Below, piece by piece: positions 1 to 64,000 of a DNA stretch of 64,000 bases. The stretch is from Atopobium sp. oral taxon 810 str. F0209 (GTDB lineage: Bacteria; Actinomycetota; Coriobacteriia; Coriobacteriales; Atopobiaceae). The stretch lies in contig NZ_KE952935.1 in NCBI RefSeq assembly GCF_000466405.1, forward strand, positions 56,847 to 120,846. Reading direction: 5' to 3'. The first letter of the stretch is position 1; every line of letters begins with the position of its first letter. Position numbers and translations under genes: made by a program. The notes below the pieces were generated by a model. That model made no database searches, was not told where the DNA came from, and worked only from the letters and a program-made list of their open reading frames with translations.

Positions 1-70
1 TGGCAAGCAGGGCCGTGCTGCTTGAAAGAATGCGTGGCCTTTGACATGCGATTGCGGAAATAGACCGAAG
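1..70. repeat. Truncated end of a 31/41-bp unit array (family 1)
   Basis: The window opens inside a unit matching the arrays at 11.2 and 27.3 kb. The text TGGCAAGCAGGGCCGTGCTG, then TTGAAAGAA, then GTGGCCTTTGACA at position 34 fits the 41-bp form of the unit. Only the last one and a half units of one arm are visible, and the sequence decays after about position 65. No gene is seen before the tRNA-Ser terminator. Confidence 0.7.
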
Positions 71-144
71 ATTCAAAAGCACCTCTAGTAACATATTTGT
101 TGATGAAACATGTTTTTGGGTCAAAGGCCACAATAGCAGCTTCA

Positions 145-176
145 TAAAAAGAAAACCCCGCCGGGTAGACGGGGTG
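145..176 (-). terminator. Intrinsic terminator of tRNA-Ser
   Basis: On the minus strand a GC-rich stem (ACCCCG...CGGGGT) is followed by TTTTCTTTTT. It lies 10 bp past the 3' end of tRNA-Ser(UGA). Confidence 0.8.
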
Positions 177-184
177 AAAGATGC

Positions 185-274
185 TGGCGGAGGGAGAGAG
201 ATTCGAACTCTCGGGACGCGATGGCGCCCGACGGTTTTCAAGACCGTTGCATTCAACCGCTCTGCCATCCCTCC
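185..274 (-). tRNA. tRNA-Ser (anticodon UGA)
   Basis: The minus strand folds as a class II tRNA with a 7-bp acceptor stem (GGAGGGA/TCCCTCC), an anticodon loop CTTGAAA giving anticodon UGA, a long variable arm, a T arm with GTTCGAATC, and an encoded CCA end. The long variable arm and anticodon both indicate serine. Confidence 0.95.
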
Positions 275-413
275 AAAGGATGTGCAATATCCTAGCGCAA
301 GAGCTTTTTGCGTGTGGGCGACACCATAGCGGCACTGATAATTGCTGCACATAGAACGCATTAGCTACATTGGTACACATAATAAATAGCGTCATAGCAA
401 CGTAGGAGCAAAA

Positions 414-875
414 ATGAGCGAGATCGACGAATACTGGATGCACATTGCTCTTAAAGAAGCTGCTGTTGCAGCACAAGAAGGCGAGGTGCCTATCGGTGCC
501 TGTGTCGTCGCGGATGGCAAGCTTATTTCACGCGCGCACAACCGCCGCGAGATAGATGCTGACCCTGCAGCACATGCAGAATTTCTTGCTATGAAAGAAG
601 CAGCACGTAAACTCGGCCGTTGGCGCCTGACAGGTTGCACTGTCTATGTAACTCTAGAACCCTGCTTTATGTGTGCTGGTCTGATGATTAACTCTCGCAT
701 TGACCGTTGTGTCTATGGAGCCGCTGACCCCAAAGGCGGTGCCCTTGGCACGTTATACGATCTCAGTAATGACACACGTCTCAATCATGCTTTTGATGTA
801 ACTGCTGGTATTTGTGCTGAAGAATCGGCACAACAACTCAGAGAGTTTTTTCGAAATAGACGCAAAAAGAAATGA
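414..875 (+). CDS. tadA: tRNA-specific adenosine deaminase TadA
   Basis: A 153-residue zinc deaminase expected to convert A34 to inosine in tRNA-Arg(ACG). The zinc and catalytic motifs are clear: HAE at residues 54-56 and PCFMC at 83-87, with GEVPIGACVV near residues 23-32 as usual for TadA. Length matches the family. The start ATG follows AGGAG by about five bases. It is transcribed towards the metal-transport pair, but a 280-bp structured leader separates them, so it is probably its own unit. The only serious alternative is another small cytidine-type deaminase, but the sequence around PCFMC fits TadA well. Confidence 0.95.
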   Translation: MSEIDEYWMHIALKEAAVAAQEGEVPIGACVVADGKLISRAHNRREIDADPAAHAEFLAMKEAARKLGRWRLTGCTVYVTLEPCFMCAGLMINSRIDRCVYGAADPKGGALGTLYDLSNDTRLNHAFDVTAGICAEESAQQLREFFRNRRKKK

Positions 876-1028
876 TATGTATTGCTAAGCCAAACACCCA
901 ACTTCTGTCATATCCAATTTTTTTGCATTCGAGCACGATAAAGCTAGCATTTTGCGCTAACGGTCCAAAATCGGCGTGTACAATACCTTGTGCAAAACAA
1001 TTTGCGCCGTCGTGCGCACAAATAGAAA

Positions 1029-1137
1029 GGTCATCGATGAAACCTCGACCTCACAGTCGATGACCCCAAGGCGTCCTTGCTGGTCGCACCTTGGGGTGCC
1101 ACTCGTCGGCAGCAGCTGCTGAGCCTTGCTGCCCCAA
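1029..1137 (+). promoter_or_regulatory. Structured 5' leader with mutually exclusive hairpins before the MgtE-domain gene
   Basis: Three stems are visible between tadA and the next gene: GGTCATCGA/TCGATGACC (1029-1065), ACCCCAAGG/CCTTGGGGT (1063-1097) and GGCAGCA/TGCTGCC (1108-1133). TTGGGG at 1091-1096 can pair either with CCCCAA at 1064-1069 or with CCCCAA at 1132-1137. The second choice would break stems two and three and bring the helix next to the AAGGAG ribosome site at about 1144. This has the form of a switch controlling translation, plausibly sensing Mg2+ or another metal. It does not match the M-box or yybP-ykoY consensus that I know. Positions 876-1028 hold nothing else I can support. 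Confidence 0.5.
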
Positions 1138-1156
1138 CCAGCTAAGGAGCCCTCTT

Positions 1157-2992
1157 ATGATTTATCTCTCCCAAATGGTGGGAAACCCTGTATACGACCT
1201 CGAAGGTGAGCAGATTGGTCGCGTCAACGACCTTGGTATTGCTACTGGCGAGGTGTTTCCCCGCGTTACGAGCCTTGCAATCGTCGGACCAGGCAAGACA
1301 CCTTTTATGATTTCCTGGCGCAAGTATGTTGACACCTTTAATGAATCCGAAGTGCGTCTAAGAGTTATCAAAACGGATATTCGCTTCTCGTATCTCCAGC
1401 CCAACGAGGTTCTTATTGCTCGTGATCTCTTGGACAAACAGATTGTAGACACCCGCGGCATGCGTGTTGTCCGCGTCAACGATCTTAAGTTCTCAGATAC
1501 CAGCTCTTCCCAGCTACGACTGCTGGGTGCCGAGGTAGGCGCCCGCGGTATTTTGCGCACTCTCTCCCCTCACCTTGAGACTATTGCCCTCAAACTGGCA
1601 AAAACCTTTGGCAAGTCCTTACCTGAGCGCATCATCGCTTGGAACTACATGGATCTGCTTGACCGCGACTTATCTGATGTAAAGCTCTCGGTATCTCACA
1701 AGACACTCGATGATATGCACCCTGCTGATATTGCAGACATTATCGAGCGCCTGGATCCACGTCTGCGTGGTCAGGTTTTTGCCCAGCTTGATGACGAGCA
1801 GGCCGCCGACGCTATGGCAGAAATTGATGAGGACAAGGCTGCCGAGATTATGGGCGACCTCGATGAGCGTTCGGCATCGCGCATGCTATCCGAGATGGAC
1901 CCCGACGACGCAGCTGAGCTTGTGAGCGAACTTGATTACGATAAGGCGGAAAAACTCCTTGCCCTGATGGGCATCAAAGAACAAAAGGCAGTGCGTCAGC
2001 TGTTAGGATATCGCGAGGATACCGCTGGACGTATCATGACTTCAGAGTTTCTCTCGCTACCTGAGGATGCAACCGTTGCCGATGCAGTAGAGGCAATGCG
2101 CAGACTTGATGAGGATTTTGAAACCATTCGCTATCTCTACGTCGAAGATGAGGAAGGTTTGGTCACAGGTGCCATCTCACTCAACGATCTCATTGTTGCA
2201 ACGGATGGTACTCATCTCAAAGATCTCGCTTCCGATGAACTCATCACTGCTGGTCCCGATGATGACCAGGAAGATGTTGCCGAAGGCATTGCCAAATACA
2301 ATCTTCTTGCAATGCCTGTAGTAGATGACAAAGGCAAGATGTTAGGTGTTGTCACCGTTGACGATGCACTTGATGTTATGGAAGAAGAGCATGCCGAAGA
2401 CCTGCAAATTGCTGGTGCTCCGCGTAGCGACACGGGCGACCGCCCGCGCGATCTCTTTATTATTGTTGTGCGCAACCTTTGGTTTCCCTTTTGGATTGCA
2501 GGTATTGTCGCTTGTATTGCGCTCTTTGGTAAGAGCTTTGGCACCCCTGCTGCGCTTGCGTCGGCAGCCGTCTTGCCTGCAGCGCTTATACTTGCCGATG
2601 CCGCCGCTAGCTACGCAACGAACTTCTTTCTTGAATACAACTCTGATGATGAAGACAGTCCTTCTATCGCAGGCTTCTTCCTCAAAGGCATCGCAATTGG
2701 ATTGCTCTTTGGCTTGGTGTTAATAATAACCAGCGGCCTTTTACTGCCCGCACTTCATCTACCTCATGAGCTTGCAATTCTTGGTGATGCAGTAGGTCAT
2801 AGCTTTGCCGCAGGCGCTGGCACTGTAATAGCATCCTTTGCACTCTCGCTAGTCTGGTTGCTCATTTTGCGCCACCGTGATAACAAAAACAAAGAGACTT
2901 CGGGACTTGCGCTGAGCGTAGCTGCACTAACTGCGGCACTCATTATTTTCCTTGCCCTCATCAATCTTTGCGGCGTAGGAATCACGGGGTAG
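1157..2992 (+). CDS. PRC-barrel/MgtE-N/CBS membrane protein (divergent MgtE-like Mg2+ transporter or sensor)
   Basis: A 611-residue protein. Two PRC-barrel-like segments (about 5-75 and 85-165) precede an MgtE_N superhelical domain (about 185-285, with the HPADIADIIERLDP pattern), a CBS pair (about 295-410), and five predicted membrane helices from about 440 to the end. In MgtE the N and CBS domains bind Mg2+ in the cytoplasm and gate the pore. Here the pore region is divergent and I do not see the usual GNAGTQ-type motif, so channel activity is uncertain and a sensing role is possible. The start was chosen for the AAGGAG site 7 bp upstream, not an in-frame ATG at 1091 that lies inside the leader hairpins. 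It is separated by 3 bp from the Nramp-like gene and almost surely co-transcribed with it. Confidence 0.8.
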   Translation: MIYLSQMVGNPVYDLEGEQIGRVNDLGIATGEVFPRVTSLAIVGPGKTPFMISWRKYVDTFNESEVRLRVIKTDIRFSYLQPNEVLIARDLLDKQIVDTRGMRVVRVNDLKFSDTSSSQLRLLGAEVGARGILRTLSPHLETIALKLAKTFGKSLPERIIAWNYMDLLDRDLSDVKLSVSHKTLDDMHPADIADIIERLDPRLRGQVFAQLDDEQAADAMAEIDEDKAAEIMGDLDERSASRMLSEMDPDDAAELVSELDYDKAEKLLALMGIKEQKAVRQLLGYREDTAGRIMTSEFLSLPEDATVADAVEAMRRLDEDFETIRYLYVEDEEGLVTGAISLNDLIVATDGTHLKDLASDELITAGPDDDQEDVAEGIAKYNLLAMPVVDDKGKMLGVVTVDDALDVMEEEHAEDLQIAGAPRSDTGDRPRDLFIIVVRNLWFPFWIAGIVACIALFGKSFGTPAALASAAVLPAALILADAAASYATNFFLEYNSDDEDSPSIAGFFLKGIAIGLLFGLVLIITSGLLLPALHLPHELAILGDAVGHSFAAGAGTVIASFALSLVWLLILRHRDNKNKETSGLALSVAALTAALIIFLALINLCGVGITG

Positions 2993-2995
2993 CGT

Positions 2996-4309
2996 ATGGC
3001 AGAAGCTATCAAGCAAAACGAAAAATTACAGCACAGCCTATCTGACGAACACTCCGAGCCAAGTTCTAAGAGCAAGGTGACAAACACAAACAAAGCTGGT
3101 ATTGCAGCAATTCTTGCCGCTATGGGTCCTGGCATACTTACTTCACTTGCAGGTATGGATGCGGGTGGTATCGCAACCTTTTCGACCGAAGGTGCAAGCT
3201 ATGGCTTCGGAATGCTTTGGTCGATTCCTATTACCTGCCTGTTATTGATGGTGGTGCAGGAAACCTCAGCACGTATGGCATGCGTCACTGGCAAGGGTTT
3301 TGCAGCTCTTGTACGCGAGCGTTTTGGTATCCGCATCTCAGCGGTTGCTATGGCAGCAACTATCATCTCTAACTTTGCCGTTACCCTATCTGAGTTTGCA
3401 GGCATCGCCTCGGGCATGCTGCTTTTTGGCGTGCCTCTACAGTTTTCGGTACCCGTAGCCGCTGTTGCGTCTTGGCTACTTGCCATGTCAGGCTCCTACC
3501 GTCGTATCGAAAAAATCTTACTAACCATTTCCTGCGTTTTTGTAACCTATATCATCGCTGGATCCATCGCTTGTAAAGACTGGGGCGGAGCGCTTACCAG
3601 CACGGTGATTCCGCAAATGTCAGGTAATCCCGCCTATATTTCACTATTAGTTGCCAGTATTGGCACTACTATCTCTCCCTATATGATCTTTATGGTCTCA
3701 AGCAATGTGGTCGAGAAAAACCTCAATGCCAGCGATATCCCAGGTCAGCGCGCTGATAATATCTCTGGTGCCCTTGTCTCACAAATTATTGCTTGGTTTA
3801 TTGTGCTCACTACCGCAAGTGTTTTGCCCCTGGGCACACCCGTTAATGATGCAGCAAGCGCTGCCGCAGCGCTGGTACCTTTTGCTGGTCGCTATGCCAT
3901 GATTATGTTTGCAGCCGGCCTTGTTGGAGCATCATTTTTGGCAGCCTGCGTACTTCCTGGTATCACCGCGAGCGCTGTATGCGAGGCTTTTGGCTGGGAG
4001 CGTGGGGCCGATCGTAGCTGGGCAGAGGCTCCCACCTACCGCGGTATTATTACAGCGATTACCCTACTTTCTGCAGGTATTGTTTTGATTCCCGGTGTCA
4101 ATCTTTTTGGCATTATGATGGCTGCACAAGTTATCAACGGCGTGCTATTACCTGTTTTGCTCCTTTGCATGGTAAATATTGCAAGCGACCGTCACATCAT
4201 GGGCAAGCATGTTAGCAGCAAAGCATGGACAATATTGACTTGGTTCACCATTATTACTGTCATAGTTTTGACCGTGATAATGTTTGTGCTACAGGCAGCA
4301 GGCGTGTAG
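2996..4309 (+). CDS. Nramp-family transporter of the NRMT (Mg2+) type
   Basis: A 437-residue, about 11-helix Nramp-fold protein. Classical Mn/Fe Nramps carry DPGN in helix 1 and MPHN in helix 6, where the Met selects transition metals. Here helix 1 has DAGG (residues 55-58) and helix 6 has SPYM (227-230), so the metal-binding methionine and the Asn are gone while Asp55 is kept. Loss of that Met marks the NRMT clade, of which the Eggerthella lenta member was shown to transport Mg2+ and Mn2+ without proton coupling. Pairing with an MgtE-domain protein supports Mg2+ as substrate. The hydrophilic N-terminal tail is about 32 residues. Homology-based pipelines would probably name this MntH, which the motifs argue against. 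Confidence 0.8.
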   Translation: MAEAIKQNEKLQHSLSDEHSEPSSKSKVTNTNKAGIAAILAAMGPGILTSLAGMDAGGIATFSTEGASYGFGMLWSIPITCLLLMVVQETSARMACVTGKGFAALVRERFGIRISAVAMAATIISNFAVTLSEFAGIASGMLLFGVPLQFSVPVAAVASWLLAMSGSYRRIEKILLTISCVFVTYIIAGSIACKDWGGALTSTVIPQMSGNPAYISLLVASIGTTISPYMIFMVSSNVVEKNLNASDIPGQRADNISGALVSQIIAWFIVLTTASVLPLGTPVNDAASAAAALVPFAGRYAMIMFAAGLVGASFLAACVLPGITASAVCEAFGWERGADRSWAEAPTYRGIITAITLLSAGIVLIPGVNLFGIMMAAQVINGVLLPVLLLCMVNIASDRHIMGKHVSSKAWTILTWFTIITVIVLTVIMFVLQAAGV

Positions 4310-4322
4310 CATCCCAACAAAG

Positions 4323-4799
4323 CTAAGACAACTTACGTAGGTTTTGCTTGGCAGAAAGCTCACTAACATCGATTCGCCAGGTCTTGGTATGAGCGAGGCT
4401 TCCGCAATCCGCCGGGTCAAAAAGCTTATAGCCACAATGCTCACAAAGACGACGAAGTGCTTTGCTCTTTTCTTCAGGCTCATTTAATTCATAGGCGATA
4501 CCTCGACCAATCAAACTCTGATAGCGTGCTGTTATCCCATGTTTGATCTGGTCATAGCGGATAAAGCGATCAAATTCTACACAGACATGGGGATTTGCTT
4601 TTAGCAGTTCAACCTTATATCCACTCGGCGCGCCGTGAACATAAATGCGAGGAAATTCACCTTCCCAATCCCAGCCAAACGATAGAGGCACAATATAGGG
4701 AAACTCTCCGTCACACATTGCCACGCGCACGACATCACACGCATCTAAAAACGCACGCATCTCTTTGGGATTTGTCACCTGACGGTCTTTGCGAATCAT
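4323..4799 (-). CDS. Pyridoxamine 5'-phosphate oxidase-like flavin split-barrel protein (NimA-like)
   Basis: A 158-residue protein beginning with a MIRKDRQV-type N terminus and containing VPLSFGWDW and IYVHGAPSGYKVELL, the pattern of the small PNPOx-like family that includes NimA nitroimidazole reductases. Such proteins bind FMN or another flavin/heme cofactor as dimers; the substrate here is unknown. The start codon has AGGGG seven bases upstream. It starts 8 bp after the PRC-barrel gene and probably shares its transcript. It converges on the Nramp gene with 13 bp between stops, leaving no room for a separate terminator. Confidence 0.8.
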   Translation of the reverse strand: MIRKDRQVTNPKEMRAFLDACDVVRVAMCDGEFPYIVPLSFGWDWEGEFPRIYVHGAPSGYKVELLKANPHVCVEFDRFIRYDQIKHGITARYQSLIGRGIAYELNEPEEKSKALRRLCEHCGYKLFDPADCGSLAHTKTWRIDVSELSAKQNLRKLS

Positions 4800-4807
4800 A
4801 GTCGCCC

Positions 4808-5686
4808 CTATTTAGATGATTTTTTATATTCGTCAGCAAAAGAGCCAAGCATCGAACCAAATTTACCTAGTTGCCGACCTACTGCACGGGCGGCTTTGTC
4901 GCTGGATTTCTTATCCGACTTACTCGTGTGAGAAGCTTTTTTCTCCTGAGAAGACTTTTCAGCAACAGCAAGTGAATCTTGCGCCACACGCTTAGTTTGA
5001 CCAATCATCTTGCCTAGGGCATGCGAGCCTTTATCCACCGCCTGAGTTGCTTCTTTACCTAGGCGTTTACCCGCTTCCTGTGCAGCTAAACTTGCACGGG
5101 CTGTCGCCTCACCCGCCTGAGCAGCAAGACCACCATTAAGTCCCAAATGTGCTGCTTCCCCATCTACAATCATGAACCCCTTTTGATAGCCACGTAACAT
5201 CCGAACAGGGATTTCGACGGATCCCACCAAAGAACGTGCAGTACCGCCATCGCCTACAAAAAAAGTTTTAACCGCACCGGTGTGCTCATCAAAGGCAATA
5301 TCGTTGGCATAACCCAACTCACGACCCGTATCGGTCTTAACATCCATGCCTTCCCAGAGAATGCAGTTGTCCCAATCAAGACCTAAACGGCTACGCGCCT
5401 CATCATCAAAACTTTCCATTACCCGAGTGGCATAGATACCATCTGCGTAAAACTCGCAGGAGTCCAGTGCCAAAAAAACATCCTCACGTTTAAACATCAT
5501 CGCCATATCGCGACGTTTCACCAAAAATCCTACCAAGCGCTTACCACCAGGCGCAAACACCGCCATATGCACCTTGCCAATACGCAAAGGTTTTTTATCG
5601 GAGGCATTTTCGGGCGTAGTCAATTTTCCGCGTTCGTCACGAGGAATATAAACTGCTGTGTTGTACAGCTTGTTTGCCTGAAGCAT
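4808..5686 (-). CDS. PRC-barrel domain protein
   Basis: About 292 residues. The first 180 or so hold two PRC-barrel-like segments (RIGKVHMAVFAPGGKRLVGF and GRELGYANDIAFDEHTGAVK), the fold also found at the N terminus of the MgtE-like protein at 1157-2992. The C-terminal third is a lysine-, alanine- and serine-rich, probably helical or disordered region. The ATG at 5686 has GGAG five bases upstream and is preferred over an in-frame TTG 15 bp earlier. Function is unknown; PRC barrels occur in RNA-processing and membrane-associated regulatory proteins. Confidence 0.75.
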   Translation of the reverse strand: MLQANKLYNTAVYIPRDERGKLTTPENASDKKPLRIGKVHMAVFAPGGKRLVGFLVKRRDMAMMFKREDVFLALDSCEFYADGIYATRVMESFDDEARSRLGLDWDNCILWEGMDVKTDTGRELGYANDIAFDEHTGAVKTFFVGDGGTARSLVGSVEIPVRMLRGYQKGFMIVDGEAAHLGLNGGLAAQAGEATARASLAAQEAGKRLGKEATQAVDKGSHALGKMIGQTKRVAQDSLAVAEKSSQEKKASHTSKSDKKSSDKAARAVGRQLGKFGSMLGSFADEYKKSSK

Positions 5687-5726
5687 GGGGTCTCCGTTCA
5701 AAAGTACAAGTCAAAGCAAATGGAGA

Positions 5727-5757
5727 AAAGGGACACCATCGCTCGATAGTGTCCCTC
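5727..5757 (-). terminator. Intrinsic terminator after the YtxH gene
   Basis: A perfect 8-bp stem AGGGACAC/GTGTCCCT is followed on the minus strand by TTTTC. It lies between the YtxH gene and the PRC-barrel gene. Confidence 0.75.
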
Positions 5758-5797
5758 AGTTATTTATGAAGCAAAACGCAAGCTAATATCCACCTAT

Positions 5798-6259
5798 TTA
5801 CTCGGCGTCATCCTCTTCGGAATCCTCATCCTCGGAAACTACCTCAATGTGAACACCTTCAGCAGCGGCCTCGGCCTCAGCAGGCATATCCGCTACGGCA
5901 GCAACCTTGTCCTGAACAGTCTGCATGACATCCTGAACCTGCTCAGAGGTACTACTTACGGCACTTGAGAGTGAGTCGCGAAGCTGGTCCATGCGCTGAC
6001 GAGCCAAATCGACCTTGGCACGAAGTTCATCTGTTGCAGCCCCCGGATCAGCCTTAGTGCTTGCCATCTTCTCATTGACAATGCGAGCACCACGCTCATA
6101 GGAATCAACAGCACTATCCCACACGTCGTTGACAGCATCAGCTGCCATGGCGCGGCTTTCAGCACCCGTGCGAGGGGCCAGCAATACACCAGCAGCAAAG
6201 CCGGCAGCAGCCCCAACGAGGGTTCCGCAGAGAAGACTTGCAACGTTTTTAGCACTCAT
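5798..6259 (-). CDS. YtxH-domain small membrane protein
   Basis: A 153-residue protein with a glycine-zipper-like N-terminal membrane helix (residues 8-30, GTLVGAAAGFAAGVLLAPRTG), the YtxH signature. A predicted amphipathic helical stretch and a strongly acidic tail (SEDEDSEEDDAE) follow. RBS AGGAGG is well placed before the ATG. YtxH proteins are often envelope-stress associated, but no precise role is known. It lies 85 bp downstream of the HxxEH protein and may share its transcript; a terminator follows. Confidence 0.8.
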   Translation of the reverse strand: MSAKNVASLLCGTLVGAAAGFAAGVLLAPRTGAESRAMAADAVNDVWDSAVDSYERGARIVNEKMASTKADPGAATDELRAKVDLARQRMDQLRDSLSSAVSSTSEQVQDVMQTVQDKVAAVADMPAEAEAAAEGVHIEVVSEDEDSEEDDAE

Positions 6260-6344
6260 GAAAGTTCCTCCTGTCAGTAAGCCCCTTGGGACTTGTTCTC
6301 AAACTCCAGAACAAGTATACCCGCGCAGGGGTAAATCAGCAGCC

Positions 6345-7001
6345 TTAACGTAGAACCCGAGGTGCGGGCATTGAGTCAAGCAGATCGTCAGCAGAGGTAT
6401 TTTGCTGCTCTGCAAGTTCTGCTTCCTCATCTTCCTCTGGCTCAGACTCCTCATCGTCCACAGCTTCAAGCTCTTCTTCTGCAGACTCCGACTCATCCTC
6501 AGCAGCGTACTCGTCTTCATCTGCAGTATCGAGGCTCTCAACCATATTAATCAGACCCCGAACCGTCGCTTTAACATCAGGCTTAGGATCTGCGCCATCA
6601 GTGTATGCCCATTGCAGCAACCAAGAAGCGCTCATCAAAGCTCCTGCAACCAAAACGTCATCTGTACAAGCTAGCTCGATGTCCCAACCACGCGGATCGT
6701 CAGCTACTGCAAAGGTGCGACCTGAGAGAGTATCTCCTGCAATATCGGTCTGCGCAAGCAGTTCCACTGTTGTGTGCTCCAAGAGATGCGCGAGCTCTGT
6801 TGCGCCCATCACATCCTTGAAAGTTTTGCTGCTATCACCCAAACACACATGATCAACAATGTGCGGAAGCAGGTAGTACACACGAGCAGTGCCTTCAAGG
6901 TCGTCGCTTGTCATCAGAGGAGCATCGTCAGCAAGATGCACACGCGCAGTAAGCTTGCGCGGACCTACCTCGACTCGCGTAATCTCAAAGAACTGTGACA
7001 T
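6345..7001 (-). CDS. Uncharacterised protein resembling the N-terminal domain of cyanophycin synthetase
   Basis: A 218-residue protein. Residues 66-125 contain H72-L-L-E75-H76-T-T-V-E80, then SGRTFAV and a GWDIELACTDDVLVAGALMSA strand-helix region. This spacing resembles the N domain of CphA, where HxxEHxxxE was proposed to form a zinc hydrolase site. The last 65 residues are an acidic, probably disordered tail. No ATP-grasp or Mur-ligase domains are present, so it is not a cyanophycin synthetase. GGAG precedes the ATG. The CphA relationship is my reading of the motif and needs a structure-based comparison; otherwise it is a conserved protein of unknown function. Confidence 0.6.
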   Translation of the reverse strand: MSQFFEITRVEVGPRKLTARVHLADDAPLMTSDDLEGTARVYYLLPHIVDHVCLGDSSKTFKDVMGATELAHLLEHTTVELLAQTDIAGDTLSGRTFAVADDPRGWDIELACTDDVLVAGALMSASWLLQWAYTDGADPKPDVKATVRGLINMVESLDTADEDEYAAEDESESAEEELEAVDDEESEPEEDEEAELAEQQNTSADDLLDSMPAPRVLR

Positions 7002-7066
7002 ATCGTCTCCTACCTATTTCTGATAACTCTTTGCTACTGCCTCAGCACAACCGTCTATCTCTCTCG

Positions 7067-8416
7067 TTATTGTAGTGCTTGGGCTGCGTTCTCATCTGCC
7101 GAGCCAGCTATCTTGCCGTCAGCGGAAGCGTCTTTTTGTGGTGCCTTAACGCGCAGCATCGAGACGCGACGACCACGCGTAGATTGCACGCGAAAGACAT
7201 AGCCTTCAAGTTCGAGCTTCTCACCAGGACGAGGCAGACGATCGAATTGCTCGATAACAAAACCCGCAACGGTCTCGTACTCCTCTGAGTCTTCAATAGG
7301 CCAGCCCAAATCAGCAGCATCCTCAATGGAAAAACGACCGTCTACCAGCCATTCATTTTCACTCAATTGGGTAAGATATTTGTTATCGGGATCAAACTCG
7401 TCTTCAATCTCGCCAACCACTTCTTCAACGATGTCCTCAACAGTAATCACACCTGCTGTGCCGCCATATTCATCCACTACGATGACCATTTGATCATGAC
7501 TAGACTGCATCTCGGAAAGTAGAGGAATGATGTCTTTGGTATCGGGCACAAAATCAGCCGAACGAATAAAACCCGAGATAGGGTCATCCGCAGCAGACTC
7601 ATCAATAATGGGCTCAATGATATCTTTGATGTGCGCAATGCCCACAATACGGTCAACCGTATCGTGATACACGGGAATGCGAGAATAGCCTGTACGACGC
7701 ATGACCTTAAGCACCTCGCGTAGGCTCGTAGTATCCTCAAGTGCTGTCATATCTACACGTGGCACCATAACCTCACGGGCAATGGTATCGCCTAAGTCGA
7801 TAACCTCATGAATCATCGACTTTTCTTCTTCACTTAGCTCATCAGAATCGGTAACCATATAGCGAATCTCATCTTCAGAGACATCTAAACGGTCATCGGT
7901 AGATTTGATACCAAAAGCAGTTGCAAGCCCATTGGCAGAAGCCGAGGTAAACCATACAAGAGGTTTTGCCAGCTTGGAAAACCCGTTAAGGAACCCGACC
8001 ACACTCTTGGAAACCTCTACGGCATTTGCCATTGCCATGCGCTTGGGCACCAACTCACCAACAACAATGGAAAGATAAGAAACCACCAAGGTGATAAGGA
8101 TGGGCGATAAAACCTTCGCAGTAGACGCTGAAAGTCCACAACCTACCATCCAGGCTGCAAAGGGTGTAGACAAATTGGTTGCCGCAAAAGCTGAGCTCGC
8201 AAAACCTACCAACGTAATTGCCACCTGAATAGCAGCCAAAAAATCGCCTGGCTCCTCGATGGTCTTGGAAACCTCAGCAGCGCGCTTGTCACCCTCTTCT
8301 GCCTCATGGTCAAGCACAGCTTTTTTGGTAGTCGACAGTGCCATCTCTGACATCGAGAAAAACCCATTGACAAGCGTCAAAAGAATAGTGACAAAAATAC
8401 TAAGCGCAATATCCAT
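7067..8416 (-). CDS. CNNM/CorC-HlyC family membrane protein (DUF21-CBS-CorC)
   Basis: A 449-residue protein. The DUF21 transmembrane domain occupies about residues 1-185 with SMSEMAL near the first helix and GELVPKRMA before the third. A CBS pair (about 205-335, with VMVPRVDM and VVDEYGGTAGVITVEDIVEE) and a CorC_HlyC domain (about 345-425) follow. Members are linked to Mg2+/Co2+ export; older annotation as hemolysin is misleading. It starts 11 bp after the beta-helix gene, so serS, the beta-helix gene and this gene may form one transcript. With the MgtE/NRMT pair it makes this end of the window rich in divalent-cation functions. Confidence 0.88.
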   Translation of the reverse strand: MDIALSIFVTILLTLVNGFFSMSEMALSTTKKAVLDHEAEEGDKRAAEVSKTIEEPGDFLAAIQVAITLVGFASSAFAATNLSTPFAAWMVGCGLSASTAKVLSPILITLVVSYLSIVVGELVPKRMAMANAVEVSKSVVGFLNGFSKLAKPLVWFTSASANGLATAFGIKSTDDRLDVSEDEIRYMVTDSDELSEEEKSMIHEVIDLGDTIAREVMVPRVDMTALEDTTSLREVLKVMRRTGYSRIPVYHDTVDRIVGIAHIKDIIEPIIDESAADDPISGFIRSADFVPDTKDIIPLLSEMQSSHDQMVIVVDEYGGTAGVITVEDIVEEVVGEIEDEFDPDNKYLTQLSENEWLVDGRFSIEDAADLGWPIEDSEEYETVAGFVIEQFDRLPRPGEKLELEGYVFRVQSTRGRRVSMLRVKAPQKDASADGKIAGSADENAAQALQ

Positions 8417-8427
8417 ATAGGGGGCCT

Positions 8428-9090
8428 CTAGCTCAAAGGAACGATGTCGTCGGGGTCCTTAAAAATGTGGTTAGCAGGAACAAAGCCGCGCACGCGCGAT
8501 AGTGGATAAATACGCGAATGTGCGCCAATAACCGTACCAGGATTGAGGACACTATTGCATCCCACCTCAACCCAATCACCCAACATGGCACCAAATTTGC
8601 GTAAGCTGGTTTCAATTTGCTCGTCATTTGCCTTGACTACCACGTTGCTGCGATCGCTCTTGAGATTGGAGGTAATGGCACCAGCACCCATATGAGCATG
8701 CCAGCCCAAGATCGAATCGCCAACATAATTGTAATGAGGGACTTCTGCATTATCAAAAATGATGACATTCTTGAGTTCGGAGGAATTGCCTGCCACAGAA
8801 CCTTTACCCACGATGGCACTAGTTCTCACAAAGGCACATTGGCGCACCTGTGCCTCATGATCGATGATAGTTGGACCCCCAAGATACGCAGAATCAAATA
8901 CTTTGGCATCGCGAGCAACCCATACCTGTTCTGCGATCTGCTCGTATTCACTACTTGGCAAAGTGGAGCCCAACTCAAGAATAAAGTCCTTGATACCAGC
9001 AAGAGCCTCCCAAGGATATTCAAACTGGGCCAGATAATCTCCCGCAATACTATGAGACAAATCGTATAGGTCCGAAATGCGAGCTTGCAT
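8428..9090 (-). CDS. Left-handed beta-helix (hexapeptide-repeat) protein, possible acyl- or nucleotidyl-transferase relative
   Basis: A 220-residue protein whose middle (about 60-205) consists of hexapeptide turns such as AYLGGPTIIDHEAQ, SAIVGKGSV and GWHAHMGAGAITSNLKSD, similar to the C-terminal domain of GlmU-type sugar-nucleotide enzymes. There is no Rossmann nucleotidyl-transferase domain, so a full GlmU activity is not expected. The ATG at 9090 has AGGGGAGGG upstream and is preferred over an in-frame start 96 bp earlier that would run into the spacer after serS. The substrate is unknown. Confidence 0.75.
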   Translation of the reverse strand: MQARISDLYDLSHSIAGDYLAQFEYPWEALAGIKDFILELGSTLPSSEYEQIAEQVWVARDAKVFDSAYLGGPTIIDHEAQVRQCAFVRTSAIVGKGSVAGNSSELKNVIIFDNAEVPHYNYVGDSILGWHAHMGAGAITSNLKSDRSNVVVKANDEQIETSLRKFGAMLGDWVEVGCNSVLNPGTVIGAHSRIYPLSRVRGFVPANHIFKDPDDIVPLS

Positions 9091-9154
9091 TTTGGGTTCC
9101 CTCCCCTTATTCCCCTTACAAAGACCTACTGTACCCAAACCGTAAAAACATCGA

Positions 9155-10441
9155 CTAGTCCTCAGGCTTAATAACTTCAAGTCCACCTATATAGGGGCGC
9201 AGTGCCTCGGGAATCGTAATGGAGCCATCGGGGTTTTGGTAATTTTCCATAATGGCAGCCATGGTACGACCAACAGCAAGGCCAGAGCCGTTAAGGGTAT
9301 GAACAAAACGCGTACCCTTAAACTCCGCTGGATCCTTATAGCGAATGCCAGCACGGCGAGCTTGGAAATCCCAACAGTTAGAGCAGCTGGAAATCTCTTT
9401 ATAGTTGTTGTAGCTCGGCAGCCACACTTCAATGTCATAGCATTTACGAGCAGAGAATCCAATATCTCCTGTGCAGAGGGTTACCACATGATAGGGCAAA
9501 CCTAGCAGCCGCAAAATTTGCTCTGCTTCCTCGACCATGGACTCCAGCTGATTCATCGAATCTTCGGGACGAGCAAATTTGACCATCTCTACCTTGTCAA
9601 ACTCATGCACACGAATGATGCCACGAGTGTCACGACCAGCAGAACCCGCTTCCTCACGGAAGCAAGGAGTAAAGGCCGTATACCACAGTGGTAATTTGGA
9701 ACCATCCAAGATTTCACCGCGGTGAATGTTGGTAAGCATAACCTCGGCCGTAGGAATCAAATACATTCCACCTGAAACGTGAAAAAGATCCTCATCAAAT
9801 TTGGGTAGCTGACCGGTACCAAAAAGAGAGTCATAGTTGGTTAGCACTGGTGGCCACCACTCTTTAAAGCCTGCCTTTGCATGAGTCTCTAGCATGAAGT
9901 TGATTAGTGCACGCTCCATGCGAGCACCCATACCGCCCAACAAATAAAAGCGCGAGCCAGCAATCTTGACGCCGCGATCAAAATCGATCATACCCAGCTC
10001 GGGACCTAAATCCCAGTGAGCCTTGGGGGTAAAATCAAACTGCCGTGGCGCGCCCCATTTGCGGAGCTCGGGATTGTCGGAGTCATCCTTACCATATGGA
10101 ACGCTGGGGTCGGGAATATTGGGAATAGCAGCAACTAAGTCAAAGAGCTGCTTTTCCACATCCCCGCGCTTTTCGTCGAGCTCTGCAATGCGATCTTTGT
10201 TTGCAGCAACAGCTGCCTTGGCAGCTTCGGCCTCTTCGCGCTTTCCTTCACGCATAAGAAGACCAATTTCTTTGGAACGAGCATTGCGATCTGCTTGTAA
10301 ACCCTCAACCTCAGAGATAAGAGAGCGGCGCTGCTCATCCAATTCAAAAAACTTTTCGCGGTCCCAGTGAGCATTCTGTCTATCTGCGCAAGACTTATCT
10401 ACCGCGTCAGGATTCTCACGAACAAATTTGATGTCGAACAT
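9155..10441 (-). CDS. serS: Seryl-tRNA synthetase
   Basis: A 428-residue class II synthetase that charges tRNA-Ser; three of the eight tRNAs in this window are its substrates. The N-terminal half has the long charged coiled-coil arm (about 30-105) that contacts the long variable arm of tRNA-Ser. Motif 2 (TPCFREEAGSAGRDTRGI) and motif 3 (GSGLAVGRTMAAIMENYQ) are present. The start MFDIKFVREN has the standard SerRS N terminus and a GAGAGGGA site; the longer open frame upstream is spurious. I see no T-box in the 240-bp upstream region. Confidence 0.97.
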   Translation of the reverse strand: MFDIKFVRENPDAVDKSCADRQNAHWDREKFFELDEQRRSLISEVEGLQADRNARSKEIGLLMREGKREEAEAAKAAVAANKDRIAELDEKRGDVEKQLFDLVAAIPNIPDPSVPYGKDDSDNPELRKWGAPRQFDFTPKAHWDLGPELGMIDFDRGVKIAGSRFYLLGGMGARMERALINFMLETHAKAGFKEWWPPVLTNYDSLFGTGQLPKFDEDLFHVSGGMYLIPTAEVMLTNIHRGEILDGSKLPLWYTAFTPCFREEAGSAGRDTRGIIRVHEFDKVEMVKFARPEDSMNQLESMVEEAEQILRLLGLPYHVVTLCTGDIGFSARKCYDIEVWLPSYNNYKEISSCSNCWDFQARRAGIRYKDPAEFKGTRFVHTLNGSGLAVGRTMAAIMENYQNPDGSITIPEALRPYIGGLEVIKPED

Positions 10442-10681
10442 CGTGTCCCTCTCGTCCTTCTTTTCTTGCAAACTCAAAAACTGCAAGTTTGTATCTCTAG
10501 TGCTACGTTGCAGCCGACAGCCTAGCGATAAAGCCGCGCTATGCTGTCGTGGCATATTCTTTCCAAGTATATACTTGTAGACGTCCAGCACGTCTATGGG
10601 CATATATGCTAACAACGAGAACATGCGATTTATACGAGTAGATAACAGATTTTGAGCTGTTTTGACATAGGAGGTTATTCC

Positions 10682-10909
10682 ATGGATGCCGTTTCTCATT
10701 TTTTTACGTGGCTTTTTAACGACAAAACCGGAGTAATCTGTCTGCTTTTGGGCGGCGTAGTGCTTTTCTTCATCATTGCGTGGTTCCTTGAATCCAAGAC
10801 GCGCAAGCAGTATTTCAACCATGCCAAAAGCAAGGATGATTGGGATCTCTTTGACGACGACGATGACTCCGAGAGCGGTTGGTCTGCTTTTGACGAGGAT
10901 AATAAATAG
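10682..10909 (+). CDS. Small single-pass membrane protein with acidic tail
   Basis: A 75-residue protein. One hydrophobic helix spans about residues 17-43 (GVICLLLGGVVLFFIIAWFLE), followed by a basic KTRKQ stretch and an aspartate-rich tail (DLFDDDDDSESGW). A strong AGGAGG site sits 7 bp before the ATG, so I treat it as a real gene. The positive-inside rule suggests a cytoplasmic C terminus. It is divergent from serS and followed by the repeat region. I do not recognise the family. Confidence 0.7.
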   Translation: MDAVSHFFTWLFNDKTGVICLLLGGVVLFFIIAWFLESKTRKQYFNHAKSKDDWDLFDDDDDSESGWSAFDEDNK

Positions 10910-11231
10910 GCCCGTTGTGTATCTTTCTTAGATGCGTATATACGCGCATAAACAGCTGGTATATCGCATATAAGAAAACATGCATCTGGTTATGGCTCCT
11001 ATCCACGCCCCAATCTATCCCAACCTCAGGTTGAAACAGCTAATTTGATAAGCCTTCTAGCTGCGTACCTGTGCAAAACATGCAGGTAGAAATCCTGCCG
11101 TTGCAACCTCAGGTTGCAACATCTTGGAGCAGGACGTGCGCGAAAAGCACATGTCCGCACTATCAACTCGCCTTGTAGCAGCGCATCGTAACCAACAGAA
11201 GCTACACCTCATTTCACACGAGATGCCAACA
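10910..11231. other. Non-coding stretch with paired palindromes
   Basis: No gene is seen. CAACCTCAGGTTG occurs at 11021-11033 and again at 11104-11116, the second time extended to a 9-bp-arm hairpin by flanking GTTG and CAAC. A TACCTG...CAGGTA inverted pair lies around 11066-11087 and includes a GCAGGTAGA motif. The stretch leads directly into the unit array at 11232. Confidence 0.6.
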
Positions 11232-11530
11232 CACCCTGTTTCATGCCAGATACCAAAAGCCACGAATCGTTTCAACCAACAAGGCTTTGCTTGCCAAACG
11301 CCACGTTCTGTTTCAGAAAAAATGTCAAAAGCCACAGATCTCTTCAATGGCCTTCACGTTTTCGCAGGTAGATTTTTTGGGCGTGAAGAGATGTGTGGCT
11401 TTTGGCTAAAAAAGTGAAGTAGAACGTGGCTTTTGGCAAGCAGGACTGTGTCATTTGAAGTAATCCGTGGCTTCTGACAAGCAGGGCCGTATCGTTTGAA
11501 ATGGTATGTGGCGTTTGGCAAGCAGAACAC
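11232..11530. repeat. Inverted two-arm array of 31/41-bp units (family 1, copy A)
   Basis: The left arm has four units facing left, with GCCAC ends at 11232, 11263, 11304 and 11335 (steps 31, 41, 31). The right arm has four units facing right, with GTGGC starts at 11395, 11426, 11467 and 11508 (steps 31, 41, 41). A unit reads approximately GTGGCTTTTGGCA, seven variable bases, TGAAAYNGAAY; the 41-bp form has ten extra bases in the middle. The 60-bp central gap holds CTTCACG/CGTGAAG arms around CGCAGGTAGATTTTTT. It lies between the 3' ends of two convergent genes and shows no coding potential. Confidence 0.85.
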
Positions 11531-11565
11531 TATGGAAGTAAGCCGATAGTATGGGCTCGTTGCAT

Positions 11566-11594
11566 AACAAAAGACCCCTCGGAAAGGGGTCTTG
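11566..11594 (-). terminator. Intrinsic terminator of tRNA-Leu
   Basis: A perfect 9-bp stem AAGACCCCT/AGGGGTCTT with a five-base loop is followed on the minus strand by TTTTGTT, 9 bp past the tRNA end. Confidence 0.85.
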
Positions 11595-11602
11595 GTCATT
11601 CA

Positions 11603-11689
11603 TGGTGCGGGCGAAAGGACTTGAACCTTCATGAGATTGCTCTCATACGGACCTGAACCGTACGCGTCTGCCAATTCCGCCACGCCCGC
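11603..11689 (-). tRNA. tRNA-Leu (anticodon CAG)
   Basis: Class II tRNA on the minus strand with acceptor GCGGGCG/CGCCCGC, anticodon loop TTCAGGT (CAG), variable arm TGAGAGCAATCTCA, T arm GTTCAAGTC and an encoded CCA. Confidence 0.95.
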
Positions 11690-11736
11690 GTGCGTAGGGA
11701 TAATACTACGAATACACGCAGATAGCAAGAAACTAT

Positions 11737-12621
11737 TTATCGAAATTCAGGCCCTACAAGGGCGGTAACCTCACCTAACACGCTTTCAAAGCTCACGCCA
11801 CGCTGCTCAAAGTCTGGCTGATGGCGAGTCATGCACATGGCATCAACAACAAATTTACCCGCAAACTCAACCGCCGCGCGCAAGGACTTACCACACATAA
11901 TCGCAGCTAACAAGCTTGAGGCATAGAGATCACCTGTGCCGTGAATCATAAAGGGCATCAGCTTGCTCTCAACCTCTTCGCCCTCAAAATCGCGACCACA
12001 CACAAAGTTGCGAATCTTGTTGTCACCACGCACTACGCCCTTGATAACCACATTTTTTGCACCCATCTCAAGCAGAGCATCTGCCAGACGGCGAGTATAG
12101 TCAATGGAAACTTCCTGACCCTCATAGCCAATACCCGTCAATATAGATGCTTCCGTCAGATTGGGAACAAGCAAATCTGCTCCATCAACCAAACCGCGAG
12201 TGGCGTCGCACATTTCATCGGTATAGGTGGGATATTTCTTTCCCGCATCACCCATCACCGGATCAACAATGCGCAAAGCACGGGGATACTCGTTGTAAAT
12301 ACGCTGGATAACCGCAACTTGCTCGGCAGAACCCAGAAAACCCGAATACACTGCATCTAAATCAATGCCATGAATTTGCCAAGCATCAAGATAACCTTTA
12401 AGCATTGAGGTAGTGTCATGCATATAGAACTGAGGGAATCCCGTATGAGCAGAAAAAAGTGAGGTAGGCACTGGACACACATCACAGCCAGCTGCAGATA
12501 AAACAGGGATAGCTACTCCAAGTGAGCATTTTCCGTAACCACAAAGGTCGTGGACGGCCGCTATGCGCGGAATGTAGTCTCCAGAACGCTGATACAAAAC
12601 CAAATCATTTGCGTTTGCCAT
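11737..12621 (-). CDS. Pyridoxal/pyridoxamine kinase
   Basis: A 294-residue ribokinase-fold kinase that phosphorylates B6 vitamers to feed the pyridoxal-phosphate pool. The N terminus has IAAVHDLCGYGKCSL, a pyridoxal-kinase pattern, followed by PTSLFSAHTGF. DPVMGDAGKKY (about residues 120-130) and the catalytic HGTGDLYASSL (about 230-240) complete the signature. The start at 12621 has GAAAGGAAA upstream; a 19-residue longer in-frame version lacks a site. It is the last gene of the purA-to-kinase cluster, just before tRNA-Leu. Whether pyridoxine, pyridoxal or pyridoxamine is preferred cannot be read from sequence. Confidence 0.9.
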   Translation of the reverse strand: MANANDLVLYQRSGDYIPRIAAVHDLCGYGKCSLGVAIPVLSAAGCDVCPVPTSLFSAHTGFPQFYMHDTTSMLKGYLDAWQIHGIDLDAVYSGFLGSAEQVAVIQRIYNEYPRALRIVDPVMGDAGKKYPTYTDEMCDATRGLVDGADLLVPNLTEASILTGIGYEGQEVSIDYTRRLADALLEMGAKNVVIKGVVRGDNKIRNFVCGRDFEGEEVESKLMPFMIHGTGDLYASSLLAAIMCGKSLRAAVEFAGKFVVDAMCMTRHQPDFEQRGVSFESVLGEVTALVGPEFR

Positions 12622-12719
12622 AATGTGTTTCCTTTCACGTGGACTGATGGACCTACGCTGCAGGACAGAATAACCCAATAGCAGAGCCTATGGCTAGTTT
12701 TAATGAGAAAAACTTTTTA

Positions 12720-13592
12720 CTAAAGAGTGGCGTCAGAGGTTTCGCTAGTAGCTGCAGTCTGCTCATCTGTAGGAGTGGCCGCACTATCACCTTGCCCTAT
12801 GTTGGCAAAAGGCGTATAGCTCGAAGTAATCTTTTTGCGCAGCGCTTTCTGAGTCTTGGCATCCATACCCTCAATCGTGCAATTGTAGCGCACGCCATTT
12901 GAGGTGTTTTCCTTGGTCCAGATAAAAGTCATAAAGGGATGGGTCTCGCCGGTTGGCTTGATAAAGTTAAAAAACTGCGAGGTCAGCAAGTTCCCACTGT
13001 CATCCATATATACATTCACATGATAAATAACGGTATTAATATTGGGATTCAGCAGCGCATTAACCGAAAGTGCTGTGGCTTGAATCTGAGAACTAGAAAA
13101 GCAGGTCAAGACATTTTTTGAAGTGGTATCGCGTACTGACACTTCAACACGATGGGTATGTTGATCGGCTTCTTGAACGGTAAAGTCCTCAGGGAACTGC
13201 GTAAAGCCATTACCCCACTCAACGCCGCCACGAAGCGCAGACGCAACAGTTACCACACTTACATCTTGAGAAAGGTTGGCAGTATTGACACGTCTTACCA
13301 CACCACAGCTCACCTGCGCCAAAATAACCACCACAAGCAAAGTCATCACAAAACCAACGGCGGTTCTGCGAATATGCAGTTCGACATCAGAGCCAGAAGG
13401 GTCGGCATCTGATAGTGGGTCGATATCTACGCCATGACCTTTTTCGTGGCGACGCTTGCGCTCACGAGCAGCGCGCTCCCTGTTGCTATGGCCCGTTTCA
13501 TCTACCGTTGAAAAAAGTTGTTCCGCCTCTTCGTGGCCAAGGGTGCCTTTGGCAGGACGACGCCCCAAAACCGTACGCGGCCTATGTGCCAT
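12720..13592 (-). CDS. Hypothetical membrane-anchored protein
   Basis: A 290-residue protein with a basic and acidic cytoplasmic N terminus (about 1-75, including RERAARERKRRHEKGHG), one membrane helix (about 80-100, VGFVMTLLVVVILAQVSCGVV), and an extracellular domain of about 190 residues. It ends in a Thr/Ser/Ala-rich tail. The helix ends near VSCG, but the helix is too far in for a lipoprotein signal. GGGAGG before the ATG at 13592 sets the start. I do not recognise the outer domain. It lies between the Nudix and kinase genes with gaps under 110 bp and is probably co-transcribed. Confidence 0.7.
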   Translation of the reverse strand: MAHRPRTVLGRRPAKGTLGHEEAEQLFSTVDETGHSNRERAARERKRRHEKGHGVDIDPLSDADPSGSDVELHIRRTAVGFVMTLLVVVILAQVSCGVVRRVNTANLSQDVSVVTVASALRGGVEWGNGFTQFPEDFTVQEADQHTHRVEVSVRDTTSKNVLTCFSSSQIQATALSVNALLNPNINTVIYHVNVYMDDSGNLLTSQFFNFIKPTGETHPFMTFIWTKENTSNGVRYNCTIEGMDAKTQKALRKKITSSYTPFANIGQGDSAATPTDEQTAATSETSDATL

Positions 13593-13663
13593 AACACCCT
13601 CCCCCACTCTTTTGACAAGCAAAACTTACCATCGATTATCAAAACCACGACAGCCTAAGTTAC

Positions 13664-14389
13664 CTAGCTTAGACGATGAGCTACCGCATCACAAACCAGG
13701 GCACCAACCACAGTCTTTGCATCCTCAATGCGTCCATCAAGCACAGCATCAATAAGCTCCTGCAAAGGCACAAGATCAACGTTAATAAACTCATCAGCAT
13801 CGGGGTTTGAACCACACATGTGTAAACCTGTTGCCATATAGAGATGAATGAGCTCGTCAGCAAAACCACAGGATGTAGCAATAGTTGTCAAAAAGGCAAT
13901 CTTGTCAGCTTCATAGCCCGTCTCTTCCAAAAGCTCACGACGGGCACAATCCAGCGGATCCTCACCAGCACCCAACTTACCCGCAGGTACCTCCACTGTC
14001 ACACGATCGAGAGCAGCGCGATACTGCCTCACAAGACAGATTCGACCATCGTCAGTGAGAGCAACAACTGCAACTGCACCAGGATGGCGCACGACATCAC
14101 GGATAGCATGGCGACCATCAGCAAGAGACACTTCCATGCGGTTGACATCAAAGATACGCCCGTGCCAAGCAACATCCTCCGAAAGAATGTGCTCCTCAAG
14201 AGCGGCATCACGCTGATCTCTACCACCTAGTACCAAATCACGTGCTTCAGGTAAACCAGATCTATGAGCTGTGCCACTACGATCGCCATCATAGGTATAT
14301 GCCTCGGCTGACTCTAACAAATCAGCCACGCCATTGTTGTTCGCCGTGTTGCCGTTTTTACTATCGTTCTTCTTGCTTGATGAACCCAT
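13664..14389 (-). CDS. Nudix hydrolase, ADP-ribose pyrophosphatase type
   Basis: A 241-residue protein. The Nudix box runs from G to EETGYEAD (about 138-160), with REL-LEET supplying the Mg2+-binding glutamates, and lies inside the sequence typical of ADP-ribose pyrophosphatases (RIFDVNRMEV, AVVALTDDGRICLVRQYR, EVPAGKL). The first 60 residues are a low-complexity Asn/Ser/Lys and Asp/Glu extension. The expected reaction is ADP-ribose to AMP plus ribose 5-phosphate. It begins 26 bp after purD, which fits a nucleotide-recycling role in the same operon. Confidence 0.88.
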   Translation of the reverse strand: MGSSSKKNDSKNGNTANNNGVADLLESAEAYTYDGDRSGTAHRSGLPEARDLVLGGRDQRDAALEEHILSEDVAWHGRIFDVNRMEVSLADGRHAIRDVVRHPGAVAVVALTDDGRICLVRQYRAALDRVTVEVPAGKLGAGEDPLDCARRELLEETGYEADKIAFLTTIATSCGFADELIHLYMATGLHMCGSNPDADEFINVDLVPLQELIDAVLDGRIEDAKTVVGALVCDAVAHRLS

Positions 14390-14415
14390 ATTTCAGTCCT
14401 TTGTTGATACAAACT

Positions 14416-15699
14416 TTAGAGGGCACGATGTCCAATATCGCTACGGCACTGCTTGCCTTCAAAGCGGATAAGATTGACTGCCTGATAAGCAAGTTCACGC
14501 GCAGCAGCCAAGGTTGGTGCCACCGCCGTCACATCGAGCACGCGGCCACCAGAAGTATATGTACGTCCATCTGCACCAAGGCTGGTGCCCGCCTGATAAA
14601 CCGTCACACCTTCAAGTTGTTCTGCTTCTTCAATACCGTCGATGAGCTTGCCTTTTTCATAAGAGCCAGGATAGCCTGCACTAGCAAGTACAACAGTCAT
14701 TGCCCAATCGTCGTTCCAAGAAACCATGGATGCATCAAGTGTACCTTTGTCGCAGGCAATAAAAACATCAACTATGTCTGCCTGCATACGCGGCAGCACT
14801 ACTTGAGTCTCGGGATCGCCAAAGCGAGCATTAAACTCCAATACCTTGGGGCCTTCGGCGGTGAGCATAAAGCCACCATAGAGACAACCCGAATAGCAAA
14901 TGCCATCGGTGCGTAGTTGATCGATGACCTTTTGTTCCATTTCACACATTTGGGCAAGTTGCTCGGCAGTCACATTTGGGACAGGAGAATAGGCGCCCAT
15001 ACCGCCTGTATTAGGACCAAGATCGCCATCATAAGCACGTTTGTGATCCTGACTAGTTGCAAGAGGTACCAAAGTTGTACCATCCGTTAGAGCCAGCAGA
15101 GAACATTCGGGGCCTTCAAACATCTCTTCGACAACAACCGTTGCGCCTGCATCACCAAACGTCCCATCAAAGCATTCTGCAACACCAGCAAGTGCTTCTT
15201 CGGTGGTTTGGGCAACAATAACCCCTTTACCCGCAGCAAGACCATCGGCTTTCACAACGACAGGCCCACCTAGTTCACGTACATAAGTTTCACACTCAAT
15301 ACGATCCGTAAAGGTACGGTATGCCGCAGTTGGCACGCCAGCGCGTGTCATCACGTCTTTGGCAAAACGCTTGGAACCCTCCATTTGAGCTGCTTTTTTG
15401 CTAGGACCAAAACAAGCAATACCCGCAGCTCGCACCGCATCGGCTACACCTGCCACCAATGGCGCTTCGGGTCCAATTACCACTAGACCAACCGCGTGCT
15501 CCCGAGCAAAACGAGCCACATCCTTAGGGCTGTTTTGGTTGCAATCAGCAAGTTCTGCCTCGGCAAACATGCCTCCATTTCCTGGTGTCACCCACAGTTT
15601 GCCAGCACGGGGAGACTCTGCGAGTTTGCGTAGTAAAGCGTGCTCACGGCCACCTGAACCCAACAGCAAAATATCGATCGTATTGGCTGCGCTCTCCAT
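14416..15699 (-). CDS. purD: Phosphoribosylamine-glycine ligase
   Basis: A 427-residue ATP-grasp enzyme of purine synthesis that joins phosphoribosylamine and glycine. The N terminus IDILLLGSGGREHALLRKL is diagnostic, and GPEAPLVAGVADA, KADGLAAGKGV, SQDHKRAYDGDLGPNTGGMG and ARFGDPETQ are in the expected order. GAAAGGA precedes the ATG at 15699; an in-frame extension of 19 residues is rejected. It lies between the degV and nudix genes in the cluster headed by purA. Confidence 0.96.
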   Translation of the reverse strand: MESAANTIDILLLGSGGREHALLRKLAESPRAGKLWVTPGNGGMFAEAELADCNQNSPKDVARFAREHAVGLVVIGPEAPLVAGVADAVRAAGIACFGPSKKAAQMEGSKRFAKDVMTRAGVPTAAYRTFTDRIECETYVRELGGPVVVKADGLAAGKGVIVAQTTEEALAGVAECFDGTFGDAGATVVVEEMFEGPECSLLALTDGTTLVPLATSQDHKRAYDGDLGPNTGGMGAYSPVPNVTAEQLAQMCEMEQKVIDQLRTDGICYSGCLYGGFMLTAEGPKVLEFNARFGDPETQVVLPRMQADIVDVFIACDKGTLDASMVSWNDDWAMTVVLASAGYPGSYEKGKLIDGIEEAEQLEGVTVYQAGTSLGADGRTYTSGGRVLDVTAVAPTLAAARELAYQAVNLIRFEGKQCRSDIGHRAL

Positions 15700-15736
15700 G
15701 TGTTGTCCTTTCAAAGGCAAATTCTGGTTTGAATAA

Positions 15737-16657
15737 CTATCGATCCACATTACCAAGGAGGTTACTCACTTCCTCGGGTGTAATGAGCGACTGCGGAGCA
15801 AATGCAACGCCTGCCGCAGATACACCCACCATAACCACAGAAGTAGGACGTATGGGCAAAATACCCGCACACACATGCTCAAACTCATTGGTATTGAGAG
15901 GACGTTGTAACTTGGACAGCGTACCTGAGTCCGCTGACTTTGCCTCAAGAAGAGTCAGTGGCCCTTCATGCTGGGAATAGGTGCTCATCTCGCGCGCAAG
16001 AATACCCGCGAGCAAATCAACGCTTTCGCTGCGGCGCTCAACTCTGACCGTACCGCCAGGATTAATTGAGGTATAAAGCCAGCCTCCCGACACACGCATG
16101 CCCAATGTCTTGAGCGAACGGCGAAGACCACGAATATCGCCTAGTATACAAGCACGATCGAGATCAATGCCTGGGGGTAAGAGTGAAAATAAACGTGTTT
16201 TGCTTGCCATCCCAACAGCACGTTTAATAGCTTCTTCTGCAGACAAACCTGCATTGCGATCAGCTACCAAACGTAGTACCACCAAAGCCAACTGTACCGA
16301 TACTGCTTTGGTATCAATAACGGTGACTTTGGTGTCCACATACTGTGTTGCTGCCTCAATAGCAGAATCATAGGTACCCACCAGTGCTGCTGAGGGCGCT
16401 GGCACCACAATTTCTTTAACACCACGATCGACAAGCTCGTCAAAAGTCGCCTCAAAACTATCGCGACCAGGAGCCGTAACACGTGCACGAGCACGTGCTG
16501 CCAATACATCTAACGCATCGTCCATCGTCATATTGCGATCAAGCAGCTCATCTCCAGACAACGACAGGCGCTGAGATACGAGTTCTACTCCCAGCCTTCG
16601 ACAAAGCTCTGGCGACAGGTCGCAAGCGCTGTCACAAACAATTGCAAAATCTGGCAC
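15737..16657 (-). CDS. DegV family fatty-acid-binding protein
   Basis: A 306-residue protein with the DegV start FAIVCDSACDLSPEL, then VTAPGRDSFEATFDEL and IDTKAVSVQLALVVL. DegV/FakB proteins hold a fatty acid for a partner kinase that phosphorylates it for phospholipid synthesis. The partner is not in this window. Translation starts at GTG seven bases after the purA stop, with a GGAAG site inside the end of purA, so the two are translationally linked. The reason for pairing a lipid-binding protein with purine genes is unclear. Confidence 0.85.
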   Translation of the reverse strand: MPDFAIVCDSACDLSPELCRRLGVELVSQRLSLSGDELLDRNMTMDDALDVLAARARARVTAPGRDSFEATFDELVDRGVKEIVVPAPSAALVGTYDSAIEAATQYVDTKVTVIDTKAVSVQLALVVLRLVADRNAGLSAEEAIKRAVGMASKTRLFSLLPPGIDLDRACILGDIRGLRRSLKTLGMRVSGGWLYTSINPGGTVRVERRSESVDLLAGILAREMSTYSQHEGPLTLLEAKSADSGTLSKLQRPLNTNEFEHVCAGILPIRPTSVVMVGVSAAGVAFAPQSLITPEEVSNLLGNVDR

Positions 16658-16663
16658 ACTACC

Positions 16664-17944
16664 CTACTTCCAGTAGCGGTCAATCGACTGATCGCGATCA
16701 GGACCAACCGTGATAATCGAAACACGGACACCGGCGAGCTGCTCGAGAAAATCGATATAGTCTTTTGCCTCACGAGGCAGCTGATAGAAATTACGGACAC
16801 CAGAAATATCACACTTCCAGCCAGGAAGTTCTTCATAGACCGGAGTAGCATGATAAAACACCGATTGATGTTCGGGAACGGTGGTATAGCGGACACCATC
16901 ACATTCGTAGGCAACACACACCTTGATACTATCAAGGCAACCCAGTACATCAAGCTTAGTAATAGCAAGGTCAGTCAGACCGTTGATGCGTGCAGCATAG
17001 TTAACAACCACCGCATCGTACCAGCCACAACGACGCTTACGACCTGTGGTTACACCGTATTCATGACCAACCTTACCAAGCAAATCGCCTGTCTCGTCAA
17101 AAAGCTCCGTGGGGAAAGGACCAGAACCCACACGAGTAAGGTATGCCTTGGCAACACCAAGAACTCGGTTGATATTGGTGGGGCCTACGCCAGAACCTGT
17201 CACAGCTCCGCCAGCAGTACAGTTAGAAGAAGTAACAAAGGGGTAGGTACCGTGATCAATATCGAGCATGGTTGCCTGAGCACCCTCAAAAAGAATATTC
17301 TTACCAGCCTCAAGCTGCTCGTTAAGATAGAGCGATGACTCAACAATATAAGGACGAATACGTGACGCCATCGGCAGGTAGGTCTCACAAATTTGATCTA
17401 CCGTATAGGTGGGCAGGTCATAGACTTTGGAGAGAATGGGGTTTGTGTAGGCAAGCGCTGCATCAAGCTTTTCGCGGAAAATCTTTTCGTCAAGCATATC
17501 TTGGATACGCAATCCTGTACGGTTCATTTTGTCCATATAGCAAGGACCAACACCGCGCTTGGTAGTACCAATGAGGTTCTTACCTAACTTCTTTTCATGA
17601 GCCCCATCAAGATCTTTGTGATAGGGCATAACAATGTGCGCATTACCTGAGATCTTAAGATCATCGCAGCTAATCTCAGACTCGGTCAGCATGTCAATCT
17701 CGGAGAGCAGAATCTCAGGATCAACAATGCAGCCATTACCAACAATGGGAGTTGTTCCTGGATACATAACACCTGAAGGCACCTGATGCAAAGCGAGTTT
17801 TTTGTCATCTGCAATTACCGTATGACCAGCGTTTGCACCACCTGCATAGCGGCAAACCACGTCAAAGTCACCTGCAACAAGATCGGTAACCTTGCCCTTA
17901 CCCTCATCACCCCACTGGGTTCCTACGAGCACTGATGCGGGCAT
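16664..17944 (-). CDS. purA: Adenylosuccinate synthetase
   Basis: A 426-residue enzyme making adenylosuccinate from IMP, aspartate and GTP. The N-terminal P-loop GTQWGDEGKGKVTDL, the GANAGHTV motif, GTTKRGVGPCY, and TGRKRRCGWYDAV are all present and the length is standard. GGGAGGG precedes the ATG. It heads the cluster that continues with degV, purD, nudix, a membrane protein and pyridoxal kinase. The other AMP-branch enzyme, purB, is at 60.2 kb and not linked. Confidence 0.97.
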   Translation of the reverse strand: MPASVLVGTQWGDEGKGKVTDLVAGDFDVVCRYAGGANAGHTVIADDKKLALHQVPSGVMYPGTTPIVGNGCIVDPEILLSEIDMLTESEISCDDLKISGNAHIVMPYHKDLDGAHEKKLGKNLIGTTKRGVGPCYMDKMNRTGLRIQDMLDEKIFREKLDAALAYTNPILSKVYDLPTYTVDQICETYLPMASRIRPYIVESSLYLNEQLEAGKNILFEGAQATMLDIDHGTYPFVTSSNCTAGGAVTGSGVGPTNINRVLGVAKAYLTRVGSGPFPTELFDETGDLLGKVGHEYGVTTGRKRRCGWYDAVVVNYAARINGLTDLAITKLDVLGCLDSIKVCVAYECDGVRYTTVPEHQSVFYHATPVYEELPGWKCDISGVRNFYQLPREAKDYIDFLEQLAGVRVSIITVGPDRDQSIDRYWK

Positions 17945-18017
17945 ATGCCCTCCCTCTTGTTAGCGCCACTGTTTATAAAGCGGCGGCTTTCAGACCAACC
18001 TCTTTAGTATAAAGCAG

Positions 18018-18049
18018 GACAGGCCCAACCCTCATGGAGTGAGCCTGTC
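18018..18049 (-). terminator. Possible terminator between dnaB and purA
   Basis: A 7-bp stem GACAGGC/GCCTGTC with an 18-base loop lies 40 bp past dnaB. The following bases (CTGCTTTAT) are only weakly T-rich. Confidence 0.4.
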
Positions 18050-18087
18050 ACACAGCAGCTGCAGATGCTTGCGTATTGAAACTCTTA

Positions 18088-19515
18088 CTAATCCCCGCCA
18101 CCTGCTGGGCGATACACCTCGACAAAGCGTGTTGAATTGGCAAGGAAGGTCAGGTCGACTGTAGTCAAAGGACCAGAACGGTTTTTAGCAATAATAAACT
18201 GCGTAACGCCCCAGTCTGGACGGTCACTTCGCTCTGCTTCTTCTTGGGAAGTAGAGCGGTCAAGCAGAATAACTACGTCAGCGTCCTGCTCGATAGCACC
18301 AGACTCACGCAAGTCAGAAAGCTGTGGACGTTTGCCCGTACGACCTTCAACAGTACGATTGAGCTGCGACAGGGCGATAACCGGGATGCTCAGATCTTTT
18401 GCCATAACCTTAAGACCACGGCTCATCTCGGAAACCTCAGTCGCACGACTGTCCGCACGCGTACGTCCAGGAGGGGGTGAGACCAACTGTAGGTAGTCGA
18501 GAATTACTATGCCTTTTTCTTTGTCGTGCAGCAGACGACGGGCTTTGGCACGGATCTCGGTGACCGTTGTACCTGCCGTATCATCAATTTGCACATCAAG
18601 TTTTGAAAGCTGAGCAGTTGCTTCCAAAAGAGTTGGCCACTGATTGTCTTGGATGCGCGCACCACGGATATCTGAAAGCGGAATACCAGCCGTTGCCGAA
18701 AGCAAACGTTGCGCAATCTCTATTTTGCTCATCTCAAGTGAGAAAAAGACAACTGAGGCACCATTTTTTGCCGCATTAATGCAGAGATTAAGAGCAAACG
18801 AGGTTTTACCAACACCAGGGCGAGCACCAACAACAATCATCTGACCGGCGCGCATACCCTGCAACGCGTCGTCAATACCGCGAAAGCCGGTCTTGACGCC
18901 AAAAGCTTCTTCATCGGCAGCAGCCATTTCACCAAGCTGCTCGTAAAGCTCGCCCATTATCTGAGAAAGTGTTGCTGAGTTGTCGCGCACATCCTGACCA
19001 GTCACATCAAAGATTTGCTTCTCTGCATAATCAACAACATCACGCGAGTCTTCGGGTGCATCAAATGCCATCGCCTGAATACGTGCTGAAGCAGAGATAA
19101 GACGCCTCAGAGTCGCATCGCGCTTGAGCATCTCAACATGATGCTGCCAACTTGCCAACGCAAGAGAGTTTGACCCTAATTCCACAAGGTAAGAAGGACC
19201 ACCTATTTTTTCAAGTTCACCAGCACTTTTAAGATGGTCTGCCAAAGAAATTGGGTCTACCGGTTCACTATGGTCGAACATCTCGGCCATAGAAACAAAG
19301 ATCTGCTTGTTAGCATGCAGATAAAAATCATCGGGTTCTAGGCTAATTAGACATTCCTGCAATACATTCTCAGAAAGAATCATTGCTGAGAGAACCGAGC
19401 GTTCTGCAGCAACATCTTGCGGCATCGATACATCGCCTGGAAGCGCAGTAAGTGAAAAATCACGTTCGCTCTCTCGACGGCGTCCCCAAGATTGTGTTTT
19501 TTCCTTCTCGGGCAC
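18088..19515 (-). CDS. dnaB: Replicative DNA helicase DnaB
   Basis: A 475-residue hexameric helicase of the replisome. The N-terminal DnaB domain (about 25-130, PQDVAAERSVLSAMILSE) precedes a RecA-like motor with Walker A GARPGVGKTSFALNL (about 230), Walker B IVILDYLQLV (about 335) and the late LSQLNRTVEGR and LRESGAIEQDAD motifs. No intein is seen, although DnaB is a common site for one. Translation starts at GTG with GAGGAGA upstream. The 520-bp region before it carries three DnaA-box-like sites, and the rpsF-rplI operon upstream is closed by its own terminator. Confidence 0.97.
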   Translation of the reverse strand: MPEKEKTQSWGRRRESERDFSLTALPGDVSMPQDVAAERSVLSAMILSENVLQECLISLEPDDFYLHANKQIFVSMAEMFDHSEPVDPISLADHLKSAGELEKIGGPSYLVELGSNSLALASWQHHVEMLKRDATLRRLISASARIQAMAFDAPEDSRDVVDYAEKQIFDVTGQDVRDNSATLSQIMGELYEQLGEMAAADEEAFGVKTGFRGIDDALQGMRAGQMIVVGARPGVGKTSFALNLCINAAKNGASVVFFSLEMSKIEIAQRLLSATAGIPLSDIRGARIQDNQWPTLLEATAQLSKLDVQIDDTAGTTVTEIRAKARRLLHDKEKGIVILDYLQLVSPPPGRTRADSRATEVSEMSRGLKVMAKDLSIPVIALSQLNRTVEGRTGKRPQLSDLRESGAIEQDADVVILLDRSTSQEEAERSDRPDWGVTQFIIAKNRSGPLTTVDLTFLANSTRFVEVYRPAGGGD

Positions 19516-19709
19516 GGTGTTCTCCTCTCAAGCGCGACATCCGATAAGCGTAACCACAACTGTACGTAAATTCACAGCTCAATTACCTCACTGCCTGGGC
19601 AAAGCATAGTACCTCAAGCGCTTAAGCTTTGCAGAGCCAAAAGTACACAAATAATGTTATCGATACTCTGATGTAGAAACTAATTATCCTCAAGCTGCAG
19701 CTTTGCAAG

Positions 19710-19762
19710 TTTTCAACGTTTTCAACATTTTTTGGACGTTTCGACGAACGGTGTTTTCAACA
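19710..19762. promoter_or_regulatory. Cluster of DnaA-box-like sites upstream of dnaB
   Basis: TTTTCAACG (19710-19718) and TTTTCAACA (19719-19727) abut head to tail, and a third TTTTCAACA lies at 19754-19762. The same 9-mer occurs, reverse-complemented, beside dnaA at 38240. They differ from the classical TTATCCACA at two positions. The rest of 19516-20034 holds the rplI terminator, a GCAGGTAGA motif and a TGCAGGTAGT inverted repeat, but no gene. Confidence 0.5.
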
Positions 19763-19869
19763 TGTACGGAACTCTTACGGATATGCTCTGCCCACAAATC
19801 CAGTCCTGCGATTTTGCATATCTCACTCATTTAGTTTCCTATTTGCGCAGGTAGATTAAATTAAATATT

Positions 19870-19916
19870 CATTTAAATAAAAAATCCCTCCATTCCGCAG
19901 AGGGTTGGAGGGATTT
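19870..19916 (-). terminator. Intrinsic terminator of the rpsF-ssb-rpsR-rplI operon
   Basis: A perfect 11-bp stem AAATCCCTCCA/TGGAGGGATTT is followed on the minus strand by TTTTATTTAAAT, about 120 bp past the rplI stop. Confidence 0.85.
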
Positions 19917-19959
19917 ATACGAACGTTCGTTGCATTTCGCATCTTTTTGAATTCTGGAT

Positions 19960-19994
19960 ACTACCTGCAACTTTTGTTGAAATCTGCAGGTAGT
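19960..19994. repeat. 10-bp inverted repeat containing the GCAGGTAG motif
   Basis: ACTACCTGCA and TGCAGGTAGT form a perfect 10-bp stem with a 15-base loop between rplI and its terminator. No T run follows on either strand, so it is not an intrinsic terminator. Confidence 0.6.
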
Positions 19995-20034
19995 CCACTA
20001 CGAACAAATAGACGCATACGGTGAACTGCTAAAA

Positions 20035-20565
20035 CTACTCAGCGGTCTCTTCGCTCACTTCGGTTTCAGCCTCAGTTTCATCAGCTGTCTCTTCGACAAC
20101 CTCCTCGGCTGCTACCTCAGCCTCAGGACCAACCTGAACGATGACCTTAGCATTGATCTCACGATAGAAGTTGACTTCAATCTCGTGAGCACCAGCGGTC
20201 TTGATGGTACCGCCGCGACTAATACGCTTGCGATCAACCTCGACTGCGAGCTGGCTCTTGAGAGCCTCGACAATCTGAGCAGAGGTGACGGAACCAAAGA
20301 GCTGGCCGTCCTCACCAATGCGAGCGTCAATGACAATCTTCTTGCCATTGAGCTGATCTTTCAGCGCATTAGCGTCAGCAATACGCTTCTGCTCACGCTT
20401 CTCGATATTGTGCCTACGCTCTTCGAGCTGCTTAATGTTGCCAGGGGTTGCGGGCTGGGCAATCTTGTTGGGGAACAGGTAGTTCTCCGCATAGCCCTGA
20501 GCGACCTCAACGATGTCGCCTTCTCCGCCCTTGCCCCTGAGCTCACCCATAAGGATGACTTTCAT
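20035..20565 (-). CDS. rplI: 50S ribosomal protein L9 with acidic C-terminal extension
   Basis: A 176-residue protein. The L9 N-terminal domain MKVILMGELRGKGGEGDIVEV, the long connecting helix (about 45-75) and the C-terminal rRNA-binding domain are all recognisable. It exceeds the usual length of about 148 residues by a tail of about 28 mostly Glu, Thr, Ala and Val residues from residue 149, which is unusual for a ribosomal protein. AAGGAG precedes the ATG at 20565. It is the last gene of the rpsF operon, 34 bp after rpsR, and a terminator follows. Confidence 0.95.
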   Translation of the reverse strand: MKVILMGELRGKGGEGDIVEVAQGYAENYLFPNKIAQPATPGNIKQLEERRHNIEKREQKRIADANALKDQLNGKKIVIDARIGEDGQLFGSVTSAQIVEALKSQLAVEVDRKRISRGGTIKTAGAHEIEVNFYREINAKVIVQVGPEAEVAAEEVVEETADETEAETEVSEETAE

Positions 20566-20599
20566 GGGACGCTCCTTTTCGTTGAATGCTTCCGTCCGC

Positions 20600-20884
20600 T
20601 TAGCCGCGGTTGCGACCACCACGGTTGGAAACCACGGGCACAGCGTACGGGAGCAGAGCCATTACGCGGGCGCGCTTGATTGCCACCGCGATATCGTGCT
20701 GATGCTGCGTGCAAGCGCCAGTAACGCGACGAGGCTTAATCTTGCCGCGATCAGTCGTAAATTTGCGGAGAAGCTGCGTGTCCTTATAGTCGATAAAATC
20801 GACGTTTTCCTTGCAGAACTGGCAGTACTTGCGATGCATGGGGCGCTGCTCTTCGCGGCGCTGCCTCTGCCTCTGCTTTGCCAT
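20600..20884 (-). CDS. rpsR: 30S ribosomal protein S18 (zinc-binding form)
   Basis: A 94-residue S18. [15 protein letters not shown] gives a CxxC pair and a further Cys lies in [10 protein letters not shown], as in the C+ zinc-binding paralogue rather than the zinc-free form used under zinc limitation. [22 protein letters not shown] is the conserved core. It pairs with S6 on the 30S platform. It lies 20 bp after ssb in the conserved rpsF-ssb-rpsR-rplI order. Confidence 0.96.
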
Positions 20885-20904
20885 TAGATACCTCTTTTCA
20901 ATTC

Positions 20905-21420
20905 CTAGAACGGTATATCCTCGTCATAAACGTCGCTGGGAGGCGGCGTCTGGGCGGGAGTCGTTTGGGGTGTAGCTGCGGGAGCGGCATAACTACCTTG
21001 ATTGTACGTCGGCTGAGGAGCCGAGTAACGCGGCGCAGGTTGAGGCTGAGCTTGGGGCTGCTGCTGTTGGTAGCCACCCTGTTGCTGAGTATTCTGGCGA
21101 GAGGAAAGGAATTCCAACTCGTCTACAATAACTTCCAGCTTGCTGCGACGCTGACCATTGGACTCCCAGGAGCTGTAGCTAAGCCTGCCTTCAATGGCAA
21201 CCTTCATACCCTTGTAGAGGTAGTTTGAAAGCGACTGGGCACGATTACCAAACATAACGCAGTCGACAAAGTTGGCTTTATCTTCCCACTCGCCTTGTGC
21301 ATTACGACGACGATCGTTGACAGCTACGCCAAAGGTCAAAACCTGCGTGCCACTGTTGGTGCTACGCAGCTCAGGATCACGCGTCAAGTTGCCAGTAATA
21401 ATTACCCTGTTAATGCTCAT
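20905..21420 (-). CDS. ssb: Single-stranded DNA-binding protein
   Basis: A 171-residue SSB. An OB fold (about 1-105, [18 protein letters not shown] and [16 protein letters not shown]) is followed by a Gln/Pro-rich flexible linker and the protein-docking tip YDEDIPF. The start at 21420 has GAGGTGG five bases upstream; an in-frame TTG 9 bp earlier would remove that spacing. Its place between rpsF and rpsR is the common bacterial arrangement. The tip is intact, so it should recruit replication and repair partners. Confidence 0.96.
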
Positions 21421-21471
21421 TGTTCCCACCTCTCTTGCGAGTCTCCTCGTCCTTCCATGTTTGGTCGGTGC

Positions 21472-21765
21472 TTAGTCCTTGTCGGGACGACGCATGACCA
21501 TGTGACGCTTCACGTTGTCATTGATACGCAGAACTCGATCGAGCTCAGCAATCTGCGTGGGGTCAGCATGGAAATTGATAAGGATGTAATCGCCCTCGGT
21601 GAGGCCGTCGATCTCATAGGCGAGCTTGCGCTTGCCCCAGTCCTCGACGCTGTCAATCACGCCGCCATCAGTAGTGACAGCCACCTCGATACGCTTCGAG
21701 ACGCCTGCACGAATCTCCTCAGTTGCTGCGGGATCGACAAAATACAGCAGTTCATAAGCCTTCAT
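21472..21765 (-). CDS. rpsF: 30S ribosomal protein S6
   Basis: A 97-residue S6 (MKAYELLYFVDPAATEEI, then WGKRKLAYEIDGLTEGDYILINF) of standard length. The AGGAGGTG site 6 bp before the ATG at 21765 sets the start; an upstream in-frame extension would run through the leader hairpin. It opens the rpsF-ssb-rpsR-rplI operon. In many bacteria the S6:S18 pair represses this operon by binding its leader, and a hairpin is present here (see 21791). Confidence 0.97.
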   Translation of the reverse strand: MKAYELLYFVDPAATEEIRAGVSKRIEVAVTTDGGVIDSVEDWGKRKLAYEIDGLTEGDYILINFHADPTQIAELDRVLRINDNVKRHMVMRRPDKD

Positions 21766-21790
21766 TTCTTCACCTCCTCTGGACATATGG

Positions 21791-21817
21791 CCTTGGCAAG
21801 TGAAGGTGCCGCCAAGG
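21791..21817 (-). promoter_or_regulatory. Leader hairpin of rpsF, candidate S6:S18 autoregulatory site
   Basis: CCTTGGC and GCCAAGG form a perfect 7-bp stem with a 13-base loop (GGCACCTTCACTT on the sense strand), 26 bases upstream of the rpsF start. Position suggests autogenous control, but I cannot confirm the S6:S18 motif. The rest of 21818-22151 shows no gene; it holds CTTGGATTTAGCTTGGAT at about 21926, shared with 55.8 kb. Confidence 0.4.
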
Positions 21818-22151
21818 CAGGAAAGGTCAAGGATTGATAGTATCACAGCCCCAGACGCTCTAGCAGGACAATTGTGACAAAGCACATCCCACACCTTCCC
21901 CACACACGGAAAATAAACCCGTCAACTTGGATTTAGCTTGGATAGTCTCTGCCCTCTAGCTGACTTAAACTGATGCATTCTTTAATCTGCTTGCGTTTAT
22001 CCAGCTAGATCACTATGTTTTGCAACGCTAAGCGTGACTGACCCAATCTAATGGGGATAAAATACTTTTTAGGATTTTTTACACTCATAAAAGCTTCATA
22101 AGTTTTAGTTCACAGATACCCTATATCTCTGCGTTATGAGCTTTTACTACG

Positions 22152-22967
22152 CTAATTCTTCTCTTCAAAAATCTTGTTGCTTTCTTGCCAAGTAGGTACA
22201 TCAAACTTGCGCAACCAAAGCCCTGTTGCACAGGTTTGAATCATCTGAGTGAATGAAAAGCCTAGGCTACTGATAAAGGCTGCTATCGCGCAAGGCAGAG
22301 CATTTGCGGCGACTAGACGAAGAATGTCAGCTGCGGCGTACAAAATATAGGAAGCTGTAACATCATGCAGCACATCACTATAAGCCAGCATAAGATAGCT
22401 ATCGCTCAGTTGACTTGCAACAAGGATTAAAATCGCCATCCATACAATGGAAAGAATCAGACCAACTACCAGTTGAAGCACTATGTAAAGCCGGATAAGG
22501 TGCAAGGCGCCTTTGTGGTCTGCTTTAATTAATGACCAAATCCTTTTGATTTGCCACCCTGCCTTAAAGTCGTGATAGATGGTGGCATGTAACGCTGCAA
22601 CAGGAACCAAAAAAGATGCGATAAAGCTCAAGAGTATGCTAAATGTGCTGGTAACAGCTCCACCCTTAAACACTGAAGTAAACAGCAGATTGAGCGCATA
22701 TACCGAAAGACCTACCCAAAGGGCTCCAACAAAGGCGCGCCAACCTGCAGAGATGCACTCGCCTACACGGACTTTTCGCTGTTTTGGTGCAGCATCTACT
22801 CCCCAAGCAACCAAACGAGCCCATTCAACAGCATAGCCATTACAGCCCAGAGGCCCTGCAATAGGCACAAAATTTGCCGCTGCCATTACCAATAAAGGTT
22901 TAATCCATCCACGGTCATGGCGAAGTAGTGCGAGTGACCTTTTGTAGTAGTGTCCTTCGTCTGTCAT
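22152..22967 (-). CDS. DUF4013-type integral membrane protein
   Basis: A 271-residue protein with about six membrane helices. FVPIAGPLGCNGYAVEWARLVAWG near the N terminus is the pattern of the DUF4013 family, whose function is unknown. AAGGAG before the ATG at 22967 sets the start; a longer frame would run through the tRNA-Ser(CGA) gene and is spurious. It is read in the same direction as the two tRNA-Ser genes, whose terminator lies about 20 bp before its start. Confidence 0.75.
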   Translation of the reverse strand: MTDEGHYYKRSLALLRHDRGWIKPLLVMAAANFVPIAGPLGCNGYAVEWARLVAWGVDAAPKQRKVRVGECISAGWRAFVGALWVGLSVYALNLLFTSVFKGGAVTSTFSILLSFIASFLVPVAALHATIYHDFKAGWQIKRIWSLIKADHKGALHLIRLYIVLQLVVGLILSIVWMAILILVASQLSDSYLMLAYSDVLHDVTASYILYAAADILRLVAANALPCAIAAFISSLGFSFTQMIQTCATGLWLRKFDVPTWQESNKIFEEKN

Positions 22968-22985
22968 TTCTTCTCCTTGACTCAT

Positions 22986-23018
22986 AAATAAAAAGTCGGT
23001 CGCTACTGCGGCCGACCT
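22986..23018 (-). terminator. Terminator of the tRNA-Ser pair
   Basis: On the minus strand GTCGGCCGC, a four-base loop and GCGACCGAC form a nearly perfect stem followed by TTTTTATTTA, 9 bp past tRNA-Ser(CGA). Confidence 0.75.
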
Positions 23019-23026
23019 GACTCGTC

Positions 23027-23114
23027 TGGCGGAGAGGGTGAGATTCGAACTCACGTACCCCGAAGGGTAAACGGTTTTCGAGACCGCCGCATTCGGCCAC
23101 TCTGCCACCTCTCC
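23027..23114 (-). tRNA. tRNA-Ser (anticodon CGA)
   Basis: Class II tRNA with acceptor GGAGAGG/CCTCTCC, anticodon loop CTCGAAA (CGA), long variable arm TACCCTTCGGGGTA and an encoded CCA. It lies downstream of tRNA-Ser(GGA) with a GTGGCACC/GGTGCCAC hairpin (23125-23144) between them, probably a processing signal. Confidence 0.95.
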
Positions 23115-23155
23115 AGATATAGACGTGGCACCCTCAGGTGCCACGAAGAATAATC

Positions 23156-23246
23156 TGGCGGAGAGTCAGGGATTTGAACCCTGGAGACGCTTTAGGCGCC
23201 TACACGATTTCCAATCGTGCTCCTTCGGCCACTCGGACAACTCTCC
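23156..23246 (-). tRNA. tRNA-Ser (anticodon GGA)
   Basis: Class II tRNA with acceptor GGAGAGT/ACTCTCC, anticodon loop TTGGAAA (GGA), long variable arm around GGCGCCTAAAGCGTC and an encoded CCA. Confidence 0.95.
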
Positions 23247-23489
23247 AGAAATTGTGCAACGGAAAGTATACAAGAAAGCGTTGGTCTGCGCTATCTGTAT
23301 TTTTTATTTTTGCAGATAGTTTGAGCAAAGCAAAATAAAACCTTGAAAACGTAGGTCATCTTGTAGCTTTTCTCCATTTGTGCTGCTACGTTATGAGCTT
23401 GATATCTCACAAGAAAAGCTTTGCCTTCCTTGGTATTTTTGTGACTAAACCTGATAAAGTTTTTAAACCAGATGTGAAGGGAGGCGTCA

Positions 23490-24257
23490 GTGCTTAATTT
23501 TTTCTTTACTCCTTATGGTGGCATGGACGTCTCTACCTTGCCTTTGCCAACATGGCTGGATCTCTCTGCAGTTATCGTAGGTGCCCTTGCAGGCGTTTTT
23601 GCCGCCCGACAGCGCAAACTTGACCTTGTAGGCTATGTTGGTCTTGCTATGATTTGCGGTCTTGGCGGAGGATTAATCCGTGACACTATCCTCCAAAAAG
23701 GCAGTGTCTACATGATGGACTCTCCTTACGCTATCCCTATGGCAGTACTGACTGGTTTGATTGGGTTTTTCTTCCCTGGAGCTACCAAACGTTTTTCTCG
23801 CCTTTACGAGTGGGTCGATATTATGTCGGTATCCCTCTTTGCAGTTGCTGGCGCTGACAAGGCAATCGTGTTTCACACAAGCGGAGCTGCAGCTATCTTG
23901 CTTGGCACTATCACAGCTGTGGGCGGCGGTATGCTGCGCGATGTCTTTTTGGGGGAAGTACCCCAGATTTTCCGTCGCTCCAACCTCTATGCAATCTGCT
24001 CGGTTGTAGGAGGAGCACTCTACTACAGCATGGTTTGCATGTTTGGAGTACGCAAACTCTGGGCATTGATTATTTCCGTCTTTATTATGGTTGCAATGCG
24101 CCGTTGGTCTTTAAAATATAACGTTCTTTCCCCCGACAACATCGATCTCAGTCCTCGGGCAAGCAGAGCTATTCGTGTGGTTTATACCACTGCCAGCAAT
24201 GAAGGCCGTCGTCGCGCCGAAACCATTATTAAAAAACCTGGTAGCCATAGACAGTGA
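23490..24257 (+). CDS. UPF0126/TRIC-like membrane protein (YadS family)
   Basis: A 255-residue protein with about seven membrane helices. The two glycine-rich half-repeats typical of UPF0126 are present: GLGGGLIRDTIL (about 56-67) and AVGGGMLRDVFLGEVPQIF (about 141-160). Structures of prokaryotic relatives show TRIC-like trimeric cation channels, while some members were linked to glycine transport, so the substrate is open. Translation appears to start at GTG with GGGAGG upstream. The basic C-terminal tail of about 40 residues is longer than I expect. It stands alone and converges with typA across a repeat array. Confidence 0.82.
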   Translation: MLNFFFTPYGGMDVSTLPLPTWLDLSAVIVGALAGVFAARQRKLDLVGYVGLAMICGLGGGLIRDTILQKGSVYMMDSPYAIPMAVLTGLIGFFFPGATKRFSRLYEWVDIMSVSLFAVAGADKAIVFHTSGAAAILLGTITAVGGGMLRDVFLGEVPQIFRRSNLYAICSVVGGALYYSMVCMFGVRKLWALIISVFIMVAMRRWSLKYNVLSPDNIDLSPRASRAIRVVYTTASNEGRRRAETIIKKPGSHRQ

Positions 24258-24285
24258 GATAGTCTTGTAGTGTCTCCACTCTCCG

Positions 24286-24600
24286 CAGACGGTTCAAAAC
24301 CGTCGTCGCAAGCCTTTCACAAACGGCCGCATCGTCCCCGACTCCCACAAACGGTTCAAAAGCGTCGCTCTGCTTCCACAAAAGTGCTGCTCAATTTTTT
24401 ACTGAGGGTGCTTTATGAACCCGTTGTCTTCCATTTAATGCAGACGGTTCAAAACCGTACCAAACGACTCGAGAAACCCCAGATAAAAATTGGCGTAAGG
24501 GCACATTTTGAACCCGATGTGGGAAAAAGGGTGCTTATTGAACCGCCTGTAGGGATAAGCGTAGGCAAAAGCGCACCTTGAACCCGTTGCAAAAAACACA
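24286..24600. repeat. Array of TGAACC/GGTTCA units (family 2)
   Basis: No gene is seen in 24258-24716. GGTTCAAAA marks facing left lie at 24291, 24353 and 24446 (steps 62 and 93, multiples of 31). TGAACC marks facing right lie at 24416, 24509, 24539 and 24579 (steps 93, 30, 40). Flanks are partly shared (ACGGTTCAAAACCGT; AGGGTGCTTNTTGAACC). An imperfect inverted repeat of about 12 bp, with TCCTGAA and TTCAGGA, at about 24610-24660 may help end typA transcription. Confidence 0.65.
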
Positions 24601-24716
24601 GATAGCAAGATGCCTCCTGAACTGCCTACAAAGTTATAAGAGCAGATTCAGGAAGCATATCTCCTAGGTGGCTATAAAGAGGTAAGCCAAGCAAAACTTA
24701 CCGAGCACAACAAAGC

Positions 24717-26555
24717 TTACTTCTTGACCATGCCGTGACGAACAGCCCATTTACGACGGTCAGTATCGTTGAGAATGCGCTTGCGCATACGAATATGTTT
24801 GGGCGTAACCTCAACGAGTTCGTCATCCATGATGTACTCCAACGCTTCTTCCAAAGAGAAGGTCTTGGGAGGAGTGAGTTGCACGGAAATATCAGCTGTC
24901 GAGGAGCGTTGGTTGCCAAGGTTTTTAGTGCGAGCAATATTGACCACCATGTCACCCGGACGACTGCGCTCACCCACCAGCATGCCTTCATAGCATTCGG
25001 TACCTGGTTCAACGAAGAGACTGCCACGCTCCTGCAAGGTACCCAAAGCGTAAGCCACGGCCTTTTCGGTCGACATTGAAATCATGGCACCGTTGTCGCG
25101 GCTACCAATGTTGCCAACAAAGGATCCATACTCGAGGAAGGTGTGATAAAAGACCGCATCGCCATGAGTGACATTCATAATTCGGTTCTTAAGACCCATA
25201 ATGCCACGCGTAGGAATGGTGAACTCCAAATGCGTCTGGGTATTACCCGCTTCCATACTGGTCATCGTGCCGCCACTGTTGCCAAACACCTCAATGACCT
25301 TACCAGCAAACTCACCTGGGCATTCAACAACTGCCTGCTCAATAGGCTCTAGACGCTCACCGTCGACGCCTTTTTTGAACAAAACACGCGGACGACCCAC
25401 CTGAAACTCAAAGCCCTCGCGACGCATTGACTCCATGAGTACCGAAAGGTGAAGAATACCGCGCCCTGCAACCTCAACACCAGTTTTGTCAGGCAACTCT
25501 TCGATACGCATGGTGACATTATTTTCAGCTTCTGCCATCAAACGTTCTTTAAGCTGACGACCACCAACAATATCGCCATCGCGACCTACCAAAGGCGAGG
25601 TAGACGCTTCAAACACAATGGAAAGCGTAGGGGGATCAATTTCAATGGGATCAAGTTCAACAGGATTTTCGGGATCGGTGTACACATCACCAATATCAGT
25701 CGAATCAATACCCACTACAGCACCGATATCGCCTGCGACAACTTCATTGCATTCTTTGCGACCGAGATAGTCAAAGGTGAACAGCTGCTTGATTTGAGCC
25801 ATAGCTCGCGAGCCATCATTTTTGACGACAAGTATTTTGTCACCGTCGTGAATGGTTCCGGAATACACACGACCAATGCCAATACGACCAACATACTCAG
25901 AGTGATCAATGGTAACGCATTGCATTGCTAGTGAGCCAGCAGGATCAACATCAGGTGCGGGCAAAGAGTCAACAATCATGTCCAACAGCGGCAACATATC
26001 ATCATTACCATCATCAGGATCCAGACGAGCAAAGCCATTCACTGCCGAGCAGTACACCACGTGTTCCATCGCAAACTCAAGCTGATCGTCGCTTGCACCT
26101 AAATCCATCATCAAGTCGAGGCACGCATTCAAGGCATTCTCAGGATTTGCTCCATCGCGGTCAATCTTATTGATAACAACCATCACAGCAAGACCCGCAT
26201 CAATGGCATGACGCAGTACAAAACGTGTCTGCGGCATAGGACCTTCTGCGGCATCAACAAGCAAGAGAGCTCCGTCTGCCATCTTGAGTACACGCTCTAC
26301 TTCACCACCAAAGTCAGCATGTCCTGGAGTATCAATAACATTGATTTTGACGTCTTTGTAATCAATGGAAATATTCTTGGCCAAGATAGTGATACCGCGT
26401 TCGCGTTCCTGGTCATTGGAGTCAAGAACCCTCTCTTCTACCTGTTGGTTTTCACGAAATGCACCACTTGCTTTAAGCAGCTGGTCAACTAAGGTAGTCT
26501 TTCCGTGGTCAACGTGGGCGATAATTGCAATATTGCGGATGGATTCTTGAAGCAT
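24717..26555 (-). CDS. typA: Ribosome-associated GTPase TypA/BipA
   Basis: A 612-residue translational GTPase of the EF-G family acting on the 50S subunit during assembly or stress. G1 [15 protein letters not shown]3 [16 protein letters not shown] and G4 NKIDRDG are in place, followed by domain II, domains III/V and the BipA-specific C-terminal domain ending near [15 protein letters not shown]. The start [14 protein letters not shown] matches the family; an in-frame ATG 39 bp earlier is possible but adds unrelated residues. It follows the 26630-27091 gene by 74 bp and may be in one operon with it. Confidence 0.96.
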
Positions 26556-26629
26556 AACTATCCCATCTATCAGGACGGCCGCAAAGCGGCACATTACATT
26601 GGAATGTCGGGCAGATGCCCAAATAAAAG

Positions 26630-27091
26630 CTACAGCAAGGGTTCAACTTCACCAGCAGGAGCAGGCTCGGTCCACTGAAAACCATTGCCTTTTCCCCGCC
26701 CCTTTACGTAACTATAGGCCGAATAGCTTTTATAACCTTTTTCACCAAATTCTAGAAGTAAAGCATCTTGATAGCTGTCGTCGTCAGCAGCAATTGCGCC
26801 CTCATAGACAATGGCATAACGAACAGGCATGCCAAGTCCAGCTTCTTTATCTCCTCCATGGTGATTAATTTCTTTGACGCGCGTATAAGCCTCGTCAATT
26901 AAAGCTTCCGGGCCATCATCGGCAAGTTCATAGCTCGCAATATTGCCTTGGTCGTCTTCTATAACAAGCAGGACACCCATTTCCTCGCCTAAGGCAAGAA
27001 GATCTAGCGCATCACCAAAAAGCTCAGACGAAAGATTGTCTGTCTCAGCTGAGATGCCGTCGCGGCGATTGTTATTGTTAAAACGAGTCAT
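26630..27091 (-). CDS. Conserved hypothetical protein
   Basis: A 153-residue soluble protein with no signal or membrane helix. It is acidic overall, with a pattern of strands and helices (VLLVIEDDQGNIASYELADDG, VRYAIVYEGAIAADDDSYQDALLLEF). The tail PAPAGEVEPLL is probably flexible. Two ATG codons 6 bp apart could start it; I chose the second because AAAAG then has better spacing. I do not recognise the family. It is read towards typA and is followed upstream by a repeat array. Confidence 0.6.
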   Translation of the reverse strand: MTRFNNNNRRDGISAETDNLSSELFGDALDLLALGEEMGVLLVIEDDQGNIASYELADDGPEALIDEAYTRVKEINHHGGDKEAGLGMPVRYAIVYEGAIAADDDSYQDALLLEFGEKGYKSYSAYSYVKGRGKGNGFQWTEPAPAGEVEPLL

Positions 27092-27300
27092 GCACATCTT
27101 TTCTTTGAACCTAAAGCTTCTTTGCGATGGTAGCGCACTTGAACAAAGTACGTGCAGCTATAAACAACATGCACTTCTTGACCACAAAAAAGCGCCAGAC
27201 GCATCTGATGGCTAAGTTTCTGACTTAGATTGATAAAAAGTGTTGCTTGGTTCTCCTAAATGCTTGATCTACTTCCGTGATCGCAGATCACATGTCAAAC

Positions 27301-27580
27301 GCCACACCTTGTTTCAAGCAGCGCGGCTTTGCTTGCCAAAAGCCACGTTCTGTTTCAGAAAAAATGTCAAAAGCCACAGATCTCTTCAATGTCCTTCACG
27401 TTTGCGCAGGTAGATTTTTTGCGCATGAAGAGATATGTGGCTTTTGGCAAAAAAAGTGAAGTAGAACGTGGCGTTTGGCATCTGGTGTGAAACAGAGTGT
27501 GGCTTTTGGTACCTGACATGAAATGGAATGTGGCGTTTGGCACTCGGTGTGAAATGAAACGTGGCTTCTGGCCTAGATGG
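27301..27580. repeat. Inverted two-arm array of 31/41-bp units (family 1, copy B)
   Basis: The left arm has GCCAC ends at 27305, 27346 and 27377 (steps 41, 31). The right arm has GTGGC starts at 27437, 27468, 27499, 27530 and 27561 (four steps of exactly 31). The central gap is again 60 bp and holds CGCAGGTAGATTTTTT. About 170 bp around the centre are nearly identical to copy A, while the outer units share only the consensus. The rest of 27092-27616 shows no gene. Confidence 0.85.
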
Positions 27581-27616
27581 TGGATTATCTATCACTCCGT
27601 ATCACTCACTTAAACA

Positions 27617-27648
27617 AGAAAAAAGGCCAGAGCCGAAACTCTGACCTG
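27617..27648 (-). terminator. Intrinsic terminator of the tRNA-Ile/tRNA-Ala unit
   Basis: AGGTCAGAG, a six-base loop and CTCTGGCCT are followed by TTTTTTC on the minus strand, 8 bp past tRNA-Ala. The stem resembles the tRNA-Lys terminator at 58929. Confidence 0.85.
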
Positions 27649-27655
27649 TTACTTG

Positions 27656-27731
27656 TGGTGGAGACAATGGGGTTCGAACCCACGACCTCAGGCTTGCAAA
27701 GCCCGCGCTCTCCCAGCTGAGCTATGTCCCC
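27656..27731 (-). tRNA. tRNA-Ala (anticodon UGC)
   Basis: 76-nt tRNA with acceptor GGGGACA/TGTCTCC (with a G-T pair), D arm AGCTCAGCTGGGAGAGC, anticodon loop TTTGCAA (UGC), T arm GTTCGAACC and an encoded CCA. Confidence 0.96.
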
Positions 27732-27735
27732 GGCT

Positions 27736-27780
27736 AATAATCGCCCCAACGGCGACTCGGCTATCATTGGGGCGATTATT
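27736..27780. repeat. 14-bp perfect hairpin between tRNA-Ile and tRNA-Ala
   Basis: AATAATCGCCCCAA (27736-27749) and TTGGGGCGATTATT (27767-27780) are perfect inverted repeats with a 17-base loop. They lie in the spacer of the tRNA pair, 4 bp from tRNA-Ala, with no T run downstream, so a processing signal or partial attenuator is more likely than a terminator. Confidence 0.75.
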
Positions 27781-27790
27781 GACGAAAGAG

Positions 27791-27867
27791 TGGTGGGCCC
27801 GACAAGGTTCGAACTTGTGACCTCCCGGTTATCAGCCGGACGCTCTGACCAACTGAGCTACGGGCCC
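27791..27867 (-). tRNA. tRNA-Ile (anticodon GAU)
   Basis: 77-nt tRNA with acceptor GGGCCCG/CGGGCCC, anticodon loop CTGATAA (GAU), T arm GTTCGAACC and an encoded CCA. The Ile-Ala pair is typical of rRNA spacers, but no rRNA gene is in this window. Confidence 0.96.
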
Positions 27868-28007
27868 AACGCAAGAATGTATCCTATTACAGCTACAGGC
27901 CCCTGTCAACAAGAAATTACATTTCACCTTAGATTAATTTTGAATATGAACTATTTTTGAACTTCTTCTCATGGGGTACCATAACCGGTCAATAGAAGGG
28001 AATTCGC

Positions 28008-28511
28008 GTGTTAATTCGTATGGACATAAAGGCAATTGTTGTCGGTGGCGGCCCCATCGCCTCGTTGGTAACTCTAGCACCACGCAAACCCTCTGAGGGT
28101 CTTGCTACTGAGCTGCCTATACGTATTGGTGTGGTTGAAGCTACTTCCATTTCTATGGGTGTTTCAGCTCATGAACAGCGTCCCAAGACCCACGACCTTA
28201 TGCTTTCTGTAATTGATCGCTTAGAAGCAGAGCTGGTAGGGGTCGCTATTGTTGCCGTTCAGGGAACTACCTTTTTTGCAAATCTCATGTTGCGTGACCA
28301 TAACGGCCAAACTTTTGACGTGGACAGTCGTCCTTCTGATGCAATTGCTTTGGCTGTACGTGCTGGAGTGCCTATCTATGCGGATGATTCGGTGCTTGCT
28401 ACAGCAACAATACCTGATTTTGACGCAGTAGAAAAAGAAGAAAAATCTCGTGAGCTCGAAGAATTCCACGACTTTGTTGAAAGTCTCTCTGCTGACGATT
28501 TCAATGAGTAA
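28008..28511 (+). CDS. Bifunctional nuclease-domain (BFN/DUF151) protein
   Basis: A 167-residue protein. LPIRIGVVEATSISMG, KTHDLMLSVIDRL and the long FDVDSRPSDAIALAVRAGVPIYADDSVL run are the BFN domain, reported in other species to have dual nuclease activity or to regulate stress responses; the bacterial role is poorly known. The C-terminal 30 residues are acidic and helical. GTG at 28008 has AAGGG seven bases upstream, making it the better start than the ATG 12 bp later. It stands alone, divergent from the tRNA pair and convergent with gyrA. Confidence 0.88.
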   Translation: MLIRMDIKAIVVGGGPIASLVTLAPRKPSEGLATELPIRIGVVEATSISMGVSAHEQRPKTHDLMLSVIDRLEAELVGVAIVAVQGTTFFANLMLRDHNGQTFDVDSRPSDAIALAVRAGVPIYADDSVLATATIPDFDAVEKEEKSRELEEFHDFVESLSADDFNE

Positions 28512-28535
28512 AAACTTCTTCACTCAGTAAAAAGA

Positions 28536-28607
28536 AACAGCTTGAAACACTTTTGCAAATTCGTTGCTGCACGTTTGTAAATTAGCTGTCCCAAGCTGTT
28601 ATTTTTT
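28536..28607 (+). terminator. Long-loop terminator of the BFN gene
   Basis: AACAGCTTG (28536-28544) and CAAGCTGTT (28592-28600) form a perfect 9-bp stem followed by ATTTTTTA. The 47-base loop is long, so confidence is moderate. Confidence 0.55.
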
Positions 28608-28611
28608 ACAA

Positions 28612-28652
28612 AGAACCCGCCTAACGTCGCTCGTGCCCGAAAGGCGGGTTCT
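28612..28652. terminator. 11-bp hairpin between convergent BFN and gyrA genes
   Basis: AGAACCCGCCT and AGGCGGGTTCT form a perfect stem. The flanking runs are weak on both strands, so it may act as a shared backup terminator. Confidence 0.55.
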
Positions 28653-28682
28653 ACCCTATATATTACAAACTATAAGAACAAT

Positions 28683-28709
28683 AAAAAAGGGTGCCAAATT
28701 GACACCCTT
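28683..28709 (-). terminator. Intrinsic terminator of gyrA
   Basis: AAGGGTG and CACCCTT form a 7-bp stem with a nine-base loop, followed by TTTTTTATT on the minus strand, 7 bp past the gyrA stop. Confidence 0.85.
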
Positions 28710-28715
28710 CAAAGC

Positions 28716-31511
28716 TTATTCTTCGTCGTCAAGAAGATCCTCGTTAAGCTGCTCTTCGCCGCCAATGTCGACTGGTTCTTCATCGTCAGCATCACGTGCA
28801 CCAGCTGCCGCTAAATCGAGTGTACCCTGTCCTGCTACCGCAGCACGAGCTGCCTTTTTCTTATGAGCAACCATACGGGCTACAGCAGAAATGCGATCAC
28901 CTTCACTCAGGTTCATAACCTTCACGCCAGTAGTTGCACGACCCAGACGCGAAACATCTGTCGCCTTGACGCGAATCATTACGCCGGCTTCCGTCACAAT
29001 CATCAGCTCGTGCTGAGGGCCTACTACACGGCAACCCACAAGGGCACCCTTCTTAGCGTTCATTGAGATGGTAAAGACACCTTGGCCACCACGGTTGTGG
29101 AGCGGGTACTCCTTGATCGGTGTACGTTTACCATAACCCTTCTCAGTGATAACAAAGAGGTCACCTTGGCCGTTGGAGATTTCCATGCCGAGTACTTTGG
29201 CTTCTCCACGCAGAGTAATACCCTTTACACCAGCGCTCGCACGACCAGTAGGACGAACTATATCCTCATCAAAAACAATGGTTTTACCAAGGTCAGAGGT
29301 AAGAATTACCAACTCACCCTTACGGACACGACGGACGCTCACCAGCTCGTCGCCATCCTTCAGGTTAATAGCAATCAGACCGTCACGTCGACTGTTGTCA
29401 TAAGCACTCATGGCAGTCTTTTTGACCATACCTGACTTTGTTGCAAACATCAGATACTCATCAGAGGGGAACTCTCGACAGACCATAACAGCCGACAGAC
29501 GTTCGCCCTCAGACAAAGATGTAATAACATTTGCCAAAGCAGAGCCACGTGCCTGACGCGAGCCAATAGGTAGTTCATGAACCTTAAAGCGGTACACCTT
29601 ACCCTTGTTGGTAAAGAACATCACATAATCATGGGTCGAGGCAACAAACATATCCTCAACGAAGTCGCTTTCTTTGAGCGACAAACCCTGAATACCCTTA
29701 CCACCACGCTTTTGACTACGATAGGTTGCTACAGGCAAACGTTTGATGTAGCTACCATGAGTAACGGTAACAACCATATCCTCTTCGGCAATAAGGTCCT
29801 CAACATCAAGATCCTGGGCGCCTACCTTAGAAATCTGAGTACGACGTTTATCAGAGAAACGATCAGAAATCTGACGTAGTTCGTCTTTGATAACGCCCAA
29901 AATCTTGTCATGATGGGCAAGCAGATCTTCAAAGTAAGCAATACGACTACGAAGCTCCTCAATCTGTGCAACAAGCTCCTCACGCGCAAGACCTGTCAGG
30001 CGGCGAAGACGCATTTGAAGAATTGCTTCTGCTTGAAGCTCATCAATACCAAAACGCTCGTGCATACGAGACTTGGCTTCTGCGTCGTCATGAGAGCTAC
30101 GGATGATATGAACAATCTCATCGATATTATCAACCGCAACAAGTAGACCCTCACGAATATGCAAATCTTTGCGAGCCTTTGCAAGGTCATACTCAGTTCT
30201 GCGTGTCACCACATCAACTTGATGGTCAATATAATGACCAATAATCTGACGCAGGGTCAGTGTACGAGGTACACCATCTACCAGCGCGATGTTGATGACA
30301 TTGAAGTTTGATTGCAGCTGGGTGCGCTTGTAAAGGTTATTGAGGACAACCTGAGGCACGGCACCATTTTTGAGATCAAGAACAATACGCATACCCTTGC
30401 GGTTGGACTCGTCGCGCATATCAGAAATACCCTCAATACGCTTTTCATTAACCTGCTGGGCAATACGCTCCTGAAGTGTGCCTTTGTTTACCTGATAAGG
30501 AATCTCAGTTACTACCAGGCGCTGTCGACCATTTTTGCGTTGCTCAACATGAACCTTGGCACGAACAGTAATTGTTCCTCGACCAGTTTCATATGCATCA
30601 TGAATACCATCAGTGCCCATGATGGTACCGCCTGTGGGGAAGTCAGGACCTGGCAACACCGTCATGAGCTCATCAGTGCTTACATTAGGGTTATCAATCA
30701 TCATGCAGACAGCATTGGTAACCTCTGCAAGATTATGAGGAGGAACATTGGTAGCCATACCAACAGCAATACCTTGACTACCGTTTACCAAAAGGTTAGG
30801 GAAACGAGCAGGCAAAACTGCAGGCTCTTGCAGTGACTCATCATAGTTAGGCTGAGAGTCAACAGTTTCCTTATCCATGTCGCGCAACATTTCCATCGCG
30901 GCATACGTAAGGCGACTCTCGGTATAACGCATTGCTGCGGGGGGATCGCCGTCAATAGAACCAAAGTTACCGTGACCATCTACCAATTGCAGACGCATAG
31001 AGAAGTCCTGAGCGAGACGCACCATTGCATCATAAATTGAGGAGTCTCCATGGGGATGATATTTACCCATAACCTCACCGACAGTCCAAGCGGACTTTTT
31101 ATGAGGACGGGAAGGCACAATATGTGCTTCGTTCATAGCGTAGAGGATACGGCGCTGAACGGGCTTTAAACCATCTCGAACATCAGGAAGAGCACGAGCA
31201 ACGATAACTGACATCGAATACTCAAGAAACGATGCTTTCATCTCGGTAGCCATATCAGCGGGTTTGAGTGTGCCACCATGAATATCTACTAAAGAGAGGC
31301 GTGTACCCGCCTCATCAGAGATGGTGTGATCAAGACCTGCTCCCCCACCAAGAGTTGGGGTCGCAGATGGATTGTCTTCGTCATAATCCTCTACGAGATC
31401 GACATCCTCATCGTTCTCTTCGGTTTCTTCAATATTTTCATCCTCATAAGAATCGTCGTTGGTCAAATCGACGAAGTCGTCCTCAGGAGGAGTGTTGTGA
31501 TCATCTGCCAT
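28716..31511 (-). CDS. gyrA: DNA gyrase subunit A with acidic N-terminal extension
   Basis: A 931-residue subunit that cuts and rejoins DNA in the gyrase A2B2 complex. The core begins near residue 91 ([31 protein letters not shown]), the catalytic tyrosine is Y196 (AAMRYTE), and the GyrA box [10 protein letters not shown] marks the wrapping domain. At the quinolone site the residues equivalent to E. coli S83 and D87 are Ser157 and Asp161, the sensitive state. The first 70 or so residues are an extra segment about half Asp and Glu, absent in typical GyrA. The start has GAAAGG upstream. It follows gyrB by 60 bp and is closed by a terminator. Confidence 0.97.
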
Positions 31512-31571
31512 AAAACCTAGGCCTTTCTATCAGGCGTGCATGGGTGTGTGGTTCTATCAACTAGTCGTGCA

Positions 31572-33533
31572 TTAGATGTCGAGGAACCTTACATCCTTTG
31601 CATGCGTCTGGATAAAGTCCTTACGCTTTTCTACTTGGGTACCCATAAGCTCGGCAACTGCACGCTCGGCTGCCATACCATCTTCGATAGTTACCTTCAG
31701 CAAAATGCGATTTTTAGGATCCATAGTGGTTATCCAAAGCTGCTCAGGGTCCATCTCACCTAAGCCCTTGTAGCGCTGAACAGTATATCTACTGGCATCC
31801 TCAAACTTACTTGCTTCAAGTGCTAATTCTTCATCCGTATAAATATACTTGCCGTGCTTTTTACCCTTAGGTTTAAGCTGATAGAGCGGCGGCTGAGCAA
31901 CATAGATATAGCCCGCATCAATCATAGGTCGCATAAAGCGGTAGAAGAAAGTTAGCAGCAAAATACGAATATGTGCACCGTCAACATCAGCGTCCGTCAT
32001 GATGACAATCTTATGATAGCGCGCCTTCGAAATATCAAACTCAGGGGGTACGCCCGTACCAATTGCAGTAATCAAAGACTGAATTGTCTCGGAACTTAAG
32101 GCACGATGCTCTTGTACACGCTCTACATTCAAAATTTTTCCGCGCAAAGGAAGAACCGCTTGAATGGAACGGTCACGCGCAGATTTGGCGGAACCACCTG
32201 CAGAATCGCCCTCGACAATAAAAAGTTCTGTCATTTCAGCATCACGCACTGAACAGTCAGCAAGTTTACCTGGCAGGCTTGCGCTTTCAAGCAGACCTTT
32301 GCGGCGTGTTGCCTGGCGTGCCTTTTGAGCGGCCATTCGACCCTTAGCAGCTGAATTGGCTTTTTTAAAGATCTCTTTTGCTTGATTTGGATGTTCTTCA
32401 AGATACTCAGCCATGCCTTGAGAAACTACTCTGTTGGTCAAGGTGCGCATGTAAGAACTACCAAGCTTTGCCTTGGTTTGGCCTTCAAATTGCGGATCGG
32501 GAAGCTTTACCGAAATAATAGCGGTCAAGCCTTCCCGAAGGTCGTTACCTTGAAGGTTGGGATCCTTCTCTTTAAGTAGCTTATGAGAGCGTGCATAGTC
32601 ATTCACTACCTTTGTGAGAGCAGTTCTAAAGCCCTCAAGGTGCATACCACCCTCTTCAGTAAAAATGTCATTTGCAAAACTCATCACGTGCTCGGAATAG
32701 CCTTGATTCCACTGAATCGCAACTTCTACCTCGCCTTTTTGACTAAAAGGAGCATCTGGGTCAGATTTACCCTCGATATAAATAGGGGTTGCACATCTCT
32801 CAAGCACTTTTTGCTCGTTATTAAGGTACTTAACAAAGTCTACGATACCGCCGGCATAGCAAAACTCCTCAACACGCGGAGTTAATTCACGCTCATCTAC
32901 CAAAACGATCTTGAGATTTTTATTCAAGAATGCAGTTTCTTGGAGACGGTCATGCAGGGTATCAAAGTTATACGTTGTAGTCTCAAAAATCATGTCGTCA
33001 GGCCAAAACGTAATAGTAGTACCTGTGGCCTTAGACTTACCTATTTTTTCCATCTTTTTGGTGGTCTTACCACGAGCAAATTCCATCTCAAAAATGCCAC
33101 CATCGCGCTTAACCTGCGCAACAAGACGCTTAGAAAGTGCGTTAACAACAGAAATACCTACACCATGCAGACCACCGGAAACTTTGTAGGCATTGTTATC
33201 AAATTTGCCACCCGCATGCAGAATGGTCAAAACAACCTCGAGGGTTGGCATACGTTTTTTGGGATGATTGGCAACAGGAATACCACGACCATTATCTTCA
33301 ACCGAAATTGAATTATCGGGATGAATGGTAACTTTAATTTTGTTACAAAAACCAGCCATTGCCTCGTCTACAGAGTTATCGACAATCTCCCAAACGAGAT
33401 GGTGAAGACCAGCTGCACTTGTCGTACCAATATACATACCAGGACGCTTGCGAACAGCTTCAAGACCTTCAAGAATTTTGATGTCTGTTGCTTCGTAATT
33501 GTTGGTGGTATCGTTTTTCTTGTTCGTGGGCAC
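31572..33533 (-). CDS. gyrB: DNA gyrase subunit B
   Basis: A 653-residue ATPase subunit of gyrase. The GHKL domain is clear (IVDNSVDEAMAG, VEDNGRGIPV, VSGGLHGVGISVVNALS), followed by the transducer and the TOPRIM region with IVEGDSAGGSAK and MTDADVDGAHI, then the tail domain. Length is as in other actinobacterial GyrB. Translation starts at GTG with GGAAGGGG upstream. A 209-bp spacer separates it from the DUF721 gene and may carry its own promoter. Confidence 0.98.
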   Translation of the reverse strand: MPTNKKNDTTNNYEATDIKILEGLEAVRKRPGMYIGTTSAAGLHHLVWEIVDNSVDEAMAGFCNKIKVTIHPDNSISVEDNGRGIPVANHPKKRMPTLEVVLTILHAGGKFDNNAYKVSGGLHGVGISVVNALSKRLVAQVKRDGGIFEMEFARGKTTKKMEKIGKSKATGTTITFWPDDMIFETTTYNFDTLHDRLQETAFLNKNLKIVLVDERELTPRVEEFCYAGGIVDFVKYLNNEQKVLERCATPIYIEGKSDPDAPFSQKGEVEVAIQWNQGYSEHVMSFANDIFTEEGGMHLEGFRTALTKVVNDYARSHKLLKEKDPNLQGNDLREGLTAIISVKLPDPQFEGQTKAKLGSSYMRTLTNRVVSQGMAEYLEEHPNQAKEIFKKANSAAKGRMAAQKARQATRRKGLLESASLPGKLADCSVRDAEMTELFIVEGDSAGGSAKSARDRSIQAVLPLRGKILNVERVQEHRALSSETIQSLITAIGTGVPPEFDISKARYHKIVIMTDADVDGAHIRILLLTFFYRFMRPMIDAGYIYVAQPPLYQLKPKGKKHGKYIYTDEELALEASKFEDASRYTVQRYKGLGEMDPEQLWITTMDPKNRILLKVTIEDGMAAERAVAELMGTQVEKRKDFIQTHAKDVRFLDI

Positions 33534-33742
33534 AAATCCCCCTTCCAGGGTCGAAACATCCCTTTTATATTACTCCATTAATTTATGGTTTCTTCCAGGC
33601 TGGAAAGAAAATCCACTTATTTCTACCTTTAAATACTTCTTTTAGGCACTCAGATGCTCAATACTGCCATGTTTTTATTTTGTAAGGGTAAAAGGTCATA
33701 AATTGGCAGTAACTGCCCTAAATCTAGCCAGTAGCTATACCT

Positions 33743-34282
33743 TTATGCCCTATTTTTTATCAGGAAAGCAAGCATTGCTTGTTGCACTTGCTCTTTCAGA
33801 TCAAGAGGAACTTCAGATGTCACTTCATCTACGTATGCAAGCTCAGACGGACTAGGTTCCACAGCTGATCTAGCGTTATGCACACCCTTATTCTCTCGAG
33901 AAGAATCCATTTCCGCCGAACTTCTTCCTGCCACTCTTGAAAGACGAAAATCTATATGAGAGAGTTCAAGACCCCAATTAGCGAGACGTGCAAGATAGAG
34001 TTCAGCATTGGTCTTGAAATCCGCAAGCAGAACATTTGAGTCGACATAAACTACGAGTCGTGGTGCACAAGCATGAGCGCGGGGTGGGGCCAAAAATACT
34101 GCTTTTGTGTGTGCACGTTCACGGTCGCCATTTGCTTCATGCCAAGCCTGAGCTGCTCTCTTCAACTGACTTGCGCGAGAAAATGCACTCACACCCAATA
34201 CTTGCTCAAGCAGATGACTGACCTCAGTAGGCTGAAACCGTGGATCTTCAAGACGAGCATATTCTTCATAGTTGGGGTTCAA
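33743..34282 (-). CDS. DUF721 (DciA-like) protein
   Basis: About 179 residues. The central part (LVVYVDSNVLLADFKTNAELYLARLAN) fits the DUF721 domain; the flanks are low-complexity. In many bacteria DciA loads or stimulates DnaB, and a DUF721 gene between recF and gyrB is the normal actinobacterial order, so a replication role is likely. The start is not certain: no ATG is available near the N terminus, and I chose TTG at 34282 because GGAGG lies 9 bp upstream; TTG at 34306 is the alternative. Either overlaps the end of recF. Confidence 0.78.
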   Translation of the reverse strand: MNPNYEEYARLEDPRFQPTEVSHLLEQVLGVSAFSRASQLKRAAQAWHEANGDRERAHTKAVFLAPPRAHACAPRLVVYVDSNVLLADFKTNAELYLARLANWGLELSHIDFRLSRVAGRSSAEMDSSRENKGVHNARSAVEPSPSELAYVDEVTSEVPLDLKEQVQQAMLAFLIKNRA

Positions 34283-35378
34283 AATGAATAACCTCCGCTC
34301 GCTCAAGCAACTCGTCGTTAAAATATCCCAAGTTTGTCGTAGTTACCACCGTTTGAATATCTTTTTGGACAAAGTTAACCACTGCTAGACGACGTTTTTC
34401 ATCAAGTTCACTCATCACATCATCAAGAAGCAAAAGAGGTGTCGATCCAACAATCTCTTTTGCCACTTCCACTTCAGCCATTTTCCAAGCAAGCACTACT
34501 GAACGCTGTTGTCCTTGTGATCCAAAGTTACGTGCAGAGCGTCCATTTATCTCAAACAAGACATCATCACGATGAGGACCAATAAGTGTCTGCTGACGAC
34601 GAAGATCATCCGCTCGTGATTGTTGAAGCGCAAGAGTGAGCTTATCTACTAATTCATTTCGAGTGAGTTTTCCCAGTTCCAAGTCGTCATCATCTTTTTG
34701 GGAAAGTGAAGAAATATAGTAGCAGCTCAGTTTTTCTCCATCAGAGATCTGCTCATAGATGGGAATCATCTTGTTTGTAAGACGCTGAAACATACGCAGT
34801 CGTGCGTCAAGAAGTGCCGCGCCACCAAGGGCAAGCGAAGCATCCCAAGCGTCTAATAGTGAAAAATCAGGATAAGTATCTTTAAGAAGGCGATTTCTCT
34901 GCTCAACTGTACGTTGATAGGCACTAAATAAATTGGCATACCCTACCGCTGCCTGCTTACCAAAATCATCTAATTCATCGCGACGTAATCGAGCAGAACC
35001 TTTTACCAAAGACAAATCATCCGGATTAAAAAGAATAGACATTAAAGAGCGGGGCATATCCCCCGCTTTACATGCTTTGTTGTTAGTAAAAAAACTCCGC
35101 CTATTTCCTTTGACCTGACACACCACATCGATAAAACGTCCATCACCTGTAAGCTCTGCAACAATTTGTGCACTATCCATATCTTGTTTAATTAATTGTG
35201 CAGGCGTAGGCTTACGAAAAGAAAAACCTGCGGTAAGCAGTTGTAACGCCTCGATAGTATTGGTCTTTCCTACGGCATTCGGCCCCACAAGAACCGTTAC
35301 CCTAGGAGAAAAAATAAGCTCCTTTTCTTTAAAACTGCGCCAATCTTGCAGTTTTAACTTATGTACCTTGAGTCCCAC
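34266..35378 (-). CDS. recF: DNA replication and repair protein RecF
   Basis: A 370-residue SMC-like ATPase acting with RecO and RecR at gapped DNA. Walker A VLVGPNAVGKTNTIEAL (about 30-46), the signature FGSQGQQRSVVLAWKMAE (about 280-297) and Walker B TPLLLLDDVMSELDEKRR (about 315-332) are complete. GTG start with AAGGGA upstream, 9 bp after the dnaN stop. The dnaA-dnaN-recF order is conserved in Actinobacteria. Confidence 0.96.
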   Translation of the reverse strand: MGLKVHKLKLQDWRSFKEKELIFSPRVTVLVGPNAVGKTNTIEALQLLTAGFSFRKPTPAQLIKQDMDSAQIVAELTGDGRFIDVVCQVKGNRRSFFTNNKACKAGDMPRSLMSILFNPDDLSLVKGSARLRRDELDDFGKQAAVGYANLFSAYQRTVEQRNRLLKDTYPDFSLLDAWDASLALGGAALLDARLRMFQRLTNKMIPIYEQISDGEKLSCYYISSLSQKDDDDLELGKLTRNELVDKLTLALQQSRADDLRRQQTLIGPHRDDVLFEINGRSARNFGSQGQQRSVVLAWKMAEVEVAKEIVGSTPLLLLDDVMSELDEKRRLAVVNFVQKDIQTVVTTTNLGYFNDELLERAEVIHFEPQL

Positions 35379-35387
35379 GCGTATCCC

Positions 35388-36485
35388 TTAGAGTCTGACA
35401 GGCATCAAGAGATAGAGATAGTTAATAGCGCCATAACTCTTAAAGACTCCTGGGCGCATAGAACCTTCCAGCTCCAAAGACAATGCATCATCATCACCTA
35501 CAGCACTCACACAATCAGAAATAAAGCGATGATTCAAAGCAATAGCAACATTTTCACCCTCAGCTTCAACATTGAGCGTCTCATGAGCTTCACCCTGATC
35601 AGGTGCAGATGCAGTCAGCTGCAATATACCAGCAACAACATCTACATCAAAGCGAACAGAAGGATTAGTAGTAGCAACAACTGATACCCTTCGAAGAGCT
35701 GCGTTTAAGCTCTGAGTTGAAAGTTGAAGTTTGGTTGTGCAAGATGACGAAAGTAACTGCTTATAGTTGGGGAAATTACCTTCAATTCTGCGAGAAATAA
35801 AGGTAGTTGTACCAAAGACAAAAACTACTTGATTTTCAGTAGTACCAATCATTAACTTGTCAGTCATTGAGGGCAAACTTAATACTTCATGGAAGGTAGT
35901 TCCAGGAACGATAGCTGAAAACTCTTCTTCTCCTGTTTCAACGTGAGTATCACAAACCGCCAAACGGTATGAGTCAGTAGCTACCAAACGAATAGTGTTG
36001 TTATCAACTGTCAGTTGAATACCTTGTAAGATTGCGCGAGAAGTATCTTTTGAAGCCACGCGATACACCTTGTTGACCATTTGTCCCAAAGTATCACTGG
36101 GTAATTCAAGAGATTTCTGCAACTCAAATTCGGGAAATTCGGGAAAATCTGCAGGTTCAAGCGCATGAAGATTAAAACTCGAACGATTACAACTAATAGT
36201 CAAACCATGAGGGGTTGCATCAAAATTAACCGCTGCATCGGGAAGATTTTTCACAATGTTCGTGAGCATCTTACCCGAAACAACTGTTTCTCCTGGTTCC
36301 TCGACATTAGCTGGAATCTTATGACGAATCGAAATAGTGAGATCTGTTGTCTGAAGAGTTAAGGTACCTTCTTCAGCTTTGAGATAAATACCCAAAAGTA
36401 CAGGGAGAGTTGAATTTGTCGCTAAACCCTTTGAGACTACTGAGAGAGCTACATCCAATGCAGACTGACTGACCGAAAACCTCAT
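35388..36485 (-). CDS. dnaN: DNA polymerase III beta subunit (sliding clamp)
   Basis: A 365-residue clamp of the expected length with three repeated domains. MRFSVSQSALDVALSVVSKGL, LLGIYLKAEEGTLTLQTTDL, VATDSYRLAV and the C-terminal YLLMPVRL are the usual landmarks; the last strand borders the partner-binding pocket. GGGAGG precedes the ATG. It lies 240 bp downstream of dnaA, and the intergenic region has DnaA-box-like sites. Confidence 0.97.
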   Translation of the reverse strand: MRFSVSQSALDVALSVVSKGLATNSTLPVLLGIYLKAEEGTLTLQTTDLTISIRHKIPANVEEPGETVVSGKMLTNIVKNLPDAAVNFDATPHGLTISCNRSSFNLHALEPADFPEFPEFELQKSLELPSDTLGQMVNKVYRVASKDTSRAILQGIQLTVDNNTIRLVATDSYRLAVCDTHVETGEEEFSAIVPGTTFHEVLSLPSMTDKLMIGTTENQVVFVFGTTTFISRRIEGNFPNYKQLLSSSCTTKLQLSTQSLNAALRRVSVVATTNPSVRFDVDVVAGILQLTASAPDQGEAHETLNVEAEGENVAIALNHRFISDCVSAVGDDDALSLELEGSMRPGVFKSYGAINYLYLLMPVRL

Positions 36486-36725
36486 ATCAAACCTCCCACG
36501 CTTGAGTACCTATATATATCTATATAAATAAGAACTAATAGAATTAGTAATGCCTGTAGAAAAGTAGAAAAACTTATAAATCACCAGTACAAAGCTATTC
36601 TTTTTTAGTTGTGACTCATAACAATCTTTCAACATCATCAACAGAAAAATACTTTGAACCCAAAGTGAGCAATTCTTTCTACTTCTTCAAACCTTTCTTC
36701 AACGTAGTTTTCTACAAAACTGCTT
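36486..36725. other. dnaA-dnaN intergenic region, possible part of oriC
   Basis: An A+T-rich 240-bp spacer. DnaA-box-like 9-mers are TGTAGAAAA (36555, reverse of TTTTCTACA), CTTTCAACA (36626) and TTTTCTACA (36708). ACTAAT/ATTAGT forms a small palindrome near 36532. The boxes deviate from TTATCCACA and are only suggestive. Nothing coding is seen. Confidence 0.45.
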
Positions 36726-38219
36726 TTACGCCTTGTCGCTAATATCATTTTGGAGCGAGTCAACACGGTCATGAAAAAGGCGATCTTTAGCTTTTATATC
36801 TTCAACCCATGCTATGGAGTGCTTGACAGTTGCATGAGTACGATTGCCGAATTTTTTGCCAATATCTGCAAGTGTGTTGTCTGTCATCTCCCTTGTGAGC
36901 CAAATAGCAACATGACGTGGTTCCATCAACTCTTTATTTCGCTTTGAACCAACTAAATCCTCGTGAGAAATATCGTAATAGCTTTCTACAGCTTTTTGAA
37001 TGTGACTTACCGTGACAATTTTTTGACCTGTAGGCCACTTTTGTTGAGAAGCACGAATAACATCTTCACGGCTTAGCGCTCCCCCACGACTCTCTTTTTG
37101 ATGAGCAAGCATTAAAAGTGACTGTACAAAACCTTTAATCAGTCGAATAGACGTACCGGCACGGTCAGCCATTAAACGACGAAGGTCTTCAGAGATTGTC
37201 CCATCCATACCCCGAATATGCTCTTCTGACGCATCAGAGCGCATACTCTCATAGAAAGCGTTAACGAGGTTTAGCTTGAGCTCATAATCAGGTACCTGGA
37301 TAGATACTGTGACACCTGAATCCATACGGCTTGTGTCACGCTCGTCAAACTTACTTTCGCCCATACCTAGTTGTGAGGGACTACGATCAGCTGCTAATAC
37401 GATTTGTTTACCGTGGCTTACCAGTGCATTAAAGGTTTCAAAGAAAAACCTGATAGTACCTGCAGCAGTCTGCATATTTTGAATGTCATCAATGATAAGC
37501 ACATCGACGTCTTGATAACTACGTGCCAAAGCAGATCGAGGGGGCGCAGAAGGATCGTTCATTGAGGTGCGGTAATCTTCCACAAACTGCGATGCCGAGC
37601 GATAAACGCACAGTCGTGTGGAATCGTTGGCAGCAATATAATTTTGGATCGCGCGGAGTAAGTGAGTTTTTCCTAAGCCACTTTTTCCGTAAATAAAAAG
37701 CGGGTTATAACTCTTATTGATGCCATTTGCGACTTGTTTTGCCGCTTCAAAGGCCAAAATATTTTCTTCACCAGCTACAAAACGATCAAAAGTGAGTTTT
37801 GAATCGGTTTCAGGTATGTCCTCCGCCAAAAAATTACTCGGGCGAGAGTTTTTCTTTGGTACATCTGGAACATATTCTGGCTGGCTTGGGGTGATAGGAA
37901 GAGGGGCTGGTTCCGGCTGAGATTGAGGAAGATTAATAGCTGAGTTTTGATGAGGGTTATTACGACCCAGACGTACATCGAGTGTCATGGGTTGAAAAGC
38001 AGCAGCACTTAAGCATTCTTCAATTAGTGGTTGTTCACGCTCGATTTTGCGACGCGCAAAAGAAAGCTCAGTTTCGATGATAAGTGAGTCTTCAGTGAGG
38101 TCTGCTGGGGTGCAACTGCGTAGCATAGCAAGAGTGGCTGCATTCATATCACGCTCCTCTAGAAGCGTGATGACATCAGCCCATAATGCCTCAGCATCAG
38201 TCATTTTTTCCTCAGTCAT
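36726..38219 (-). CDS. dnaA: Chromosomal replication initiator DnaA
   Basis: A 497-residue initiator. Domain III has Walker A FIYGKSGLGKTHLLRAI (about 172-188) and Walker B VDVLIIDDIQNM; domain IV ends with the helix-turn-helix signature GNRTHATVKHSI. Canonical DnaA reads RDHSTV there, so Asp is replaced by Thr at a base-contacting motif. This could go with the altered TTTTCAACA-type boxes. A Pro/Gln-rich domain II lies at about 95-140. Two ATG codons 15 bp apart both have ribosome sites (AGGGG and GAGG); I give the outer one. Confidence 0.97.
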   Translation of the reverse strand: MTEEKMTDAEALWADVITLLEERDMNAATLAMLRSCTPADLTEDSLIIETELSFARRKIEREQPLIEECLSAAAFQPMTLDVRLGRNNPHQNSAINLPQSQPEPAPLPITPSQPEYVPDVPKKNSRPSNFLAEDIPETDSKLTFDRFVAGEENILAFEAAKQVANGINKSYNPLFIYGKSGLGKTHLLRAIQNYIAANDSTRLCVYRSASQFVEDYRTSMNDPSAPPRSALARSYQDVDVLIIDDIQNMQTAAGTIRFFFETFNALVSHGKQIVLAADRSPSQLGMGESKFDERDTSRMDSGVTVSIQVPDYELKLNLVNAFYESMRSDASEEHIRGMDGTISEDLRRLMADRAGTSIRLIKGFVQSLLMLAHQKESRGGALSREDVIRASQQKWPTGQKIVTVSHIQKAVESYYDISHEDLVGSKRNKELMEPRHVAIWLTREMTDNTLADIGKKFGNRTHATVKHSIAWVEDIKAKDRLFHDRVDSLQNDISDKA

Positions 38220-38283
38220 GAGTCCCCTGTCTTAAAAAATGTTGAAAAGTACCGCTAGTATAGGCTAAAAAAGATGACTAACC

Positions 38284-39159
38284 CTAATAATTGTTGAGAA
38301 GTCGGTGAGCTGCTTCAGTTAATAGTCGTTTTTGGCCACCTCGCTGTTTATAAGTCAAACCACTTTCATCAAGGGTTTGTAGTTCGCGCGACCAGGTAGA
38401 GACTGAACGACCATAGGCGTTTACCAAATCGGTAGGACCTACACTTTCATGGTTTTTAAGATATGCCAAGATGAGTTGTCCTCGATCCGAGATACGAGGA
38501 CGAGGGGATGCAATATCTGGTACATCATCCGGGACGTACGTTTGCGCATAGCTAGGACTTATCGGTGCTGGGCGAACTTGTGGGCGAGAAAGATCTTCTT
38601 TGCTGATAGCTGTACCCATGGAAATGGTAACTATAGTGCCACGGCCCATATTGTCTTCTATAAGAAGAGAACCACCTTTATCCAAGAGATATTGTTGAAC
38701 ATAAGGCAAACCAGAACCAACGCCACGAATATATTTTTTCATCTCATCGGTAGCAGATGTGGTGCCGTATTCCATGGCCCGTTCTTTTTCCTTGATGCCA
38801 GGACCTTGATCAGAAAAACGAATAGTATTACCACCAGGCAAAATAGAGATTGCAGGTTCAATGAAGTAGGCATGAATAAGGTTTTCAACAACTTCACGAA
38901 TAACCATAAACGGAATACTGCCACCTTGTTGATGAGAAAGCTGCGTCACTTCCTTTGTTATCTCTTCAAGATAGGCACGTACATCTGCAGGTTCAACAAT
39001 AACTACGCGTGGTGCTGCGGCTGCATCGTCATATACTGCTATCCGTGCAGGAAAATGCACTTCAGAGGCGTTTAATACAACTTTTTCTTCAAGGTTTTGT
39101 TGGGATAGATTCGCAGGAGACTCCACGTTCTCCACGAATGGGTAGAACGCGTGTGACAT
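38284..39159 (-). CDS. GHKL ATPase with C-terminal winged-helix domain, next to dnaA
   Basis: About 291 residues. A GHKL ATP-binding fold spans about 70-185 with N box REVVENLIHA, G1 SDQGPGI (116-122), G2 GVGSGLPYVQQYL and G3 MGRGTIVTI. No phospho-accepting histidine or membrane part is evident, so it is not an ordinary sensor kinase. Residues 215-291 look like a winged helix (LILAYLKNHESVGPTDLVNAYGRSVSTWSREL). GGAG before the ATG at 39159 sets the start; a 21-residue longer frame would cover a DnaA-box-like site. It lies between dnaA and the rpmH-side origin region, 64 bp upstream of dnaA, so it may be co-transcribed with dnaA. Function unknown. Confidence 0.75.
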   Translation of the reverse strand: MSHAFYPFVENVESPANLSQQNLEEKVVLNASEVHFPARIAVYDDAAAAPRVVIVEPADVRAYLEEITKEVTQLSHQQGGSIPFMVIREVVENLIHAYFIEPAISILPGGNTIRFSDQGPGIKEKERAMEYGTTSATDEMKKYIRGVGSGLPYVQQYLLDKGGSLLIEDNMGRGTIVTISMGTAISKEDLSRPQVRPAPISPSYAQTYVPDDVPDIASPRPRISDRGQLILAYLKNHESVGPTDLVNAYGRSVSTWSRELQTLDESGLTYKQRGGQKRLLTEAAHRLLNNY

Positions 39160-39428
39160 GTGCTCTCCAATCCTCATATGGCAACAATCAACATTTTTTC
39201 TTCCATGGTTGAAAAGTTTCATTCAAGAAAAAATACGAAAGAAAGTTTTCATCAATTAAGAAACACTGTTGATAACCTCTTGTAATAAAAGAAATAATTG
39301 CTGAAAAATCATATCATTTTGTAGAGGTTTTTTCACCTTTTTGCACGTTTTTGGAACTTTTTTTGCAATATCAGAAAGAAACTTTTCTTAAAAAGAAATA
39401 CTTAATGCAAGGAGAGCTTGTGGTTCGT
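39160..39428. other. Probable oriC region between the divergent dnaA and rpmH units
   Basis: A very A+T-rich, gene-free stretch where transcription diverges and gene strand bias switches. TGTTGATAA (39267, reverse of TTATCAACA) and GGTTGAAAA (39207) are DnaA-box-like, and TGTTGAAAA lies nearby at 38240. Long T runs at 39318-39385 could serve as an unwinding element. Together with the dnaA-dnaN spacer this may be a bipartite origin. Confidence 0.6.
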
Positions 39429-39457
39429 TTGACACACGTGCAGGTAGACCCTACAAT
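39429..39457 (+). promoter_or_regulatory. Strong sigma-70-type promoter of rpmH
   Basis: TTGACA at 39429-39434, a 17-bp spacer and TACAAT at 39452-39457 form a near-consensus promoter 55 bp before rpmH. The spacer contains GCAGGTAGA, the motif also found in the centre of the family 1 arrays. Confidence 0.85.
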
Positions 39458-39511
39458 TTGAAAGCTCATTTAGCTTTGTCGATTTGGCCGCTTGGCCCTG
39501 GAAGGAACATC

Positions 39512-39646
39512 ATGAAGCGTACGTATCAGCCCAACAAGCGCAAGCGCGCCAAGACTCACGGTTTTCGTGCTCGTATGGCTACCAAGGGTGGTCGTGCTGT
39601 ACTAGCTCGTCGTCGTCTCAAGGGACGTAAGAAGCTCACTGTCTAA
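39512..39646 (+). CDS. rpmH: 50S ribosomal protein L34
   Basis: A 44-residue L34 ([18 protein letters not shown], then [22 protein letters not shown]). GAAGGAA lies 6 bp before the ATG. It opens the rpmH-rnpA-yidD-yidC-jag-rsmG unit that faces away from dnaA. Confidence 0.98.
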
Positions 39647-39652
39647 TTACTG

Positions 39653-39973
39653 ATGGATACCATCAAATCCAAGCAGGAATTTAGTACGGTGTTTTCTTCA
39701 GGTTGTCGTTATAACGGCAGACTTGTGAGAATTGCCGTCTTGAAGGGAGATGAAGGCGACCCATCTAAGGTCGCCTTTGTTGCAGCAAAACGGCTAGGAA
39801 CTGCTGTTCATCGCAATAGATGCAAACGTGTATTACGAGAAGCAGCAAGGCTTTGTGGCTTGCCTCGAGCAGGCGCCAGAGTAATTTTATTTGCTACTGA
39901 CGCTACTGCAGATTCTCATCCTGCAGATATATCTCACGAGCTCACGGGGCTACTCCGCAAGTCTGGAATATAG
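39653..39973 (+). CDS. rnpA: Ribonuclease P protein component
   Basis: A 106-residue protein cofactor of RNase P that helps remove tRNA 5' leaders. The RNR box appears as [16 protein letters not shown] (about 51-66), preceded by [12 protein letters not shown]. It begins 6 bp after rpmH. The RNA subunit (rnpB) is not in this window. Confidence 0.95.
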
Positions 39974-39983
39974 GGGATATCCC

Positions 39984-40196
39984 ATGATGAAAAGAGCATT
40001 TCTCTTTATCATTGGATTTTATAGGCGTTTTATTTCTCCCCTTCTTCCAGATGCATGCATATATAGCCCTACCTGTTCTGAATATGCGATGGTTGCTATT
40101 GAGCGTTATGGAGTCCTAAAAGGCGGATGGCTTGCCCTGCGGCGTATTCTTCGTTGTAACCCCTTTCATAAAGGTGGATTCGATCCTGTGCCCTAA
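39984..40196 (+). CDS. yidD: Membrane protein insertion efficiency factor YidD
   Basis: A 70-residue protein with the family core [26 protein letters not shown], then [23 protein letters not shown]. It acts at the inner face of the membrane with YidC. AGGGGAT precedes an ATG-ATG start; either could be used. It lies 10 bp after rnpA. Confidence 0.95.
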
Positions 40197-40214
40197 GCGA
40201 TGCTCGGAGGAAAT

Positions 40215-40982
40215 ATGTGGGATTGGTTCGTTAGTTTTTTGTACCAAATCTTGGACTCACTTGCCGGACTTACTGGTGACTGGGGTATTGCAGTAATCGT
40301 ATTAACGGTCATCATCCGTATTATTTTGGTGCCATTGATGACTAAATCGACTGCATCTTCTGCAAAGATGCAAGCTCTCCAGCCGCTCATGAAGGATATT
40401 CAGGAGCGCTATGCCGATGATCCTGAACGTCAGGCAAAAGAAATGCAGAAGTTTTATGCCGACAACAAGTTTAATCCGCTTGGAGGTTGTCTGCCTATTC
40501 TTCTGCAGATGCCTGTATTTTTTGCTTTATTTACTGTGGCGAAGCAGGTACCCAAGACAGCTCACTTCTTAAGTATTTTGCCGTCACTTTCTGCGTCTGC
40601 AGCTTCTATGTTGGCGTCGGGTGGCTCTGCTGCTGCGGCTGTCTATATCTTCCTTGTACTTCTCTTTGGCGTATTAACGCTTGTTCCTATGTTGATGAAT
40701 GCGGGTAATACTCCCGAAGAACAACGCAATCAGATGATTATCATGGGAGTTGTTATGGCACTCATGATGGTTTGGGTTGGTTGGGGTCTGCCTGCAGCAG
40801 TTATTTTGTACTACGACACGTCTGCTATTTGGCAGGTTGTCCAGCAGAAACTAGTGATGCAACGAGTAATGGATCAAGTCAAAGCAGAAACCCAAGCAAA
40901 ACTTGAAGCCCAAGGTGTCCAAAATAATATCTCGGTTGTTAGGCGAGAATATAAGCCTCGTCAGCATAAAAAATCTAAGTAG
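40215..40982 (+). CDS. yidC: Membrane protein insertase YidC
   Basis: A 255-residue Oxa1/YidC insertase of the short Gram-positive type. The first core helix has the conserved arginine in VIIRIILVPL, followed by the cytoplasmic hairpin with coiled-coil character (KMQALQPLMKDIQERY), GGCLPILLQMPVFFALF, and further helices. The last 45 residues are basic and may contact ribosomes. No signal lipobox is seen. GGAGG precedes the ATG at 40215, which is preferred over an ATG 15 bp upstream. Confidence 0.95.
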   Translation: MWDWFVSFLYQILDSLAGLTGDWGIAVIVLTVIIRIILVPLMTKSTASSAKMQALQPLMKDIQERYADDPERQAKEMQKFYADNKFNPLGGCLPILLQMPVFFALFTVAKQVPKTAHFLSILPSLSASAASMLASGGSAAAAVYIFLVLLFGVLTLVPMLMNAGNTPEEQRNQMIIMGVVMALMMVWVGWGLPAAVILYYDTSAIWQVVQQKLVMQRVMDQVKAETQAKLEAQGVQNNISVVRREYKPRQHKKSK

Positions 40983-41065
40983 TTTGCTTTATATCTGTTG
41001 TCATTATTAGGTGTAGATTGCTGTTAGTCCAGGTATTTTATCCTGGGTTTTTGCAGGAGGATTCA

Positions 41066-41629
41066 ATGGAAGAAGAACTTGTGCAGAGCTCAGATACTGT
41101 TGATCAGTATGCAAGTCTTAAAGAGCATTATGAAAGTGGTGTCGCTCTGACTGAATCCGAGCTGGATACTATTGCCGATATCTCAGTTGCCTATGTGCGT
41201 AGTCTTCTTTCTTTCTTTGGTGAAGACCATATTACCATCGACGAATATGAAGGTGATGAAGGCGAGCTGATTTTAGATGTCAGTGGCGGAGATTTAGCAG
41301 TATTGATTGGACGTCATGGTAGGACGCTCGAATCTTTACAATCTCTGCTTACCGCATATCTCAGCAATGTTTTACATTTTCATTACCCTGTAGTTGTTGA
41401 TATTGAGGGTTATAAGTCTCGCCGTCGTGCAAAGCTGCAATCTCTTGCTCATAATGCTGCCGCCCGTGCTAAGCGGCAGCATGGACGTGCTTCTCTGCCT
41501 CCTATGTCTGCGTATGAGCGTCGTATCATACATCTCGCACTTGCTGCAGATCCTGAGGTTGCTACTCACTCTGAGGGCGATGACTTTGATCGCCACGTAG
41601 TTGTTACCTATGTAAAGAATGGAATATAA
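41066..41629 (+). CDS. khpB: Jag/KhpB RNA-binding protein
   Basis: A 187-residue protein with a KH domain (about 65-125; the GxxG loop is IGRHGRTL) and a C-terminal R3H domain (about 130-187; SAYERRIIHLAL). Homologues bind RNA and affect cell division in Gram-positive bacteria. The Jag-N domain is short or missing, replaced by an acidic N terminus. AGGAGG 5 bp before the ATG at 41066 sets the start. A terminator follows, so rsmG is transcribed separately. Confidence 0.92.
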   Translation: MEEELVQSSDTVDQYASLKEHYESGVALTESELDTIADISVAYVRSLLSFFGEDHITIDEYEGDEGELILDVSGGDLAVLIGRHGRTLESLQSLLTAYLSNVLHFHYPVVVDIEGYKSRRRAKLQSLAHNAAARAKRQHGRASLPPMSAYERRIIHLALAADPEVATHSEGDDFDRHVVVTYVKNGI

Positions 41630-41655
41630 GCCCAGTACTTTATATAAAGGTAATG

Positions 41656-41685
41656 AGACCCTTCTTCTGGAAGGGTCTTTTTTTA
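41656..41685 (+). terminator. Intrinsic terminator of the rpmH-khpB operon
   Basis: AGACCCTTC, a five-base loop and GAAGGGTCT are followed by seven T residues, 27 bp past the khpB stop. Confidence 0.93.
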
Positions 41686-41774
41686 TGGCACAATATTTTT
41701 GTTTATGAAATAAATCGATGTTGTGACAATAATCCTTGCTACACAGATTTTTGTCATGAGATATGAGGTTTGAG

Positions 41775-42515
41775 ATGACAGAACAAGATATTCACATGCT
41801 TATACAAGAAGCACAACAGTATGGTGTGCAGCTGAGTAATGAGAAGGCAAAGAAGCTTTTAAAACATCTTGAATTGGTTATTGAGAAAAATCAGTTTATA
41901 AATCTTACACGTATAGTGGACTGGCAGGATGGTATTGATAAACATGTTTTGGATTCTTTAACTCCCCTAACCATTCTTCAAGATTTGGGTTTAACTGAAA
42001 AGTCTCATTGTTTGGATATTGGTACAGGAGCTGGTTTTCCTGGTATTCCTCTCTCAATCTGTTCTGAAGCTCAGTTTACTCTCATTGATTCCACTGAAAA
42101 AAAAATCAAAGAAGTACAGTACTTTATTGATAGACTTGAACTTGATAATTGTTCTGCTCAGGCAGTGCGTGCTGAAGAATTGGCTAAAAAACAGTCACAA
42201 AAATTTGATTTTATTTTAGCTCGAGCGGTATCTCAGATGAGTACACTCATTGAATATGCTTCGCCTCTACTTTCTCAATCTAGCTATCTTGTTGTTATGA
42301 AAGCTGTGCCCACTGACGAGGAATTTAATATTTCACTCTACGCAGCTGATGTATGTGGAATGACCTATGTTTCACGTGAAACACTTGAACTTCCTCACAA
42401 CGCAGGCACTCGTAGTATTTTTGTCTATCAAAAAACAGGAAAAGCAAAGATAAAAATGCCAAGAAATGTGGGAGTTGCTCAACATCATCCCTTATGTCCT
42501 AAGGAGAAAAAGTAA
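41775..42515 (+). CDS. rsmG: 16S rRNA (guanine-N7) methyltransferase RsmG
   Basis: A 246-residue SAM-dependent methyltransferase acting on G527 (E. coli numbering) of 16S rRNA. The SAM motif CLDIGTGAGFPGIPLSI (about 76-92) and the N-terminal INLTRI pattern are typical. GAGG precedes the ATG at 41775. A perfect parS site is embedded near its end at 42368-42383, so the encoded YVSRETLELPH is shaped by a DNA site. The gene is visibly more A+T-rich than its neighbours. Confidence 0.95.
   Translation: MTEQDIHMLIQEAQQYGVQLSNEKAKKLLKHLELVIEKNQFINLTRIVDWQDGIDKHVLDSLTPLTILQDLGLTEKSHCLDIGTGAGFPGIPLSICSEAQFTLIDSTEKKIKEVQYFIDRLELDNCSAQAVRAEELAKKQSQKFDFILARAVSQMSTLIEYASPLLSQSSYLVVMKAVPTDEEFNISLYAADVCGMTYVSRETLELPHNAGTRSIFVYQKTGKAKIKMPRNVGVAQHHPLCPKEKK
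42368..42383. promoter_or_regulatory. parS centromere site 1 (inside rsmG)
   Basis: Perfect 16-bp palindrome TGTTTCACGTGAAACA, the universal ParB nucleation site, within the rsmG coding sequence. Confidence 0.97.
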
Positions 42516-42516
42516 A

Positions 42517-42532
42517 CGTTTCACGTGAAACA
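42517..42532. promoter_or_regulatory. parS centromere site 2
   Basis: CGTTTCACGTGAAACA, one mismatch from the parS consensus at its first base, immediately after the rsmG stop. Confidence 0.92.
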
Positions 42533-42579
42533 ATCAAACAAAAAAGCTCATGCTTCTATTACTATAGTGAGTGGAAATA

Positions 42580-42595
42580 TGTTTCACGTGAAACA
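42580..42595. promoter_or_regulatory. parS centromere site 3
   Basis: Perfect TGTTTCACGTGAAACA 45 bp upstream of parA, where ParB binding could also regulate parAB transcription. Confidence 0.97.
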
Positions 42596-42639
42596 GTATT
42601 ACTTTAAACGAGCACTAAATACAGATTAAAGGAGGAATA

Positions 42640-43440
42640 GTGCCTTTTAAAGATGTAAAAAGAGCGTTTCCTGATAGAGATGCCAAAGTTCTAGCAATCA
42701 TTAACCAAAAAGGTGGTGTTGGAAAATCCACTACTGCCGTTAATTTAGCAGCATCTCTTGGGGAACAAGGAAAAAAAGTATTACTTCTCGATCTAGATCC
42801 TCAAGGAAACACAACAAGTGGCTATGGTATTGAAAAAGATGACCTTACAGAAGATATCTATGATGCACTTCTGCAAGATTTTCCTATTGATAAACTCGTA
42901 CTAGATACCGTCGAACCAAAAGTATTTCTCATTCCCTCAACCATTCAACTTGCTGGTGCTGAAATCGAACTTGTTTCGGCTATTGCACGTGAATCCATTC
43001 TTAAAACGATTCTTTCAGAGATAAAAGACGAATTTGACTATGTATTCATCGATTGTCCTCCATCACTTGGCTTGTTAACTATTAATGCATTAGTTGCATC
43101 GGATTCTTTGCTCATACCTATTCAGTGTGAGTTTTACGCACTTGAAGGTGTTACTAAACTTCTTGAGTCTATGAAAATGGTAAAAAGTCGTCTCAATCCT
43201 GATCTCGATGTTTTTGGTGTTGTGATGACTATGTACGATCGTCGGACAACCCTTTCAAATCAAGTAGTTGAAGAGGTACGTAAATATTTTGGGAATAAGG
43301 TATTTAAAACCATTATTCCGAGAAACGTTAAACTCTCTGAAGCTCCTAGCCATGGACTTCCAGTATCTATGTACGCTCATTTGAGCACTGGTTCCCTTGC
43401 ATATTCAAAATTGGCACGAGAGGTGGTGCGTCGTGGCTAG
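42640..43440 (+). CDS. parA: Chromosome-partitioning ATPase ParA (Soj)
   Basis: A 266-residue deviant-Walker ATPase (INQKGGVGKSTTAVNLAAS at about 20-38; YVFIDCPPSLGLLTINAL at about 130) that moves ParB-bound origins. GTG start with GGAGG four bases upstream. It overlaps parB by 8 bp, so the two are translationally coupled. The 20-residue N-terminal extension before the Walker box resembles chromosomal ParA of Actinobacteria. Three parS sites lie within 280 bp upstream. Confidence 0.96.
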   Translation: MPFKDVKRAFPDRDAKVLAIINQKGGVGKSTTAVNLAASLGEQGKKVLLLDLDPQGNTTSGYGIEKDDLTEDIYDALLQDFPIDKLVLDTVEPKVFLIPSTIQLAGAEIELVSAIARESILKTILSEIKDEFDYVFIDCPPSLGLLTINALVASDSLLIPIQCEFYALEGVTKLLESMKMVKSRLNPDLDVFGVVMTMYDRRTTLSNQVVEEVRKYFGNKVFKTIIPRNVKLSEAPSHGLPVSMYAHLSTGSLAYSKLAREVVRRG

Positions 43441-44314
43441 AAAGTCAGGACTTGGTAGAGGCTTAGAGTCACTTATGGGAGAAGCAAATGCGGAAGTTGG
43501 TACGATTCCAACAACTGAGCTCTCATTGAAAGATATAAAGCCTAATAAGAATCAGCCAAGAAAGAACTTTGATGAATCTGCATTACAAGAACTTGCGGAT
43601 TCGATTGAAAAAAATGGTATTCTTCAGCCACTTTTAGTACGTAAAAAAGGAAATTACTACGAGATTGTTGCTGGTGAGCGCCGTTATCAGGCTGCAAAAC
43701 GCATAGGTCTTAAAAACTTACCTGTAGTTATCCGTGAGATTAGCGATGATGAGGTTTTTAAATTAGCCCTCATTGAAAATTTGCAACGCTCTGATCTAAA
43801 TCCTATGGAGGAAGCACAGGGGTATCGAAAACTCATAGATAGAGATGGATTAACGCAAGAGGAATTGGGACAGATCCTCTCGAAGTCGCGCTCTGCAATT
43901 GCTAACACACTACGTCTTTTGGATTTACCAAAAGAAGTACAAGACATGATGGCAGAAGGGTCATTAACTGCAGGTCATGCTCGTGCAATTCTTGCTGTAC
44001 CCAATGAAGATGGTAGGATTAGGCTTGCTGAAAAAGTTATAAAAGATAATTTGACGGTTCGCCAGACAGAAAGACTTGCTCCGCTCTTTTCTGGCAATAC
44101 AGAGACAAACGTTGTGCACCGCCAACTAACACCCCAATCTTTTAAACGTGCTGCACGACAGCTACGGTTGGCACTTGATACGAGTGTCAAAGTAAAGCGT
44201 GTCCGTAATAAAAATAAAATCGAGATAGAGTTTTCTTCTGAGGATGATTTAGCACGCATTGTTGAGCAATTGAGTCGCAGTGCCATGGTGGGTGAGAATC
44301 ATGAAGAAAGTTAA
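43433..44314 (+). CDS. parB: Chromosome-partitioning protein ParB (Spo0J)
   Basis: A 293-residue CTP-dependent DNA clamp. GRGLESLMGE at the N terminus is the ParA-stimulating patch, VAGERRYQAAKRIGL carries the CTP-binding GERR box, LIENLQRSDLNPMEEAQGY and the helix-turn-helix TQEELGQILSKSRSAIANTLRLL follow, and the C-terminal third is the dimerisation domain. It starts at GTG inside the end of parA. ParB should load at the three parS sites just upstream. Confidence 0.96.
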   Translation: MARKSGLGRGLESLMGEANAEVGTIPTTELSLKDIKPNKNQPRKNFDESALQELADSIEKNGILQPLLVRKKGNYYEIVAGERRYQAAKRIGLKNLPVVIREISDDEVFKLALIENLQRSDLNPMEEAQGYRKLIDRDGLTQEELGQILSKSRSAIANTLRLLDLPKEVQDMMAEGSLTAGHARAILAVPNEDGRIRLAEKVIKDNLTVRQTERLAPLFSGNTETNVVHRQLTPQSFKRAARQLRLALDTSVKVKRVRNKNKIEIEFSSEDDLARIVEQLSRSAMVGENHEES

Positions 44315-44543
44315 GTTGAGAATCTGGACCTTAGCTATTCTTGGAGTATCTAGCTTTGCTGCCTATCAATTGCTATTAACACCTGAAGCAAAATTGCAAG
44401 CAAAAAAAACCGTCAAAACGATAGTTGATAGCTTTGCGAACATAAAAAATTCAATAGAAGAACGACAGGGAATTGTTGTCGAGGAGTCTTATCCTGAAAA
44501 TATAAAAAGAACCCAAGCTCAATGGGAAAAGCTAGGGTTCTAA
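44301..44543 (+). CDS. Small membrane-anchored protein downstream of parB
   Basis: An 80-residue protein with a basic start (MKKVKLR), one membrane helix (about 8-27, WTLAILGVSSFAAYQLLLT) and a charged, probably helical rest with AKLQAKKTVKTIVDSFANIKNSIEE. It overlaps parB by 14 bp and so belongs to the parAB operon. A membrane anchor made together with the partition proteins could tie segregation to the envelope, but this is only inference. I do not recognise the family. Confidence 0.7.
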   Translation: MKKVKLRIWTLAILGVSSFAAYQLLLTPEAKLQAKKTVKTIVDSFANIKNSIEERQGIVVEESYPENIKRTQAQWEKLGF

Positions 44544-44569
44544 CAACAGAACATATGTTTGTATAGATG

Positions 44570-44594
44570 GCCTATAGAGTTTCTTTCTATAGGC
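44570..44594. terminator. Hairpin between convergent parAB operon and rlmN
   Basis: GCCTATAG and CTATAGGC form a perfect 8-bp stem; weak T tracts follow on both strands (TATTATTT on plus). It sits 2 bp from the rlmN stop codon. Confidence 0.6.
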
Positions 44595-44596
44595 TA

Positions 44597-45637
44597 TTAT
44601 TTATCGTAATTTTGGCGTAGCTGTCCACACGCTGCATCAATATCAGCACCTCTGGAATTGCGGATAGTTGCTTCGACGCCAACTTTGTTGAGGGCACGGA
44701 CAAATTCTTGAGCGCGAGCCTCAGACACAGGAGAAAAACGAGATCCTTTAACCGCATTAAGCTGGATAATATTGACATGTGCGAGATTGTCACGACAAAA
44801 ATCGCAAAGTGCCCCTAACTCGCCATCATTATCGTTAATACCCTTAATAAGAGCGTACTCATAAGTAGGACGGCGACCAGTACGGTCAACATACTCACCT
44901 ATAGCATCATAGAGACGCAGAAGTGAGTAACGCTTCACCCCAGGCATCAACATATTGCGGGTGCTCTGGACTGCAGAGTGTAGGGAAACTGCCAAAGTAA
45001 ACTGCTCAGGCTCTTTTGAAAACCTGATAATATTAGGAATGATTCCGCAGGTAGATACCGTTAAATGGCGCGCTCCTATACCGGCACCATCAGGGGAGTT
45101 AAGCTTGCGCAAAGCAGCGAGGGTTGCGTCGTAGTTTGCAAATGGTTCACCCTGACCCATCATGACTACACTGGTGACGCGGCGGCCAAAATCGTCGCGA
45201 ACATGCATTACCTGCTCATAAATCTCAGATGAGCTAAGGGAGCGCGTAAGGCCTGCTGCTCCTGTTGCACAAAAAGCACAACCCATGCCACAGCCCGCCT
45301 GTGTAGAAGCACAAACAGTAAGACGACCGCGAGAAGGCATGCCCACACACTCGACGGAGACCCCATCAGGGAAGCGAAGTAGATATTTGCGACTACCATC
45401 ACCTGAAAGCTGACGCGCTACAACAGAAACGCCGCCAAGTGTGCAACTCTCTTTCAGTGCTTCGCGTAAAGATTTGGGTAGATTAGTCATTTCATCAAAA
45501 TCATGAGCGTTTTTCTCCCAAATCCACTCCTCGATTTGCTTTACTCGAAAAGAAGGTTGGCCTAGATCTACAAGTAATTCCTGCAACTCACTATGACTTA
45601 GGGAACGAATATTCGTCTTGGTTATGGGGTCTTGCAT
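44597..45637 (-). CDS. rlmN: Dual-specificity RNA methyltransferase RlmN
   Basis: A 346-residue radical-SAM enzyme that makes 2-methyladenosine in 23S rRNA (A2503) and some tRNAs. The cluster ligands are in ASTQAGCGMGCAFCATG (CxxxCxxC), and MGQGEPFANYD and SLHSAVQSTRNMLMPG follow as in RlmN. The start at 45637 is the first ATG; an in-frame GTG 15 bp upstream is possible. It runs opposite to its neighbours. Confidence 0.95.
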   Translation of the reverse strand: MQDPITKTNIRSLSHSELQELLVDLGQPSFRVKQIEEWIWEKNAHDFDEMTNLPKSLREALKESCTLGGVSVVARQLSGDGSRKYLLRFPDGVSVECVGMPSRGRLTVCASTQAGCGMGCAFCATGAAGLTRSLSSSEIYEQVMHVRDDFGRRVTSVVMMGQGEPFANYDATLAALRKLNSPDGAGIGARHLTVSTCGIIPNIIRFSKEPEQFTLAVSLHSAVQSTRNMLMPGVKRYSLLRLYDAIGEYVDRTGRRPTYEYALIKGINDNDGELGALCDFCRDNLAHVNIIQLNAVKGSRFSPVSEARAQEFVRALNKVGVEATIRNSRGADIDAACGQLRQNYDK

Positions 45638-45783
45638 GTTTTCTTGCCTCACAGCTTCGCTTGGCGCCGGTCGCTGGCTTGACAGGAGTATGCTCTAAGA
45701 CTAACTGCCCGTCCGCAGCGCTTGCGTACGATGGCAGTCTAATGCAAGCTGGGCAGCGTGAGGGTATATGAGGAGCTATCTTC

Positions 45784-46767
45784 ATGGATAAGAGAGATGT
45801 TTTGGATAGTCGAGTAGCAGTTCTTGCTGGTGGCTGGTCAGACGAACGAGAGATTTCTCTGGATTCGGGTCGTGCCTGTGCAAAAGCTTTACAGCAGGCA
45901 GGTTTTGCCCGTGTTGAATTGTTGGATGTCGCCGAAGATGGATTTGTAGAGCGCCTATCACGCGGTGGTTTTGACGTTGCGTTCATCGCTATGCATGGTC
46001 ATTTTGGCGAGGATGGATGTATTCAGGGACTGCTAGAGATTCTTCATATGCCGTATACCTTCTCAGGTGTTCTTGCATCTGCAGTAGGTACCGAAAAAGA
46101 TATGGCAAAAGACGTATACCGTTCAGCCCATATTCCTTGTCCCGAAGGTGTCACGCTTGCACACAAACTCATTCCTACAGAAGAACAGCTTAATCAGCTG
46201 GTAGAAAAACTAGGTTTGCCGCTTTTTGTCAAACCAGCTGCCAATGGTTCGAGCTATGGCATTACTCGTGTTACCGCTGCAAATCAGCTTGCTGCAGCCA
46301 TTGAGATTGCTGGCAAACAAGGTGATCGTGTGTTGGTTGAGCAATGCATTGAGGGTATAGAGATCACCGTGCCTGTTATTGGTAACACACAAGCTCGTGC
46401 ACTGCCCGTAGTCGAAATCGTAACAGGTGCTGAATTTTATGATCTCAAAGTTAAATATGAGCCATCCTCAATGCACCATGTGATTCCTGCTCGTCTTGAG
46501 GCGGCTGTCTATGCACGCGCTCAAGAGTTGGCTGTTGCTGCTCATAAAGCGCTTGGTTGTCTGGGTGCATCACGCAGTGACTTTATTGTGCGTGCAGACG
46601 GTACCCCGGTCATCCTTGAGACCAATACCATTCCTGGTATGACCGAGACTAGTCTGCTGCCTGATTCCGCACGTCATGGCGGAATCGAATTCCCTGATTT
46701 GTGCCGCTATTTTATTGAATTGGCCTTTGAGGCACATACTGATATGACAAGCAGTAAGCAAGAGTAA
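45784..46767 (+). CDS. ddl: D-alanine-D-alanine ligase
   Basis: A 327-residue ATP-grasp ligase that makes D-Ala-D-Ala for peptidoglycan. RVAVLAGGWSDEREISLDSG (about 10-29), HGHFGEDGCIQGLLE (about 76-90), KPAANGSSYGI (about 152) and the C-terminal ETNTIPGMTETSLLP are all family motifs. At the position that separates ligases for D-Ala-D-Ala and D-Ala-D-Lac I see no clear vancomycin-resistance-type change, but this was judged by eye. It is followed 39 bp later by the DinG-like gene. Confidence 0.95.
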   Translation: MDKRDVLDSRVAVLAGGWSDEREISLDSGRACAKALQQAGFARVELLDVAEDGFVERLSRGGFDVAFIAMHGHFGEDGCIQGLLEILHMPYTFSGVLASAVGTEKDMAKDVYRSAHIPCPEGVTLAHKLIPTEEQLNQLVEKLGLPLFVKPAANGSSYGITRVTAANQLAAAIEIAGKQGDRVLVEQCIEGIEITVPVIGNTQARALPVVEIVTGAEFYDLKVKYEPSSMHHVIPARLEAAVYARAQELAVAAHKALGCLGASRSDFIVRADGTPVILETNTIPGMTETSLLPDSARHGGIEFPDLCRYFIELAFEAHTDMTSSKQE

Positions 46768-46806
46768 GCAAGATACCAAAAACTTGTAAAAGAGCTGGAG
46801 CATAGT

Positions 46807-49740
46807 GTGTCAAAACCCCACGAAGAGCTTGTGCGAGACCTGTTAACTCCAGGCACTCCCGAGCGTATCGCGCAGAAATATCTTAGCCTTGAACAGCGTG
46901 CCAAAGAGACAAGTTTTGGTCTGCTTGAAAAGGATATGGTTGTACTCGATACCGAGACAACGGGGCTGTCTTTTCGCGATTGCGAGCTCATTCAGATTTC
47001 TGCGGCGCGTATTTCGGGGCGTGAGATAGTAGAGCGTTTTGATACCTTTGTGCATCCCAAAAAGCCAATTCCTCCCGAGATTGTAAAGCTTACGCACATC
47101 ACGGCTGCTGATGTCGCTGATGCACCGAATGCAAAGCAAGCAGTGGCAGAGTTAGTGCGCTTTGTTGCGGGACAGCCTGTTTTGGCACATAACGCTGTTT
47201 TTGACCGAACTTTTATTGAGAAGGTTCAAGGCGGCTATCAGGTAAGTAATAACTGGATTGATACGCTTGCGTTGTCAAGAATCGCACTGCCACGTCTCAA
47301 GTCGCATCGTTTACAAGAAATGGCACAAGCCTTTGGTTGTGATGCGGTGACGCATAGGGCAACCGACGATGTTGACGCTCTTTGTGGACTTTGGCGTATT
47401 TTACTTTTGGCACTTTGTGATTTACCAAAGGGTTTATTAGCTCTTTTGGCAGATATGCATGAAGAGGTTGATTGGCAATATCGACCGATATTAAGACATC
47501 TATCTCTTGAGCAGGAGCAATCCTCTTTTCACCTTAAAACTGCACGCATGGATTTGCTTGATAGTGAGTATATACAGCCACATGAAGATGCTGCAGAGCT
47601 GCTTGAGCTGCACCCGCTTGATGGGGGAGAGATAGAGGATGCCTTTTCCAAAGGTGGCGTTGTGCCACGGATGTATGATGCTTATGAGCAGCGCCCCGAG
47701 CAAATAGTTATGGCAAAAGAGCTGGCAGAAGCTCTGTCAAGTTCTACTCATCGCGCTATTGAGGCTGGTACAGGCGTTGGTAAGTCTATTGCCTATCTCT
47801 TGCCTGAAGTGCTTTTTGCACAGCGCAACAATATCAGCATGGGTGTTGCTACCAAAACAAATGCCCTTACCGACCAGCTGGTTTCTCACGAACTGCCAGC
47901 ACTTGCAAAGTCTCTGCCCAACGGTTTGAGCTACACCAGCCTTAAAGGTTATGAACACTATCCTTGTTTGTTGTGCCTTGACCGCGCCACAATGGGCGAT
48001 TTGCCAGTAGATGCAGTTGCTCAAACTAACAAATCTACGCAGACAACCGCTTCAGAGATGCTGACAGCGCTTGCAGTGACATATAGCTACTCTTGTCAAT
48101 CTCCTGAAGGAGATTTGGATTCTCTGGGTGTACGTTGGCGTTTTGTTCCTAGACAAATGCTCACAACGAGCTCATCCCGTTGTTTACGCAATCGCTGCCC
48201 TTACTATCCCAATGAGTGTTTTGTTTTTGGTGCTCGTCGTCGTGCTGCAGCGGCAGATATTGTGGTGACCAACCATTCACTGCTGTTGCGTGACGTAGAG
48301 GCAGAAGGACATATTTTGCCGCCCATTCGCCATTGGGTCATTGACGAGGCACATGGTTTTGAAGATGAGGCTCGTAAGCAGTGGGCAAAAGAAGCCTCTT
48401 ACGAGGAATTACGTACTTCTTTTGAATTGTTGGGCAGCTCACGCACAGGAGTTATCAAAGCTTTATTGGCTGAAGCAGGACAAAGCGAAGACCCCACCTT
48501 GTCTATTCGCCTGCTTACAAAACTGGCAGCCACCGCATCTCGCTCTGCAGTAGCGGTGTCTGCACTTTTTGAGGCGGTTGGCACTCTTAGTCGTTCGGGA
48601 AATTCTACCGAAAGTATGTATGAGCGCACGAGTGTTTGGATTGATGAAAAGTTACGCGCGGGTAGGCTTTGGAAGGAGATTGATGCTACTGGCACAATAG
48701 CCATTGATGCACTTGATGAATGTACGCGTGCAGCAAAAGCAGTCGTAGATGTACTCACGGCATCCAATATCAAGGCAGGAGCTGAGCTTGCAGAGGCAGT
48801 GCGCTTTGTGCCCGAGCTGCTTGAAACGCTAAAGCTCATTTTGGCAGGGACTAATACCAATTATGTCTATTCAGCCGATCTGCCTAGCCGTAGACGCGAT
48901 GCAGGAACCGAGCGTCTACGTGCAGAAAAGCTTGATATCGGTGCAGATTTAGCGGAGAGATGGCTTCCCGAGATGAACTCAGTGAGCTTTACTTCTGCAA
49001 CAATGACCGTTGGCTCTTCTTTTGAGCATTTTGATTGTTCAGTAGGGTTTGATCGTATTCCCAAAACTGCCCATCGCGATGTTCAAATGAACTCAAGTTT
49101 TGATTTTGATCGCAACATGGCTGTTGTGGTAGCACAAGACATGCCTGCACCAAACGAGCTTGGCTATATTGATTATCTATGCGACCTGCTTTTTGATGTT
49201 CATATAGCTATGGGTGGTTCGACACTAACGCTCTTTACCAATCGTCGCGATATGGAGGCGACCTTTGACAAACTCAAGCCCCGTTTAGCGATTGAAGGTT
49301 TGGATTTGCGTTGTCAAGAACGAGGAGCTTCAACCAGGCTTTTACGAGATAGTTTCCTTGCCAATAAACAGCAGTCGTTGCTTGCCCTCAGGTCATTTTG
49401 GGAGGGTTTTGATGCGGCTGGAGATACTTTGCGTTGTGTTGTTATCCCTAAATTACCTTTTGCCAACCCCCGAGATCCTTTAGTGCAAGAGCGCGACCTT
49501 CGAGAAGAGCGCAGCTGGTGGCGACACTCTCTACCCGAAGCAGTGTTGACAGTTAAACAAGCCGCAGGACGACTGATACGCACAAAGAGTGATACAGGGG
49601 TATTGGTATTAGCGGATTCGCGTCTTGTGAGTAAGCGGTATGGCAAGCAGTTTATAAACTCTCTGCCTTCTCATAATGTGCAACGACTTTCAACCAACAA
49701 CGTAGGGCGCTTCATTGAAACATGGTGCAAAACTCATTAG
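46807..49740 (+). CDS. DnaQ-like exonuclease fused to DinG/XPD-type helicase
   Basis: A 977-residue two-part protein. The N-terminal 3'-5' exonuclease (about 40-205) has DTETTGL, HNAVFDRTF and HRATDDVDAL (the acidic Exo I-III residues). The superfamily 2 helicase has Walker A IEAGTGVGKSIAYLLP (about 315), a Cys-rich stretch around CLLCLD...CQSPEG...NRCPYYPNEC that could hold an iron-sulfur cluster, DEAH box WVIDEAHGFEDEA (about 510) and late motifs near AAGRLIRTKSDTG. Gram-positive DinG proteins often have this fusion, and some act mainly as nucleases. GTG start with GGAG upstream. It converges with the WYL pair, overlapping by 4 bp. Confidence 0.92.
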   Translation: MSKPHEELVRDLLTPGTPERIAQKYLSLEQRAKETSFGLLEKDMVVLDTETTGLSFRDCELIQISAARISGREIVERFDTFVHPKKPIPPEIVKLTHITAADVADAPNAKQAVAELVRFVAGQPVLAHNAVFDRTFIEKVQGGYQVSNNWIDTLALSRIALPRLKSHRLQEMAQAFGCDAVTHRATDDVDALCGLWRILLLALCDLPKGLLALLADMHEEVDWQYRPILRHLSLEQEQSSFHLKTARMDLLDSEYIQPHEDAAELLELHPLDGGEIEDAFSKGGVVPRMYDAYEQRPEQIVMAKELAEALSSSTHRAIEAGTGVGKSIAYLLPEVLFAQRNNISMGVATKTNALTDQLVSHELPALAKSLPNGLSYTSLKGYEHYPCLLCLDRATMGDLPVDAVAQTNKSTQTTASEMLTALAVTYSYSCQSPEGDLDSLGVRWRFVPRQMLTTSSSRCLRNRCPYYPNECFVFGARRRAAAADIVVTNHSLLLRDVEAEGHILPPIRHWVIDEAHGFEDEARKQWAKEASYEELRTSFELLGSSRTGVIKALLAEAGQSEDPTLSIRLLTKLAATASRSAVAVSALFEAVGTLSRSGNSTESMYERTSVWIDEKLRAGRLWKEIDATGTIAIDALDECTRAAKAVVDVLTASNIKAGAELAEAVRFVPELLETLKLILAGTNTNYVYSADLPSRRRDAGTERLRAEKLDIGADLAERWLPEMNSVSFTSATMTVGSSFEHFDCSVGFDRIPKTAHRDVQMNSSFDFDRNMAVVVAQDMPAPNELGYIDYLCDLLFDVHIAMGGSTLTLFTNRRDMEATFDKLKPRLAIEGLDLRCQERGASTRLLRDSFLANKQQSLLALRSFWEGFDAAGDTLRCVVIPKLPFANPRDPLVQERDLREERSWWRHSLPEAVLTVKQAAGRLIRTKSDTGVLVLADSRLVSKRYGKQFINSLPSHNVQRLSTNNVGRFIETWCKTH

Positions 49741-50681
49741 GACTTCTGAGTTTTTGCTTGCGCAAGCAGTTCTTTGGCACAATGTCTAATCGCAGCAATG
49801 AGCTGGGCATCATCGGTCTCAACATGCTTTCCGCAAGCAAGGAGCCTTCGAGGAAGCCAATTTGAATTTTGATACCAAGGAATACTCGCTCTTATGCGTG
49901 ACCCGCGACGAGACTTAATCTTGAGTCCTGGCCATGTGAATAGATTGAGGCAGTTTTGGTCGTTAAAGACTAGTTCAACCTGTTGCGGTGTAGTCGTAGG
50001 AATAATTTCTTTGTCCCAGCTACCTTCAGTAGTGACAGGCATACTCATTCGGTCAACTCTAAACGAGCGTTTAGCTGCTTTATCTAAGTCAAAAGCATCG
50101 AGATACCAACGTTCTTGGTTGTAACGCAAAGCAAGAGGACCAACGTGGCGAGTACTCAGCATAGTGGTAGAACCACTTACTGCTTGGTAGTCAAATTCCA
50201 AAGCAACTTGAGCAACAATGGCTTCGGAGATGGCATCCAGACGTTTAGAAAGATCTTCTTTAATGTGGGTTGTTGTATGAGTACTGCTTGTTTGGGCAAT
50301 CTCTTGAGGGTAGTAAGCCTTAGTAATTTCTCTGCGTATAAAATCTTGGCCACTAAGTCCAATAAGTTCAAAAGCAGTATCTAACGCCTGTGCCTCTTGA
50401 TTAGTTAGACGCAAAGGGCGACCATGGACCGCACCAGAGAGAGGACTAAAAAGCTCAACATCTCCTGTCTTGGCGCTGACAAGGGGAAGTATTGTTTGGG
50501 AGTCCTCTCCACCAGCTTGCATGAGCAGCTCAAGGAGCGTTTGGGCTTGTGCAATTGATAGTCCCAAGCGTGAAGCAACTACCTGAGCATTGAGACAATC
50601 ACCATGTTTTGTGAGTGCTCCTGCAAGTGTTACGAGCGAGCGCGTTTGTTCCAAGGCACCTTGGTGTTGAACAGAAGCCAT
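49737..50681 (-). CDS. WYL-domain regulator, PafC-like
   Basis: A 314-residue protein with a short N-terminal winged-helix-like part, a WYL core (about 150-225; LEFDYQAVSGSTTMLSTRHVGPLALRYNQERWYLDAFDLDKAAKRSFRVDRM) and a WCX-like C-terminal extension. WYL proteins sense ligands such as single-stranded nucleic acid and switch transcription. It overlaps the upstream WYL gene by one base (TAATG), the tight arrangement of pafB-pafC. No Pup-proteasome gene is visible here. Confidence 0.85.
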   Translation of the reverse strand: MASVQHQGALEQTRSLVTLAGALTKHGDCLNAQVVASRLGLSIAQAQTLLELLMQAGGEDSQTILPLVSAKTGDVELFSPLSGAVHGRPLRLTNQEAQALDTAFELIGLSGQDFIRREITKAYYPQEIAQTSSTHTTTHIKEDLSKRLDAISEAIVAQVALEFDYQAVSGSTTMLSTRHVGPLALRYNQERWYLDAFDLDKAAKRSFRVDRMSMPVTTEGSWDKEIIPTTTPQQVELVFNDQNCLNLFTWPGLKIKSRRGSRIRASIPWYQNSNWLPRRLLACGKHVETDDAQLIAAIRHCAKELLAQAKTQKS

Positions 50682-51676
50682 TATATGAGCGCCTCCTCAA
50701 GCAGTGCTTTCCAGCAGCACACGAGTTCGGAGGGCTGCTGGGGAATAAAGCCTTCGGCTATGCTCCAGCACGCTGCAGCCTCAAGGTCAGCTGCTTCTAC
50801 AGTCCACACAAGACCCCGTTCAGTTGAGGTATAGGTCCCGTAGTTTTGAGCAGCGCGCATCGCCTCTTCTCCCGCAGCAGGTCCAAGGAGCAATTGGATC
50901 TCAAAGCTTTTGTTGCCAATTTGGAAGGGGAGTTTACGCCATTGAGCTGCATTAAAGTTGCGCGGGATGTCATACGTTTTATTACGTAACTCACGAACCT
51001 TTAAAAAGCGATCATCCCGGAATGTATGTGGTTCTGTAGTTATTGGCGTTAGGTCTTCATCGAGGTCAGCAGCTACAAAGTAGATATGACCCCGCAAGCC
51101 AAATTCGCCATAGATAGCAAGAAGTCGTTCACTTTTTTCACCCAGAGCTGATACATATTGCACCTGAACTGGATGATGTTGAGTTGCGGCATGCAAAAGT
51201 ATATTGAGCTGCCTGTTTTGCTTGGTGGTAGTAAGAGAAAAACGAGCCGCAGAAACTTTCGAATAATCCGAATCTATCTTTGTTAACGCATATCTCAGAT
51301 CGTCGCTGTAAGGAAATGTTGAATCATTGGCGAGTTGTGACAAAGTCAAATCAAGTGCCAATAGTTCATCAGGATCCAAGCTGACTTCTGTTGCAAATGA
51401 AGTTTCATCTGCAACCCACCAACCCTTTTTGGCCTCGTGGAGTAGTAGTCCACACGTCAGCAAACGCTTACGATCTCTATGAAACTGCCGCCTAAAACTT
51501 TCAGCAGTGAGGGTAGGGTAATACTCTTTTTGTACATAAGCAGAGCTGAGGGGAGCTGACGCATTGGAAAAGGCAAGAACAAGCGAGAGTAGACGCCGCG
51601 CAAGCTCATCGTCTGCACTTAGTGCATACGAGGTGTTCTGCTCGTCCTGCTTTTGAGTATCATCGACTTCCTTCAT
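50681..51676 (-). CDS. WYL-domain regulator, PafB-like
   Basis: A 331-residue protein with an N-terminal helix-turn-helix (about 25-100; RRQFHRDRKRLLTCGLLL), a WYL domain (about 160-235; VQVQYVSALGEKSERLLAIYGEFGLRGHIYFVAADLD) and a WCX-like C terminus. GAGGAGG before the ATG at 51676 sets the start. With the overlapping second WYL gene it should form a heteromeric regulator. In mycobacteria PafBC drives much of the DNA-damage response, and here the pair abuts a DinG-type repair helicase. Confidence 0.85.
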   Translation of the reverse strand: MKEVDDTQKQDEQNTSYALSADDELARRLLSLVLAFSNASAPLSSAYVQKEYYPTLTAESFRRQFHRDRKRLLTCGLLLHEAKKGWWVADETSFATEVSLDPDELLALDLTLSQLANDSTFPYSDDLRYALTKIDSDYSKVSAARFSLTTTKQNRQLNILLHAATQHHPVQVQYVSALGEKSERLLAIYGEFGLRGHIYFVAADLDEDLTPITTEPHTFRDDRFLKVRELRNKTYDIPRNFNAAQWRKLPFQIGNKSFEIQLLLGPAAGEEAMRAAQNYGTYTSTERGLVWTVEAADLEAAACWSIAEGFIPQQPSELVCCWKALLEEALI

Positions 51677-51876
51677 GGGCGTACCTCCTCTCACACAAGC
51701 ACCCTACCATGAGTAGAAAAGCAAATTTGTCAGAGACGTAGAAAAGCTATTTTGCTGTTTCTTTAGGGCATTTATTCCCGTCGCTAACATTTGTCAAACG
51801 CAAGGGGAGGTTTTCCTGTGTAAGACGTATAATTTGAGCATCAATGTGTATTCGTCACCCACAAAGGATGAGCAGT

Positions 51877-54800
51877 ATGTCAACTTCGCGCGATTATCTG
51901 GAGTATCTAAACCAAAAGGTCGATATCGCCCCAGTAAACAGTGAAGAAGAGTATCAGGCCGCTAGTACTATTGAGTCTTTGATGCAAAGTCACGGCCTTG
52001 AAACACGTATGCAGGATTTTGAGGCGCCCGGCCTTGGAAAGCTGCCATACCGTGTAGTGGGTATTTTACTGTTTATCGGTGTCTTTTTGTCGGGTTTGTT
52101 GGGTACACCAGCAATGGTCGTGGGTATTCTTCTAGCTCTGGCTGCATTTGTTTTGCTTGCCCTAAATCATGCAGGTATTGTTGATTTGCTGGGTGGCTTG
52201 GGCGGCAAGATTCAAAGTCAGAACGTCATTGGTATTCACCGTGCCACAGGTCCGCTGGTAGTCAAAGGCAATCGTCCTATTGTGATTGTTGCCCACTACG
52301 ATACGCCTCGTGAGAACCTACTGAGCAATGAGCCTTTTGCGCGTTGGCAGTCCTTGCTACGCAAGTATTCCCCTCAAGCAAGTTGCCTCGCGGTGTTTTT
52401 TGGCGTGGTGCAATCCTTTGGTTTTATTCCTTCTGCTGCGCGTCACATTATGTGGGTCATTGCAATTATTTGTGCATTGCCACTGTTGATGATTGGCGTT
52501 GCCGATTTGCAACAACGCTTTGCTCCTTGTACAGAAGGCAGCAATGACAACAAATCTGGTGTAGCTGCCCTTCTTGGCGTGATGTCTATGGTGCATCCTG
52601 GCGATGATGAGGCAACGGGCTATGGTGAGCAGCGCGAGCAGCGCGATCGTGAGGCTGCTGAGCGTGCACGGATCGCAGCTGAGGAAGCCGCCGCCGCAGA
52701 AGAAGCTGCTCGCAAGGCAGCCGAAGAAGAGGCGCGTCTACAAGCAGAGGCTGAGGCTGCAGAAGCCGAAGCTATGACTGCTGAGGAAGAACGTGCAACT
52801 GCTGCTCAGGAAGAAGCAGCCCAAGCCGCTGTAGCTGCTGGTGTTGTAGTTGGTACGGATGTCGCTGCTGCAGCTGATGTCGATGATGAAGATGTTGAAT
52901 ACGATGATGAGTACGACGAAGACGAGTACCTTGATGCCGAACCCGTAGAGGGTGAGGAACTTGAGGGCGAATCTGAATATACCAATGAGTTTGAAGAGCA
53001 GGAACCTGAAGAAGGGCCTGTGGATTTTGAGACTGAAACTACTGAGGATAATGAAGAAGCAGATTACTCTGCCGAGCCAAACGATTCTGACGAGCCAGTG
53101 TCTGTAGCGGAAGACGCAGAGGAGCTTCCCGCAAAAGAAGCCAAAGATTTTGAAGAGCCATCCATGGAGGCTCCAGAGGAACCTGCGTCTAAACCTACGT
53201 CTGCAAAGCCTGCGACTCCTATTGAGCATCTCTACGAAGAACCGATTTCGGCTGCTCGAGTTGTGACACGCAAAGCAAAGAATGAAGAAGTGCTTGGAGT
53301 CCGGCATGGTCAGGAGACTCTCGAAGCGCTGCACATTCTGCCTGCGAGTTGCGAGATTATTTATAAGCTGCCCGAGATGGTTGAGAATAACAACGATGAG
53401 GACAAGCAGGAGGAGGAAGTCGCTACCGACGCACTTTCCTATCAAGATGCGGAAGAGTCCTACGAAGAACAAGAATCCGATGCTGAGGTATATGACGACG
53501 AGTATTACGACGAAGAAGAAGATGGTTATCTCGTGCCCGATGAAGTCCAGCCGCAAGGTATGGGCGCTCGTATTCAGGGATTCTTTGCACGTATAAAGGA
53601 TAGTATTTCTGCTCACAGATCTGTTGAGCCCGAGCAATATGAAGAAGAGCTGGGCTATGAGGACGCTCCTATAGATGAGGAAGAGTACATTCAGGATAGC
53701 AATGAGGCGGCTGAAGATGATTACGCTGAGGATAGCTATCCTGATGAAGACCTTGGATCAGAGGAAGATTTTGATTCTAGCGACAATGAATACTCTGATG
53801 ACGAAGAACTCGAACCTGTGACAGATCAGCGTGAAGAGGACGAATACGACGAGTATCAATATCTCGATGCCATTATCGAGGAAGAAATTCCTGAAGATGA
53901 GGATGTTATTGAAGAAACAGCGCCTGAACAAGGCGACGAGGCTTCCGATGAGTCTGTTGACACTATCGATGAAGTAGATGAAGAAGCCACAGACGAGGCA
54001 AGTGAAGAAGACGCTGCTGGGGAAGAGACCGAAGAGTCTTTGTGGACAGATGCACCTGATACTTCTGCTATTCGGCCTCCCCGTGAAGTCCTAGCTGAGC
54101 TTGATGTGGAGTCTACACAGGCTTCCGAGGTGGCATCCGAATCTGAGGCTGGGTCCGAAACTGAACTCGAATCCACATCCGCTGAAGCAACTAGTTTCTC
54201 TGTAAAATCAGAGAATGCGCTGTCCTCTGCTGAGATTGAATCTACAGTAGCTGAGTTCGATGCCGAAGAGGCCTCTATGGAGACCCGCGCGATGCCGCGC
54301 ATCCAAGAAGATGCTGATGGTACTCTGCCGTTTATTCCTTTAGGTCAGTTGGCAAATGGCCAAGAAGTTGACGAGCATGCTGATACCAAAGACCCGTCGG
54401 GTTTGGATACCTTAGCCACAGATGAGACCGTTGTTTCTTCCAGGTTGCCTGATGTGCAGCCCGAACCTGCAGCCCTTGATGATCCTGACTGGGGTAAATC
54501 TAATTTCAGGCCACCTGTAAGTAGTGTGGCTCGTCGTGCCGTTCTTTTTGATTTGCCTGATCCTTCGGGTGATGAGGACGATGTTGATCCTTTAGGTGAT
54601 GAGCTTGAGTCCACCGCAAAGACATCTCGTCGTCGTATGAGTGAGGCTGGCCAGCAGGCTCGCGCAGCGATTGATGCTGCCGCTCAACGTACGAGTGAAG
54701 CGCACGTAGACGCGCAGGAGGAGGATGTTGCGCCTCAATCATTAACAACTCTGCATGCCCCATCACCTCAGGATGAGAAGCCTAAAAACAAGCGTCGTCG

Positions 54801-55512
54801 CGGCTTATTCCACCGCGGCAACAAAGCCGAAGAAGAGCCCGAATCTTTAGGTGACTGGCTAGGCGTTGGTGATGATTACGATGCCAAGAAGGATGGCCGC
54901 GCTATCGGCAGCTGGGAACATTTTGATGATGACGAAGGTGGCAAACCTCGCCCCAACAATAGTTGGAAGGGCGGCGCTACAAGGCGTGACGGCAAGCGTA
55001 CCAACGAAGATGATGTTCGGGTACAAGAAGAGCTTCGCGATAGCATTTTGGCTATGGGTGATGACGAACTGCTCGCCCATGACATCTGGTTTGTGGCATT
55101 GGGTGGTTCGTATGCAGACCATGCGGGTATGAAAGCCTTCCTTGCAGAAAATCGTCGCAATGCGCGTGGTTCCTTTGTCATTAATCTCTCTTGTGTTGGT
55201 GATGGAGAGTTGACGCTGCTGACTGAAGAAGGTCAGGTAAATTCCCGCAAAGCCGATCGCCGTCTTGCGCGTCTCATTGGTCAGATTGCCGACGATCTTC
55301 ACATTGAGCTTGGTCGCACCAAGCACGACTGGGAGGATACTGACGCCACGCCTGCCATGCGTGCAAGGATGCGTGCTGCAACCATTTGTGGCCTTACTCC
55401 TAATGGTGCCTTGGCACTTTCTCAGGTACCTGGTGATGATCCTGATGAGGTAGATCCCGCACAAGTCAATTCGGTTGCCGAGCTTGTTGCAGAGATTATC
55501 CGTAGATCATAA
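51877..55512 (+). CDS. M28-like membrane metallopeptidase homologue split by a giant acidic insertion
   Basis: A 1211-residue protein. The N-terminal part has M28 metal motifs VAHYDT (H140, D142) and SNDNKSGVAALL (D224), with two pairs of membrane helices (about 58-97 and 168-208) around them. From about 245 to 1050 comes an insertion: an Ala/Glu helical stretch, then hundreds of residues mostly Glu, Asp and Ser. The fold resumes at about 1060 (IWFVALGG...MKAFLAEN...FVINLSCVGDGELTLL). There the catalytic Glu-Glu expected after FGG is replaced by Ser-Tyr, and the Asp of INLD is Ser, so peptidase activity is doubtful. The start at 51877 has AAAGG 9 bp upstream. Confidence 0.75.
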   Translation: MSTSRDYLEYLNQKVDIAPVNSEEEYQAASTIESLMQSHGLETRMQDFEAPGLGKLPYRVVGILLFIGVFLSGLLGTPAMVVGILLALAAFVLLALNHAGIVDLLGGLGGKIQSQNVIGIHRATGPLVVKGNRPIVIVAHYDTPRENLLSNEPFARWQSLLRKYSPQASCLAVFFGVVQSFGFIPSAARHIMWVIAIICALPLLMIGVADLQQRFAPCTEGSNDNKSGVAALLGVMSMVHPGDDEATGYGEQREQRDREAAERARIAAEEAAAAEEAARKAAEEEARLQAEAEAAEAEAMTAEEERATAAQEEAAQAAVAAGVVVGTDVAAAADVDDEDVEYDDEYDEDEYLDAEPVEGEELEGESEYTNEFEEQEPEEGPVDFETETTEDNEEADYSAEPNDSDEPVSVAEDAEELPAKEAKDFEEPSMEAPEEPASKPTSAKPATPIEHLYEEPISAARVVTRKAKNEEVLGVRHGQETLEALHILPASCEIIYKLPEMVENNNDEDKQEEEVATDALSYQDAEESYEEQESDAEVYDDEYYDEEEDGYLVPDEVQPQGMGARIQGFFARIKDSISAHRSVEPEQYEEELGYEDAPIDEEEYIQDSNEAAEDDYAEDSYPDEDLGSEEDFDSSDNEYSDDEELEPVTDQREEDEYDEYQYLDAIIEEEIPEDEDVIEETAPEQGDEASDESVDTIDEVDEEATDEASEEDAAGEETEESLWTDAPDTSAIRPPREVLAELDVESTQASEVASESEAGSETELESTSAEATSFSVKSENALSSAEIESTVAEFDAEEASMETRAMPRIQEDADGTLPFIPLGQLANGQEVDEHADTKDPSGLDTLATDETVVSSRLPDVQPEPAALDDPDWGKSNFRPPVSSVARRAVLFDLPDPSGDEDDVDPLGDELESTAKTSRRRMSEAGQQARAAIDAAAQRTSEAHVDAQEEDVAPQSLTTLHAPSPQDEKPKNKRRRGLFHRGNKAEEEPESLGDWLGVGDDYDAKKDGRAIGSWEHFDDDEGGKPRPNNSWKGGATRRDGKRTNEDDVRVQEELRDSILAMGDDELLAHDIWFVALGGSYADHAGMKAFLAENRRNARGSFVINLSCVGDGELTLLTEEGQVNSRKADRRLARLIGQIADDLHIELGRTKHDWEDTDATPAMRARMRAATICGLTPNGALALSQVPGDDPDEVDPAQVNSVAELVAEIIRRS

Positions 55513-55546
55513 ATATATGCAATTGTTAGTGTTGAGCTTTTAAGTG

Positions 55547-55801
55547 TTAGCGCGTTTTAACCTCCAAGCTCTTCGTTTGAGAGCTTGGAGGTTTATTAAT
55601 GTCGCTAAACCTTGGAGGTTTATTAAGGTCGCCAAACAATAGGGTGCGCGCTCGACCAGCGTGTCCCACACCTAAATGTATGGCAGAGCTACACAGATCT
55701 CCTCCACGCAAGGTTGGTTTATAAAAAGGTAGACAAACTGTACTAAGTGTGCGTTTTTGTCGGCTTGATTTTCTTCTTCCACACTCGATAGCAATAAACA
55801 T
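55547..55801 (-). CDS. Doubtful small ORF
   Basis: An 84-codon frame with a good AAGGAG site seven bases before its ATG, encoding a basic Cys-containing peptide (MFIAIECGRRKSSRQKRT). Its end runs through a tandem 27-bp repeat (giving DLNKPPRF and DINKPPSS) and the hairpin that terminates the plus-strand gene, which speaks against it. I list it because of the ribosome site only. Confidence 0.2.
   Translation of the reverse strand: MFIAIECGRRKSSRQKRTLSTVCLPFYKPTLRGGDLCSSAIHLGVGHAGRARTLLFGDLNKPPRFSDINKPPSSQTKSLEVKTR
55559..55597 (+). terminator. Intrinsic terminator of the M28-like gene
   Basis: A perfect 14-bp stem, AACCTCCAAGCTCT/AGAGCTTGGAGGTT with a seven-base loop, is followed by TATTAAT. 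It overlaps the first copy of a 27-bp tandem repeat. Confidence 0.75.
55584..55637. repeat. Tandem 27-bp repeat, two copies
   Basis: 55584-55610 and 55611-55637 match at 25 of 27 positions, starting CTTGGAGGTTTATTAA. The first copy contains half of the terminator stem. No gene with support is seen in 55638-56015; CTTGGATTTAGCTTGGAT recurs at about 55847. Confidence 0.85.
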
Positions 55802-56015
55802 AGTCATTCTCCTTTTTGTTGAGGAGATGACTCTACACCTGCTAGCTTGGATTTAGCTTGGATGATAACTGCTTTCAACTGCACAAACGCTGGATAATAA
55901 CTGGTGGCAGTCTGCAAACATCCAGCGCCAATCCCTGTAATTGACATGGCAATCACGTGCGTTTGGCCGAAAACTCGCGCGAGTTTCTCTCCCTGTGATA
56001 AAATCTCCACGCAAT

Positions 56016-56090
56016 GCGGGCATCGCCAAGTGGTAAGGCAATGGCTTCCCAAGCCATCATCCGCGGGTTCGAATCCCGTTGCCCGCTCCA
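56016..56090 (+). tRNA. tRNA-Gly (anticodon CCC)
   Basis: 75-nt tRNA with acceptor GCGGGCA/TGCCCGC, D arm CGCCAAGTGGTAAGGCA, anticodon loop TTCCCAA (CCC), T arm GTTCGAATC and an encoded CCA. Confidence 0.96.
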
Positions 56091-56101
56091 TACATATCAT
56101 C

Positions 56102-56124
56102 GGGCCCTTCGGGGCCTGTTTTGT
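56102..56124 (+). terminator. Terminator of tRNA-Gly
   Basis: GGCCC, a TTCG loop and GGGCC followed by TGTTTTG, 11 bp past the tRNA. Confidence 0.7.
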
Positions 56125-56204
56125 GTCTAAGGTACCTAGGTTTTGGGGCACACTAGTAACGGAAAAAGAAGTATCGGAAAGCTAGTACAAGAGGGGAGAA
56201 GGAG

Positions 56205-57488
56205 ATGCCTGATATCCCTATGACCTCGCAAGAGTGCAAGCGAGCAATCGAGGGTCTTTCGCACCAAATCGAAAATTATGCAAAACTTTTGGTTCGTGTG
56301 GGTTGTTCGATTAGGCCAGGTCAAGAGTTTGTGGTTTCTGCTCCTGTTGAGTGTGCTGACTTTGCTCGTCGTGTAGTTAAAGCGGGTTATGAGGCTGGTG
56401 CAGGTCACGTTACGGTGATTTGGGCTGATGATGCGATTACGCGTATGGAGTATGAAAACGTCGATATCTCCTGGTTTGAACACACACCCAGCTGGAAACG
56501 CGAGCAACTCAACAGCCTTGCCGAAGCGGGTGCGGCATTTCTTTTTCTTGAAGGCACTGATCCTGCAATATTGGCAGGTATAGACCCTGCAAAACCAGCC
56601 GCTGCGCACCGTTCGCGCAATCTTGAATGCAAATCATTCCGCGACGGCATGGACTTTGGTCGTAATGTGTGGTGTATTGCGGGTGTGCCTGTTGAGGCAT
56701 GGGCAAAGAAGGTCTTCCCAGGGATGTCTGCTGAGGAGGCAGTCTATCACCTGTGGGTGGCAATTCTGTCCGTTGCTCGCTCTGATGGTAACGACCCTCA
56801 GGGTGCTTGGGAAACACACAACGCCACCTTTGAAAAGAACAAACGCCTGCTTAATACCGCAAAATACGATCGCCTGCGTTATCGTTCTTCTAACGGAACC
56901 AATTTAATTGTGGGCCTGAATCCAAATGGGATTTGGGAGGGCGGTGCAGGTCGCACCAAGGATGGCACGGTTTTCTTCCCCAATATTCCCACTGAGGAAG
57001 TCTTTACGACACCTGATCGCATGCGTGTTGATGGCATTGTGTACTCTGCATTGCCACTTGTCCATGCTGGCCAAATCGTGCGCGACTTCTGGTTGCGTTT
57101 TGAGACTGGTCGTGTTGTTGAGTTTGACGCTGCTGAGGGTAGAGAGGTACTTGAGCACATTATCAAGACGGATGAAGGTGCATGCCGACTGGGTGAGTGC
57201 GCGTTAATCTCCAAAAGCACGCCCATTAGGCAGTCAGGCTTGCTTTTCTATGACACGCTTTACGATGAGAACGCTAGCTGTCATCTTGCGTTGGGTATGG
57301 GCTTTCCCGAGTGTATCGAAGGTGGCCTTGAAATGGACAAAGATCAGCTTGTCGCCGCAGGCGTCAATCAAAGTGCAACTCACGTAGACTTTATGATTGG
57401 CTCTGACGACATGGATATTTGGGGTGTGAACAAAGATGGCTCTGAAACCCCCATCTTTGTTCATGGTCAATGGTCTTGGGAAAGCTAG
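56205..57488 (+). CDS. Aminopeptidase, M29 family
   Basis: A 427-residue cytosolic metallo-aminopeptidase. The C-terminal half has the M29 pattern FFPNIPTEEVFTTPDRMRVDG, RLGECALI, FYDTLYDENASCHLALGMGFPECIEGG and HVDFMIGSDDMDI, supplying Glu, His and Asp ligands for two metal ions. GGGGAGAAGGAG lies directly before the ATG; ATG at 56220 is a possible later start. It ends 28 bp before a peptidase T gene, so the two probably form a peptide-degradation operon. Confidence 0.92.
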   Translation: MPDIPMTSQECKRAIEGLSHQIENYAKLLVRVGCSIRPGQEFVVSAPVECADFARRVVKAGYEAGAGHVTVIWADDAITRMEYENVDISWFEHTPSWKREQLNSLAEAGAAFLFLEGTDPAILAGIDPAKPAAAHRSRNLECKSFRDGMDFGRNVWCIAGVPVEAWAKKVFPGMSAEEAVYHLWVAILSVARSDGNDPQGAWETHNATFEKNKRLLNTAKYDRLRYRSSNGTNLIVGLNPNGIWEGGAGRTKDGTVFFPNIPTEEVFTTPDRMRVDGIVYSALPLVHAGQIVRDFWLRFETGRVVEFDAAEGREVLEHIIKTDEGACRLGECALISKSTPIRQSGLLFYDTLYDENASCHLALGMGFPECIEGGLEMDKDQLVAAGVNQSATHVDFMIGSDDMDIWGVNKDGSETPIFVHGQWSWES

Positions 57489-57516
57489 AGTTACAACAAT
57501 ACTACGGAGGCGTGTT

Positions 57517-58752
57517 ATGCGTGCCTATGAAAGGCTACTGAAATACGTAAGCTACCCCACTGGATCTAATCCTGAGGCGACTGAAGTGCCAAGCAACCCA
57601 GATGAGTTTATTTTTGCTCGCGATCTAGCCACAGAGATGGAAACCTTGGGTTTTGCACATGTTGGTGTAGATGAGCACTGTTACGTACGCGGCACTATTC
57701 CTGCGAATATCGAGAATTACGATGGTCCCGTCCTTGGTCTTGTTGTTCATATTGATGTGTCGAGTGCAGCTGCTTATACCGATATTAAGCCTCAGGTGAT
57801 TCACTATACAGGTGGTGACCTCGTACAAGATGCCGAGAAAGCCTATGTGGTAAGTCGCGATGACTACCCCTTCCTGGCTCGCTATGAAGGGATGGATATT
57901 GTGACCTCCGATGGCACCACCTTACTCGGTGCCGATGATAAAGCAGGCGTGTCGGAGATCATGACTCTGGCCGAACAATTGCAGGCTGATCCCACCATTA
58001 AGCATGGCACCATTGAAGTGTGCTTTACTCCCGACGAAGAAATTGGTCGTGGCAGCGATTTCTTTAATATTGAGGGGTTTAATGCTGATGTGGCCTATAC
58101 CGTTGATGGTGAGGCATTTGGTGAGGTGCAGGGCGAGACCTTCAACGCGTTGAGTGCGGTCGTGCGCATTAACGGCTTTAGCATCCATCCTGGTTCAGCG
58201 AAAAACATGATGAAGAATGCTTGTCGTATCGCCTGCGAGTTTGATGGTTTGATTCCTGATAGTGAAACCCCTGAGCATACCGAGGGTTATGAAGGTTTCT
58301 ATCACCTGATCGAAATGAAGGGTGATGTTGAGCGGATGGATTTGGACTACATCATCCGCGACCATGATTTGGCTTTAGCACAGGGACGTGCTGAGCATAT
58401 GCATAGAATCGCTGAGTTCCTCAATAGCAAATATGGTGAAGGCACAGTCGAGGTCAGCATTGAAGAATCCTACAGAAGTATGATTGAGATTATCAACGAA
58501 CACCCACGCCTCTTAGAACTGCCTATTCAGATTTTGAAAGATATGGGAGTTGAGGCGGATACCAGTCCCATTCGTGGTGGTACTGATGGCGCAACTCTTT
58601 CCTTTAAGGGTTTGCCCTGCCCCAATCTCGGTGTTGGTGGCCATAATTTCCATGGTCGCAAAGAGTTCGCGGTTGTTCAGTCGATGGATTCTGTTGTTGA
58701 GTTGCTCGTTCGTTTGGTCCAAGCAATTGCCAATGAACCCAAGACTTTATAG
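57517..58752 (+). CDS. pepT: Peptidase T (tripeptidase, M20B)
   Basis: A 411-residue zinc tripeptidase. Metal and catalytic motifs are HIDVSSAA (about 93; usually HxDTSP), LLGADDKAGVSEI (about 137), FTPDEEIGRGSDFF (about 172), RGGTDGATLSFKGLPCPNLG and GHNFHGRKEF. GGAGG before the ATG at 57517 sets the start. It follows the M29 gene in one transcript; together they would release single amino acids from tripeptides and longer peptides. Confidence 0.93.
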   Translation: MRAYERLLKYVSYPTGSNPEATEVPSNPDEFIFARDLATEMETLGFAHVGVDEHCYVRGTIPANIENYDGPVLGLVVHIDVSSAAAYTDIKPQVIHYTGGDLVQDAEKAYVVSRDDYPFLARYEGMDIVTSDGTTLLGADDKAGVSEIMTLAEQLQADPTIKHGTIEVCFTPDEEIGRGSDFFNIEGFNADVAYTVDGEAFGEVQGETFNALSAVVRINGFSIHPGSAKNMMKNACRIACEFDGLIPDSETPEHTEGYEGFYHLIEMKGDVERMDLDYIIRDHDLALAQGRAEHMHRIAEFLNSKYGEGTVEVSIEESYRSMIEIINEHPRLLELPIQILKDMGVEADTSPIRGGTDGATLSFKGLPCPNLGVGGHNFHGRKEFAVVQSMDSVVELLVRLVQAIANEPKTL

Positions 58753-58844
58753 TAGGTTTGCACGAAAAAAATTCATATCGAGCTACTTGTTCGTATCATA
58801 AAAGTCCGCGGCGTGGTAAAATCGCCACGCGTGGCAAAGCGCAA

Positions 58845-58920
58845 GGGTCGTTAGCTCAGTTGGTAGAGCAGGGGACTTTTAATCCCAAGGTCGTGGGTTC
58901 GATTCCCACACGACCCACCA
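58845..58920 (+). tRNA. tRNA-Lys (anticodon UUU)
   Basis: 76-nt tRNA with acceptor GGGTCGT/ACGACCC, anticodon loop CTTTTAA (UUU), T arm GTTCGATTC and an encoded CCA. A GCCACGCGTGGC palindrome lies just upstream. Confidence 0.96.
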
Positions 58921-58928
58921 GAAAGTAC

Positions 58929-58958
58929 AAGGTCAGAGCTTCGGCTCTGACCTTTTTT
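58929..58958 (+). terminator. Terminator of tRNA-Lys
   Basis: A perfect 11-bp stem AAGGTCAGAGC/GCTCTGACCTT with a TTCG loop, followed by TTTT. Confidence 0.95.
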
Positions 58959-58959
58959 A

Positions 58960-59300
58960 TGTCCAAGTGACACGAAGTGGCAAATAGCGGCATATAGGAA
59001 AATGCGCGCCCGAGGCATATGTATAACCACTAAATGACCGATGAAAAAGACACTTTTCAGCACATGCAAGTTCACTATTTGGAGCACAGGTGGGATACCA
59101 ACCACAAACACAACCACAGATGGTTCAAGTTTCGAAGTAAGCAAGCGTAAAACGCTGGTCATTTTTTTCGCAAGTCCGAAGGATGAACCATCTAGCGAAA
59201 CGAACCATCTATCGAAATTTTGACAGCGCAGGAAAAGGGTCACTGTGCACCGCCCCACCCCAAAAGCCCCCTCGTTCATCGCCTACTTGGGAAAAGCCCA
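58960..59300. other. Non-coding region with inverted GGTTCA/TGAACC marks
   Basis: No gene is seen. AGATGGTTC at about 59119 faces TGAACCATCT at 59184 and a second GAACCATCT at 59202, in a 17-bp direct repeat (GAACCATCTAGCGAAAC). It looks like a decayed relative of family 2, with TTTTTTTCGC between the arms. Confidence 0.45.
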
Positions 59301-59490
59301 TCGTTTATCCCACTCGCAAAGGGCTCTTATTTCATCATCCCACTTGCAAAGGGTTCCTTTTTTCACGTTTTGCTCCACAAAATGCCTGGTAAATTTTAGG
59401 TTGGTGGGGAATTATGAACCCAATTCACCGTCTGCTGATGAATTATGAACCGAATTCCGATGGAGCTGATGAATTGTGAACTCTTTTTGC
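59301..59490. repeat. Inverted two-arm array of 30/31-bp units (family 2 relative)
   Basis: The right arm has TGAACC or TGAACT marks at 59415, 59446 and 59477, exactly 31 bp apart, in units starting GAATTATGAACC and ending GCTGAT. The left arm, read on the minus strand, has CCCTTTGC units 30 bp apart with TGAAAT. The centre contains TTTCACGTTTTGC, recalling the TTCACGTTT of the family 1 centre. Confidence 0.7.
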
Positions 59491-59573
59491 ATGTTGCAGG
59501 TCTGCACCGTACTACGTACCACGTTGCGAGGCTGTGCGTGGTCTGCTTCTTAACAACTTAGGGGTGTGTCAGA

Positions 59574-59620
59574 AGCTATCTCAGGCCCTGTGTAAGACAC
59601 GTAATCAGACACACTTTTTC
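59574..59620 (+). terminator. Possible terminator in the 59-kb non-coding region
   Basis: GTGTGTC and GACACAC pair across a 27-base loop and are followed by TTTTTC. No gene is seen directly upstream, so it may end an unannotated transcript. Confidence 0.4.
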
Positions 59621-59697
59621 TATATGCCAAAACCCACTGAATTCCCTTAGAGTCTTGAGATTACAGAGGTTTGCTTCAATAAAAAGAAATGTATTCG

Positions 59698-59787
59698 AAA
59701 ACATCCACACTATTATTGCAATATGTAACATTTGACCAGTTAATAAAATAAATAAGTGAATTGTATGCTTAATAGTGTGGATGTTTT
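59698..59787. repeat. 18-bp perfect inverted repeat with 54-bp interior
   Basis: AAAACATCCACACTATTA (59698-59715) and TAATAGTGTGGATGTTTT (59770-59787) are exact inverted copies around an A+T-rich interior without coding capacity. Size and layout recall a small non-autonomous element or a large terminator. The remainder of 59788-60171 shows no supported gene; a 74-codon frame at 59937 lacks a ribosome site. Confidence 0.75.
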
Positions 59788-60171
59788 TGCGGTCAAAAAA
59801 TAAAAAATCGGTTTTCCAAGACCGTTATTTTGTCAGGTCAGGGCTGTAAGAATTAAAGCAGTTTTTAACCTTATGAGTAGAAGCACTAATAAATCTGCAG
59901 GTAAAAAGCGGTGTTTTCGAGCTAGATTTCTCTACCGTGAAGATAGGGCATTTTTCTTATTGCAGTATAAAATGTCGCAGAAGCTGCTTTGCGCCTCTTA
60001 AACGCGCTCTGAGCGCTTGGTTTTTTAGTTGGAATATCGCGTCGTACAAGCGAGATATGTATTGCCACTATATTCAAGCTGAGCTTTGCATATGGGATGT
60101 GCTGCTTTGTCTAGACTTTCCGTTTGCTGCGCTAGAATTGATACGCAGGTTACCTCGGTGAAAGGATGCAG

Positions 60172-61515
60172 ATGATCGGTCGCTATGCCCGCCCTGAGAT
60201 GGGAGACATCTTTGAACTTGAGAACAAGTATGCCATCTGGCAAGAAATCGAAGTGTTAGCCTGCGAAGCTCAGGCAGAGCTGGGCGAGACGGGTATTACA
60301 CCCGAAGAAGCCGCCTATATCCGCGCCCATGCAAAATTTAATCGCGAAGAAGTAGATGCCATCGAGGCAGTTACCAACCACGATGTCATTGCATTTTTGA
60401 CCAATATGGGTTCCTATATTGATGAAGAAATCCCCGAGGGTGAGCCAAAGCCTAGTCGTTGGGTTCACTTTGGAATGACAAGTTCCGATCTTGGTGATAC
60501 TGCGCTTTGTTATCAGCTAACCCAAGCCACTGACCTGCTTATTGAAGACGTGCGTAAGTTGGGTGAGATTTGCCGCCACCGTGCGTTTGAAGAGCGAAAT
60601 ACCCTTTGCGTTGGACGTACCCACGGCATCCATGCTGAGCCAATGACTTTTGGTATGAAGTTTGGTAGCTGGGCGTGGGAACTTTATCGCGATTTACAGC
60701 GTTTGCAAGATGCGCGCGCCAACGTTGCTTTTGGTGCAATTAGCGGTGCCGTGGGTACTTACTCTTCTATTGACCCCTTCGTAGAACAGTATGTCTGTGA
60801 GCATCTTGGTCTTACCGCAGACCCCCTGTCCACTCAGGTGGTTAGTCGCGACCACCATGCATATCTTGCTGGTGTTCTTGCGACTACCGCAGCCACTTGT
60901 GAGCGCATTGCTACTGAGGTCCGAAACCTCCAAAAAACCGATACGCTTGAGGCGGAAGAGCCTTTCCGCAAGGGACAAAAAGGCAGTTCGGCTATGCCTC
61001 ACAAGCGCAATCCTATTACGGTTGAGAAAGTGTGTGGTCTTAGCCGCATTGTCAAAGCAAACGCTCAGGTTGCCTTTGATAACGTTGCGCTTTGGCACGA
61101 GCGCGATATCTCACATAGCTCTGCCGAGCGTGTCGCAATGGCGGACTCTTTTATTGCGCTTGACCATATGTTCCAATGTCTCATTCGCATCATTGATGGC
61201 TTAATTTTGTATCCAGAGCAAATGAAGGCAAATCTCAACAAAACGCGTGGCCTCATCTACTCTTCCAAAGTTCTGCTTGCTTTTGTGGAGACTGGTATTA
61301 CGCGCGAAGCCGCCTATGCCATTGTTCAGCGCAATGCTATGGATACGTGGCATGATGTGCAGCAGGTGCGCCAAGGCCCCAGTTTCCGCGAACGTCTTGA
61401 AGCTGATCCTGAGTGCACGTTGAGTGCGGAGCAGCTCGACTCAATCTTTGATCCAAGAGCATTTCTCAAGCGTTCAGACATCCTATTTGATCGTCTGGAA
61501 GATTTGAGCTTTTAG
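60172..61515 (+). CDS. purB: Adenylosuccinate lyase
   Basis: A 447-residue lyase catalysing two steps of purine synthesis. MIGRYARPEMGDIFELENKYAIWQEIE begins it, HFGMTSSDLGDTAL and RTHGIHAEPMTFGMK follow, and the mobile signature loop is KGQKGSSAMPHKRNPI. AAAGG then ATGCAGATG precede; the second ATG (60172) has six bases of spacing and is preferred. It is 24 bp upstream of the Tat lipoprotein gene. purA is 42 kb away. Confidence 0.96.
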   Translation: MIGRYARPEMGDIFELENKYAIWQEIEVLACEAQAELGETGITPEEAAYIRAHAKFNREEVDAIEAVTNHDVIAFLTNMGSYIDEEIPEGEPKPSRWVHFGMTSSDLGDTALCYQLTQATDLLIEDVRKLGEICRHRAFEERNTLCVGRTHGIHAEPMTFGMKFGSWAWELYRDLQRLQDARANVAFGAISGAVGTYSSIDPFVEQYVCEHLGLTADPLSTQVVSRDHHAYLAGVLATTAATCERIATEVRNLQKTDTLEAEEPFRKGQKGSSAMPHKRNPITVEKVCGLSRIVKANAQVAFDNVALWHERDISHSSAERVAMADSFIALDHMFQCLIRIIDGLILYPEQMKANLNKTRGLIYSSKVLLAFVETGITREAAYAIVQRNAMDTWHDVQQVRQGPSFRERLEADPECTLSAEQLDSIFDPRAFLKRSDILFDRLEDLSF

Positions 61516-61539
61516 TTTTTCTGGTAAAAGGGGAAAGAC

Positions 61540-62772
61540 ATGCCTTTCAAAAAATGGCCTAGCATTACTCGCCGTGGCCTATTTAAAGCAACTGCGATCA
61601 CAGGTGTGACTGCAGGAGCCATAAGCATTCTTGCTGGCTGTTCTCATCCCAGCGATGAGGATGCTGAAGCCCCTGTTGTCGTAGATAAAAACAAGGCTCA
61701 CTATGTCATCAATCCTGAAACCAATGAAAGCGTCTACTCAGTTACTGACCTGCCAATTAGCGAGGACAAAACCTACAACCTTCCTCTAGGTAGTGTACTG
61801 CGTCCGGGCGATGGTGATTGGCTTGCGATGACTTCGGTGGGAACTACTTCAAAGCCTGCAATTTTGGGTGCAGCTCTCAGTGTATCTGCAGGTACTGTGT
61901 CCAACGTAGTTACTTCTACGGTAACAGGTGATACTCCGAGTATTGCAATTTTTGATGTGCGTTGTTCTGATTCGACATATGCTTGGGTCGAGATGGATTT
62001 GCTTACCAAGTCCTGGGCGCTCTATGCCGCGCCTTTTTCTAATGGTGAGCTTACTGGTACCAGCTCAACCTTATGGAAAGCAAACTCAAACTGGGATCCT
62101 CCTCGCATGGCGGTCGCCGGGGACAAGGTTATCTGGCAAGTTATGCCGTCCAAAACAGGCAATAAAACCACAGAGAATTCTCGCTGCTACTTATGGAAGC
62201 TCGGCTCATCTGAAGCTCGCGTGGTAGTTGAGTCTCCTGGCCGTTTTGCAACAGGCCCTGAGATTTCGGGTACTACCGTTACCATGTCGCTGCGCGTGCA
62301 TGCATCCAAGGGAGTGTTTTACGGCATTACGGCATATTCCCTCGACGACAATCTCAAAACTGTCGTGGACCAGCTGGTTCTCCCTCAAAGTGTCAGTCCT
62401 ATGTTTGCTGTGCGTATAGGCGAGAAATTTGTTTTCTCCATTGAGGCAAGCTATGCTGCAGGCGGTCTTCTTGCATCAATGGGTACCTATATTGGCGCAA
62501 GTGATGGACCTTTTGTCGTGTTACCGCGCGAGCCCGCTGCTGAGGTTGCGGGAAAAGACGGTCTCTACATTGTGAAGAGTCGTTCTTCTTACTTTGTTAT
62601 CAATACGGAGAAGGAGCGCTACTCAACCCTATCTGCAGCGGATCGTACAGTAGACTACGGTGATTTTCCTGCTCGTGATGGAGAGTGCAAGACTTTCGTT
62701 AGCTTTGCAACGGTCAAAGATGCCACAACAGGTTATCCTGCGTCAGTTGAAGTGCGTACTTTTCAGCTTTAA
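61540..62772 (+). CDS. Tat-exported lipoprotein, beta-propeller-like
   Basis: A 410-residue protein. The N terminus carries twin arginines (ITRRGLFK, R11-R12), a hydrophobic stretch and a lipobox ILAGC with Cys34, so folded export by Tat and lipid anchoring are expected. The mature part is rich in short strands with recurring Trp, Ser and Gly motifs (VIWQVMP, YLWKLGS, YAWVEMDLLTKSWALY), as in beta-propellers; this fold is my guess. GGGGAAAG precedes the ATG. The substrate or partner is unknown. It lies between purB and a two-component system. Confidence 0.75.
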   Translation: MPFKKWPSITRRGLFKATAITGVTAGAISILAGCSHPSDEDAEAPVVVDKNKAHYVINPETNESVYSVTDLPISEDKTYNLPLGSVLRPGDGDWLAMTSVGTTSKPAILGAALSVSAGTVSNVVTSTVTGDTPSIAIFDVRCSDSTYAWVEMDLLTKSWALYAAPFSNGELTGTSSTLWKANSNWDPPRMAVAGDKVIWQVMPSKTGNKTTENSRCYLWKLGSSEARVVVESPGRFATGPEISGTTVTMSLRVHASKGVFYGITAYSLDDNLKTVVDQLVLPQSVSPMFAVRIGEKFVFSIEASYAAGGLLASMGTYIGASDGPFVVLPREPAAEVAGKDGLYIVKSRSSYFVINTEKERYSTLSAADRTVDYGDFPARDGECKTFVSFATVKDATTGYPASVEVRTFQL

Positions 62773-62953
62773 ATACAGCTAGCTTAAGCTGTTGCTTAGA
62801 AAAATCCGTAGGATTATCACTAAGGCATGTCTTTCCAGAAATACGCAGGCGTGCTAAAATATGTGGTGATTGTGTGGGTGTTTTGCGAAGATTGGCGCCT
62901 TGGACATGTTTATATAAACCGAGGCTTAACAAATTGAAACTAAGGAGAGCGAC

Positions 62954-63676
62954 ATGGCAGCTGATGAAAAGAGGATTCTACTCGTTGAGGATGAGAAGAC
63001 CATTCGTGATGCTGTTGCGGCGTACCTTGAGCGCGAAGGCTATGCCGTACGCGGTGTTGGTGATGGTCAAAGTGCCCTTGAGGAATTTGAAAAGCATTCC
63101 TTTGATTTGATTGTGCTTGACTTGATGTTGCCCAAACTTTCAGGCGAGCGTGTTTGCCGTACCATTCGCGAGACCTCTAATGTGCCTATCATTATGTTGA
63201 CGGCAAAGGGTGAGGTAGAGGACCGTATTATTGGTCTTGAGCTTGGTGCGGATGACTATCTGATTAAACCTTTCTCACCACGCGAGCTAGTTGCCCGCGT
63301 GCGCGCCTTGTTGCGTCGCGCTCATGCCGAGAATGAGCCCGCACTTGAGGTGCTTGACTTTGACGATTTAGTCATTGATATCACTGGTCACAAGGTGCTT
63401 GTTGACAATCAAGAAGTTGATCTGACGGCTTCTGAATTCAAGCTGCTTACCACACTTGCTCGCTTCCCTGGTCGCGTGTATACGCGCATGGAGCTGGTTG
63501 AAAAGGTTCTCGGCTATGATTTTGAGGGTTACGAGCGCACTATCGACTCTCATGTTAAGAATCTTCGTGCCAAGCTGGGAGACGACCCCCGCCACCCTCG
63601 TTGGCTCTACACCGTTCATGGTGTTGGATATAGGTTTGAGGCGCCAAGCAAGTCTGATGACGAGGCGGCGAACTAA
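62954..63676 (+). CDS. OmpR/PhoB-family response regulator
   Basis: A 240-residue regulator. The receiver domain has the acidic pair E12-D13, phospho-acceptor D56 (LIVLDLMLP), T in IIMLTAKG, and K in LIKPFSP. The C-terminal winged helix (about 135-232) ends with DSHVKNLRAKLGDDPRHPRWLYTVHGVGYRFE. AAGGAG sets the ATG start. The histidine kinase begins a few bases after its stop, so the pair forms an operon. The signal is not known; RegX3, PhoB and MtrA-like systems all look alike at this level. Confidence 0.93.
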   Translation: MAADEKRILLVEDEKTIRDAVAAYLEREGYAVRGVGDGQSALEEFEKHSFDLIVLDLMLPKLSGERVCRTIRETSNVPIIMLTAKGEVEDRIIGLELGADDYLIKPFSPRELVARVRALLRRAHAENEPALEVLDFDDLVIDITGHKVLVDNQEVDLTASEFKLLTTLARFPGRVYTRMELVEKVLGYDFEGYERTIDSHVKNLRAKLGDDPRHPRWLYTVHGVGYRFEAPSKSDDEAAN

Positions 63677-63679
63677 GTT

Positions 63680-64000
63680 TTGTCCGACCTCTTTGATGTA
63701 GGCAGAGGTAATGAAAGCAGGTCCCATGAGGATTCGCGTCGTGGGACCTACAATACTATGCGTCCGGAACCACAATCACGCCCGTCAGGTTCATTTCAAT
63801 TGCGCACAGCGGTCCTTTTTGCTGTCACAGCTATTATGACGGCGGTTGTGCTCTCGATGGTACTTGCCTATGTATGGGAGGATCAGTTCCAAGGTTACGC
63901 ACGTAGTAATATGGAGCGCATTGTACGCTCTACAGCAGATACGCTTGGTGCCCACTATGACCAAGTGGGTGGCTGGAGTGCCGATTCAGAGAGTTTTGTC
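63680..64000 (+). CDS. Sensor histidine kinase, 5' part only
   Basis: The frame stays open to the window edge. Translated from ATG 63758 it gives a membrane helix (AVLFAVTAIMTAVVLSMVLAY) followed by an extracellular stretch (WEDQFQGYARSNMERIVRST), the start of a typical sensor kinase. An in-frame TTG at 63680, 3 bp after the regulator stop, would add 26 residues. Neither start has a convincing ribosome site. The catalytic domains lie outside the window. Confidence 0.75.
   Translation, partial: MSDLFDVGRGNESRSHEDSRRGTYNTMRPEPQSRPSGSFQLRTAVLFAVTAIMTAVVLSMVLAYVWEDQFQGYARSNMERIVRSTADTLGAHYDQVGGWSADSESFV
63719..63749. repeat. 8-bp hairpin at the regulator-kinase junction
   Basis: AGGTCCCA and TGGGACCT form a perfect stem with a 15-base loop just before ATG 63758. 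It could modulate translation of the kinase if that ATG is used. Confidence 0.6.

What the first reader, a model, noticed from the sequence alone, without database searches (positions are those of the whole stretch)
11232..11530. Helically phased, inverted two-arm repeat array (copy A)
Seen: eight units whose GTGGC or GCCAC anchors are at 11232, 11263, 11304, 11335 and 11395, 11426, 11467, 11508. Steps are only 31 or 41 bp, about three or four DNA turns, and the two arms point away from a 60-bp centre. Unit sequence is loosely conserved while spacing is exact, so spacing seems to be what is selected. This fits a protein assembling on one face of the helix or a large folded RNA. It is not CRISPR: repeats are degenerate and inverted, and spacers are short.
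Basis: seen in the sequence. Interest (0 to 1): 0.85.

Follow-up and report, generated by a model that had tools for sequence, protein, structure and literature searches.

The report
Phased inverted repeat arrays in Olegusella
Between the genes of a little-studied human-associated bacterium sit dozens of non-coding DNA elements, each a fixed centre with two outward-facing arms of repeats spaced at exactly three or four helical turns, which look like landing rows for an unknown DNA-binding protein and make up a new variant of the bacterial mosaic repeat elements.

Summary
Copy A (window 11222-11546) is one of about 37 array sites in this ~1.95-Mb genome (genus Olegusella). Olegusella massiliensis has 9 sites, and Olsenella massiliensis has one copy that probably arrived with an adhesin locus. 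None was found in the other 395 genomes sampled from the class. Anatomy: an asymmetric ~130-bp core and two outward arms of a non-palindromic unit, TGAARYRRWRYGTGGCKTTTGRCA. Of 231 steps, 205 (89%) are exactly 31 or 41 bp (34 of 35 in O. massiliensis), although the linkers are only ~52% identical. There is a grammar: the first step out of the core is 31; after that the left arm steps 41 and the right arm mostly 31. At least two more families in the window (24283-24628, ~59250-59490) have different units but the same ~31-bp step, and apparently related cores. Arrays lie mostly at gene 3' ends, often beyond the terminator. Sites are ancestral and lose or gain whole units. Cores group by species, not by site (concerted evolution). 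Pairing between the arms is poorly kept at variable positions, so a DNA-protein platform is favoured over a folded RNA. Best reading: a BOX/BIME-like, foldback-type non-autonomous element whose arms are phased binding sites. The protein and any host function are unknown.

The parts
11222..11546 (.). Copy A: complete two-arm array (left arm 4 units, core, right arm 4 units)
11300..11430 (+). Core of copy A as modelled in R1 (131 nt, L2 anchor to R2 anchor)
   Evidence: the model finds the cores of both species
11353..11378 (+). Central motif TTCACGTTTTCGCAGGTAGATTTTTT, asymmetric, the most conserved non-unit part
11323..11346 (-). Left-arm unit L1
11292..11315 (-). Left-arm unit L2 (31 bp from L1; A6 tract 11317-11322 between them)
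11251..11274 (-). Left-arm unit L3 (41 bp from L2)
11224..11243 (-). Left-arm unit L4, degenerate: GTTTCA half in register, GCCAC lost
   Evidence: sequence read directly
11384..11407 (+). Right-arm unit R1
11415..11438 (+). Right-arm unit R2 (31 bp from R1; A6 tract 11408-11413 between them)
11456..11479 (+). Right-arm unit R3 (41 bp from R2)
11497..11520 (+). Right-arm unit R4 (41 bp from R3); a degenerate counterpart is all that is left at this site in O. massiliensis
27265..27590 (.). Copy B of the same family (left steps 41, 31; right steps 31, 31, 31, 31)
1..60 (+). Outer end of a third family-1 array cut by the window edge
24283..24628 (.). Family 2 array: unit around TGAACC...GTGGG, steps 30/41/93, T6 core; about 33 places in the genome
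59250..59490 (.). Family 3 array: TGATGAATTATGAACC units at 31 bp, core TTCACGTTTTGCTCCACAAAATGCCTGGTAAATTTT
10966..11225 (.). Neighbouring dispersed repeat next to copy A: two CAACCTCAGGTTG palindromes 83 bp apart
11569..11594 (-). Intrinsic terminator of the tRNA-Leu gene (11606-11689), between that gene and the array

Best explanation
This is a lineage-specific, non-coding, intergenic mosaic repeat element, of the broad kind of BOX or BIME but built like a foldback element. SHOWN: a conserved asymmetric core, two outward arms, a bipartite non-palindromic unit (TGAAR and GTGGCKTTTGRCA, about one helical turn apart), steps fixed at 31 or 41 bp with a left/right grammar, placement mostly at gene 3' ends, vertical inheritance of sites, whole-unit gain and loss, and within-genome homogenisation. 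INFERRED: each unit is a binding site; a protein docks on successive units three or four turns apart, so that all subunits lie on one face of the DNA and the arms carry two oppositely oriented rows that can meet over the core. The most likely owner of such a platform is a recombinase or transposase that once spread the element; recombination between copies now expands, shrinks and homogenises them. A present host function is not shown.
For: Dispersed family: 128 matches in the own genome and 27 full or partial core hits among 43 matches, at about 37 sites. Spacing: 117 steps of 31 and 88 of 41 out of 231. Grammar: first step 31 in 25/28 left and 24/27 right arms; further left steps 41 in 38/41; further right steps 31 (36) or 41 (10) of 51. 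Two rare right steps of 21 bp are again one turn shorter. Family 2, with a different unit, steps at 30 (38), 93 (18) and 41 (7). Linkers drift but lengths hold (against the neutral gap rate). The core appears to be shared by otherwise different families, including a hybrid with a family-3-like left arm and a family-1 right arm. Sites are shared by the two species, and three loci of the window keep a degenerate end unit in O. massiliensis (36 is the fetch). Cores form one group per species with 100/99 support, and the ortholog is not the nearest core. Convergent placement 15/36 against 6/52, p 0.002. Published precedents: BOX, RUP and SPRITE repeats are over-represented between convergent genes and were read as parasitic (PMC3049150); tandem repeats in long inverted arms of Galileo hold multiple transposase-binding sites (PMC3688188).
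Against: No transposase or binding protein was found: the Y1 transposase family that owns REP/BIME is absent from all three genomes, and no transposase lies in the one gap between paired arrays, at L019. The ends are not inverted repeats of each other, and no target duplication could be tested because no clean empty site was found. No site was seen to be freshly inserted. A+T content of the unit is not dominated by a ten-base period, so there is no sign of intrinsic wrapping. Every binding step is inference.
Confidence: 0.5

Rival explanations
1. Host chromosome-organisation sites: the arrays are docking rows for a nucleoid protein, a topoisomerase or a condensin loader, kept between convergent genes where positive supercoils collect, as DNA gyrase binds BIME-2 in E. 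coli.
For: Placement at gene 3' ends and between convergent genes, beyond terminators; spacing kept across families with different units; sites kept in two species. BIME-2 binds gyrase (PMC2817692).
Against: Three loci of the window have lost nearly the whole array in O. massiliensis without visible change nearby. Three of five genomes of the genus have none, although gyrase and condensin are general. Mobile repeats show the same convergent bias (PMC3049150). No ten-base A+T rhythm. No periodic map along the chromosome could be tested.
Confidence: 0.2
2. Neutral satellite-like repeat: no protein is needed now; unequal recombination copies whole units, so the spacing is inherited rather than selected.
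For: Orthologous arrays differ by whole units; cores are homogenised within each genome; many arrays are partly degenerate.
Against: Linkers have drifted to 52% identity with only about 5% length changes, against 30-50% expected from the neutral gap rate. The arm-specific grammar, and the same step in families with unlike units, are not explained by copying alone.
Confidence: 0.18
3. A large folded RNA: transcripts through the array fold into a long hairpin that ends, protects or regulates neighbouring mRNAs.
For: Both strands fold far better than shuffles, z -9.2 and -7.9, as any inverted array must.
Against: In the facing units L1/R1 the variable positions fail to pair in up to 13 of 21 sequences, and compensatory changes are few (covariation term -0.18). 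Single internal units do not fold, z 0.4, 0.2, 1.0 and -1.2. 26 of 50 gene 3' sides have a terminator before the array, control 6 of 50. No Rfam match in the arrays reaches a gathering score; weak hits are miRNA-precursor hairpins far below their cut-offs.
Confidence: 0.07
4. Autonomous mobile element that is still moving, with the G060 copy as a fresh jump between genera.
For: A copy in another genus far more like the Olegusella copies than the coding DNA of the two genomes is.
Against: That copy ends at the same IS256-type remnant as L055 of O. massiliensis, and both loci carry a shared adhesin stretch of 859 bp at 92%, so it probably travelled as a passenger. All comparable sites look ancestral.
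Confidence: 0.05

Closest known systems
BOX elements of Streptococcus (boxA-boxB(n)-boxC)
   Same: Intergenic, dispersed, composite; a variable number of tandem inner units; number of units differs between strains; over-represented between convergent genes; no known transposase (PMC3049150).
   Different: BOX varies in its middle and keeps its ends; here the middle is kept and the two arms vary, point outward, and step at exactly 31 or 41 bp. Unrelated host; I made no direct sequence comparison with BOX.
REP / BIME (enterobacteria, Pseudomonas, Stenotrophomonas)
   Same: Mosaic arrays of short units in inverted orientation outside genes; some hybrid between families; linked to protein binding (IHF, gyrase, PolI) (PMC2817692).
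   Different: REP units are imperfect palindromes tied to a Y1 (RAYT) transposase. Here the unit does not fold and no Y1 transposase was found in the genomes.
Foldback / Galileo elements of Drosophila
   Same: Two long inverted arms made of tandem repeats around a centre; repeats shown to hold multiple transposase-binding sites in Galileo (PMC3688188).
   Different: Eukaryotic; arms are long terminal inverted repeats around a transposase gene or spacer, with conserved terminal sequences. Resemblance of layout only.
Neisserial intergenic mosaic elements (NIME, dRS3)
   Same: Intergenic mosaic arrays of repeats with inverted short repeats (PMC3049150 background; PMC9778887 listed).
   Different: No 31/41 step is described there as far as I know; sequences not compared here.

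Membership tests
REP/BIME (RAYT-associated) | Unit is an imperfect palindrome | tested here: not met
   Four internal units fold no better than shuffles (z 0.4, 0.2, 1.0, -1.2); only the right terminal variant GTGGCTTCTGCCAC is palindromic, z -3.6
REP/BIME (RAYT-associated) | Y1 (RAYT) transposase in the genome | tested here: not met
   PF01797 not found in G000, G004, G060; control rings in E. coli and 4 others
REP/BIME (RAYT-associated) | Many dispersed extragenic copies in alternating orientation | tested here: met
   about 37 sites in G000, each with two inverted arms where complete
BOX-type composite repeat | Composite of distinct modules with variable tandem number | tested here: met
   Core plus variable arms; orthologous arrays differ by whole units
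BOX-type composite repeat | boxA/boxB/boxC sequences | not tested
   No direct comparison with BOX sequences was made
MITE / insertion-sequence derivative | Terminal inverted repeats | tested here: not met
   Right end GTGGCTTCTGCCACA and left end TTTGACAYGC..GGAA, read by eye from the listing, are unlike each other
MITE / insertion-sequence derivative | Target-site duplication at a clean empty site | tested here: inconclusive
   O. massiliensis sites keep a degenerate end unit, so no clean empty site was found
CRISPR array | Near-identical repeats separated by unique spacers of constant length, one orientation | tested here: not met
   Units degenerate, inverted arms, linkers 7 or 17 nt
Structured RNA (Rfam) | Covariance-model match at gathering score | tested here: not met
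   Only tRNAs in the window; sub-threshold miRNA hairpins only
Helically phased protein-binding array | Unit spacing constrained to whole turns across diverged copies | tested here: met
   31/41 in 205 of 231 steps; family 2 at 30/41/93
Helically phased protein-binding array | A cognate binding protein | not testable with these tools
   No binding data; no candidate gene singled out

The most novel reading that the evidence does not exclude
A new kind of chromosomal DNA scaffold: several mutually different unit families built on one shared core, each read by its own DNA-binding protein that polymerises outward in steps of three or four helical turns with a left/right grammar (31 then 41 on the left, 31 on the right), organising or insulating the chromosome between convergent genes.
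Probability: 0.15. Interest if true: 0.85.

Novelty: new variant of a known kind. Interest (0 to 1): 0.52.

Why it matters
Bacterial mosaic repeats are usually defined by palindromic hairpins and a Y1 transposase. Here the conserved property is spacing, the units are not palindromes, and no Y1 transposase was found. Several families with different units keep the same ~31-bp step, which makes the question of what reads the spacing directly testable. If a binding protein is found, this would be a natural, many-copy system for studying how a protein counts helical turns along a chromosome, and it would warn that some intergenic repeats are platforms for proteins rather than for RNA structure.

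Tried and rejected
CRISPR: rejected (units degenerate and inverted, linkers 7 or 17 nt). Known structured RNA: rejected. RNA hairpin kept by selection: arm-to-arm pairing was counted; conserved positions are trivially paired, variable ones pair poorly. REP/BIME membership: tested and not met. Phage or plasmid origin: no blastn match in 50,697 phage or 72,556 plasmid records; 15 single-unit hits in viral contigs were put down to chance without further reading. Autonomous transposon: the one gene between two arrays close together (L019) is a 338-aa protein with no Pfam match, judged by eye to resemble an AbiEi-type regulator, not a transposase. Functional theme of neighbours: 18 of 20 flanking proteins have Pfam hits and most are ordinary metabolic, regulatory or housekeeping proteins without a theme. 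Intrinsic bending: no ten-base A+T rhythm. Partition sites: the units carry TGAA(A/G), which recalls the parS half TGAAACA, and parS-type sites exist at 42366, 42515 and 42578, but the rest of the half-site is not conserved across units, so ParB was not pursued. Literature: five papers mention Olegusella together with 'repeat'; none appears from its listing to describe its repeats.

Full report
OBSERVATION. Seven of eight anchors are exact; the outermost-left unit is degenerate but its GTTTCA half is in register. The steps are 31, 41, 31 to the left and 31, 41, 41 to the right of a 60-bp centre. In the 64-kb window 31 bp is the most frequent short-range self-similarity offset and 41 comes next in the listing, level with several others.

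EXTENT. The window is part of contig C3 of a 1.95-Mb, 38-contig genome. The 401-bp stretch has 128 matches there at about 37 sites, and many contig ends lie inside arrays. Of 40 close relatives only G004 has it. A sequence model of the core (R1) finds it in 3 of 140 genomes of the family and in the same 3 of 398 genomes sampled from the class: this genome, G004 and G060. Three other genomes of the same genus lack it.

ANATOMY. The unit is TGAARYRRWRYGTGGCKTTTGRCA over 249 loosely matched units. The core runs from the second left to the second right anchor. It holds A6, T6 and A6 tracts and the motif TTCACGTTTKCGCAGGTARATTTTTT. Of 231 same-orientation steps 117 are 31 and 88 are 41; the centre distance is constant in 26 of 32. 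Measured from the core, the first step is 31 in both arms (25/28 and 24/27). Further left steps are 41 (38/41), and further right steps are 31 (36) or 41 (10) out of 51. In O. massiliensis alone 34 of 35 steps are exact. The right arm often ends in a special palindromic unit, GTGGCTTCTGCCAC, seen in both species at an orthologous site.

SPACING VERSUS SEQUENCE. The 17-nt linkers of 41-bp steps have mean pairwise identity 52%, with 86 of 88 distinct. Orthologous noncoding DNA of the two species shows 442 substitutions and 34 gap events in 3709 aligned bases, or 0.077 gaps per substitution. At the linker divergence this predicts length changes in roughly 30-50% of linkers (my estimate, Jukes-Cantor). 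Lengths within 3 bp of 31 or 41 but not exact make up about 5%. So spacing is kept beyond what sequence drift would leave. Recombination between linkers and missed units with gaps are caveats.

MORE FAMILIES, ONE PLAN. Family 2 (window 24283-24628; about 33 places in G000, 3 weak matches in G004, none in G060) has a different unit around TGAACC..GTGGG and steps of 30 (38), 93 (18) and 41 (7). Family 3 (about 59250-59490; 5 places in G000, 1 in G004) steps at 31. Their centres look related by eye: family 1 TTCACGTTTTCGCAGGTAGATTTTTT, family 3 TTCACGTTTTGCTCCACAAAATGCCTGGTAAATTTT, family 2 CTTCCACAAAAGTGCTGCTCAATTTTTT. At L036 a family-1 right arm shares a core with a left arm that looks like family 3. 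No statistic was computed for this core resemblance. Common to families 1 and 2 is TGAAMC followed about one turn later by GTGG. I read this as one ancestral plan in which step length is kept and unit sequence diverges.

CONTEXT. Flanking genes are convergent in 15 of 36 two-sided cases against 6 of 52 junctions in the window (Fisher p 0.002). Divergent cases are 2 of 36 against 6 of 52, which is not significant (p 0.46). The gene calls are my own and approximate, and a few of the counted sites (the family 2 and 3 loci of the window) are not family 1. An intrinsic terminator lies between gene end and array on 26 of 50 gene 3' sides, against 6 of 50 on the opposite strand; coordinates for this were partly hand-set. 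Flanking proteins show no theme.

EVOLUTION. At least six array sites are orthologous between the two species: L017/L056, L018/L051, L023/L058, L024/L052, L032/L053 and L035+L048/L050. Orthologous arrays differ by whole units. At three loci of the window (copies A and B and the family-2 site), O. massiliensis keeps only a degenerate end unit, so these sites are most simply ancestral and mostly lost there. Yet cores form one group per species (100/99), and the ortholog is not the nearest core. That is concerted evolution, by gene conversion or copy replacement; doubled cores of two types at L024 and L028 look like its traces. The G060 copy ends at the same IS256-type remnant as L055, and both loci carry a shared adhesin stretch (859 bp, 92%), so it probably came with that locus. 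IS256-type ends abut arrays at L054, L055 and G060, and similar ends lie in or beside units at contig ends C7 and C34; the IS family is judged by eye from the end sequence and the start of the reading frame.

MECHANISM. The folded-RNA reading predicts that facing units co-vary. They do so poorly at the informative positions: in L1/R1 the seven variable middle pairs fail in 1 to 13 of 21 sequences, five of them in 6 or more, and the consensus-fold covariation term is negligible. The pair counts do exceed shuffles slightly, which relatedness alone can cause. The low single-strand energy follows from the inverted layout. Single internal units do not fold. A row of DNA-binding sites on one face of the helix explains the bipartite unit (two half-sites a turn apart), the three- or four-turn steps, the one-turn exceptions (two steps of 21 bp), and the same step in families with other units. 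Who binds is unknown. The Y1 transposase of REP/BIME was not found, and no transposase was seen in the one gap between paired arrays or among the 20 flanking proteins scanned.

COMPARISON. It works and evolves most like BOX elements and BIMEs: composite, intergenic, between convergent genes, unit number variable (PMC3049150, PMC2817692). It fails the palindromic-unit and Y1 tests of REP. In layout it resembles Foldback/Galileo elements, whose tandem repeats include transposase-binding sites (PMC3688188). I therefore call it a new variant of a known kind, with a small chance that it is a new sort of chromosomal scaffold.

Noticed in passing
window 24283-24628 and L113-L132: A second dispersed array family with different units (TGAACC-based) and 30/41/93-bp steps, about 33 places in the genome, nearly absent from O. 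massiliensis.
   Followed up: partly
window 59250-59490; L158, L160-L163: A third array family with GAATTATGAACC units at 31 bp and a core resembling that of family 1.
   Followed up: partly
window 10966-11225; L024, L034, L039, L048: A further dispersed repeat: two GTTGCAACCTCAGGTTGCAAC-type palindromes about 83 bp apart around CTGCAGGTAGAAA, often next to a family-1 array but also alone.
   Followed up: partly
L036:2086-2260: Hybrid element: family-1 right arm and a family-3-like left arm on one shared core.
   Followed up: partly
L024:2093-2160 and L028:2114-2180: Tandem doubled cores of two different types, suggestive of recombination or gene conversion between arrays.
   Followed up: no
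L054:2250, L055:1975, L088:8205; contig ends L013:22, L048:23: Ends that look like IS256-family insertion sequences abut arrays, which may be preferred IS targets as reported for REP sequences.
   Followed up: partly
L055:3642-4499 and L088:11993-12851: A stretch at 92% identity between Olegusella massiliensis and Olsenella massiliensis, within a Cna_B/SpaA-type adhesin gene in the latter: a likely horizontal transfer that also carried an array.
   Followed up: partly
window 42366, 42515, 42578: Three parS-type sites (around GTTTCACGTGAAACA), so the window may lie near the chromosome origin.
   Followed up: no
L019:2946-3962: A 338-aa protein without a Pfam match, judged by eye to resemble an AbiEi-type regulator, lies between two array copies 1.5 kb apart in the same orientation.
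   Followed up: partly
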